A stretch of 28,993 nucleotides of DNA, from positions 1-28,993 of IMG/VR virus record IMGVR_UViG_3300025674_000267. One strand, given 5' to 3'. This document shows, in pieces, positions 1-28,993 of this stretch (the first letter of the stretch is position 1; each line of letters starts with the position of its first letter). The notes under the pieces were generated by a model. That model saw nothing but the letters and a program-made list of their open reading frames with translations. It was not told the origin of the DNA and did no database searches. The position numbers were made by a program, and so were the translations under genes. This stretch comes from a virus.

Positions 1-1
1 T

Positions 2-670
2 ACCATTGAGACTGACGAGGATGATCTTATTGGTGGTTTCCGTCTTGTTAATGGCGAAACTGTCTGGCATAATGGACCCGTCGTGGAGGCTCTTCAACGC
101 GGAGCTGTGTTGCTTCTAGACGAGGTTGACCTGGCATCCAATAAGATCCTGTGTCTCCAATCTATCCTTGAGGGTAAGGGTGTCTTCCTAAAGAAGACTG
201 GTAAGTACATCCAACCTGCTGCTGGTTTCAATGTGATTGCTACTGCCAACACCAAGGGTAAGGGTAGTGATGACGGTCGCTTCATTGGCACTAATGTTCT
301 CAACGAAGCATTCCTTGAGCGTTTTGCCCTGACCTTTGAGCAGGAGTATCCTACCCCTGCCGTTGAGAGCAAGATCCTGAAGAAGGTTGCTACCTCTCTT
401 GCTGTTGCAGACCACAAGTTTTGTGAAAATCTTGCCACTTGGTCGGACATTATCCGTAAAACTTTTAAGGATGGTGGCATCGACGAGGTTATTTCTACCC
501 GCCGTCTGGTCCACATCATCCGTGCCTATGCCATCTGGGGTGACCGTATGAAGTCGATTTCTGTTTGTGTCAATCGTTTCGATGATGAGACCAAGCAGTC
601 GTTCATCGAACTCTATGATAAAATCGATGCTGATGTTAATCCTAATGTTGAAGAGGAGGCTCCTTTCTGA
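2..670 (+). CDS. cobS: CobS-like AAA+ ATPase, 5' end missing
   Basis: This is the C-terminal part of a MoxR/CobS-type AAA+ ATPase; the reading frame is open from base 2, so the start lies outside the window. The Walker B segment LLLDEVDLA is followed by a sensor-1-like segment (VIATANTKG) and an arginine-finger-like region (LNEAFLERF), so only the N-terminus and Walker A are lost. Cellular CobS is a subunit of the ATP-dependent cobaltochelatase of aerobic cobalamin synthesis. Cyanophages commonly carry this homologue without CobT, so a role in B12 synthesis is inferred and another remodelling job is possible. It precedes gp45 and overlaps the next start by one base. Confidence 0.9.
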   Translation, partial: TIETDEDDLIGGFRLVNGETVWHNGPVVEALQRGAVLLLDEVDLASNKILCLQSILEGKGVFLKKTGKYIQPAAGFNVIATANTKGKGSDDGRFIGTNVLNEAFLERFALTFEQEYPTPAVESKILKKVATSLAVADHKFCENLATWSDIIRKTFKDGGIDEVISTRRLVHIIRAYAIWGDRMKSISVCVNRFDDETKQSFIELYDKIDADVNPNVEEEAPF

Positions 671-837
671 TGATTGGTAGTGGAGAATGCACTTTTATCG
701 GTAGTGTCATTCGCCTTCGTGGCGGTGGCACTGCCAGAGTTTCCCGAGTTGAGGGATCTAAAATTCATATTGTGGACATTGACGGACACGACAAAGAATG
801 CTATTATGATCAAATCGAATACATCTGTACACCATGA
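670..837 (+). CDS. Small protein of unknown function (55 aa)
   Basis: The ATG at 670 uses the last A of the cobS stop codon, and the TGA at 835-837 overlaps the next ATG at 834, so it fits exactly between two genes. The protein is rich in Gly, Val and Ile with alternating polar and hydrophobic residues, which would suit a small beta-barrel. I do not recognise a family. The case for it is its overlap with both neighbours and full coverage of an otherwise empty gap. Confidence 0.6.
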   Translation: MIGSGECTFIGSVIRLRGGGTARVSRVEGSKIHIVDIDGHDKECYYDQIEYICTP

Positions 838-1118
838 TGAAGTATGATGAAGACGCAATCCTAAAAGAATTGCGTGACTATATTACCTCTACTTACAACC
901 AACACTATTCTGCAGGCAACGATGCCATCCAAACTCTAGATTTAATTGAATCTTGTGGTGACGCTGAGGCATTCTGCCGAAGCAATATTCTGAAGTATGC
1001 AACCCGATATGATAAGAAAGGCACTGCCCGTCGTGATATCATGAAGATCCTTCACTATGCCGTGCTTCTGATGCACTTTTCTGACAAATCTTCGACCCTT
1101 GAAACTTATCCTCAATGA
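834..1118 (+). CDS. DUF3310-like phage protein
   Basis: This 94-residue protein has the pattern of the DUF3310 (SaV-like) family: YNQHYSAG near residue 20, an acidic segment, then NILKYATRYDKKG followed by a helix with paired basic residues. The family is widespread in phages and often described as nucleotide-kinase-like, but its function is not established. A second ATG at 837 is an equally possible start. It overlaps gp45 by 4 bases, suggesting coupled translation with the clamp. Confidence 0.75.
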   Translation: MMKYDEDAILKELRDYITSTYNQHYSAGNDAIQTLDLIESCGDAEAFCRSNILKYATRYDKKGTARRDIMKILHYAVLLMHFSDKSSTLETYPQ

Positions 1119-1786
1119 GCACTGTTACCCTTTCTACTAAGACTCTAGATGTCCTCAAAAACTTTTCGTCGATCAACTCATCCATCGTATTCCGAAAAGG
1201 AAGCACAGTACGCACTATTAGCAATGCAGAAAACATACTCGCAAAGTTTACTAGCGAGGAAGTATTTCCAGTGGACTTCGCTATCTATGATCTCAGTCAG
1301 TTCCTTTGTGGGATCTATTTGTTTAGCAACCCTCAGCTTGAGTTTGACAACGAAAATTTTGTCACTATCCGTGGCGGTCGTCAGTCTGCTCGCTATTATT
1401 TTTCTGATCCAGAGATTACGCTTAAATCTGCTCCAGAGAAAAATGTAAATTTCCCTGATGCAGACATTCAGTTTAATCTAGACCCAGAGAGTTTAGTTGA
1501 TTTGCGTAGAGCATCTTCTGTTTATGGTTTGCCCGATCTGACATTTAAAACCGTTGCTGGTGAAGATACTGTTACTCTAGTTCTTCATGATAAAGAGAAC
1601 GACACCAGCAATACCTATGAGCAAATTGTTCCTGGATGCTGTACAGATTCTTTTAGTCTTGATGTAAAGATCGAGAACATCCGTGTGATGCCTGGTCAAT
1701 ATAGCGTAAAAGTTTCTAAGCATCTCATCTCTGAGTGGAAGAACTTCAACACTGAACTTGTTTATTACATCGCACTGGAGCCCTGA
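1115..1786 (+). CDS. 45: gp45 DNA polymerase sliding clamp
   Basis: This is the trimeric processivity clamp that tethers gp43 polymerase to DNA and, in T4, also activates late transcription. The 223 residues match the usual length (T4 gp45 is 228). The N-terminus (TKTLDVLKNFSSINSS) and the C-terminal LISEWKNFNTELVYYIALEP are typical of cyanophage gp45. It overlaps both neighbours by a few bases. The late-like promoter boxes elsewhere in the window fit a clamp-activated late programme. Confidence 0.95.
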   Translation: MSTVTLSTKTLDVLKNFSSINSSIVFRKGSTVRTISNAENILAKFTSEEVFPVDFAIYDLSQFLCGIYLFSNPQLEFDNENFVTIRGGRQSARYYFSDPEITLKSAPEKNVNFPDADIQFNLDPESLVDLRRASSVYGLPDLTFKTVAGEDTVTLVLHDKENDTSNTYEQIVPGCCTDSFSLDVKIENIRVMPGQYSVKVSKHLISEWKNFNTELVYYIALEP

Positions 1787-2121
1787 TGAGACACATCCTT
1801 TTTACACTCAAAGAGTGTAACAAATCGTTCTTAGATGACGAAAGGTTTGTAAGGGATGTTGTTTATCAGGCATCAGTCAAATGTAAATCAACTTTATTAG
1901 CACTCAACTCACACAAGTTTGAACCTCAGGGTGTCACTTGTGTGGCGATGCTCGCTGAAAGTCATATCAGCATTCACACTTGGCCAGAGTTGGGTATGGC
2001 AGTGTGCGACATTTTCACCTGTGGGGATCACACGAAACCCAAGGAGGGTGTAAAATACATGAAGATGATGCTTGATGCCAAAAGCATTGTCAGTAAATCC
2101 TTCACTCGCCCTCTAGAATGA
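1786..2121 (+). CDS. speD: S-adenosylmethionine decarboxylase proenzyme
   Basis: This is a bacterial class 1B AdoMet decarboxylase, which makes decarboxylated AdoMet for polyamine synthesis. The self-cleavage site is Glu58-Ser59 in AESHISIHTWPE; Ser59 becomes the pyruvoyl group. The catalytic His64 and Cys79 (DIFTCG) have the same spacing as in the Thermotoga enzyme (+5 and +20 from Ser). At 111 residues it has about the normal length and appears intact. It is a known cyanophage auxiliary gene. The ATG at 1786 shares its A with the gp45 stop. Raised spermidine could help DNA condensation or the host; that is inferred. Confidence 0.95.
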   Translation: MRHILFTLKECNKSFLDDERFVRDVVYQASVKCKSTLLALNSHKFEPQGVTCVAMLAESHISIHTWPELGMAVCDIFTCGDHTKPKEGVKYMKMMLDAKSIVSKSFTRPLE

Positions 2122-2627
2122 ATATCTTTGTCACACATCCTTTCCCTGCTGAGAGTGCCATCTGCCTTCCTGACAAACATGTTGTCAAGATGCCGTTGGA
2201 GTGTTGTCAAATGCTATCTATTGTTGCTTCTCCTTGGTATCATTCTTACGGAACTCTGGGAAAAAGAGACGGGACGCCCTATGCGACAGAGAAAGGTGCC
2301 TTCCGCAACCACCCATGTACACAGTGGGCGGCGAAAACAATCGATAACGCCTACTGGCTTATTAAATGGGGATTGAATCTGTGTGACGAATATACCTTGA
2401 GGTATAACAAAACTCATGCTTGTGAGAATACTTTAGTGCAAGCATACTACCTTTTCCCCAAAGGTAAACTGAATAGGGTGACTCCCTTTGCCAGAGCTAT
2501 GCCTGACGAATATAAACTGGACACAAGCATTACAACTTTTGATGCGTACAAGATGTACATTGCATCTAAACCATGGGTGTGCGATAATTACCTTCGTATG
2601 CCACAGCGTAAACCTGACTGGATATGA
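2118..2627 (+). CDS. Conserved phage protein with DKHVVKM motif
   Basis: This 169-residue protein belongs to a widespread phage family recognisable from an N-terminal MNIF, the DKHVVKMPLE segment near residue 20, NHPC near residue 65, a central WLIKWGLNLCDEY helix and FARAMPDEYK near residue 125. Some members are labelled as related to pyrimidine-dimer glycosylase/endonuclease V, but I cannot confirm that and leave the function open. The pattern of conserved His, Lys and Cys residues suggests an enzyme or metal site. It overlaps speD by 4 bases. Confidence 0.8.
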   Translation: MNIFVTHPFPAESAICLPDKHVVKMPLECCQMLSIVASPWYHSYGTLGKRDGTPYATEKGAFRNHPCTQWAAKTIDNAYWLIKWGLNLCDEYTLRYNKTHACENTLVQAYYLFPKGKLNRVTPFARAMPDEYKLDTSITTFDAYKMYIASKPWVCDNYLRMPQRKPDWI

Positions 2628-2746
2628 CCTATCAAATGGGTGATGTATTCCTTGACAAAGATACGCACAAGTTGTATATTTTTGATGGGACTGAATGGTT
2701 GGAAATTGTTCCTACCTCTATATTGAAAAAACCTGATTGGAATTGA
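2624..2746 (+). CDS. Small protein of unknown function (40 aa)
   Basis: The ATG at 2624 overlaps the stop of the previous gene by 4 bases; the frame ends at 2746, two bases before the gp44 ATG. The product is acidic and aromatic (DVFLDKDTHKLYIFDGTEWL) and ends in KKPDWN, strikingly like the RKPDWI end of the preceding protein. I do not recognise a family. Support comes from exact packing between genes. Confidence 0.55.
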   Translation: MTYQMGDVFLDKDTHKLYIFDGTEWLEIVPTSILKKPDWN

Positions 2747-2748
2747 TT

Positions 2749-3693
2749 ATGAGTAAAGAATTTCTCTGGGTAGAGAAGTATCGTCCTAGCATTGTTGAAG
2801 ATTGCATTCTCCCTGCAAGCACTAAGGAAGTGTTTCAGGGTTTTGTCAACCAAGGGGAACTGCCTAACCTGCTGCTGACAGGCACTGCTGGCGTCGGCAA
2901 GACCACCATTGCCAAGGCGATGTGTGAGGAGATTGGTGCCTCTTACATTGTCATCAACGGGTCCGACGAGGGTCGTTTCCTAGACACGGTTCGTACTCGT
3001 ATCCGTCAGTTCGCTAGCACCGTCTCCCTGACCTCTGGAGCGTCCCACAAGGTGGTCATCATTGATGAGGCAGACAACACCACTAACGATGTCCAGCTGT
3101 CCCTCAGGACCGCCGTGGAGGAGTTCCACAGTAACTGCCGATTCATCTTCACCTGTAACTTCATTAACAAGATCATTGAACCGCTGCATTCTCGATGCAC
3201 GGTTGTTGACTTTCGTATCAAACCTGAGCAAGCAACTCATCTTCAGGGTGAGTTTTTCACTCGTCTTAAAACTATCCTGACCCATGAACAAGTTGAGTAC
3301 GAAGACAAAGTTCTTGCTAAGCTTGTCCGTAGGTATTATCCTGATTGGCGTCGCCTTATTAACGAGTGTCAACGGTATGCCGCTACTGGTAGTATTTCGT
3401 CTGCTATCCTTGTGGATGTTGCTGATGTTAATCTGGATGCATTACTTGCGTCCCTGAAGAAAAAAGAATTTACTACTGTAAAGAATTGGGTTGTTCAACA
3501 CATGGACAATGATCCCAGTATGGTGATGCGTAAGATCTATGATAGTCTGTATGGCGTACTAAAACCATCATCAATTCCAGAAGCGGTGTTGATTATTGCT
3601 CAGTACATGAAAGACATTGTTATTGTTCCAGATCAGGAGATTAACCTACTAGCATGTTTAACAGAAATTATGATGAGGTGTGAATTTAAATGA
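2749..3693 (+). CDS. 44: gp44 clamp loader ATPase subunit
   Basis: This AAA+ subunit of the clamp loader opens and loads the gp45 ring at primer-template junctions with gp62. Walker A is GTAGVGKT at residues 45-52, Walker B is VVIIDEAD at 102-109, sensor 1 is FTCN near 134-137 and the SRC motif is at 148-150, all intact. The ATG at 2749 gives 314 residues (T4 gp44 has 319) and MSKEFLWVEKYRP, the usual family opening; an in-frame TTG at 2737 would only add four residues. Its partner gp62 is displaced about 1.6 kb downstream by five intervening features. Confidence 0.96.
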   Translation: MSKEFLWVEKYRPSIVEDCILPASTKEVFQGFVNQGELPNLLLTGTAGVGKTTIAKAMCEEIGASYIVINGSDEGRFLDTVRTRIRQFASTVSLTSGASHKVVIIDEADNTTNDVQLSLRTAVEEFHSNCRFIFTCNFINKIIEPLHSRCTVVDFRIKPEQATHLQGEFFTRLKTILTHEQVEYEDKVLAKLVRRYYPDWRRLINECQRYAATGSISSAILVDVADVNLDALLASLKKKEFTTVKNWVVQHMDNDPSMVMRKIYDSLYGVLKPSSIPEAVLIIAQYMKDIVIVPDQEINLLACLTEIMMRCEFK

Positions 3694-3944
3694 GAAAGAA
3701 AACTACACCAGAAAATGTAAAAGAAGCACATGAAGGTCTTTTTCATGCTACAATGAACCTACCCGCAGCCGCAAACCATTGCGGCATGACTCAAAAGGAG
3801 TTAAAAATGTCGTTCACTGAATACCTTAAATATCATGCCCCAAACTTTGAAATCACTGAAGACGCCACTCCGCTACCCAGGCGGCAAGAGCAGGGCTCTG
3901 ACAAACCTGTTCCGATTCCTCCCAGACCTTTCCCAGGCCGCTGA
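3690..3944 (+). CDS. Conserved small cyanophage protein with overprinted tail
   Basis: The first 55 or so residues (KEAHEGLFHATMNLPAAANH, then CGMTQKELKMSF) look like a conserved cyanophage protein with a helix-turn-helix-like stretch around the NLPAAANHCGMTQKEL segment. The last 30 residues are Pro- and Arg-rich and are read from DNA that encodes the start of the methylase in another frame, so they are probably not ancestral. The gene overlaps the gp44 stop by 4 bases and the methylase by 110 bases. Its function is unknown; DNA binding is possible. Confidence 0.7.
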   Translation: MRKKTTPENVKEAHEGLFHATMNLPAAANHCGMTQKELKMSFTEYLKYHAPNFEITEDATPLPRRQEQGSDKPVPIPPRPFPGR

Positions 3945-4680
3945 ATTTAGAGAACCTTTCCTTGGTGGGGGTTCTGTAGCATTGGAAGTAACTAAGCGTT
4001 ATCCTAAGATAGATATTTGGGTAAACGATCTTTACGAACCACTCTATAACTTCTGGAAAGAACTACAGGACAATGGACAAAAACTCAGGGATGAACTCGT
4101 CCAACTCAAGTCACGATATCCCGATCAAGGATCAGCACGATCGTTATTCCTTGACGCCAAAGCATATCTTGCTGGACCTGTGGAAGACAGTGAAAATTTC
4201 CACCGTGCTGTTTCCTTCTATATTGTTAACAAGTGTTCTTTCTCAGGTCTTTCTGAGTCCAGTTCATTCTCCGCCCAAGCAAGCGACAGCAACTTCTCAA
4301 TGGCAGGGATCGACAGATTGCCAGAGTATCAAAAACTAATTGCTAACTGGAAGATCACCAACCTGTCATACGAAGAGTTGCTGACAGATGACAAAGCAGT
4401 ATTTACTTATCTTGATCCTCCTTATGACATTAAGGACAATCTCTATGGGCGCAAAGGATCAATGCACAAAGGATTTGATCACGATAAGTTTGCTGCTGAT
4501 TGCGATCGTTTTGTTGGTCCTCAACTAATCTCCTACAACAGTTCTCAACTGATCAGAGACCGCTTTGCAGACTGGTCTGCTGCAGAATTCGCACATACCT
4601 ACACGATGCGCTCCGTGGGGTGCTATAATACAGATCAAGCGTCTCGCAAGGAACTCGTCCTTTTTAATTATGAAGTGTGA
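3835..4680 (+). CDS. dam: DNA adenine N6-methyltransferase, D12 (Dam) class
   Basis: This AdoMet-dependent enzyme methylates adenine N6, and GATC is the usual Dam target. Conserved parts are in order: LRYPGGKSRA near residue 12, the AdoMet-binding segment EPFLGGGSV near 40, a target-recognition region, and the catalytic DPPYDI near 190 (DPPY class). Length 281 is normal. The ATG at 3835 lies just before the conserved N-terminus and has no clear ribosome-binding site; the frame starts 110 bases inside the preceding gene, so translation may be coupled. It sits between gp44 and gp62, which are usually adjacent, suggesting a later insertion. It could protect phage DNA from restriction; that role is inferred. 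Confidence 0.93.
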   Translation: MPQTLKSLKTPLRYPGGKSRALTNLFRFLPDLSQAAEFREPFLGGGSVALEVTKRYPKIDIWVNDLYEPLYNFWKELQDNGQKLRDELVQLKSRYPDQGSARSLFLDAKAYLAGPVEDSENFHRAVSFYIVNKCSFSGLSESSSFSAQASDSNFSMAGIDRLPEYQKLIANWKITNLSYEELLTDDKAVFTYLDPPYDIKDNLYGRKGSMHKGFDHDKFAADCDRFVGPQLISYNSSQLIRDRFADWSAAEFAHTYTMRSVGCYNTDQASRKELVLFNYEV

Positions 4681-4813
4681 AGTCAAGCTCTATGTTGCTG
4701 GCACTGTGTTCACCGAAGAGGTGATCGCTCGCAACTACGAAGAAGCACGCCAGGTAGCACTGGCACGCAACCCTAATGCCAAAGTTCTTGGTGTCACTGC
4801 TGTCTTTAAATAA
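4670..4813 (+). CDS. Small conserved cyanophage protein (47 aa)
   Basis: The ATG at 4670 lies inside the end of the methylase gene (stop at 4680). The product MKCEVKLYVAG ... VTAVFK resembles a small protein common in cyanophages, with the pattern beta strand, helix (NYEEARQVALARNP), beta strand. The longer frame reaching back to 4565 reads methylase codons out of phase and was not used. Function unknown. Confidence 0.75.
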   Translation: MKCEVKLYVAGTVFTEEVIARNYEEARQVALARNPNAKVLGVTAVFK

Positions 4814-4814
4814 T

Positions 4815-5360
4815 ATGAGAATCCTCACTGTTAGAAAAAAGATTCCAGTTTTTGAAACTTATCTTGATCCTGATCAGTGGGGTCTTTCTGCTGCTGTAGA
4901 TAGGCACAGAGAAAAGTATCCAGAAACATACAGAAGCAATGTTAATGCATGGCATAGTTCGTGGGACACTCATCTGATAAATTCAGATTTCATGCCTTTT
5001 GTGAACACAGTTCTAAAGATGTGTGAGTTTGTATCTTCGGAATACTATGAGCATCCTATGAACTTTTTGTGTTCTGATATGTGGGTAATGCAGTATGAAG
5101 AAGGTGACAGTGCTAGACTACACTCACATTATCCATCAGATTTTTCCTGTGCATACTATGTTGATGTTGAGGACGATTGTGCTCCCATTGTCTTTGAGAA
5201 AAGACTCTATGTAACTCCACAAAAAGGAAAGTTGGTAATCTTTCCTGGCATCTTAGAACACGAGGTGCCTAAGACAAAATACAAACGCACCGTTATTTCA
5301 ATGAATGTAAATCGTGACATACCAACTGAAAGATTACCTGTACTCGATCAACCAATCTAA
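4815..5360 (+). CDS. 2OG-Fe(II) oxygenase family protein
   Basis: This is a putative 2-oxoglutarate/iron-dependent dioxygenase of the 2OG-FeII_Oxy_5-like group (double-stranded beta-helix fold). Candidate iron ligands are in LHSHYPSDFS (His103/His105 and Asp109) and His149 in GILEHEVP, with Arg158 a likely 2-oxoglutarate anchor, in GKLVIFPG...H...KRTVISMN. The ATG at 4815 is preferred; upstream frame extension enters the previous gene. The length of 181 residues suits a single-domain enzyme. The substrate is unknown. Its end overlaps gp62 by 47 bases. Confidence 0.82.
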   Translation: MRILTVRKKIPVFETYLDPDQWGLSAAVDRHREKYPETYRSNVNAWHSSWDTHLINSDFMPFVNTVLKMCEFVSSEYYEHPMNFLCSDMWVMQYEEGDSARLHSHYPSDFSCAYYVDVEDDCAPIVFEKRLYVTPQKGKLVIFPGILEHEVPKTKYKRTVISMNVNRDIPTERLPVLDQPI

Positions 5361-5712
5361 AAAGAATATTCTCGATGATGATATTGATGCTGAGCGAGCT
5401 TATCCTCCTTACATTATTAACAGGTGCCTCAGTTCTTTCACTGACACTATCCTTTATGTCAATGAGATGAACAAGAACCCTCATCTTCCAAAGAAGATGC
5501 AATATGATTTTTTGCTAAATAGTGTGAAGCCTAGGAAACGTTTCTCTCCATGGGCGAAAAAAGATTCTATTGATTATCTTGAAGTAGTAAAAGAGTATTA
5601 TGGTTATAATGACGATAAAGCTCTCCAGGCACTCAGGATTCTTACCAAGGATCAACTAGATACTATTACATATTCATTGAGAAAGGGTGGAAAGAATGAG
5701 CGTCGAAACTGA
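5314..5712 (+). CDS. 62: gp62 clamp loader small subunit
   Basis: This non-ATPase subunit pairs with gp44 in the clamp loader. The opening (LKDYLYSINQSKKN), PPYIINRCLSSFTDT and the SVKPRKRFSPWAKK segment are typical of cyanophage gp62; the last corresponds to the PRGKRYGKWAK region of T4 gp62. At 132 residues it is shorter than T4 gp62 (187), as is normal in cyanophages. It overlaps the upstream oxygenase gene by 47 bases and regA by 17 bases. Separation from gp44 is the notable feature. Confidence 0.9.
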   Translation: MTYQLKDYLYSINQSKKNILDDDIDAERAYPPYIINRCLSSFTDTILYVNEMNKNPHLPKKMQYDFLLNSVKPRKRFSPWAKKDSIDYLEVVKEYYGYNDDKALQALRILTKDQLDTITYSLRKGGKNERRN

Positions 5713-6121
5713 AATCCAGTGGAAGCAAACTGATATGGTCGAAGTGGTTTTGAATGAACCAGATGACTTCCTCAAAGTGAGAGAGACACTGACTCGCATT
5801 GGTGTGGCATCTCGTAAAGAGAAAAAGATTTATCAGTCTTGCCATATCCTACACAAACAAGGTAAGTATTATATCGTTCACTTCAAGGAACTGTTTGCCC
5901 TTGACGGTAAGAATACTAACTTGTCGTTGAATGATGTGCAGCGTCGCAATCGTATTGTTCAACTGCTGATTGACTGGGGACTAGTAAGCATCGGTGCTGA
6001 TGCACATAAGATCGCTGATGCAGCTCCTTTAAATCAAATTAAAGTGCTTGCGTTCAAAGAAAAAGGTGACTGGACGCTAGAAAGCAAGTATAATATTGGT
6101 AGAAAGAAGCAGGAACCTTGA
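5696..6121 (+). CDS. regA: RegA translational repressor
   Basis: RegA binds ribosome-binding regions of early phage mRNAs and represses their translation. The segment MVEVVLNEPDDFLKVRETLT, then CHILHKQGKYYIVHFKELF, aligns with the start and centre of T4 RegA (MIEITLKKPEDFLKVKETLT). Two starts are plausible: 5696, used here, with GGTGGAAAG just upstream, and 5735 with GGAAG upstream, which matches the T4 start exactly. Placement directly after gp62 matches T4 gene order. Confidence 0.93.
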   Translation: MSVETEIQWKQTDMVEVVLNEPDDFLKVRETLTRIGVASRKEKKIYQSCHILHKQGKYYIVHFKELFALDGKNTNLSLNDVQRRNRIVQLLIDWGLVSIGADAHKIADAAPLNQIKVLAFKEKGDWTLESKYNIGRKKQEP

Positions 6122-6861
6122 ATCAACCATTAGATAATCATCCTTGCAAAATTCCTAACACAGGAAACAAATTACATAGGTGGAAAAGTTGGAGGGCAAA
6201 CACACCGTTTGCCCCATCGTTTGATATTCCTATTTTTAATGACACATGTGATGAAGAACTTTCCGATAAAGTTCTGAAACTAATTTCTGATAATGAAGTT
6301 GGCATGTCATCTGATGTTGCCAATTCATTGAACACGACCTACCAAAAACAATGGTCCATGTATAATATTTTTGCATGGAATGAACCTGAGATTGTAGAGT
6401 TGAGTCGTCAGATATACAAGTCTTACTGTGAATTTCTAACTTCCTTGCTACTAGAACCAATTCCACCAGACAAATTGTGGATTCGTGGATGGGCAGTTGT
6501 CCTTACAGAGGGTGAGAGACTTGAAACTCACTGTCATGCCTTTCATGAGAACACATATTTGAGTGGAAACATTTCATTGTCAGACTTGGGAACCACAACT
6601 GACTATTGGTTTCCTAGTCTTAGTTTATATTTTGATTGGTGGCGTGCTTCTAATAAGGTAGGATCATTAACACTCTTTCCATCCTGGTTGGAGCATAGAG
6701 TGCTTCCAAATGAATCTGGTCAGTTAAGATTTTCAATTGGATTTGATCTATTCACTGAGTATACTATGAAATATATTAATTTGAATAGAAACGAAGAGTC
6801 ACAAGATCAAAATGTAATTCTTCTTTCTAAAACTTTTGCTGAATTATGGCAAGCGTATTGA
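6118..6861 (+). CDS. 2OG-Fe(II) oxygenase family protein
   Basis: This putative 2OG-Fe(II) dioxygenase appears to start with TTG at 6118, overlapping the regA stop and preceded by AGGA; no ATG occurs before residue 60. The catalytic region is IRGWAVVLTEGERLETHCHA (His138/His140), HENTYLSG, then GSLTLFPSWLEHR (His193) and Arg204 in LRFSIGFDL. This layout is nearly the same as the third oxygenase at 26319, so the two are paralogues of one family. The substrate is unknown; proteins, lipids or nucleotides are all possible. Confidence 0.8.
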   Translation: MNQPLDNHPCKIPNTGNKLHRWKSWRANTPFAPSFDIPIFNDTCDEELSDKVLKLISDNEVGMSSDVANSLNTTYQKQWSMYNIFAWNEPEIVELSRQIYKSYCEFLTSLLLEPIPPDKLWIRGWAVVLTEGERLETHCHAFHENTYLSGNISLSDLGTTTDYWFPSLSLYFDWWRASNKVGSLTLFPSWLEHRVLPNESGQLRFSIGFDLFTEYTMKYINLNRNEESQDQNVILLSKTFAELWQAY

Positions 6862-6902
6862 AAACCGAATCACAAAGTTCGGACCTTGCTACAATTTTAG
6901 AG

Positions 6903-6916
6903 AAGGCAATTGCCTT
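6903..6916. repeat. 14-bp perfect palindrome upstream of hsp20
   Basis: AAGGCAATTGCCTT reads the same on both strands and lies eight bases before a TATAAT (6925-6930) in the 129-base gap before hsp20. Its position over the expected -35 region suits an activator or repressor site. There is no consensus -35 for that TATAAT. The gap also holds two weaker hairpins (6865-6882 and 6936-6956). Confidence 0.5.
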
Positions 6917-6924
6917 GTAAGTCT

Positions 6925-6930
6925 TATAAT
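6925..6930 (+). promoter_or_regulatory. Candidate -10 element of the hsp20 promoter
   Basis: TATAAT lies 61 bases before the hsp20 ATG. No TTGACA-like -35 is found at 16-18 bases, so this would be a -10-only or activator-dependent promoter using the palindrome at 6903-6916. Weak on its own. Confidence 0.35.
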
Positions 6931-6990
6931 TAGTAGTGGATGCCGTAAGGGTCCACAAAACACAAACTCGCTTTAAAAGGAGCTACAATA

Positions 6991-7425
6991 ATGACTAACC
7001 TCATGCGTTACACCGCAGCGGATCTTCCTACCTTAATGGATAGGATCAACCGAAATAGTATTGGCATGGATGAATACTTTGATCGAATCTTCAATTTACA
7101 TGAGACCACAAAAAATTACCCTCCATACAATCTTGTTCAAGTCAACAATGTAGAAACACGACTTGAAATTGCACTAGCAGGATTTAGAAAAGCAGAAGTA
7201 AATGTATACACAGAATCAGGAAAACTTTTTGTTGAGGGGCAGAAAGAAGATAGAGAAACAGGAACTGACTATCTCCACAGAGGAGTGGCTCAGAGATCTT
7301 TCACCAGATCTTGGACCATGGCAGATGATACGGAAGTTGGATCAGTTGAATTTGAGGATGGACTATTGACAATTGTTATTAGAAAGATTGTTCCAGAGCA
7401 CCATCAAAGAAAGGATTTCCTGTGA
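6991..7425 (+). CDS. hsp20: Hsp20 small heat-shock protein
   Basis: This alpha-crystallin-domain chaperone (144 residues) has the typical core from PYNLVQVNNVETRLEIALAG near residue 45 through the KLFVEGQKED strand and the closing VEFEDGLLTIVIRK with its (I/V)x(I/V) motif. Small heat-shock proteins bind unfolding proteins without ATP. Hsp20 is near-universal in T4-like cyanophages, where it is thought to protect proteins or aid assembly. A strong ribosome-binding site (AAGGAG) lies 8 bases before the ATG, after the largest gap in the window, so it is likely the head of its own transcript. Confidence 0.94.
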   Translation: MTNLMRYTAADLPTLMDRINRNSIGMDEYFDRIFNLHETTKNYPPYNLVQVNNVETRLEIALAGFRKAEVNVYTESGKLFVEGQKEDRETGTDYLHRGVAQRSFTRSWTMADDTEVGSVEFEDGLLTIVIRKIVPEHHQRKDFL

Positions 7426-7426
7426 C

Positions 7427-7455
7427 TTGACAACTGACCCCATCTCCTGTAAAAT
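7427..7455 (+). promoter_or_regulatory. Sigma-70-type promoter (TTGACA-17-TAAAAT)
   Basis: A perfect -35 TTGACA (7427-7432) and -10 TAAAAT (7450-7455) are separated by 17 bases and lie just after the hsp20 stop. It should drive early transcription of the genes from 7480 through gp43 by host RNA polymerase. The predicted start is near 7462, leaving a leader of under 20 bases. Confidence 0.75.
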
Positions 7456-7465
7456 GAACCCGTAC

Positions 7466-7479
7466 AAGTTTGCAAACTT
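7466..7479. repeat. 14-bp palindrome filling the leader before the 7480 gene
   Basis: AAGTTTGCAAACTT is a perfect palindrome ending at the base before the ATG at 7480. It replaces the usual ribosome-binding site and overlaps the start of the transcript predicted from the promoter at 7427-7455. It could be an operator or a short hairpin. Confidence 0.55.
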
Positions 7480-7893
7480 ATGACTGAAACTACAACTATT
7501 GAACACAATATTCGCATTGTCACTCTGATGACAGGTGAAAATCTTATCTGCAACTTTACACAAGTCCGTGAAGACGATAAGTTCGTTGCTTATCAACTCA
7601 TGTTCCCCTTGGTAATGGCTCTTGAGGTTGATGGTGATGGGACAGATGCTGCACAGTATCGTGTGAACTATCGCCGCTGGAATGTTTTCACTCCATATGA
7701 AGACTTCCGTATTAACCCTGCTTCGGTTATCACTGCTATGCCACCTAACCAGGATATCCTGGCTAACTATGTAACTAAACTGAAGGAGGCAAATGTTGAC
7801 CTTTCCTTCATCCCTAACAATGGAGAGGATATCATCAATGGAGGAAATCGTAGTACGGCTGCTGAAACTTCAGGACCAGTGGCTGCTGAGTGA
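7480..7893 (+). CDS. Conserved cyanophage protein, Sm-like in shape
   Basis: This 137-residue protein is a recurrent neighbour of gp43 in cyanophages. The IRIVTLMTGENLICNFTQVR segment reads as successive beta strands, similar in style to Sm/LSm barrels, followed by YRRWNVFTPYEDFRINPASV and a low-complexity, Asn/Ala-rich tail. RNA binding is a guess from that shape. There is no Shine-Dalgarno sequence; the palindrome at 7466-7479 sits there instead. Its end overlaps the next gene by 56 bases. Confidence 0.75.
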   Translation: MTETTTIEHNIRIVTLMTGENLICNFTQVREDDKFVAYQLMFPLVMALEVDGDGTDAAQYRVNYRRWNVFTPYEDFRINPASVITAMPPNQDILANYVTKLKEANVDLSFIPNNGEDIINGGNRSTAAETSGPVAAE

Positions 7894-8101
7894 GATTGAG
7901 GAAGTGGAGGAAGCGCAGTTTGGTGACCCAGATTGCATCCTCCGCCACCCCCGTGAAGTGGTTGATGGTGAACTGAAACCATGGCCACCATACACAGAGG
8001 ACACTGAAATCGTTATCAGGTCCTCTGATGTAACTGTCATAGCAAACGCCTCAAAGGCGCTGCTAGCCCGCTATTATGATGATACTGAAGACGCTGAATG
8101 A
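7838..8101 (+). CDS. Conserved cyanophage protein (87 aa)
   Basis: The ATG at 7838 follows GGAGAGGA at a good distance, favouring it over the in-frame ATG at 7820. The product begins MEEIVVRLLKLQDQWLLSEI and contains FGDPDCIL and KPWPPYTEDTEIVIRSSD, a pattern seen in proteins just before cyanophage gp43. It is very acidic. Function unknown. The stop overlaps the gp43 ATG by 4 bases. Confidence 0.75.
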   Translation: MEEIVVRLLKLQDQWLLSEIEEVEEAQFGDPDCILRHPREVVDGELKPWPPYTEDTEIVIRSSDVTVIANASKALLARYYDDTEDAE

Positions 8102-10587
8102 AGTTTTACACTAATGTTGAACAAGCAGGCAACCGTCTGCTAGTCCGTGGTTATGAAGGTGGGCATCCTTTTTCATACAGAGTGGCATTCAACCCCACTC
8201 TGTATGTCCCTACAAAAAACTATTCCGAATGGCGTACCCTTGAGGGTGATTGTGTAGAACCACTGAAACAGGGTTCTATCAATGATGCTAAAGAATTCAT
8301 AAAACGATATAGAGATGTCGAAGATTTTGAAATCTATGGCAACTCTAGATTTTTGTATCAGTATATTGCTGAAGAGTATCCTGAGGATGAACTTAAATTT
8401 GACAGCAGCAGCATCCGTGTCTTTACTATAGACATTGAAACAGCTGCTGAAAATGGGTTCCCCAACATTGAGACTGCTGATCAGGAGATACTAGCCATCT
8501 CAATCAAAGATAGTGTCACTGGTAGGATCACTGTGTTTGGTGCGCGAGCATATGACAACAGAGATCCTTTGGTGGACTACTTACATTTTGCATCAGAAGA
8601 GAGTATGCTTAATGCATTCTTATCTTACTGGCAAGACAATTATCCAGATGTAATTACAGGTTGGAATGTTCAACTTTTTGATATTCCCTATATTGCTAGG
8701 CGTATTGATAGGGTACTTGGTGAAAAATACACTAAGATGCTTAGCCCGTGGAAGCTTATATCTTCTAGAGACATTTACATCAAAGGGCGAAAGCAAATTG
8801 CCTATGATATTCTTGGTCTTTCTACACTGGATTACCTTGAGCTCTACAGAAAATTCACCTACACAAACCAAGAATCATACAGACTAGATCACATCTGTAA
8901 TGTGGAGCTGGGTGAGAAGAAACTCGATCACTCTGAGTTTGACACTTTCAAGGAGTTCTATGAGAACGACTGGCAGAAGTTCATTGAGTACAACATTCAT
9001 GACGTTCGTCTTGTCGATCGTTTAGATGACAAGATGAAACTGCTTGATCTGGCATTCACCATGGCATATGACGCCAAGGTGAATTATGAAGATGTGTTTA
9101 GCCAGGTTCGCATGTGGGATAACTATATTTACGTGGAACTTTTGAAGCGTAAGATTGCTATCCCGCCTAAGAAAGAAGCGACTAAAACTGAGAAGTATGC
9201 AGGTGCTTATGTCAAGGAACCGATTCCTGGATTCTATGATTGGGTTGTGTCTTTTGACCTTAATAGTCTTTATCCTCACCTCATTATGCAGTACAACATC
9301 TCACCAGAGACCCTCTGTGAGAAAAGACATTCCAGCGCATCTGTTGCGGGGTTCCTGAATAAATCGATTGAGATCGATGGTAAGTATTCTGTGTGCCCCA
9401 ATGGTGCTCAGTATACTAAAGAGAAACATGGATTTCTTCCTGAGATGATGCAGAGAATGTATGACAGTCGTGTCATCTTCAAGAAAAAAATGATTGAAGC
9501 AAAGAAGCAGTATGAGAAAAATCCATCCGTAGAACTCATGAAAGAGATTGCGAGATGTAACAATATTCAGATGGCAAAGAAGATTTCTCTCAACTCTGCC
9601 TATGGTGCTATCGGTAACGAACACTTCAGATACTATCGTCTTGCTAATGCTGAAGCGATTACTTTGTCTGGTCAGCTATCGATCCGTTGGATTGAGAACA
9701 AAATGAACGGATATCTAAATAAACTGTTGTCTACGGAGGCAGTGGATTATGTCATCGCTAGCGATACCGATTCAATCTATCTTAATCTTGGACCTCTTGT
9801 TAGTAAATTTTTTGCTAATAAGTCTAGCGACAAAGCAGCAATTGTTGCCATACTTGACAAGATCTGCCAAGAGAAATTGGAACCTTTTATTGAATGTTCA
9901 TATCAGGAGTTGGCGGATTATGTTTCTGCGTATGATCAGAAGATGAGCATGAAGCGTGAGAATATCGCTGACCGTGGCATCTGGACTGCGAAGAAGCGTT
10001 ACATTCTCAATGTATGGGACAGTGAAGGTGTTAGATATAAGGAGCCCAAGATGAAGATCATGGGTCTTGAGACTGCTAGGTCGTCAACTCCAGCGTATTT
10101 TAGGGACAAATTGTATGCAGCATTTAAGATTATTATCGGCAAAACAAATGATGAGCTTATCAATTTTATCAATGCTGTACGAGCAGAGACCAGAGAGCGC
10201 CCATACGAAGAAGTTGCTTTCCCGCGAGGAGTTAACAACCTTGCAAAATATAGACACCCAACTGAAATTTATACAAAGGGAACGCCCATTCATGTGAGGG
10301 GTGCTCTACTGTATAATCATTACATTAAGACACATAAAATAGAACATAAACATCAACTCATTCAGGAAGGTGAGAAGATTAAGTTTATGTACCTCAAAAC
10401 TCCAAACCCCATTCATGAGAACTGTATCAGTTTCTTTGGTGAATTGCCCAAGGAGTTTGGCATTGAAAAGTATGTGGACTATCAGACACAATTTGAAAAG
10501 TCGTTCCTCGAACCGCTCAAAAATGTGCTACAATGTATTGGATGGACCCACGAAAAAACCGTTACTATTTCTAGTTTCTTTTCATGA
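8098..10587 (+). CDS. 43: gp43 family B DNA polymerase
   Basis: This replicative polymerase has a 3'-5' proofreading exonuclease. Exo I is IDIET (Asp112, Glu114), Exo II WNVQLFDIPYI (Asp195) and Exo III YNIHD (Tyr298, Asp302). Polymerase motif A is SFDLNSLYP (Asp387), motif B KKISLNSAYG (near 494-503) and motif C SDTDSI (Asp556, Asp558). All key residues are present. At 829 residues it is shorter than T4 gp43 (898), as is usual in cyanophages. The C-terminus ends in ISSFFS, a plausible clamp-binding tail. No intron or split is present. Confidence 0.97.
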   Translation: MKFYTNVEQAGNRLLVRGYEGGHPFSYRVAFNPTLYVPTKNYSEWRTLEGDCVEPLKQGSINDAKEFIKRYRDVEDFEIYGNSRFLYQYIAEEYPEDELKFDSSSIRVFTIDIETAAENGFPNIETADQEILAISIKDSVTGRITVFGARAYDNRDPLVDYLHFASEESMLNAFLSYWQDNYPDVITGWNVQLFDIPYIARRIDRVLGEKYTKMLSPWKLISSRDIYIKGRKQIAYDILGLSTLDYLELYRKFTYTNQESYRLDHICNVELGEKKLDHSEFDTFKEFYENDWQKFIEYNIHDVRLVDRLDDKMKLLDLAFTMAYDAKVNYEDVFSQVRMWDNYIYVELLKRKIAIPPKKEATKTEKYAGAYVKEPIPGFYDWVVSFDLNSLYPHLIMQYNISPETLCEKRHSSASVAGFLNKSIEIDGKYSVCPNGAQYTKEKHGFLPEMMQRMYDSRVIFKKKMIEAKKQYEKNPSVELMKEIARCNNIQMAKKISLNSAYGAIGNEHFRYYRLANAEAITLSGQLSIRWIENKMNGYLNKLLSTEAVDYVIASDTDSIYLNLGPLVSKFFANKSSDKAAIVAILDKICQEKLEPFIECSYQELADYVSAYDQKMSMKRENIADRGIWTAKKRYILNVWDSEGVRYKEPKMKIMGLETARSSTPAYFRDKLYAAFKIIIGKTNDELINFINAVRAETRERPYEEVAFPRGVNNLAKYRHPTEIYTKGTPIHVRGALLYNHYIKTHKIEHKHQLIQEGEKIKFMYLKTPNPIHENCISFFGELPKEFGIEKYVDYQTQFEKSFLEPLKNVLQCIGWTHEKTVTISSFFS

Positions 10588-10760
10588 GCAAAAAAATTTT
10601 TGTAGTCACATGGACCAACCATGTGGTGGGGCAAGTAGGACCAGAGGACATTAAGTGCTTTGAGGACTACAACACTGCTGTTGGATTTGCTAAACTAATG
10701 GGCAGCAGATATAATTATGTAAATTTCTATGAGGAGAGAGTAGATCAATGGGATTCCTAG
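10584..10760 (+). CDS. Small protein of unknown function (58 aa)
   Basis: The ATG at 10584 overlaps the gp43 stop by 4 bases and the frame ends 13 bases inside uvsX. The product [20 protein letters not shown], followed by a Tyr/Phe-rich C-terminus, has no family I recognise. Its overlap with both flanking core genes supports it. Confidence 0.6.
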
Positions 10761-11761
10761 ATACAGTAATTAAAGAAAGTGGCAATGAATTTGCTAGTGT
10801 GGTTAGTGATGGTGTTGCCGCTGGCGATATCACTACCTTTGTTGATACGGGTTCTTATATTTTCAACGCACTCGTTAGTGGATCTCTCTTTGGTGGTATC
10901 CCCTCGAACAAAGTTACTGCCCTCGCAGGTGAAAGTAGCACAGGTAAAACTTTCTTTGCACTTTCTGTTGTTCGCAACTTTCTTGATGCTAATCCTGACG
11001 GTGGAGTTATCTATTTTGAAAGTGAGTCGGCAATTTCTCGGGATATGATTGAGACCCGTGGCATTGATTCTAAGCGTATGATCATCATGCCTGTAGGGAC
11101 GATCGAAGAGTTCAGGACACAAGCCTGCAGGATCCTAGACAAATACATGAAGGAACCTAAAGATGAGCGTGTGCCCATGCTTTTCGTGCTAGACTCTTTG
11201 GGTATGCTGTCCACCACTAAGGAGATGGAGGACATTGCCAACGACAAGCAAGTTCGTGACATGACTAAATCTCAACTCATCAAAGGTGCCTTCCGAGTGC
11301 TGACTCTGAAACTGGGTCAGGCAGGTGTGCCTATGATCGTCACCAACCATACATATGATGTGATCGGTTCCTATGTTCCCACGAAGGAGATGGGTGGCGG
11401 CACAGGTCTGAAGTATGCTGCATCTACTATCATCTATCTCGGTAAGAAAAAGGAGAAGGATGGTACTGAAGTTGTTGGTAACATTATCAAATGTGAAGCA
11501 AAGAAGTCTCGTCTAACAAAGGAAGGTAGCAAAGTTGAAACCAGACTCTATTTTGATGAGCGTGGACTGGACCGCTATTACGGCTTATTGGAACTGGGTG
11601 AACAATACGGAGTATTCACCCGTAAGGGGAATCGTGTCGTTGTTGGTGAATCCTCTGTTTATCCTTCTGTTATTCTTGCTGATCCCGAGAAATACTTCAC
11701 CCCCGAAGTGATGGAACAACTCGAAATCGCAGCAAAGAAAGAATTCTCCTATGGCAACTGA
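10748..11761 (+). CDS. uvsX: UvsX RecA-like recombinase
   Basis: This ATP-dependent strand-exchange protein coats single-stranded DNA and drives recombination-dependent replication. Walker A is GESSTGKT at 61-68, Walker B LFVLDS with Asp149, and a glycine-rich loop segment (EMGGGTGLK) suits DNA-binding loop 2. The length of 337 is slightly under T4 UvsX (391). GAGGAGAGAG upstream of the ATG is a strong ribosome-binding site. It overlaps gp41 by 11 bases, so recombinase and helicase are likely co-translated. Confidence 0.95.
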
Positions 11762-13139
11762 GCGCATTGAACAAACTATCTTACGCAACCTCCTCTTCAC
11801 TGAGGAGTATTATCGTAAGGTAGTTCCATTTTTAAAATCAGAATATTTTCAAGATCAAAATGAGAAAGTTATCTTCGAAGAGATTGCTGACTTTGCCAGC
11901 AAGTATGATAAGATTCCTACTAAGGAAGTCCTTACGATCAATCTACAAAATCGTACAGACATTACGGAGGAAACCTATCAAGAGTCTTCCACAACAATTC
12001 GTAGTCTCACAGACGACTGGGTTGACTTTCAGTGGCTCCTCGACGCCACAGAGAAATGGTGCCAGGACAGAGCCATATATCTCGCCCTTATGCAATCGAT
12101 CAAAATCGCAGATGGTGGCGATAAGAAACTATCAAAGGATGCGATCCCAGGTATCCTACAACAGGCCCTGGCAGTATCGTTCGACGAACACATAGGACAC
12201 GATTATATTGAACAAGCAGAAGATCGTTATGAGTTTTATCACCGTACAGAAGAGAAAATTCCCTTCGACCTTGAAAAGTTTAACTTTATTACCAAAGGCG
12301 GTCTTAGTAACAAGACTCTCAATGTCGCTCTTGCTGGAACGGGCGTCGGCAAGTCTCTATTCATGTGCCATATGGCTAGTGCCTCCCTCACTGCGGGGCA
12401 TAACGTACTCTACATCACATGTGAAATGGCAGAGGAGAAAATTGCTGAGCGAATAGACGCAAATCTTTTGAATGTACCTGTGAAAGATATTGCATCTCTG
12501 CCTGAAGTTCTTTTCACTGGTAAGGTTCAGGAGATTGCTAGAAAGACTAGGGGTAAACTAATCATTAAAGAGTACCCTACTGCATCTGCTCATGTAGGAC
12601 ATTTCAAAGCACTTCTGAGCGATCTTTCTCTCAAGAAAGATTTTAAACCTGATATAATCTTTGTAGATTATCTAAACATCTGTGCGAGTGCAAGGTATAA
12701 AGGTGCGATTGTTAATTCTTACACCTATGTCAAAGCGATTGCTGAAGAGTTGCGCGGTCTTGCTGTGGAATGTAATGTTCCTATTGTCTCAGCTACTCAA
12801 ACTACTCGCAGTGGTTATGGTAACAGCGATCCTGATCTTACCGATACTTCTGAGTCTTTTGGTTTGCCTGCCACTGCTGACTTTATGTTTGCCCTTATCT
12901 CTACTGAGGAACTTGAACAACAAGGTCGCATCATGGTCAAACAACTTAAGAACCGATATTCAGATCTTGTTGCCTCACGAAAATTCATGGTGGGAATTGA
13001 CAGATCGAAGATGAAGCTGTATGATGTTGCAGATGACGCATCTGCTATTAACATCGATGCAGAAAATCCTGGCGAAGATTTTCAACAGTTCGCCAACAAC
13101 CAACCCCGACTATCTAAATTTGCTGAGTGGAATGTATGA
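11751..13139 (+). CDS. 41: gp41 replicative DNA helicase (DnaB-like)
   Basis: This hexameric 5'-3' helicase works with gp61 primase at the fork. The N-terminal DnaB-like helical domain (about 1-150) is followed by the RecA-like motor: Walker A GTGVGKS at 196-202, Walker B IIFVDY at 302-307, and an [11 protein letters not shown] segment resembling DnaB motif H3. At 462 residues it compares with 475 in T4. It overlaps mazG by 4 bases. Confidence 0.95.
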
Positions 13140-13540
13140 CTATTGATTTTAAACGATATGAAGAGTTTGTTGCCGCAGTTACTTCAGACTGCTCAACGAA
13201 CTTTGTTGACTTCGCTGATCGTATTGGCGAGTTGGATCGTGAGGGTGCCAATATTGAGCGTCTCCTTACTGCTGGTGTTGGGATTAATGCTGAAGGTGGT
13301 GAGTTCCTTGAGATCATTAAGAAGATGGTCTTCCAAGGTAAGCCTTGGAACCGCGACAACCGAGAGCATCTTATTATTGAGTTGGGTGATATCATGTGGT
13401 ATGTGGCACAAGCAACTCAAGCACTGGGAGTTTCTTTTGACGAAGTTCTAGAACGTAATGTCAAGAAACTTGAGAAGCGTTATCCTGGTGGATCATTTGA
13501 GATTCATCGTTCTGAAGTTCGTGCTGCAGGTGACCGATGA
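13136..13540 (+). CDS. mazG: MazG-like nucleotide pyrophosphohydrolase
   Basis: This all-alpha NTP pyrophosphohydrolase has the paired acidic motifs EGGEFLEIIKK and IIELGDIMWY that bind the metal ions. Phage MazG has been discussed both as dNTP hydrolysis and as (p)ppGpp control; its substrate cannot be read from sequence. The ATG at 13136 (overlapping the gp41 stop) is preferred to the GTG at 13127. The length of 134 residues fits cyanophage MazG. It overlaps the thioredoxin gene by 4 bases. Confidence 0.9.
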   Translation: MTIDFKRYEEFVAAVTSDCSTNFVDFADRIGELDREGANIERLLTAGVGINAEGGEFLEIIKKMVFQGKPWNRDNREHLIIELGDIMWYVAQATQALGVSFDEVLERNVKKLEKRYPGGSFEIHRSEVRAAGDR

Positions 13541-13836
13541 CTGCTAAGTTTATTTTATTCACCAAGGATTCCTGTGGTCCTTGTGGTCTTGTCAAGAGAT
13601 ACTTCAAAGCTCTCAAAGACGAGCGTACAGGACTCATCCAAGAAGTCCAACTGGAAGACTTCAGCGATGAACCAATCCCCGAAGAGAACCTTGCTCTCGC
13701 CAAGAAGTATGGTGTGACTGCCACTCCTGTTCTAATCATCGTTGATGAAGAGACAGAAGAACTTCTAGAGACCTACTCCAGCGGTATGCCTATCACCCAG
13801 AACATTCGTAAGTTGTGGACTAAGTACGGTGTATAG
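13537..13836 (+). CDS. Thioredoxin-family protein
   Basis: A small redox protein of 99 residues with the active-site motif CGPC at residues 13-16 and the cis-proline motif ATPVLII near 62-68. It could reduce the NrdAB ribonucleotide reductase encoded 9 kb downstream; that link is inferred. It overlaps mazG by 4 bases and the next frame by 8. Confidence 0.9.
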   Translation: MTAKFILFTKDSCGPCGLVKRYFKALKDERTGLIQEVQLEDFSDEPIPEENLALAKKYGVTATPVLIIVDEETEELLETYSSGMPITQNIRKLWTKYGV

Positions 13837-14032
13837 TTTCTGGATCCACCTAGTAGCATTCTTTCAAGTTGTCGTGATGAACTGCATTCAACCCGTCAAC
13901 TGGAAGTATTGTTACAGGGTGGACCAGTGGCTCTTGCCAGATCTGGTTGAGGGGTATAGAATATGGACTGGAGAAACCCACCCCTATCAAAATGAAAAAG
14001 ATTATCTTAAAGACTTACCTCCCTCTAAATAG
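13829..14032 (+). CDS. Small protein of unknown function
   Basis: The frame is open from a GTG at 13829 (67 residues) and has an ATG at 13877 (51 residues). Neither has a clear ribosome-binding site. From the GTG, the N-terminus is hydrophobic (FWIHLVAFFQVVV), possibly a membrane segment. From the ATG, the protein is soluble and Trp/Tyr-rich (NWKYCYRVDQWLLPDLV). The TAG stop lies inside a CTAAATA late-promoter box. No family recognised. Confidence 0.55.
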   Translation: MYSFWIHLVAFFQVVVMNCIQPVNWKYCYRVDQWLLPDLVEGYRIWTGETHPYQNEKDYLKDLPPSK

Positions 14033-14051
14033 TTAGGCGGGGGGTCTTTTT
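14017..14051 (+). terminator. Rho-independent terminator with a late promoter in its loop
   Basis: ACCTCCC (14017-14023) pairs with GGGGGGT (14039-14045), including one T-G pair, and is followed by CTTTTT. The 15-base loop contains CTAAATA. It should end early readthrough transcription from the replication block before the gene at 14054. Confidence 0.65.
14025..14031 (+). promoter_or_regulatory. T4-late-like promoter box CTAAATA
   Basis: CTAAATA ends 22 bases before the ATG at 14054, a typical late-promoter distance. It lies in the terminator loop and contributes the TAG stop of the preceding frame. Late T4-like promoters need only this -10-like box plus gp55/gp33/gp45. Confidence 0.55.
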
Positions 14052-14053
14052 AT

Positions 14054-15889
14054 ATGTCACAACTAAGAGCTACCAAACCAAAAATTGCTGGGAAGCTTCC
14101 TCTTGAGATTAAATACAACTCCAAGGCATTAAATTCTTTCTATCAGATTCAAGCAGAACGAGTCTCGAATCTGATTGACATTAAGGATGTTGTTGAGAAT
14201 CATAATGTCTCTAGTAATGCAGAGACTCATGTTCAACCAGTTGACAATACAAATTCAACTGAGAGGATTGTACAATCATGGGGTGTGAAGATTACAATCC
14301 ACCATGCAAAACATAGGAATTCTATTCTCAGTAAAATATACAATGCTCTAGAAAGCAAAGCAGATGAGATTATTCTAGAGTATCAAAATTTCTTTGCAAT
14401 GAACCTCCTAAATGTTGTAGTTAGAGGGTTCAAACTGACTAGGAATACTATCTGGGCTAAGGGATCTAACAGTATTTTCCTGGAGTGTGATGTATTTGAT
14501 GATGATGGTAATATCACTGAGACATTTTATCCATATGCAATTTTTGCCAAGGGAAATATCAAAGATCAGGGAGATCCACATGAACTGATGACTGGTGCCT
14601 TGATTGCTATGGGCAGTATCATTCCAGTGTCTAACATTAATGGCATGGATTTGATTAATAGAAATGCTGCACTGGACAATATTACAGATAGAATTCATTC
14701 CTATCTTAGTGGTAATTCTAAGATGGTTGGATGGAAAGAAAAAGAGCGTAGGTTAATTCAGGGTGACCATATAAACCTTGCAAAGGCATTGTCTGTTTCT
14801 AACTATGTAAATTTTTTGATGAAGAGAAACGCTGCTACAGTAGTAAAGGTGTATCAAACTGGTGCTGCATGGGATGCTGCGATTAGACACCTTGAAGGTA
14901 GTGGTCCAGAAAAAGATCAGTTGATTAAAGCATACAACTCTTCTGACCTGATCATACATTTTGTAAAATCTAGGGTTGATTATTACTGGGGTTTGTCTCT
15001 AAAGAAAAAATCTGGACCCAATGATGACCCAACTCTATTGAATAAACCATTGGTTGGTGAAGCTTCTGCGAGTGGTAAGCAAAAAGCAGGATACTTATAC
15101 CTGAAGGCGCAGGGTAATGAGAAGCGAGACTTAATCAAGGCAGAAAATAATTTTTGGAAGCAGGTATACATGGTCAAGAATGGACCAGAACCTGAGTTTG
15201 CTCAGGGTAAAAAACTTGGTGACAATGTAGAACCTACTAACTGGCCACCAGATAAACTTCCAGCAGATTGGAAGAAGAGACTTGATAGTCAACTTGCAGA
15301 TAATGAAAAGAATGCTGCTTTGACTGGTAGAGAGTATAGAGGTGACAAGTATCCTACTAACTTTTTCTTCAAAGAGTTGGACACTGTGTTCAGACGAATC
15401 ATGACTGTTCCAGCAAACTTTAGAGAGTTTCTGGACCTTGCATTTAGATTTGACATTGATGAGTATGTGAACACTCCACACTTCTATTTCAGTCTTATTA
15501 CTGGAACTGGTGACATTAAGAATGGAAAGATTGTTGTGTCTAAGGTTGAAGAAAAAAGTAGTGCTCTGATGAAAGAAGTGTTCAACATTATGTTTAACAA
15601 AGGCGTCTCTAGTCTGGGCAATCCATCTGCGATTGCCAAACCAGGCACACTAAAACTGTCCACCACCCCTGGCAAGGTGCAGGCGTTTGCTGCCAACGCG
15701 ACAGCTGCCAAACTGTTCTACACCATGTCCATTGACAACATGCCTGTGGTAAACTTAGAGGTGAGATACAAGGGTGCCATCACTTCGTCGCCACAGTTTC
15801 AGGTCTTTATCACAACCGAGTTTAAGACTTACTACAAGCGAGCACAACAGATCCTAGAGACCAAAGGAATCCGCACTGTCCTACGATGA
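14054..15889 (+). CDS. Large conserved cyanophage protein of unknown function (611 aa)
   Basis: No established domain is recognised. It is the first gene of a 4-base-overlap cassette with the ligase-like and HxGH nucleotidyltransferase genes, under a late-promoter box. Residues 1-60 are polar; 70-260 look mixed alpha/beta; a conspicuous block DPHELMTGALI (near 174-184) is followed by DYYWGLSLKKK (309-319) and DPTLLNKPLVG. The Glu helix followed by an Asp strand and SLK resembles the layout of PD-(D/E)xK nucleases, but the match is loose. The C-terminal 180 residues (LDTVFRRIMTVPANFREFLD onward) form a second region. A virion protein is the main alternative. No signal peptide or membrane segment is seen. 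Confidence 0.85.
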   Translation: MSQLRATKPKIAGKLPLEIKYNSKALNSFYQIQAERVSNLIDIKDVVENHNVSSNAETHVQPVDNTNSTERIVQSWGVKITIHHAKHRNSILSKIYNALESKADEIILEYQNFFAMNLLNVVVRGFKLTRNTIWAKGSNSIFLECDVFDDDGNITETFYPYAIFAKGNIKDQGDPHELMTGALIAMGSIIPVSNINGMDLINRNAALDNITDRIHSYLSGNSKMVGWKEKERRLIQGDHINLAKALSVSNYVNFLMKRNAATVVKVYQTGAAWDAAIRHLEGSGPEKDQLIKAYNSSDLIIHFVKSRVDYYWGLSLKKKSGPNDDPTLLNKPLVGEASASGKQKAGYLYLKAQGNEKRDLIKAENNFWKQVYMVKNGPEPEFAQGKKLGDNVEPTNWPPDKLPADWKKRLDSQLADNEKNAALTGREYRGDKYPTNFFFKELDTVFRRIMTVPANFREFLDLAFRFDIDEYVNTPHFYFSLITGTGDIKNGKIVVSKVEEKSSALMKEVFNIMFNKGVSSLGNPSAIAKPGTLKLSTTPGKVQAFAANATAAKLFYTMSIDNMPVVNLEVRYKGAITSSPQFQVFITTEFKTYYKRAQQILETKGIRTVLR

Positions 15890-17112
15890 CTAAGAACCTT
15901 CACCTAGAACACATTGAAGATCTGATGCTGATCGAAGGATCTGATGGCATCAAGACATCTTTTGACTATATTGATGATCTGGTAAAAACTTTCTCTGGGA
16001 CTCCAAAGAACAATCGTAAGATTTCTACTAAGTGGGATGGAGCACCTGCTATTTTCTGTGGTCCAGACCCAGCAGATGGTAAGTTTTTTGTTGCTAAGAA
16101 AGGTATCTTTAATAAGAAACCTATCCTGTTCAAAAGCATCAAAGAGATTGAGGATGGTGAGAGTCGTGTTGATCTTGCCAACACATTCAAAGCAGTTTAT
16201 AGGGGTATGAAACCTCTGTATGACAAAGGTAAACTGAAAGATGTTGTGCAAGGTGACTTTTTATTCCATGCTGGCACCAGACAAACTAAGACTGTCATGG
16301 GAGAAAACTGTGTGTTGTTCAAACCACAGTTGATCGTATATTGTATTCCTGATCACGATGATTTGTATGATGCTGCTAAAAGGTGTAAGGTCTGTGTAGT
16401 TATTCACGCCAAGTATCCAAAAGGAAATGCCAAAACTGTTGCTGACCTGTCTGTAAACTTTGGTTTTGATGCCTCGCACCTATCTACAGATGACTGTCTG
16501 ATTATTAGTCCATTTACATCAGAACTTGGATCTAACATGGCACTCACACCCAGTGAAAAATCTAAGTTAAACACTTGGAAGCGTGCTGCCAGAAACCTTA
16601 CACCCAAGGTAGCACCATTTGTTGACATGATTGCACCTGAGCATACTGACAACATGGGTGTTGCATATCTAATCAAGCAATACTTCAATGCTAGGGTTAG
16701 GGAAGGACAGAAAGTAACTAGTGCATCTGGATTTTATCGAGAATTTTGTGCCTGGTATGAGGATAAATTTAGGACAAAGTGGGAAGGGCTTACAGATCCT
16801 AAAGCGATTACTAGGTGGAAGAAAAAGTATTGTATCGGTAAGGCAGTGCTGGTTAATAACAAGACTCAGTTCATCAACATGGTAGCCCTATATAATACGA
16901 TCCAGAATATCAAGGGCATATTCATACCTAAGTTTGAAGCAGGAGAGAGGTTCAAAACTTTCTATTATAATGAGGATGGAACCTATGAAGTTGGTGATCA
17001 GGAAGGTTATGTTGTTGTTAGGGAGTCAACGAACGCAGTAAAAATTGTTCAACGACTCGGTGGATTCAGCGAGAGAAACTTCAATGAGATGAAGCGTTGG
17101 TCTAAAAAATGA
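15886..17112 (+). CDS. Nucleotidyltransferase/ligase-superfamily-like protein (408 aa)
   Basis: It shows the motif series of covalent nucleotidyltransferases (DNA/RNA ligases, capping enzymes). Motif I is KWDG with Lys49 as the candidate AMP-accepting residue, in STKWDGAPAIF. A motif III-like strand VVQGDFLF lies at 120-127, motif IV EGYVVVRE near 373-380 and motif V-like AVKIVQR near 384-390. I read it as a divergent ligase-fold enzyme, perhaps of the DUF6267 type. Residues 150-350 hold a large family-specific insert. The substrate is unknown (DNA, RNA or protein). It overlaps both neighbours by 4 bases. Confidence 0.75.
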   Translation: MTKNLHLEHIEDLMLIEGSDGIKTSFDYIDDLVKTFSGTPKNNRKISTKWDGAPAIFCGPDPADGKFFVAKKGIFNKKPILFKSIKEIEDGESRVDLANTFKAVYRGMKPLYDKGKLKDVVQGDFLFHAGTRQTKTVMGENCVLFKPQLIVYCIPDHDDLYDAAKRCKVCVVIHAKYPKGNAKTVADLSVNFGFDASHLSTDDCLIISPFTSELGSNMALTPSEKSKLNTWKRAARNLTPKVAPFVDMIAPEHTDNMGVAYLIKQYFNARVREGQKVTSASGFYREFCAWYEDKFRTKWEGLTDPKAITRWKKKYCIGKAVLVNNKTQFINMVALYNTIQNIKGIFIPKFEAGERFKTFYYNEDGTYEVGDQEGYVVVRESTNAVKIVQRLGGFSERNFNEMKRWSKK

Positions 17113-17675
17113 ATAGGAAAATTGTACTAGCATTTGGTAGGTTCAATCCACCTACAATCGGGCACGAAAAGTTAATCGAAGCATGTGCTACTGCAGCAAG
17201 ACAGCACAAGTGTGACTATAAAGTTTATATTAGTGTCAAAGTTGAGGCAGAAAAGAATCCATTGCCTCCTAATGAAAAACTTTGGTTTATGAAAAAGATG
17301 TTTCCCAGTCACGCTGATCACATCTTTGCAGATACTGATGTACCAGATCCGTTTTTATTATTGGCATTGTTCAACAAAGAGTATGATGAAGTTGTGTTTG
17401 TTGCTGGTTCTGATAGAGTCGCTGGTTATGAGAAATCATTCAATAGACATATGAACGGACCTACTGCAACTTTCTACTATAGTTCACTTAATATAGTATC
17501 ATCTGGTGAAAGAGATCCTGACTCTGAGGGTGCTTCTGGTATGTCCGCTAGCAAGATGCGTGAAGCAGTCCAAAAGGGTGATATAATATCCTTTAGGAAG
17601 GGTATACCAAAAACTTTAGGACGCACAGATATGATGATGCTATACAATGCTGTACATGATGGGATGGGACTGTGA
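17109..17675 (+). CDS. HxGH-type nucleotidyltransferase (NMNAT/cytidylyltransferase-like)
   Basis: This Rossmann-type nucleotidyltransferase has FGRFNPPTIGH at residues 9-19 (TxGH form of the HxGH motif), VAGSDR near 98-103, and SGMSASKMREA at 143-153, equivalent to the ISSTxxR phosphate-binding motif. Such enzymes join a nucleotide to NMN, phosphopantetheine, glycerol-3-phosphate or a related acceptor. Cyanophage copies are usually labelled cytidylyltransferase without proof. At 188 residues it is a complete single domain. An NAD-related role beside a ligase-like protein is possible but inferred. Confidence 0.85.
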   Translation: MNRKIVLAFGRFNPPTIGHEKLIEACATAARQHKCDYKVYISVKVEAEKNPLPPNEKLWFMKKMFPSHADHIFADTDVPDPFLLLALFNKEYDEVVFVAGSDRVAGYEKSFNRHMNGPTATFYYSSLNIVSSGERDPDSEGASGMSASKMREAVQKGDIISFRKGIPKTLGRTDMMMLYNAVHDGMGL

Positions 17676-17881
17676 AAGATTTTAAAAAACTTAGAGAGGA
17701 AGCGACAAGACAGTCACATAGGCAAGCACCTCTGAAAGAGGGTGACTATATTATGTCTTCTAGGACAGGTGATAAGGGAACTGTTCATCGATCTGGTGTC
17801 AACTATGTTATTGCTATCACTGAGGATGGAAAAATGTTTCGTGAGTGGGTAAAGGACATTCGTCCTATAAATAGACCATAG
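17672..17881 (+). CDS. Small basic protein with capsid-targeting-like leader (69 aa)
   Basis: A GTG start at 17672 overlaps the preceding stop and follows GGGATGGGA. The first ten residues MKDFKKLREE, then Ala, resemble the T4 capsid-targeting leader MKTYQEFIAE|A in length, in Met-Lys at the start, an aromatic at 4, a hydrophobic residue at 7 and Glu at 10. The remaining part is a small beta-rich domain (EGDYIMSSRTGDKGTVH onward), reminiscent of KOW/SH3-like barrels. Cleavage by the gp21 protease and packaging are inferred. Confidence 0.75.
   Translation: MKDFKKLREEATRQSHRQAPLKEGDYIMSSRTGDKGTVHRSGVNYVIAITEDGKMFREWVKDIRPINRP
17865..17873 (+). promoter_or_regulatory. T4-late-like promoter box CTATAAATA
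   Basis: TATAAATA (17866-17873), the exact T4 late consensus, lies in the last codons of the 69-residue gene and 28 bases before the ATG at 17902. Confidence 0.7.
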
Positions 17882-17901
17882 AAGATCTTCAATTTTAAAC
17901 A

Positions 17902-18774
17902 ATGGATAAGCAGAGACCTGTTAACAAAGTCGCTCACAATGATGTGTATTCATCTACATTGATGGAAATGTATACAAACTGGATGGGTGGCGATTGCTTC
18001 CAAGGCAGTAATATTCCTGAAGCGTTTGCTGGAATGGATCCACAGTCTCATGGTGCTGAGGTTGAAGATACAACTAAGAAGAAGAAAAAGATTGATAAGA
18101 AAGAAAAGTCTGTTGCTGAAGACATTGAGATTCTTGAGCGTGAAGAGTATGAGATTGATGGCGTAACTTATGTCATTGAAAAGCAGAAAGGTCTAGACGG
18201 TAAAGCTTGCTGGAAAGGATACAAGCAGATGGGCACCAAGATGAAGGGTGGCAAGAAAGTTGATAACTGCGTCAAAGCAGGTTTTGAACCAGAAGGTGAA
18301 GAGATCTCTGAAGGCAAGGATAAGTGCCCCAAGTGTGACGGTGATGGTTGCAAGCATTGCGACAACAAAGGTTATCACATGAAGGAATACTTTGAGAAAG
18401 AGAATGGTAAGATGGTGAAGAAGCATAACTGTGCCGCTAAAGTTAAGAAAGAAGGTAAAGAGTATTTCTGTATTCCTGAGCAACACACCATGCTTGAGGA
18501 TGGAACTGTAACCCACTACGATCTAGTCAGTGAGAAGGGTGAAGTTCTTAGAAATGTTCCTGTTACTGATCTTGAGATCGTTGTTGAGAAGATGCATGAG
18601 CACGCTGTTAATCATGCTAAGAATGCTGAGCTTCTGGGTGAGAAGAAACTAGATCCAGTTGGCAAGGCAGATGCTGATATTGACAACGATGGTGATGTAG
18701 ACAAGTCTGACAAGTATCTACATGCCCGTCGCAAGAAGGTTAGTAAGATTCTTGCTATGAAGAAGAAAAAATGA
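17902..18774 (+). CDS. Charged modular protein with CxxC zinc ribbon and EF-hand-like loop (290 aa)
   Basis: A highly charged, probably virion-associated protein built of short modules. A Lys-rich linker (near 57-70) precedes a domain with CWKGYKQMGTKMKGGKKVDN (near 103-122), a module that recurs in marine T4-like phage proteins. A DnaJ-like zinc ribbon follows, CPKCDGDGC...C (Cys142, 145, 150, 153). The end carries a dockerin/EF-hand-like calcium loop DIDNDGDVDKSD (259-270) and a poly-Lys tail. The function is unknown; DNA or protein scaffolding inside the head is plausible. It has its own late promoter and overlaps the next gene by 4 bases. Confidence 0.8.
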   Translation: MDKQRPVNKVAHNDVYSSTLMEMYTNWMGGDCFQGSNIPEAFAGMDPQSHGAEVEDTTKKKKKIDKKEKSVAEDIEILEREEYEIDGVTYVIEKQKGLDGKACWKGYKQMGTKMKGGKKVDNCVKAGFEPEGEEISEGKDKCPKCDGDGCKHCDNKGYHMKEYFEKENGKMVKKHNCAAKVKKEGKEYFCIPEQHTMLEDGTVTHYDLVSEKGEVLRNVPVTDLEIVVEKMHEHAVNHAKNAELLGEKKLDPVGKADADIDNDGDVDKSDKYLHARRKKVSKILAMKKKK

Positions 18775-19109
18775 AAACTTTTAAACAACTACGCGAAGAG
18801 TGTGAGTCTAAAGACAAAGAACGAAAAGCAAAAAAGTCAAAGAAAACTGTTGAGGTGATGCCAACCGTAAAGGATGGACCACCAAAAGAGTATACACCTA
18901 CAAAATCTGAGTCTTTCGCTGGTAATTATCAGGGTCCACTCTATGCTCCTCACCCTGATTTAGTTCAGGAGGTAGCACCACCTGGCGCTAAGTATGAGAG
19001 AATGGTGAAGCATATCAAGAAGGGATATAAGAAAGATGGTAAGTTGACGGATGATGAAAAGTCCATCGCTTACGCCACTGCATGGAAAGCAAAAAATAAG
19101 AATAAATAG
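18771..19109 (+). CDS. Small basic protein with capsid-targeting-like leader (112 aa)
   Basis: The product begins MKTFKQLREE|C, almost the T4 capsid-targeting sequence (MKTYQEFIAE|A) in length and pattern. The body is Lys-rich and disordered, with a C-terminal helical block (AKYERMVKHIKKGYKKDGKL, then TDDEKSIAYATAWK) that recurs in cyanophage proteins. This looks like an internal head protein processed by the prohead protease. It overlaps the 290-residue gene by 4 bases, and its TAG stop lies in a late-promoter box. Confidence 0.8.
   Translation: MKTFKQLREECESKDKERKAKKSKKTVEVMPTVKDGPPKEYTPTKSESFAGNYQGPLYAPHPDLVQEVAPPGAKYERMVKHIKKGYKKDGKLTDDEKSIAYATAWKAKNKNK
19102..19108 (+). promoter_or_regulatory. 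T4-late-like promoter box ATAAATA
   Basis: ATAAATA overlaps the TAG stop of the preceding gene and lies 25 bases before the ATG at 19134. Confidence 0.5.
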
Positions 19110-19133
19110 TTCAGCTCATTATGGACTATTACC

Positions 19134-19337
19134 ATGCTCTCATTCCTACTCCCATTTGCATACAAAATCGTTGATCAAGCAGTTGCTAAGATTCCCGATG
19201 ACGCAGAACTCGGTGAAAAACTCATTGACCTCTGCCTTCTAATCATTGGCAAAGCAGTTAAACTGACCAAGACAGAAGCAGATGATGCTCTGTTTGAGGC
19301 AGTAGCAAAAGCAATTAGAACACGCGAAGAAGCGTGA
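19134..19337 (+). CDS. Small conserved phage protein (67 aa)
   Basis: The product starts with a short hydrophobic segment (MLSFLLPFAYKIVDQAVAKI) and continues as amphipathic helices (EKLIDLCLLIIGKAVKLTK, then TEADDALFEAVAKAIR). It could be a small head or membrane-associated protein. No family recognised with confidence. It lies between a late-promoter box and a strong terminator, so it may form a single-gene late unit. Confidence 0.65.
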   Translation: MLSFLLPFAYKIVDQAVAKIPDDAELGEKLIDLCLLIIGKAVKLTKTEADDALFEAVAKAIRTREEA

Positions 19338-19341
19338 TTCT

Positions 19342-19364
19342 GGGGGGCGCAAGCCCCCTTCTTT
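19342..19364 (+). terminator. Rho-independent terminator with GCAA tetraloop
   Basis: GGGGGC (19343-19348) pairs with GCCCCC (19353-19358) around a GCAA loop, then TTCTTT follows. It lies five bases after the stop of the 67-residue gene. It closes the late cassette and directly precedes a new late promoter. Confidence 0.8.
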
Positions 19365-19371
19365 ATAAATA
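19364..19371 (+). promoter_or_regulatory. T4-late-like promoter TATAAATA
   Basis: An exact late consensus directly after the terminator stem, 33 bases before the ATG at 19405, which also has a GGAG ribosome-binding site. Confidence 0.75.
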
Positions 19372-19404
19372 ATCGTAGTCACAGTATAAACTTGGAGCGT
19401 ATCA

Positions 19405-19995
19405 ATGTCTCTATACGGAAGAACTGACTCGGCAACCAATGTCACCAAGGCTGGTAGAGGTATTGCTGCGTCGTCTCAAGCTAAAACAGTTGTCTTCGTT
19501 GATGAAACGGAAGCAGCACTTGCGGAAAACAAAGCAAGAGGTATCAATGCACCTGGATGGTGGTCGTATTTTACATACACTGATGCTAGTGGTGCCACTC
19601 GCCACAAAGCAGAGCATCTTGTAACTCTTGCTAATGCAGATCTCAACTCTAACGAGACTCAATCTGATGACGATATTGCAGCAGACGTTCAGAACATCGT
19701 TACTATTTCTGTACCACCTGCAGATACATCAGTAACAGCACCTGCAACTGCAACCTTCTCTGTTACTGCATCAGTAACAACTGGTACAGGTACGATTGCA
19801 TATCAGTGGCAACTCAGCACAGACAGCGGTGCTTCGTTCTCTGACATTTCGGGTGCAACATCTGCTTCTTACACAACTCCTGCAACCACTGCAGTAACGT
19901 TTGATGAGAACGGATATCAGTACAGAGTCAAACTCACCACCGATACTGGTGCTGCTGAAGTAGTCTCCGCTGCTGCTACACTAACTGTTGCATAA
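19405..19995 (+). CDS. Virion-type protein with C-terminal Ig-like domain
   Basis: This 196-residue late protein has an N-terminal domain typical of a widespread cyanophage structural protein (SLYGRTDSATNVTKAGRGIA, then PGWWSYFTYTDASGATRHKA). From about residue 110 it carries an Ig-like/bacterial Ig domain rich in Thr, Ser and Ala, with YQWQLSTDSGASFSDISGAT and a closing AEVVSAAATLTV strand. Ig domains on phage capsids (T4 Hoc is an example) decorate the virion and may bind surfaces. It has its own late promoter and a preceding terminator, so it may be highly expressed. Confidence 0.85.
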   Translation: MSLYGRTDSATNVTKAGRGIAASSQAKTVVFVDETEAALAENKARGINAPGWWSYFTYTDASGATRHKAEHLVTLANADLNSNETQSDDDIAADVQNIVTISVPPADTSVTAPATATFSVTASVTTGTGTIAYQWQLSTDSGASFSDISGATSASYTTPATTAVTFDENGYQYRVKLTTDTGAAEVVSAAATLTVA

Positions 19996-20001
19996 TACTA
20001 A

Positions 20002-20358
20002 ATGAAGTTTGATGAATTGACCCCAGAAAACTGGATCTTATTTGCTATTAAAAATTACAATAATCCTCAGTCTGTAACATATTCTGATTTCGAAGAGGAT
20101 TTGAAACGCTTCAAGTATATCAAGAGGCTCCTTCGTAGACATGAGACTACGGGGGAGCTTCGTAAACATTTGATTCTAAATCATATTATATTATTGTATA
20201 ATGTGTTTGGTGATGCAGCGACACCACTGCTGTTCTATAAGATTGAAGCAACTTACTGGCCAGTAATAAAGTCTTTTATGCTGTTTCTAGATAGATTGCC
20301 CGAATCACTAAATAAAGATATCGATACTGATTGTCTAAAAGAGTTGAATCTAATATGA
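20002..20358 (+). CDS. Conserved T4-like phage protein (118 aa)
   Basis: A common cyanophage family with the opening MKFDELTPENWILFAIKNYN, a basic FKYIKRLLRRHETTGELRKH region and an LNHIILLYNVFG core. The protein looks all-alpha and basic at the centre; function unknown. It ends overlapping the next ATG by 4 bases. The preceding ACTAAATGA is only a weak late-box variant. Confidence 0.8.
   Translation: MKFDELTPENWILFAIKNYNNPQSVTYSDFEEDLKRFKYIKRLLRRHETTGELRKHLILNHIILLYNVFGDAATPLLFYKIEATYWPVIKSFMLFLDRLPESLNKDIDTDCLKELNLI
20308..20315 (+). promoter_or_regulatory. T4-late-like promoter box CTAAATAA
   Basis: CTAAATAA lies within the end of the 118-residue gene, 39 bases before the ATG at 20355. 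It could serve the following gene; its position in coding sequence makes it less certain. Confidence 0.4.
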
Positions 20359-21056
20359 AAAAGGTTGATGAAATGGTTGCGGGAGATGGAGGTAGTTTAT
20401 CACTGCCACCTGCTTTTGTATTTGTTAATCCTAAATCGGCTCGTCGTTATAAGAAGTCTAATCAAGATAGAGTAGACGGACGCACTAAAGGTGCTAGACA
20501 ATTGCTCTCCAGAATTCAGCGAAGAAAAATGAAAGAAGAATTAGAACAAATTATCTCTGAAGCTGCTCCATCAGAAACTGAGAGAGCACAGAAACAAATC
20601 GGTCAGATGAAAAAACTGAACCGTCAAAAGGATCTTCAGAAAAAGCGTGATGAAGCTAAGAAGAAGATGCAATCCAAGACGAAAGAAATGGATGTATTGA
20701 TGAAAGCAAGACTATCTGACTTCAAAAAGAAAGCAACTTCACAAACGAAGAAACTTCAGAAAGTTAATAACTCTACAGAATTTACAACAGGTGAAAACAT
20801 TATGGAAAATCAAGATGTAATTCAGGTTGCTCTAGATGTAGCAACTAGTGAACTCAATCCTAGCGGAGAAGCATCGTTCGCTAAGATTAAATTCGGAGAT
20901 GGTTCTACTCAGAACCTAGACAACTTTTCAGCAAAGCGTATTGCTGCTTGTTATGCTCAGTTAGATGATACACACAAGCAACAGTTCCAGTACATGCTGA
21001 ACAAAGATGCTTCTTCGTATCAATCTGCTCTTGACTTTGCTATCCGCAACGTTTGA
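20355..21056 (+). CDS. Charged helical protein with conserved C-terminal domain (233 aa)
   Basis: The ATG at 20355 overlaps the preceding stop and is preferred to a TTG at 20331. Residues 25-145 are very basic and helical, dominated by Lys, Arg, Gln and Glu (for example QKDLQKKRDEAKKKMQSKTK), consistent with a long coiled coil or scaffold. The last 84 residues, beginning MENQDVIQVALDVATSELNP, form a conserved compact domain. An internal ATG at 20802 with a good ribosome-binding site could release that domain alone. Scaffold/prohead core is one guess; function unknown. Confidence 0.75.
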   Translation: MKKVDEMVAGDGGSLSLPPAFVFVNPKSARRYKKSNQDRVDGRTKGARQLLSRIQRRKMKEELEQIISEAAPSETERAQKQIGQMKKLNRQKDLQKKRDEAKKKMQSKTKEMDVLMKARLSDFKKKATSQTKKLQKVNNSTEFTTGENIMENQDVIQVALDVATSELNPSGEASFAKIKFGDGSTQNLDNFSAKRIAACYAQLDDTHKQQFQYMLNKDASSYQSALDFAIRNV

Positions 21057-21068
21057 TAAGAGAGCAAC

Positions 21069-21485
21069 ATGTTTGGTCTAGCCAAGTTAGAAGTTTTACA
21101 ATCCAAACTTGACATATATGAAGACCTGAGTAAAGAGATGCTCGACAAACTTGAGCGAGCAGTCTCTACAATCTCAGACAATAGTAATAAGATTGCTATT
21201 GTCCTTGAGCGCCATGAAAATCGTTTAGATGAAGGTGAGCGTGTGAATGATGCTATAATCGAAATGATCAAAGATCATCAGAAGTATGATGATCGTATGT
21301 TTAAACAATTGGATCAAAAGATTGAAGAACTGAATAAGAAAACCGATAGGAACACAAGGTTTGTTGTTGGCGCTACTGCTGTCATTGCCACTATTGTGAC
21401 AGTATTACAAGTGGCTCCACCTATCATCAGACTATTGACACCGCCAGTAACTGCTGCTACTATGGAGGTCGTGAAGCCTCTGTAA
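21069..21485 (+). CDS. Coiled-coil protein with C-terminal membrane segment (138 aa)
   Basis: Residues 1-95 are a heptad-rich coiled coil (KLDIYEDLSKEMLDKLERAV onward), ending in KKTDRNT. A transmembrane helix follows (FVVGATAVIATIVTVLQVAP, about 97-116) and a short tail. This layout resembles XhlA-type lysis accessory proteins and other inner-membrane coiled-coil anchors; similarity is architectural only. It lies between virion-type genes and gp61. Confidence 0.75.
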   Translation: MFGLAKLEVLQSKLDIYEDLSKEMLDKLERAVSTISDNSNKIAIVLERHENRLDEGERVNDAIIEMIKDHQKYDDRMFKQLDQKIEELNKKTDRNTRFVVGATAVIATIVTVLQVAPPIIRLLTPPVTAATMEVVKPL

Positions 21486-21488
21486 TGC

Positions 21489-22478
21489 ATGTCATTTATT
21501 GACGTTGAATACATTCAATTAGTATCCCCTCGCCTTACTCTTTTCAGTCGTAAGAAGGCAGACCTGTATAATTTCAGGTGTCCTTACTGCGGAGATTCTC
21601 AGAAGAGAAAGAATAAAGCGAGGGGATATTTGTTTAAGGTCAAGAATGACTTTGTATTTAAGTGTCATAATTGTGGTGTTGGCCGAACATTTGCAAATTT
21701 TCTGAAGGATCAAGATGCATTTCTTCATGACAGATATGTCATGGAAAAATTTAAAGATGGTAAGACTGGTAAGGGAACTACTGTACCAAATCCTAAATTT
21801 AATTTTAAAACGCCTACATTTGATACCAAAAAGATAAACCTAGAGAAAATTTCTGAGCTAAATATTTCTCACCCAGCGAGAGAATATCTTGAGAACCGAG
21901 GCATCAAAGATCTAGATTACTTCTACTATTGTCCTAAGTTTAAGGCTTGGACAAATGATCAAAAGAAGATGTTTGACAACCTCAAGCAAGATAGTCCCCG
22001 TATTATTATTCCATTCTTAGACAAAGAAGGTAACCTCTTTGGATACCAAGGCAGATCGCTAGCCCCTAAGGCAAAACTCAGATACATCACGATCATGCTG
22101 GACGAGGAACAACCCAAGATCTTTGGACTGGATAAAGTAAACATTAACAAACCAATTCATATTGTAGAAGGACCATTTGATGCGACCTTTCTTGAAAACT
22201 CTGTTGCTATGGCTGGGTCCGACGCTGATGTTCGGACGTTTGGTTGGAGCAATTATATTTGGGTATTTGATAATGAACCACGCAACAGAGAGATTGTCAA
22301 CCGAATCTCCAAAGTCATCGACCGAGGAGATAAGGTAGTCATTTGGCCAAAGAAAATACAACAGAAGGACATCAATGATATGGTCCTTGCTGGACATAAT
22401 GTTCAGGATGTAGTAGACTCTAATGTCTATAGTGGATTAGAAGCAACCCTAAAACTAAACGATTGGAAAAAAGTATGA
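21489..22478 (+). CDS. 61: gp61 DNA primase
   Basis: This primase makes RNA primers with gp41 helicase. The N-terminal zinc ribbon is CPYC (Cys31, Cys34) and CHNC (Cys59, Cys62). The toprim core has VEGPFDATF (Glu227) and an acidic WVFDNEPRN segment near 255-265. The length of 329 is close to T4 gp61 (342). It overlaps nrdA by 4 bases, so primase and ribonucleotide reductase are likely translated from one message. Confidence 0.93.
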   Translation: MSFIDVEYIQLVSPRLTLFSRKKADLYNFRCPYCGDSQKRKNKARGYLFKVKNDFVFKCHNCGVGRTFANFLKDQDAFLHDRYVMEKFKDGKTGKGTTVPNPKFNFKTPTFDTKKINLEKISELNISHPAREYLENRGIKDLDYFYYCPKFKAWTNDQKKMFDNLKQDSPRIIIPFLDKEGNLFGYQGRSLAPKAKLRYITIMLDEEQPKIFGLDKVNINKPIHIVEGPFDATFLENSVAMAGSDADVRTFGWSNYIWVFDNEPRNREIVNRISKVIDRGDKVVIWPKKIQQKDINDMVLAGHNVQDVVDSNVYSGLEATLKLNDWKKV

Positions 22479-24793
22479 GCAACGGTCACGGTACAAAAGT
22501 TCGTAAGCGTAATGGGTCTGTGGAACCCCTCAACCTTGAGAAAATCCATAAGATGACTGCTGAGGCATGTGACGGTCTTGGTAGTGCTGTGAGTGCATCT
22601 CAGGTAGAGATGAATTCTGGGATTCAGTTTTATGATGGTATCACCACAGCAGAAATTCAAGAGATCTTAGTTCGTTCTGCCAGTGACCTTATCTCATTGG
22701 ACGCACCAAACTATCAGTATGTTGCTGCTAGGTTGCTTCTCTTTGGACTTAGAAAGCAGGTGTTTGGATCTGAATGGGTCAATGGACATCCACATATCCT
22801 TGAGCATTGTTACAAGTGCGTAGAGGAGGGTCTCTATGACGGTGAGATCTTGCGTAAATATACAAAGGAAGAGTGGGATAGGATCGATAGTTTTATTGAT
22901 CACGATCGTGACTTTCTTTTTACATATGCTGGTCTTCGTCAGGTTACTGACAAGTATCTTGTACAAGATCGCAGCTCTGGGCAGGTCTATGAGACACCTC
23001 AGTACATGTATATCATGATTGCTGCAACCCTCTTCCGAGATTATCCTAGGGAAACGAGACTCGATTATGTCAAACGATACTACGACGCAATCAGCAAGCA
23101 CAAAATCAACATTCCCACACCTATCATGGCGGGAGTGCGAACTCCACTTCGACAATTTGCTAGCTGTGTGCTTGTTGATGTTGATGACTCCCTCAATTCT
23201 ATCTTTAGCTCTGATATGGCTATTGGCAGATACGTTGCACAAAGGGCGGGCATCGGTATCAACGCAGGCAGAATCCGTGGCATCAACAGTAAGATCCGAG
23301 GCGGAGAAGTTCAGCATACAGGCGTTATCCCTTTCCTCAAAAAGTTTGAAGCAACTGTCCGTTGCTGCACACAAAATGGCATCCGAGGTGGATCAGCGAC
23401 TGTACACTTCCCGATCTGGCACAAAGAAATAGAAGATATCCTGGTCCTAAAAAATAATAAAGGAACTGAAGATAACCGAGTTCGTAAACTAGACTATAGC
23501 ATTCAACTCTCCAAACTCTTCTATGAGAGATTCATCAACAACGAACACATCACACTCTTTTCGCCACATGATGTGCCAGGATTGTATGATGCTTTTGGTA
23601 CTCCTGGATTTGATGATCTATACAGAGCTTACGAGGGTGACCCAGATGTGCCTCAAAAGGCAATTGGTGCCCAGGAGCTTATTCTGGACCTTCTGAAAGA
23701 GAGAGCAGAGACTGGTCGTGTTTATATTATGAACATTGACCACTGCAATACCCACTCGTCTTTCAAAGACAAGGTTAACATGTCTAACCTGTGTCAGGAG
23801 ATCACCCTTCCTACTGATCCTATCCAGCATATTGATGGCGAAGGCGAGATTGCTTTGTGCATTCTGTCTGCTATCAATGTTGGTAAACTTCGTCACCTGG
23901 ATGAACTGGAAGAACTCTGTGACCTTGCTGTACGCGGTCTGGAGGAACTGATTGACTATCAGGAGTATCCTGTTGAGGCAGCACGCCGTAGCACCCTTGC
24001 ACGCCGCTCCCTGGGCATTGGATACATCGGTCTGGCACACTACCTTGCTAAACTGGGTCACAAATATGATTCTATCCCAGCATGTACTGAAGTGCATAAA
24101 CTGACCGAAGCATTCCAATACAATCTCCTTAAGGCATCTAACAAACTTGCTATTGAAAAGGGTGCTTGTTTGGATTTTGATAGGACAAAGTATTCTGATG
24201 GTATTTTGCCCATTGATACATACAAGAAGGATGTTGATGAGTTGGTAGCACCTGCATATTTCTATGATTGGGATAGTCTTAGGGAATCTATTGTCGAGCA
24301 CGGTCTACGGCACTCAACATTGTCCGCACAAATGCCATCGGAGAGCAGTTCCGTTGTGTCAAACGCAACCAACGGAATCGAACCTCCTAGAGGATATATG
24401 TCCACTAAGAAATCGAAGAAGGGTCCGCTCAAGCAGATCGTTCCTCAGTTCAATTCTCTCAAGAATAACTACACTCTTCTCTGGGACATGAAAGACAATG
24501 CTGGATATATCAACATTGTTTCAGTGATGCAAAAGTTCTTTGACCAAGCCATCAGTGGAAACTGGTCGTACAACCCAGAGAACTATCCTGACAATGAGGT
24601 TCCAGTTTCTGTCATGGCAGGTGATTTTCTGAAGACCTACAAATATGGTTGGAAGACTTCTTATTATCAGAATACTTATGATATCAAGAGTGACGAACCA
24701 CAACTAACAGAGGAGCGGAAAGAATCTATCGAAGATTTACTCAACCAAATTTTAGAGACCGAGGAGGACGATTGTGACAGCTGCAAAATTTAG
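22475..24793 (+). CDS. nrdA: NrdA, class Ia ribonucleotide reductase large subunit
   Basis: This enzyme reduces ribonucleoside diphosphates to deoxyribonucleotides for phage DNA. It starts with an ATP-cone-like region (VRKRNGSVEPLNLEKIHKMT). Redox cysteines are Cys231 (FASCVLVD) and Cys462 (LCILSAINVG). The catalytic triad is Asn438, Cys440 and Glu442 in NLCQE, close to E. coli numbering (437, 439, 441). The C-terminal CDSCKI supplies the shuttle cysteines. It is complete at 772 residues (E. coli 761). The ATG at 22475 overlaps the gp61 stop. No intron or intein is present. Confidence 0.97.
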   Translation: MSNGHGTKVRKRNGSVEPLNLEKIHKMTAEACDGLGSAVSASQVEMNSGIQFYDGITTAEIQEILVRSASDLISLDAPNYQYVAARLLLFGLRKQVFGSEWVNGHPHILEHCYKCVEEGLYDGEILRKYTKEEWDRIDSFIDHDRDFLFTYAGLRQVTDKYLVQDRSSGQVYETPQYMYIMIAATLFRDYPRETRLDYVKRYYDAISKHKINIPTPIMAGVRTPLRQFASCVLVDVDDSLNSIFSSDMAIGRYVAQRAGIGINAGRIRGINSKIRGGEVQHTGVIPFLKKFEATVRCCTQNGIRGGSATVHFPIWHKEIEDILVLKNNKGTEDNRVRKLDYSIQLSKLFYERFINNEHITLFSPHDVPGLYDAFGTPGFDDLYRAYEGDPDVPQKAIGAQELILDLLKERAETGRVYIMNIDHCNTHSSFKDKVNMSNLCQEITLPTDPIQHIDGEGEIALCILSAINVGKLRHLDELEELCDLAVRGLEELIDYQEYPVEAARRSTLARRSLGIGYIGLAHYLAKLGHKYDSIPACTEVHKLTEAFQYNLLKASNKLAIEKGACLDFDRTKYSDGILPIDTYKKDVDELVAPAYFYDWDSLRESIVEHGLRHSTLSAQMPSESSSVVSNATNGIEPPRGYMSTKKSKKGPLKQIVPQFNSLKNNYTLLWDMKDNAGYINIVSVMQKFFDQAISGNWSYNPENYPDNEVPVSVMAGDFLKTYKYGWKTSYYQNTYDIKSDEPQLTEERKESIEDLLNQILETEEDDCDSCKI

Positions 24794-25958
24794 AGTTAGT
24801 GAACCAATGCGTAGTAAGGTAGAAGGGATGACGGTGTTTAACACCACCCAGTTGGACAGCACAAAACAAAAGATGTTTTTCGGACCCCCTCTCGGGGTCC
24901 AGCGTTATGATAAGTTCAAGTATCCTGTGTTCGATAAACTGACACAGCAACAGCTTGGATACTTCTGGAGACCCGAAGAGGTATCTCTCCAGAAGGATCG
25001 TGCTGACTATCAAACTCTAAACGCAGCACAAAAGCACATCTTCACCAGTAACCTTAAGTATCAGATTCTCCTGGATTCTGTGCAGGGTCGTGGTCCTGGT
25101 ATGGCATTCATGCCCTACTGTTCGCTTCCAGAACTAGAAGGTGCCATGAATATCTGGCAGACCATGGAGATGGTCCACAGTCGCTCCTATACCCACATCA
25201 TCAAGAATGTATATGCTGACCCCTCTGATGTCTTTGATAAAATTTTAGATGATGATAAGATTCTTTCTAGAGCACAGTCTGTGACTGCTGCTTATGATGA
25301 ATTTTTGCGGGCAGCACAGGAGTGGGGTGCTGGTCGTCAGTGGGAACATGCTTTAGAAGGTGTCGATAACGCTAAGTGGGAACTCAATGACCTTAAAAGA
25401 AAACTCTACAGAGCGGTTTCTAATGTCTACATTCTTGAAGGAATTAGATTCTACGTCTCGTTTGCATGTAGTTTCGCCTTTGGCGAACTTAAACTCCTGG
25501 AAGGAAGTGCTAAAATTATCGGACTCATCGCAAGAGATGAATCCCAACACATGACAATCACTCAGAATATTCTAAACTATTGGAAGAAGGGTGACGATCC
25601 AGAGATGCAAGAGATTGCCAAGGAGGAAGAACAAAATGTCTATGACATGTTCCGTCAGTGTGTGGAAGAGGAGAAGCTTTGGGCACAATATCTGTTCAAG
25701 GATGGTTCTATCATCGGTCTAAATGATAAGCTTCTTGCTAAGTATGTTGAGTGGACTGCCAATCGTCGCCTGAAGTCTATCGGACTGAAGGCAATCTTTG
25801 ACACTCCTGTCAGCAACAACCCTCTGCCTTGGACAGAGCACTGGTTATCCTCTAAGGGTATGCAAGTTGCTCCACAGGAGACAGAGGTTGAATCATATCT
25901 AATTGGGAGCATCAAACAAGATGTCAAAAAAGACACCTTCGCAGGATTTCAACTATAA
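24774..25958 (+). CDS. nrdB: NrdB, class Ia ribonucleotide reductase small subunit
   Basis: This di-iron/tyrosyl-radical subunit partners NrdA. Ligands and radical residues align with E. coli: Asp101 (LLDSVQG), Glu132, His135 and radical Tyr139 in EMVHSRSYTHII, then the RDESQHM motif. The GTG start at 24774 has a strong GAGGAGG 6 bases upstream and overlaps nrdA by 20 bases. An ATG at 24828 would give 376 residues, E. coli length, so the first 18 residues may be an extension. Near 24882-24900 the coding sequence holds a strong hairpin. Confidence 0.96.
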   Translation: MTAAKFRVSEPMRSKVEGMTVFNTTQLDSTKQKMFFGPPLGVQRYDKFKYPVFDKLTQQQLGYFWRPEEVSLQKDRADYQTLNAAQKHIFTSNLKYQILLDSVQGRGPGMAFMPYCSLPELEGAMNIWQTMEMVHSRSYTHIIKNVYADPSDVFDKILDDDKILSRAQSVTAAYDEFLRAAQEWGAGRQWEHALEGVDNAKWELNDLKRKLYRAVSNVYILEGIRFYVSFACSFAFGELKLLEGSAKIIGLIARDESQHMTITQNILNYWKKGDDPEMQEIAKEEEQNVYDMFRQCVEEEKLWAQYLFKDGSIIGLNDKLLAKYVEWTANRRLKSIGLKAIFDTPVSNNPLPWTEHWLSSKGMQVAPQETEVESYLIGSIKQDVKKDTFAGFQL

Positions 25959-26319
25959 GTTTGAGCACCACTGGGGAGGAGAAAGAACCAAGATCCAAAA
26001 GATTAAGGGGTGGATTAAAAAACAAAAACCACCCTTTAATAAAATACTCATGCATCTTTTCTCCTACATTGAGGTGTGGTACTGGGAAGGAAAAGTCATA
26101 CAAACTATGACTGGTGTTGATGCTGAGGTTGAAAAAATACATGAACTATGGGACAATGAGCACAGCACCAAACCAACAGTGGAAGAGGGACCTTCTAGCG
26201 TGTCCGACCTTCCCACTCTCAGAATTAGAAATCCAGTTGTTGAGAGAGGGACCGAAGAGTCTGGCACAAGCGTGGCACCTCCAAGCACTAAGATACAAAT
26301 ACCTGACCCGTGGGAATAA
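25921..26319 (+). CDS. Unknown protein (132 aa)
   Basis: The ATG at 25921 lies 38 bases inside nrdB, with GGGAG upstream. The N-terminal half is basic and aromatic (NYKFEHHWGGERTKIQKIKG, LFSYIEVWYWEGK), the C-terminal half Ser/Thr/Pro/Glu-rich and probably disordered. I recognise no family. The stop overlaps the next ATG. Confidence 0.65.
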   Translation: MSKKTPSQDFNYKFEHHWGGERTKIQKIKGWIKKQKPPFNKILMHLFSYIEVWYWEGKVIQTMTGVDAEVEKIHELWDNEHSTKPTVEEGPSSVSDLPTLRIRNPVVERGTEESGTSVAPPSTKIQIPDPWE

Positions 26320-26984
26320 TGAAAAGTAATACTATATTATTTGAGAGTGATCCACCACAAACTCCATATGCACCTGACTATAAGTATCTAATCTATGAAA
26401 CATATCATGGAGATGCTATAGACACTGCTGAGATTGCTAGGTTCTTTCTGCAGAAAGAAGATGAGATTCTTGCCCTACCAGAATCAGATTCTGGGGAGAC
26501 TGGACTCCCTAGGAAGAGCACTACAAACAGACACAGGAACTATAATGTCTTTCAATATCAAGATGAATGTTCTGAGTTACCTAAACTTCGTAGAGCGATC
26601 AAGAGGGCACACAAAGAGTATGGCAGGACATTGTTTGGTGACTTCTACAAGTATGACAAACGATTGTTCATTCGGTGTTGGGTGAATATAATGAGGAGGG
26701 GTCAGAAGATCATGCCTCACATTCATTCAACACATCCACACACATATCTTGGTGGACACTTTACTGTAGCATGTTATGACTCTGCTACAATCTATCTCAA
26801 CCCTATTAATCAATTGCATAATGGTGAGAGATATCAAAGTCATAATGTGGAAGGGAAACTAACTTTGTTTCCAAATAATGTTCCACATGAGACTACTAAA
26901 CACATGGATGACAGACCTAGGATTACGATTGCATTTGATCTAACTCCTATTGCTGACCCAGGATCTACTCTAGTCCCACTATAA
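26319..26984 (+). CDS. 2OG-Fe(II) oxygenase family protein
   Basis: This putative dioxygenase has WVNIMRRGQKIMPHIHSTHP (His134, His136), TYLGGHFTV, then GKLTLFPNNVPHE (His190) and Arg201 in RITIAFDLTP. It shares this whole layout with the oxygenase at 6118. ATG 26319 with GGGA upstream is preferred to the GTG at 26310. The substrate is unknown. Its TAA stop is part of the following late promoter. Confidence 0.85.
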   Translation: MKSNTILFESDPPQTPYAPDYKYLIYETYHGDAIDTAEIARFFLQKEDEILALPESDSGETGLPRKSTTNRHRNYNVFQYQDECSELPKLRRAIKRAHKEYGRTLFGDFYKYDKRLFIRCWVNIMRRGQKIMPHIHSTHPHTYLGGHFTVACYDSATIYLNPINQLHNGERYQSHNVEGKLTLFPNNVPHETTKHMDDRPRITIAFDLTPIADPGSTLVPL

Positions 26985-26987
26985 ATA
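26980..26987 (+). promoter_or_regulatory. T4-late-like promoter TATAAATA
   Basis: An exact late consensus overlapping the TAA of the oxygenase gene. By T4 spacing, transcription would begin near 26993, inside the AGGAG ribosome-binding site (26991-26995). Confidence 0.7.
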
Positions 26988-27003
26988 TTCAGGAGATTAC
27001 ATT

Positions 27004-27336
27004 ATGAACATGTGGCAAAAAATCAAGAGTATTCGAATCCCTGGATCTATCGTGGCAGCGTCTTTGACGGGAGCGATATTGGGGACTACTATGGTTTTGT
27101 TTACCGTATTACCTGTAGCACCACCAACCGTTCGTACATCGGAAGAAAGTATTTCTGGCAAAAACGAAAGCCTCCAAGTGTGGATAAAACTAAAAAGCGG
27201 AGAAGAGTTACTAGTGAAAGTAACTGGAAACTCTACTATGGAAGTTCTGATGAACTTAAGGCGGATCTTAAACTCTATGGACGGGACGCTTTTAGTAGAG
27301 AAATCCTTTCCCTCCACACCACCCCAGGCAGAGTAA
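27004..27336 (+). CDS. Possible overprinted membrane protein (110 aa)
   Basis: An ATG at 27004 has an ideal AGGAG 8 bases upstream, yet its frame overlaps the GIY-YIG gene almost completely. The product has a basic N-terminus, a hydrophobic segment (SIVAASLTGAILGTTMVLFT, near 15-34) and a soluble tail containing KLKSGEELLVKVTGNS. Either it is a real overprinted protein, or the strong start site is used in another way. Homology cannot be judged here. Confidence 0.4.
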   Translation: MNMWQKIKSIRIPGSIVAASLTGAILGTTMVLFTVLPVAPPTVRTSEESISGKNESLQVWIKLKSGEELLVKVTGNSTMEVLMNLRRILNSMDGTLLVEKSFPSTPPQAE

Positions 27337-27464
27337 ACTATGAAGAGACACGCCAGTTGTTCCTCAATGATGTCCTGACACAATCCTTGACGGATGGCAC
27401 CCCCGCGTACTACAATAGCAACATCTTAGGACGGTACTACCGCAAGGATTACTTTCCTAAATAA
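27012..27464 (+). CDS. GIY-YIG-like endonuclease
   Basis: A 150-residue protein matching a widespread phage endonuclease-like family: YYGFVYRITCSTTNRSYIGR at 26-45 holds the GIY (GFVY) and YIG motifs, SREILSLHTTPGR follows, and NYEETRQL near 109-116 supplies the candidate catalytic Glu. Family members are nicking or homing-type nucleases, or degrade host DNA (compare T4 endonuclease II). No ATG is available; a GTG at 27012 is the likely start, 16 bases from AGGAG, so expression may be weak. Its stop forms part of a late-promoter box. Confidence 0.75.
   Translation: MAKNQEYSNPWIYRGSVFDGSDIGDYYGFVYRITCSTTNRSYIGRKYFWQKRKPPSVDKTKKRRRVTSESNWKLYYGSSDELKADLKLYGRDAFSREILSLHTTPGRVNYEETRQLFLNDVLTQSLTDGTPAYYNSNILGRYYRKDYFPK
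27457..27464 (+). promoter_or_regulatory. T4-late-like promoter box CTAAATAA
   Basis: CTAAATAA includes the TAA stop of the endonuclease gene. Transcription from here would give the lysozyme gene a leader of about 74 bases that holds the hairpin structure at 27471-27520. Confidence 0.5.
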
Positions 27465-27470
27465 CACGAG

Positions 27471-27520
27471 CCGTGGGCACTGCCTCCTGAGAAGGAGGAA
27501 CCTCTCCTTTGCCTAGACGG
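27471..27520 (+). ncRNA. Candidate structured leader RNA
   Basis: CCGT-GGGCA (27471-27479) can pair with TGCCT-ag-ACGG (27510-27520), a nine-pair stem with a two-base bulge and one G-T pair. Inside lies CCTCCT-GAGA-AGGAGG (27483-27498), a six-pair hairpin with a GNRA loop. A competing hairpin AAGGAG/CTCCTT (27492-27509) cannot form at the same time. No start codon is well placed for the AGGAGG. Function unknown. Confidence 0.45.
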
Positions 27521-27542
27521 ATGCTGAGTTCAATTTAATTTA

Positions 27543-28148
27543 GTGCTTAAAAAATTACTGCCACTTGCTTTGGCAACTTCTGTTCCTGCTGCTTGTGCTT
27601 ATCCACTAATCAGTGAGATCAAAAATCCTCCTCCAGTTGATGTAACTGTCAATGTAGAGAAAGCAGTTCCTATCGAAGTGGTAGAAAAATCTTGGAAGTG
27701 TCCTGGATGTAATTACAATGAAAAATATGTCCTTGAGCAACTCCAAAAGAAAACAAAGATCTCTGATCGCAATGCCCTTGCAACGATCATGGGAAACATT
27801 AAATCAGAAAGCAACTTCCATCCCAACATCTGCGAGGGAGGTGCTAGAGTTCCTTACAATCGTTGCCTTCGCGGTGGCTACGGACTCATTCAGTGGACCT
27901 CTACGAACCGTTATCTGGGGTTAGGTAAGTTCGCTAAGAAGTATGGATACGACCCCTCCAGTCTTGAGGGACAAACTGCATACATGATTAACGAGTATAC
28001 TTTCCAGAGGTATCTTCCCGAATTTGAAGGTCCTGGTCAGACTGTATCTCAGTATATGGTCGGAGCATATTACTGGTTAGGATGGGGCATCAAGGGATAC
28101 CGTGAACACTATGCCTACCAGTACACAAAGAAACTGGTTTATTCTTGA
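27543..28148 (+). CDS. Secreted lysozyme-like peptidoglycan hydrolase
   Basis: From the GTG at 27543 (no Shine-Dalgarno) the protein has a signal peptide: Lys3-Lys4, a hydrophobic core LLPLALATSVPAA and an AxA-type cleavage site near ACA. The catalytic part matches phage tail-lysozyme (Phage_lysozyme2-like) domains: ALATIMGNIKSESNFHP with Glu89 the likely catalytic acid, then GYGLIQWTS near 112-120. A CPGC pair at 53-56 may bind zinc or form a disulfide. A Sec-exported hydrolase is unusual for a T4-like endolysin. The gene could act in lysis or at infection. Confidence 0.8.
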   Translation: MLKKLLPLALATSVPAACAYPLISEIKNPPPVDVTVNVEKAVPIEVVEKSWKCPGCNYNEKYVLEQLQKKTKISDRNALATIMGNIKSESNFHPNICEGGARVPYNRCLRGGYGLIQWTSTNRYLGLGKFAKKYGYDPSSLEGQTAYMINEYTFQRYLPEFEGPGQTVSQYMVGAYYWLGWGIKGYREHYAYQYTKKLVYS

Positions 28149-28173
28149 CAAAACCGAATAGACCCTTTAGAAT
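28145..28173 (+). promoter_or_regulatory. Sigma-70-type promoter (TTGACA-17-TAGAAT)
   Basis: A perfect TTGACA (28145-28150), overlapping the TGA of the lysozyme gene, and TAGAAT (28168-28173) with a 17-base spacer. It should give early transcription of the 28214 gene and the tRNAs. Confidence 0.7.
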
Positions 28174-28186
28174 GCTCTGAAGGGTC
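28161..28186 (+). repeat. Inverted repeat between early and late promoters
   Basis: GACCCTTTAG (28161-28170) pairs with CTGAAGGGTC (28177-28186) with one T-G pair and a six-base loop. No run of T follows, so it is not a classic terminator. It covers the -10 of the early promoter and could be an operator or an RNA hairpin. Confidence 0.5.
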
Positions 28187-28188
28187 AC

Positions 28189-28195
28189 ATAAATA
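28189..28195 (+). promoter_or_regulatory. T4-late-like promoter box ATAAATA
   Basis: CATAAATAA lies 18 bases before the ATG at 28214, directly after the inverted repeat. Confidence 0.5.
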
Positions 28196-28213
28196 AAAAC
28201 AAAAAACTTTGCT

Positions 28214-28576
28214 ATGATTTTGCGAGCACTCCAACAATTGATTAAACCTTTCACTGGCATCCCTGCCCCAGATTATCTAGAGGATGATGAATGGTTCGGT
28301 CCCGCTACTCTGAGTGAGAAGCAACTCTCACTTAAGGAAGCTCGTGCTCAAGCAGAAGCAGATCTTCAAATCTTATCTCACGAAGACGAACACCATGGTC
28401 CTGTGGAGGTTGACAACATCCATGAAGTCATGTACAATATCGCTACTGGCGGAGGTAGAACCACTACACAACTTGACCCTATGCCTGAGTTAGGTGGTGG
28501 ATCTGAAAACTTCCAAGAGGGTCCCAGTGGTCCTGGTGGATGGATGTCAGGCACAGGTATGCGTCAGTTTGACTGA
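28214..28576 (+). CDS. Unknown protein (120 aa)
   Basis: An acidic protein with a short amphipathic N-terminus (MILRALQQLIKPF), a helical Ala/Glu/Leu-rich centre (EKQLSLKEARAQAEADLQIL) and a Gly-rich tail ending GTGMRQFD. It has tandem early and late promoters. I recognise no family. The tail suggests disorder. Confidence 0.65.
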   Translation: MILRALQQLIKPFTGIPAPDYLEDDEWFGPATLSEKQLSLKEARAQAEADLQILSHEDEHHGPVEVDNIHEVMYNIATGGGRTTTQLDPMPELGGGSENFQEGPSGPGGWMSGTGMRQFD

Positions 28577-28588
28577 CGCTCTGCCTTT

Positions 28589-28675
28589 GGAGAGTTGGCC
28601 GAGTGGACGATGGCGCAGCACTGGAAATGCTGTAAGGGGGCAACTTCTTCGAGAGTTCGAATCTCTCACTCTCCG
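28589..28675 (+). tRNA. tRNA-Ser (GGA)
   Basis: The 7-pair acceptor stem GGAGAGT/ACTCTCC, the anticodon stem CAGCA/TGCTG with loop CTGGAAA giving anticodon GGA, and a long variable arm show a class II serine tRNA. The T-arm holds GTTCGAATC. The discriminator base is G (28675), as in bacterial serine tRNAs. CCA is not encoded; TTGACA of the next promoter follows directly. Confidence 0.93.
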
Positions 28676-28704
28676 TTGACAATCTGACCAGTCTTTGGTA
28701 TGAT
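28676..28704 (+). promoter_or_regulatory. Sigma-70-type promoter between tRNA genes (TTGACA-17-TATGAT)
   Basis: TTGACA (28676-28681) begins on the base after tRNA-Ser; TATGAT (28699-28704) follows after 17 bases. The predicted start near 28711 is close to the first base of tRNA-Arg (28713), so the tRNA pair may be made with almost no 5' leader. Confidence 0.65.
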
Positions 28705-28712
28705 TGTCCCAT

Positions 28713-28789
<77 letters not shown>

Positions 28790-28872
28790 GTCGGTATGGC
28801 GGAATTGGTAGACGCGCTGGGTTTAGGTTCCAGTGTCCTTGCGACGTGGAGGTTCAAGTCCTCTTACCGACA
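28790..28872 (+). tRNA. tRNA-Leu (TAG)
   Basis: The acceptor stem GTCGGTA/TACCGAC, the anticodon stem CTGGG/TCCAG with loop TTTAGGT (anticodon TAG), a long variable arm and discriminator A are those of a class II leucine tRNA. CCA is not encoded. It abuts tRNA-Arg with no spacer. Confidence 0.93.
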
Positions 28873-28893
28873 TTCCAACTTACTAATTGGATC

Positions 28894-28993
28894 ATGTCTT
28901 TAATTTCACAAAAAGATAGAGAAATTGTTATAGCAGCACTTGAAGCATATTCTGCTGATGCTGCAACTTTAGAGTATTACTTAGGTACTCCAA
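28894..28993 (+). CDS. Partial protein of unknown function, cut by window edge
   Basis: An ATG at 28894 after the tRNA cluster opens a frame that runs off the window (33 codons). The start MSLISQKDREIVIAALEAYS looks helical and acidic. No family can be named from this part. Confidence 0.6.
   Translation, partial: MSLISQKDREIVIAALEAYSADAATLEYYLGTP

What the first reader, a model, noticed from the sequence alone, without database searches (positions are those of the whole stretch)
14054..17675. Coupled cassette of an unknown protein, a ligase-like enzyme and a HxGH nucleotidyltransferase
Three late genes overlap by 4 bases each. The second shows ligase-superfamily motifs (KWDG at 49-52, EGYVVVRE near 373-380, VKIV near 385). 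The third is a TxGH nucleotidyltransferase. The first (611 aa) has an HEL helix near 176 and DYYWGLSLKKK at 309-319, loosely like a PD-(D/E)xK nuclease. One reading is a nuclease/nucleotidyltransferase/ligase system for nucleic-acid end processing or NAD-linked chemistry late in infection. The 611-aa nuclease reading is speculative; a virion protein is the main rival.
Basis: partly seen in the sequence, partly recalled or inferred. Interest (0 to 1): 0.72.

Follow-up and report, generated by a model that had tools for sequence, protein, structure and literature searches.

The report
Late phage nuclease-ligase-nucleotidyltransferase cassette
In a marine T4-like phage, three overlapping genes form a late-expressed set made of a probable DNA-cutting enzyme that related phages swap cleanly for unrelated ones, an RNA-ligase-like enzyme and a nucleotide-transferring enzyme; it looks like a conflict or nucleic-acid-processing module, and its last member is known to ride inside the particles of related cyanophages.

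Summary
The trio is real: ORFs 14054-15889 (A, 611 aa), 15886-17112 (B, 408 aa) and 17109-17675 (C, 188 aa) overlap by 4 bases each; a fourth ORF (D) follows the same way. B is Pfam DUF6267 with intact covalent-nucleotidyltransferase motifs; its AlphaFold model best matches RNA ligases (Z 9.3). C is an intact T/HxGH nucleotidylyltransferase, directly after B in 82 of 89 loci and fused to it in S-PM2. A has invariant E177, D298 and S315-x-K317, and residues 172-593 resemble restriction enzyme HinP1I (Z 6.7): a probable PD-(D/E)xK nuclease, moderate confidence. Beyond the finding: (1) A is exchanged ATG-to-stop between phages whose flanking genes are 83-95% identical; 114 proteins in this slot form 16 clusters, some recognisably Type II restriction enzymes. 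(2) The slot heads a late operon (late motif at 79/92 slots, 0/85 at gp41). (3) In relatives C, and sometimes B, carries a T4-like capsid-targeting N-terminus, and C was found in S-SM1, S-SZBM1 and S-CREM2 virions. The window's clade lacks that signal on A, B and C, so packaging there is not supported. Biological role (conflict or end processing) is inferred.

The parts
14025..14031 (+). CTAAATA, T4-type late promoter motif heading the cassette
   Evidence: enriched upstream of this slot in relatives, 79/92 versus 67/990 random windows; lies inside the conserved flank that remains when A is swapped
14054..15889 (+). Gene A, 611 aa, phrog_3060; probable PD-(D/E)xK restriction-like nuclease (E177, D298, S315-x-K317), in an exchangeable slot
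15886..17112 (+). Gene B, 408 aa, DUF6267; RNA-ligase-fold covalent nucleotidyltransferase, predicted catalytic Lys49
17109..17675 (+). Gene C, 188 aa, T/HxGH nucleotidylyltransferase (GRFNPPTIGH, GSDR, SASKMR)
17672..17881 (+). Gene D, 69 aa; matches the domain that is fused to the C-terminus of C in other phages (annotated there as 'ribonucleotide reductase alpha subunit', without support here)

Best explanation
A late-transcribed cassette of three nucleic-acid- or nucleotide-active enzymes. Gene A is a restriction-like PD-(D/E)xK nuclease whose gene is repeatedly replaced as a whole, as expected if its target or opponent keeps changing. Gene B is an RNA-ligase-fold enzyme that should take a nucleotide onto Lys49 and pass it to a nucleic-acid (or other) end. 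Gene C is a T/HxGH nucleotidylyltransferase that should join an NMP to a small phosphorylated substrate. Working mechanism (inferred): A cuts competing or host nucleic acid, while B and C seal, cap or otherwise protect phage nucleic acid. In many relatives C (and in pelagiphage-type relatives B, rarely the A-slot protein) carries a T4-like capsid-targeting N-terminus, so those phages would deliver the enzymes with the genome; in the window's clade the signal is missing and the enzymes more likely act late in the producing cell. Shown by computation: gene set, intact motifs, ligase-like fold of B, swapping of A, late promoter. Shown by others: C in virions of relatives. Inferred: nuclease activity, substrates, biological role.
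For: B: DUF6267 E 1.9e-80, invariant ligase motifs, model pLDDT 88.8 with RNA ligases on top, Z 9.3. C: conserved catalytic motifs, adjacent to B in 82/89 loci and fused in S-PM2. A: invariant E/D/SxK, HinP1I-like region; other occupants of the slot match Type II restriction enzyme models, best E 6.1e-11, or show E...PKTD...SxK. Swap: flanks 83-95% identical, A without counterpart, breakpoints at 14053 and 15881/15886, at least 38 changes of slot family on the B tree. Late: 79/92. Packaging of C in relatives.
Against: A's model is only moderate (pLDDT 75.6, pTM 0.55), and Z 6.7 is in the range where chance arrangements occur. A pattern for D...SxK finds only 46/114 slot proteins (30/370 control ORFs), so not every slot family is shown to be a nuclease. 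Foldseek alone found no significant PDB match for B. Six contigs carry A and C without DUF6267, so B is not indispensable. No methyltransferase partner or other self-protection is identified. A, B and C of the window's clade lack the capsid-targeting signal, and A and B are not named in the S-SZBM1 virion list.
Confidence: 0.5

Rival explanations
1. Nucleic-acid repair cassette: B supplies the DNA ligase that cyanomyoviruses seem to lack (no gp30), or an RNA ligase for tRNA/RNA repair, with A trimming ends and C supplying an activated cofactor; there is no conflict role.
For: B resembles RNA ligases; cyanomyoviruses are reported to lack gp30 and host-DNA-degrading denA/denB (PMC2984593); the cassette sits in the replication cluster; in pelagiphage-type relatives P-loop kinases stand between B and C, reminiscent of kinase-ligase repair pairs.
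Against: Late promoter rather than early/middle expression; clean swapping of A and strong divergence of C against 83-95% identical replication genes is unusual for housekeeping repair; some relatives appear to lack B.
Confidence: 0.28
2. A is a structural or assembly protein of the virion and not an enzyme; B and C are unrelated late enzymes that happen to sit beside it.
For: Late promoter and a head-protein gene close by (19405-19995); A's model is not decisive.
Against: Invariant E/D/SxK residues, HinP1I-like region, REase_II matches and E...D...SxK of other slot occupants; the slot protein is not named in the S-SZBM1 virion list.
Confidence: 0.12
3. C with B serves NAD or nucleotide-sugar metabolism (NMN adenylylation, CDP-x formation), and A is an unrelated insertion hotspot passenger.
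For: C has weak NMN-adenylyltransferase and cytidylyltransferase matches; adenylate-kinase-like genes lie nearby in relatives; others proposed an NAD role (PMC10665884).
Against: No NAD-salvage partner is seen among the window genes that were scanned; B's fold points to nucleic-acid ligases.
Confidence: 0.1

Closest known systems
Pfam DUF6267 (PF19782) / phrog_455 / T4-GC 71
   Same: B is a full-length member (E 1.9e-80); near-universal in cyanomyoviruses, 443-467 phage records matched
   Different: The family has no assigned function; the ligase-fold reading and the swapped nuclease neighbour are additions from this work
ATP-dependent RNA ligases (Naegleria RNA ligase, TbREL1, T4 Rnl2, Rnl1)
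   Same: KxDG, EGxV and KxV motifs and nucleotidyltransferase fold, Z 6.2-9.3
   Different: 10-15% identity, only 167-203 of 408 residues aligned; helical segment 222-352 before motif IV; unique N-terminal HLEHxED; activity unknown
HinP1I and other PD-(D/E)xK restriction endonucleases
   Same: Region 172-593 of A aligns to 209 of 247 HinP1I residues; D...SxK signature; slot homologues match REase_II
   Different: A is 611 aa with a non-conserved N-terminal domain; SxK instead of (D/E)xK; no methylase identified; gene sits in a phage late operon
T4 internal proteins (ipI, ipII, ipIII)
   Same: Late, diverse, swapped set of phage proteins; relatives of C and B share the MKxFxxFLxE|A type N-terminus (PMC3012670)
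   Different: Enzymes of 188-611 aa and not small inhibitors; signal absent from A, B and C in the window's clade
Phage NMN adenylyltransferases (NadM/NadR type) and the virion 'cytidylyltransferase' T4-GC190
   Same: C is a homologue of T4-GC190, found in virions of S-SM1, S-SZBM1 and S-CREM2
   Different: The window copy is the bare catalytic domain without the N-terminal targeting extension; no Nudix or kinase domain
T4 kinase-ligase RNA repair (Pnkp-Rnl1)
   Same: Ligase-fold enzyme, in pelagiphage-type relatives next to P-loop kinases
   Different: No kinase in the window cassette; a nuclease-like and an HxGH enzyme instead

Membership tests
DUF6267 (PF19782) | Whole-length profile match above the gathering score | tested here: met
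   271.5 bits versus cut-off 27, residues 4-403, profile 1-376
Covalent nucleotidyltransferase / RNA ligase superfamily (B) | Motif I KxDG and motifs III, IV, V with invariant catalytic residues | tested here: met
   K49-x-D-G, D124, E373-G, K386 invariant in 22-30 relatives
Covalent nucleotidyltransferase / RNA ligase superfamily (B) | Ligase nucleotidyltransferase fold | tested here: met
   VIA-align Z 9.3, 187 residues, rmsd 3.9; rows 1-42 ranked by Z are RNA or DNA ligases. Caveat: Foldseek E-values not significant
Covalent nucleotidyltransferase / RNA ligase superfamily (B) | Enzyme-(lysyl)-NMP formation and strand sealing | not testable with these tools
   Needs biochemistry
PD-(D/E)xK nuclease (A) | Conserved catalytic E, D and (D/E/S)xK residues | tested here: met
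   E177, D298, S315-x-K317 invariant in 23 homologues
PD-(D/E)xK nuclease (A) | Restriction-endonuclease-like core fold | tested here: inconclusive
   HinP1I Z 6.7 over 209 residues, Foldseek prob 0.82, but model pLDDT 75.6 and pTM 0.55
PD-(D/E)xK nuclease (A) | Metal-dependent phosphodiesterase activity | not testable with these tools
   Needs biochemistry
Restriction-modification system | Cognate methyltransferase beside the nuclease | tested here: not met
   B, C, D, E and the scanned upstream genes are not methyltransferases by Pfam, PHROG, NCBIfam or PADLOC; other parts of the genome are unseen. Works-like remains possible; membership is not claimed
HIGH-superfamily nucleotidylyltransferase (C) | (H/T)xGH and SxxxxR signature in a conserved context | tested here: met
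   GRFNPPTxGH, GSDR, SASKMR over 16 relatives
HIGH-superfamily nucleotidylyltransferase (C) | Known substrate specificity (NMN, CTP, pantetheine-P) | tested here: inconclusive
   Only sub-threshold matches to several subfamilies
T4-type internal (packaged) protein | N-terminal capsid-targeting sequence with L/I-x-E cleavage site, in the window's A, B, C | tested here: not met
   0/26 A, 0/23 B, 0/21 C in the window's clade; relatives C 38/89, B 28/105
T4-type internal (packaged) protein | Detected in purified virions | not testable with these tools
   No virion data for this phage; for relatives C was detected (PMC3037559, PMC9146016, PMC10665884)
T4-type late gene | NTAAATA late promoter just upstream | tested here: met
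   CTAAATA at 14025; 79/92 in the slot across relatives

The most novel reading that the evidence does not exclude
Marine T4-like phages carry a modular conflict system unlike known restriction-modification: an exchangeable restriction-type nuclease paired not with a methylase but with an RNA-ligase-fold enzyme and an HxGH nucleotidylyltransferase that mark, cap or repair the phage's own nucleic acid; it is made late and in several lineages is loaded into the head and injected.
Probability: 0.22. Interest if true: 0.88.

Novelty: new variant of a known kind. Interest (0 to 1): 0.62.

Why it matters
Genes B and C are near-core in cyanomyoviruses (hundreds of isolates) but have no assigned role. 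This analysis gives B a testable catalytic residue, recasts its heavily diversified neighbour as a probable nuclease, and links the virion-borne 'cytidylyltransferase' to partner enzymes. It makes two gaps noted in the literature directly testable: what replaces the missing gp30 DNA ligase, and what replaces the missing DenA/DenB nucleases in cyanophages (PMC2984593).

Tried and rejected
D309 of the DYYWG motif as the nuclease Asp: rejected, not conserved. Pol-beta-like N-terminus of A (GLD-2/Cid1/Rel, Z up to 7.7): not claimed, because no GS...DxD motif is seen there and the first ~170 residues differ between A subfamilies. Packaging of the window's own trio: not supported. Two capsid-targeting patterns were tried: the looser one hit the HLEH region of B by chance and was replaced; the stricter one still hits UvsX (47/673 other ORFs). 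Both were written after seeing examples, so their counts are descriptive. A D...SxK pattern as proof for all slot families: insufficient. Forced alignment of 70 slot proteins kept D298 at 90% or more, but such an alignment of unrelated sequences is weak evidence. PDB sequence searches with A, B and slot profiles found nothing useful. No paper on DUF6267 was found. PADLOC gave no hit for the window's A, B or C. The zero DUF6267 result in six contigs is from fragments and had no positive control in that search; B was found in G000 by the same family search.
Full report
Setting. The window is a 28,993-base viral record of a T4-like phage; by gene B its nearest isolates are Synechococcus phages S-H9-1 and S-H9-2. 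The order gp43-uvsX-gp41-mazG-trx-x-A-B-C-D-E-...-gp61-nrdA-nrdB is that of S-H9-1 and close to P-HM2, Syn1, Syn9 and S-SM1.

Observation. The three ORFs and their 4-base overlaps are as stated, and a fourth ORF, D, continues the chain. D corresponds to a domain fused to the end of C in other phages, so C plus D equals the longer protein of Syn9-type phages minus its N-terminal extension.

Gene B. B is a full-length DUF6267 (E 1.9e-80). Over 22-30 relatives, down to about 24% identity, invariant residues include K49-x-D-G-x-P, D124 (QGD), H174, Y177, E373-G374-x-V, K386 and R390, plus a family-specific N-terminal HLEHxED. AlphaFold2 on 30 viral sequences gave pLDDT 88.8 and pTM 0.84. VIA-align put RNA ligases on top: Naegleria RNA ligase Z 9.3 (187 residues, rmsd 3.9), TbREL1 7.8, T4 Rnl2 7.5, Trl1 7.4, T4 Rnl1 6.3, with DNA ligases near 6. 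Foldseek alone was not significant, so the fold claim rests on VIA-align plus motifs. A helical segment (222-352) precedes motif IV, which differs from those ligases.

Gene C. C keeps GRFNPPTxGH, GSDR and SASKMR across 16 divergent relatives and has weak matches to cytidylyltransferase-like and NMN-adenylyltransferase models; its substrate is unknown. C directly follows B in 82 of 89 loci, is fused to it in S-PM2, and lies further downstream in three; phrog_455 spans both.

Gene A. A belongs to phrog_3060. In 23 homologues E177 (DPHELMT), D298 (YNSSD) and S315-L-K317 are invariant. The model is middling (pLDDT 75.6, pTM 0.55), but residues 172-593 match restriction enzyme HinP1I over 209 of its 247 residues (Z 6.7; Foldseek rank 2, E 0.013). 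This fits a PD-(D/E)xK nuclease but does not prove it.

The swapped slot. Between the window and S-H9-1 the flanking replication proteins are 83-95% identical, but A has no counterpart (E < 1e-3), B is 68% and C only 44% identical; with L006 uvsX, gp41, mazG and trx are 88-94%, A has none, B is 72% and C 35%. At nucleotide level the 82-83% identity to both ends at base 14053, the base before A's ATG, and resumes at 15881 or 15886, where B's ATG lies; the late promoter is inside the conserved flank. Conversely L069 and L072 share A (60 and 52%) while their B is only 38% identical. Of 114 distinct proteins found upstream of B, BLAST makes 16 clusters; profile comparison links 0-15, 3-7, 1-4 and 6-10. 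On a tree of 104 B proteins the slot family changes at least 38 times (52-59 when shuffled). A few slot occupants are other genes, such as a helicase or a desaturase. Several slot families look like nucleases on their own: clusters 3/7 have invariant E21, PKTD94 and S-x-K105; cluster 5 members match PADLOC REase_II, best E 6.1e-11. A simple pattern search does not cover all families.

Late expression. An NTAAATA late motif lies within 90 nt upstream of 79 of 92 slot genes, mostly 22-34 nt away, versus 0/85 for gp41, 0/17 for gp61, 0/9 for nrdA and 67/990 random windows. The motif is the published cyanophage late promoter (PMC2984593). The cassette is thus a late unit inside the replication region.

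Packaging in relatives. The C proteins of Syn9, S-SM1 and others begin MKKFSAFL(S/N)EA, like T4 ipII/ipIII MKTYQEFIAE-A; an old T4 record annotates cleavage after residue 10 of ipII. A strict pattern marks C in 38/89 relatives (shuffled mean 0.3), B in 28/105 (1.2) and A in 5/68 (0.5), but none in the window's clade. Published virion proteomes contain this enzyme: T4-GC190 in S-SM1 (PMC3037559); S-SZBM1_140, 362 aa, which fits in size and name the cytidyltransferase gene directly after DUF6267 (PMC9146016); and ORF154 of S-CREM2 (PMC10665884). All three start with such a signal. A and B of S-SZBM1 lack it and are not named in the list. So the signal goes with packaging in these cases, and for the window it predicts no packaging. 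In pelagiphage-type relatives P-loop kinases with the same N-terminus, one adenylate-kinase-like and one zeta-toxin/AAA_33-like, stand between B and C.

Mechanism. Clean replacement of one gene under a fixed late promoter, fast divergence of C, and restriction-like slot occupants point to conflict with hosts or other phages; T4's internal proteins are a known precedent for a diverse, late, exchangeable set (PMC3012670). B and C would act on nucleic-acid ends or on a tag that protects the phage. This last step is inference. The main rival is repair: cyanomyoviruses are reported to lack gp30 ligase and denA/denB (PMC2984593), and B could fill that gap.

Verdict. Enzyme identities: B and C well supported, A probable. 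Cassette behaviour (late, swappable) well supported. Biological role open.

Noticed in passing
L129:2954-3538, L135:5543-6217, L062:10718-11377: In pelagiphage-type relatives an adenylate-kinase-like protein and a zeta-toxin/AAA_33-like P-loop kinase, some with a capsid-targeting-like N-terminus, sit between B and C.
   Followed up: partly
17902-18774 (gene E): E ends in a dockerin-like DADIDNDGDVDKSDKYLHARRKK tail and holds a CWKGYKQMGTKMKGGKKVDNCVK segment; pieces of it match several different phage families, including C-terminal parts of other cytidyltransferases. A downstream neighbour of C in S-SZBM1 (S-SZBM1_139) is a virion protein.
   Followed up: no
17672-17881 and 18771-19109: D (MKDFKKLREEA) and the gene at 18771 (MKTFKQLREEC) start almost alike and resemble degenerate capsid-targeting sequences; in D the LRE part also aligns with an internal stretch of fused homologues.
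   Followed up: no
14090-14566 (A residues 13-171): The N-terminal part of A's model resembles Pol-beta-type nucleotidyltransferases (GLD-2, Cid1, Rel) at Z up to 7.7 without their catalytic motif.
   Followed up: partly
L098, L103, L104, L106, L108, L117: Contigs in which A is followed directly by a C protein with capsid-targeting N-terminus and no DUF6267 was found.
   Followed up: partly
L073:6609-8227 (phage Syn33): The A homologue of Syn33 is split into two adjacent ORFs (134 and 405 aa) where relatives have one.
   Followed up: no
L075:6001-6534 (Escherichia phage 121Q): Jumbo phages such as 121Q and PA5oct carry a homologue of C with a true HxGH; in 121Q it is annotated as ribonucleotide reductase, probably a misannotation.
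   Followed up: no
28588-28872: Three tRNA genes: Ser(GGA), Arg(TCT), Leu(TAG).
   Followed up: no

Follow-up and report, generated by a model that had tools for sequence, protein, structure and literature searches.

A putative small membrane-protein gene overprinted on the SegE-type GIY-YIG endonuclease gene of T4-like cyanophages

Genes and signals at the locus

The window (the whole stretch of viral DNA analysed, 28,993 nucleotides of IMG/VR record IMGVR_UViG_3300025674_000267) carries the gene set of a T4-like cyanophage of the family Kyanoviridae (DNA polymerase B, nrdA, nrdB and a 2OG oxygenase), and the phages related to it at the locus described here belong to the same family. Positions 27012..27464 of the plus strand encode a protein of 150 amino acids that is assigned to the SegE GIY-YIG endonucleases by profile (PF19835, SegE_GIY-YIG, E = 6.1e-51; phrog_447, E = 9e-62) and by its GIY and YIG motifs, with residues G28, Y31, Y42, G44 and R52 invariant in the aligned relatives; cleavage and homing by this product are putative. 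The label given to SegE-type GIY-YIG nucleases by phrog_447 and by many cyanophage records is 'NAD synthetase', whereas the profile match is to GIY-YIG. The GTG at 27012..27014, the sole start codon of the nuclease frame, lies 8 nt within a second open reading frame (27004..27336, plus strand), which is in the +1 frame relative to the nuclease, begins with ATG at 27004 and encodes a predicted membrane protein of 110 amino acids. A Shine-Dalgarno sequence common to both ORFs, AGGAG (26991..26995, plus strand), is spaced 8 nt from the ATG and 16 nt from the GTG, and a T4-type late promoter box, TATAAATA, is read at 26980..26987 on the same strand. An earlier note on this DNA had described the two starts, one well and one poorly spaced from the AGGAG, the 110 codons with their hydrophobic helix and the late box, and each of these was recovered. 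An antisense ORF of 128 amino acids (26997-27383, minus strand) runs over the same DNA.

The neighbouring gene on the plus strand (27543..28148) has a Phage_lysozyme2 domain (PF18013, E = 6.3e-15). Its product has a hydrophobic N-terminus, belongs to phrog_512 and is a possible endolysin, although it goes elsewhere under the names 'DNA transfer protein' and 'tail lysozyme'; most records of its family are from Synechococcus phages (346 of 408, with 58 labelled 'Cyanophage' and 4 from Prochlorococcus phages). After it come an ORF at 28214-28576 (phrog_4639) and three tRNA genes within 28589-28872, tRNAs being the only matches in the Rfam search.

Annotation of the overlapping pair is erratic. 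S-WAM2, alone among the fetched records, annotates both ORFs (the membrane ORF being AOV61875.1), while S-CAM4 and ACG-2014e annotate the membrane ORF alone, S-RSM4 annotates only the nuclease, and S-T4 and ACG-2014h annotate neither. The 'sodium:alanine symporter' of S-SM2 (locus L266, 1457-1621) and of S-BM3 (locus L010, 2529-2840) is the overprinted membrane ORF, and in S-SM2 the nuclease frame is intact yet unannotated.

The predicted membrane protein

The product of the 27004 frame matches phrog_8965, a family with no assigned function (E = 3.9e-46), as do the products of all 69 relatives tested. It has one hydrophobic segment (residues 21-39 in the window's protein, KD 1.86), and AlphaFold predicts a helix over residues 14-35 (27043..27108, plus strand), taken as the transmembrane helix, and a C-terminal beta-beta-alpha-beta domain over residues 55-103 (27166..27312, plus strand); the mean pLDDT is modest at 62, with a block of 70-83 over residues 51-90 and lower values beyond. 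The N-terminal side of the hydrophobic segment is positively charged in 91-93% of members, which suggests an orientation with the N-terminus inside and the C-terminus outside. The GIY motif of the nuclease, YYGFVY, gives in the +1 reading TTMVLF, the core of the predicted transmembrane segment, so that the motif predisposes the overlapping frame to a membrane segment. The segment has a hydropathy of KD 1.84, however, against 0.93 expected under a synonymous null.

No relative with an assigned function was significant in family, PDB or fold searches. The best PDB fold matches (T7 Gp2, p56 and ribosomal proteins) do not exceed Z = 5.5, a level that a common arrangement would give, and were not used to assign a function.

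Maintenance of the second reading frame

In the window's gene alone, an open 27004 frame has a probability of about 0.07-0.15 under synonymous shuffling; because the open frame of one sequence is not decisive, loci were gathered from relatives, yielding 233 distinct nuclease sequences from phage records and IMG/VR contigs. The overlap was measured over nuclease codons 10-96, and codons 110-148 in the same frame served as the tail. The earlier note had held that close relatives with stops throughout the 27004 frame would speak against overprinting; instead, the frame is without stops over codons 10-96 in 204 of the 233 sequences. Stops in this frame number 0.29 per 100 codons in the overlap against 5.0 per 100 in the nuclease tail, or 0.19 per sequence in the overlap against about 1.6-2 expected from synonymous shuffles, and the other forward frame has 11.1 stops per 100 codons and is open in none of the 233. 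The antisense ORF was considered as a gene and rejected: it behaves like a chance ORF, being open in just 58 of the 233 sequences and tolerating stop-creating changes.

Synonymous change in the nuclease gene was compared in 94 sister-like pairs, picked irrespective of stops and with no conditioning on an open frame. Across these pairs, whose greedy selection makes their phylogenetic independence less than strict, the nuclease fourfold divergence is 0.104 for the overlap against 0.241 for the tail, a ratio of 0.43 (CI 0.35-0.54). Over the transmembrane codons 10-34 it falls to 0.19 of that in the tail (0.12-0.27), and the constraint continues through the predicted C-terminal domain to about codon 99. 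Over codons 100-109, directly beyond the small ORF, the ratio is 0.90 (0.73-1.10), and a sliding scan places the step at about codon 100; these aligned sequences show that the fourfold constraint stops at the end of the small ORF.

The changes that the nuclease gene has accepted also bear the mark of a second frame. In the overlap, synonymous changes by which a +1 stop is gained or lost were observed 4 times against 24.3 expected; in the tail there were 24 against 26.0 expected. Changes at nuclease codon position 1 are skewed toward those that are synonymous when read in +1 (overlap 364:106, tail 100:56; Fisher P = 0.0015), and the synonymous changes that the nuclease has accepted are conservative when read in that second frame (z = 7.7). 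The aligned antisense frame likewise shows conservative changes (z = 7.5), yet has stops in most relatives. The 26 cyanophage sequences in which a stop interrupts the frame have an overall fourfold ratio of 1.07 (0.41-2.41; seven pairs only, the frame-intact and frame-broken groups having been set after the stops had been seen), with the transmembrane codons still constrained (0.34 and 0.18). In P-SSM4, P-RSM4 and a relative (loci L012, L263 and L126) the membrane ORF is truncated at 70 amino acids, and in the pooled frame-broken set, to which these lineages belong, the transmembrane codons are constrained and the remainder is relaxed. RNA structure over the overlap is not unusual (fold z-score +0.72).

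Open frame, substitution bias and overlap-limited constraint show, to the extent that comparison of sequences can, that the 27004 frame is maintained by selection. True overprinting, one of two possibilities raised by the earlier note, is upheld by the frame being open in most relatives, by a synonymous constraint confined to the overlap and by the membership of the ORF in an existing family, phrog_8965.

Two start codons behind one Shine-Dalgarno sequence

In 44 of the 61 near relatives (group A), 8 nt separate the membrane ATG from the nuclease start downstream of it. An SD-like motif is found ahead of the membrane ATG in 39 of the 61, with no clear SD in the other 22, and no SD was found at normal spacing from the nuclease start in 59 of the 61. 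The nuclease GTG consists of the last base of one membrane codon and the first two bases of a conserved Trp codon; where group A sequences have the Trp codon, the nuclease start is GTG in 51 of 52 and ATG in the remaining one, and the membrane codon before Trp is variable (ATG, CAG, GTG, AAG, TTG, ACG or AAA). Both starts are kept, because the GTG is conserved while the codon that contains its G varies. In the far relatives (group B), a usable nuclease start is present in all 79 sequences with the Trp codon near the membrane start (ATG in 64, GTG in 10 and TTG in 5). The alignments thus show that the membrane and nuclease starts are both conserved, a few bases apart. The earlier note had credited the membrane frame with the better start site, which holds for the membrane ORF; the nuclease GTG is nevertheless no artefact, since it persists in near relatives through seven forms of the overlapping codon.

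The T4 late-promoter geometry is the basis for placing the start of late RNA, which would lie in or beside the Shine-Dalgarno sequence if the T4 spacing applies. A box of the form (A/C)TAAATA is present upstream in 51 of the 61 group A relatives, and in 39 of the 61 the late box ends 13-16 nt ahead of the membrane ATG. A late motif of cyanophages, NATAAATA, has been reported (PMC2984593). No hairpin that would hide the Shine-Dalgarno sequence was predicted over the start region in seven sequences (z from -0.57 to +1.92), and in five of the seven the region is less structured than shuffles; a switch of the I-TevI type is therefore not supported.

Alternative explanations

The explanation that we consider very probable is that a real gene, which encodes a protein and occupies 27004-27336, is overprinted on the SegE-type GIY-YIG nuclease gene in its +1 frame. 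An open frame with a hydrophobic stretch could instead follow from the amino acids and codon usage of the nuclease, with nothing made from the 27004 frame. Nuclease composition does lead to an expectation of just about 2 stops per sequence, under which one open frame is no great surprise (the probability of about 0.07-0.15 given above), and the GIY motif supplies part of the hydrophobicity, as the expected KD of 0.93 indicates; what composition leaves unexplained is the halving of fourfold divergence in the overlap only, the loss of constraint in frames that bear stops and the 4 stop-changing substitutions where 24.3 were expected, which makes a by-product very unlikely. An RNA or DNA element (a structure, a regulatory site or a nuclease-binding site) could also reduce synonymous divergence in the absence of a second protein, and the binding sites of homing endonuclease genes (HEGs) can overlap their own promoters, as does the I-TevI operator (PMC2988022). 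Such an element would have to account for a constraint that covers about 100 codons and ends with the ORF, for changes that shun +1 stops and, read in that frame, are conservative, for a fold z-score on the positive side of zero, and for frame-broken lineages with a ratio near 1 (in few pairs); we regard it as highly improbable. Still more remote is a -1 frameshift that would fuse the membrane frame to the nuclease, whose frame is -1 relative to that of the ATG: the window has a run of six A in CAA AAA ATC, but the run is lost in relatives (for example, CAA AGG ATA in S-H9-1), the membrane frame is without an X XXY YYZ heptamer, and the nuclease GTG is kept.

The other possibility raised by the earlier note was a start switch, in which early readthrough RNA, carrying the complete AGGAG, and late RNA, begun inside it, would favour different start codons, the two proteins being differently timed. 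The distance of 13-16 nt between late box and ATG in 39 of the 61 close relatives would fit such a switch, and T4 I-TevI, segB and mobE use promoter-dependent translation (PMC2988022). The start regions are, however, free of a predicted sequestering hairpin and in five of seven sequences less structured than shuffles, one Shine-Dalgarno sequence serves both starts, and the late transcription start is placed by an assumption carried over from T4, so that a switch seems unlikely.

Origin and distribution

The membrane ORF has a narrower distribution than the nuclease gene that contains it, and is absent from the SegE genes of Stenotrophomonas, Citrobacter and Flavobacterium phages and of cyanophage S-CAM7. 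A family search took in 15 phage records, of which 12 have phrog_8965-family matches solely at the nuclease gene, two (both non-cyanophage) have none, and one, from a Flavobacterium phage, matches weakly within a long ORF that is unrelated; in the window's own record the family matches at this locus alone. No genuine copy of the membrane ORF beyond the nuclease gene was found in the phage records searched. In a tree of the nuclease, several deep nodes of which are weakly supported, the early cyanophage branches (ACG-2014f, S-SM2, SynMITS9220M01, ACG-2014d and S-SCSM1) have mostly forms of 54-70 amino acids that end past the transmembrane segment, and most later clades have forms of 86-125 amino acids, with truncated forms among the later clades too (P-SSM4 and P-RSM4). 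The short forms in the early branches suggest that the membrane segment may have come first and the C-terminal domain later. The gene would have originated within the cyanophages, probably at first as a transmembrane segment encoded where the nuclease's own GIY motif lies, and would have been extended later.

Expression, possible role and comparison with known systems

Ribosomes placed by the AGGAG would mostly begin at ATG 27004, 8 nt away, the product of which would be a small single-pass inner-membrane protein with its N-terminus inside and its beta-beta-alpha-beta domain outside. A minority would begin at GTG 27012, at a distance of 16 nt; the nuclease would be their product and would thereby be kept scarce. 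The late promoter at 26980-26987 would drive both proteins. The membrane protein would most likely act in the late host envelope, in lysis or its timing, possibly in a holin-like or spanin-like manner; the late promoter, the small single-pass membrane protein and the adjoining lysozyme-domain gene found in part of the near group together suggest an envelope role at lysis. The Phage_lysozyme2 gene is directly 3' of the nuclease in 39 intact loci, mostly of near relatives, and is absent from this position in most loci; many isolates have a lysozyme gene within about 5 kb. As general evidence for a role in lysis, this adjacency is weakened by 144 intact loci with no lysozyme within the fetched stretch, on account of which we offer action in lysis as a guess and a rather doubtful one.

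A class III (T4 T-like) holin would have a single transmembrane segment, an N-in/C-out orientation and late expression; for the membrane protein, a transmembrane segment and an N-in/C-out charge bias are predicted and a late box lies upstream, which makes it a possible candidate. No Pfam match to a holin family was found and PHROGs gives phrog_8965 only, holins being too diverse for this absence to exclude the assignment. A spanin pair of the Rz/Rz1 type was considered and rejected, as the overlapping partner is the SegE nuclease and not a second spanin subunit.

Overprinted small membrane genes are of a known kind. Embedded lysis genes include E within D of phiX174 and L of MS2. In lambda, Rz1, a small membrane-associated lysis gene, is overprinted within Rz (PMC6139136). 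The present ORF is like all three in encoding a small membrane-associated protein out of frame in a larger phage gene; it is unlike them in that the larger gene encodes a nuclease, in that the embedded ORF starts slightly upstream with a common Shine-Dalgarno sequence, and in that its function in lysis is a guess. The nuclease gene itself, by its membership in PF19835, is like the T4-like SegE and other free-standing GIY-YIG HEGs. The HEGs of T4 typically have late promoters and translation starts that are weak or shared, and some overlap upstream ORFs by 11-24 bp or have embedded promoters (PMC2988022), whereas here most of another whole gene sits within the HEG. With I-TevI of T4, which has dual early and late expression, the locus shares a late promoter directly 5' of a phage GIY-YIG endonuclease, and differs in having no predicted structure that would sequester the ribosome-binding site and in having one Shine-Dalgarno sequence for two proteins rather than for one. 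A literature search of limited coverage found no description of an overprinted small membrane gene on a homing endonuclease, nor of the overlap between phrog_8965 and the nuclease.

Implications

A tentative scenario, in which we have limited confidence, is that a selfish homing endonuclease gave rise to a new cyanophage membrane gene: the +1 reading of the GIY motif would have yielded a peptide of 54-70 amino acids, to which a C-terminal domain was later added, and this protein, made from a common ribosome site and a late promoter, would serve the phage, for instance in lysis, and lock the nuclease in the genome. Since loss of the nuclease would also lose the membrane protein, the overlap would tie the selfish gene to the phage. 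Embedded promoters have been said to favour the retention of homing endonucleases in T4 (PMC2988022). Carriage of a second gene needed by the phage is a possible, testable answer to how a homing endonuclease stays fixed.

Among marine phages the T4-like cyanophages form a major group, in which annotators have called the membrane gene, the nuclease or neither, under wrong names. The overprinted product is a candidate for a late membrane protein in these phages, for which two cyanophage genome papers name no holin. If it is made, its gene would be a clear example, and one widely conserved, of de novo gene birth on a selfish element, in which the short forms of the early branches can be compared with the extended forms of later ones.
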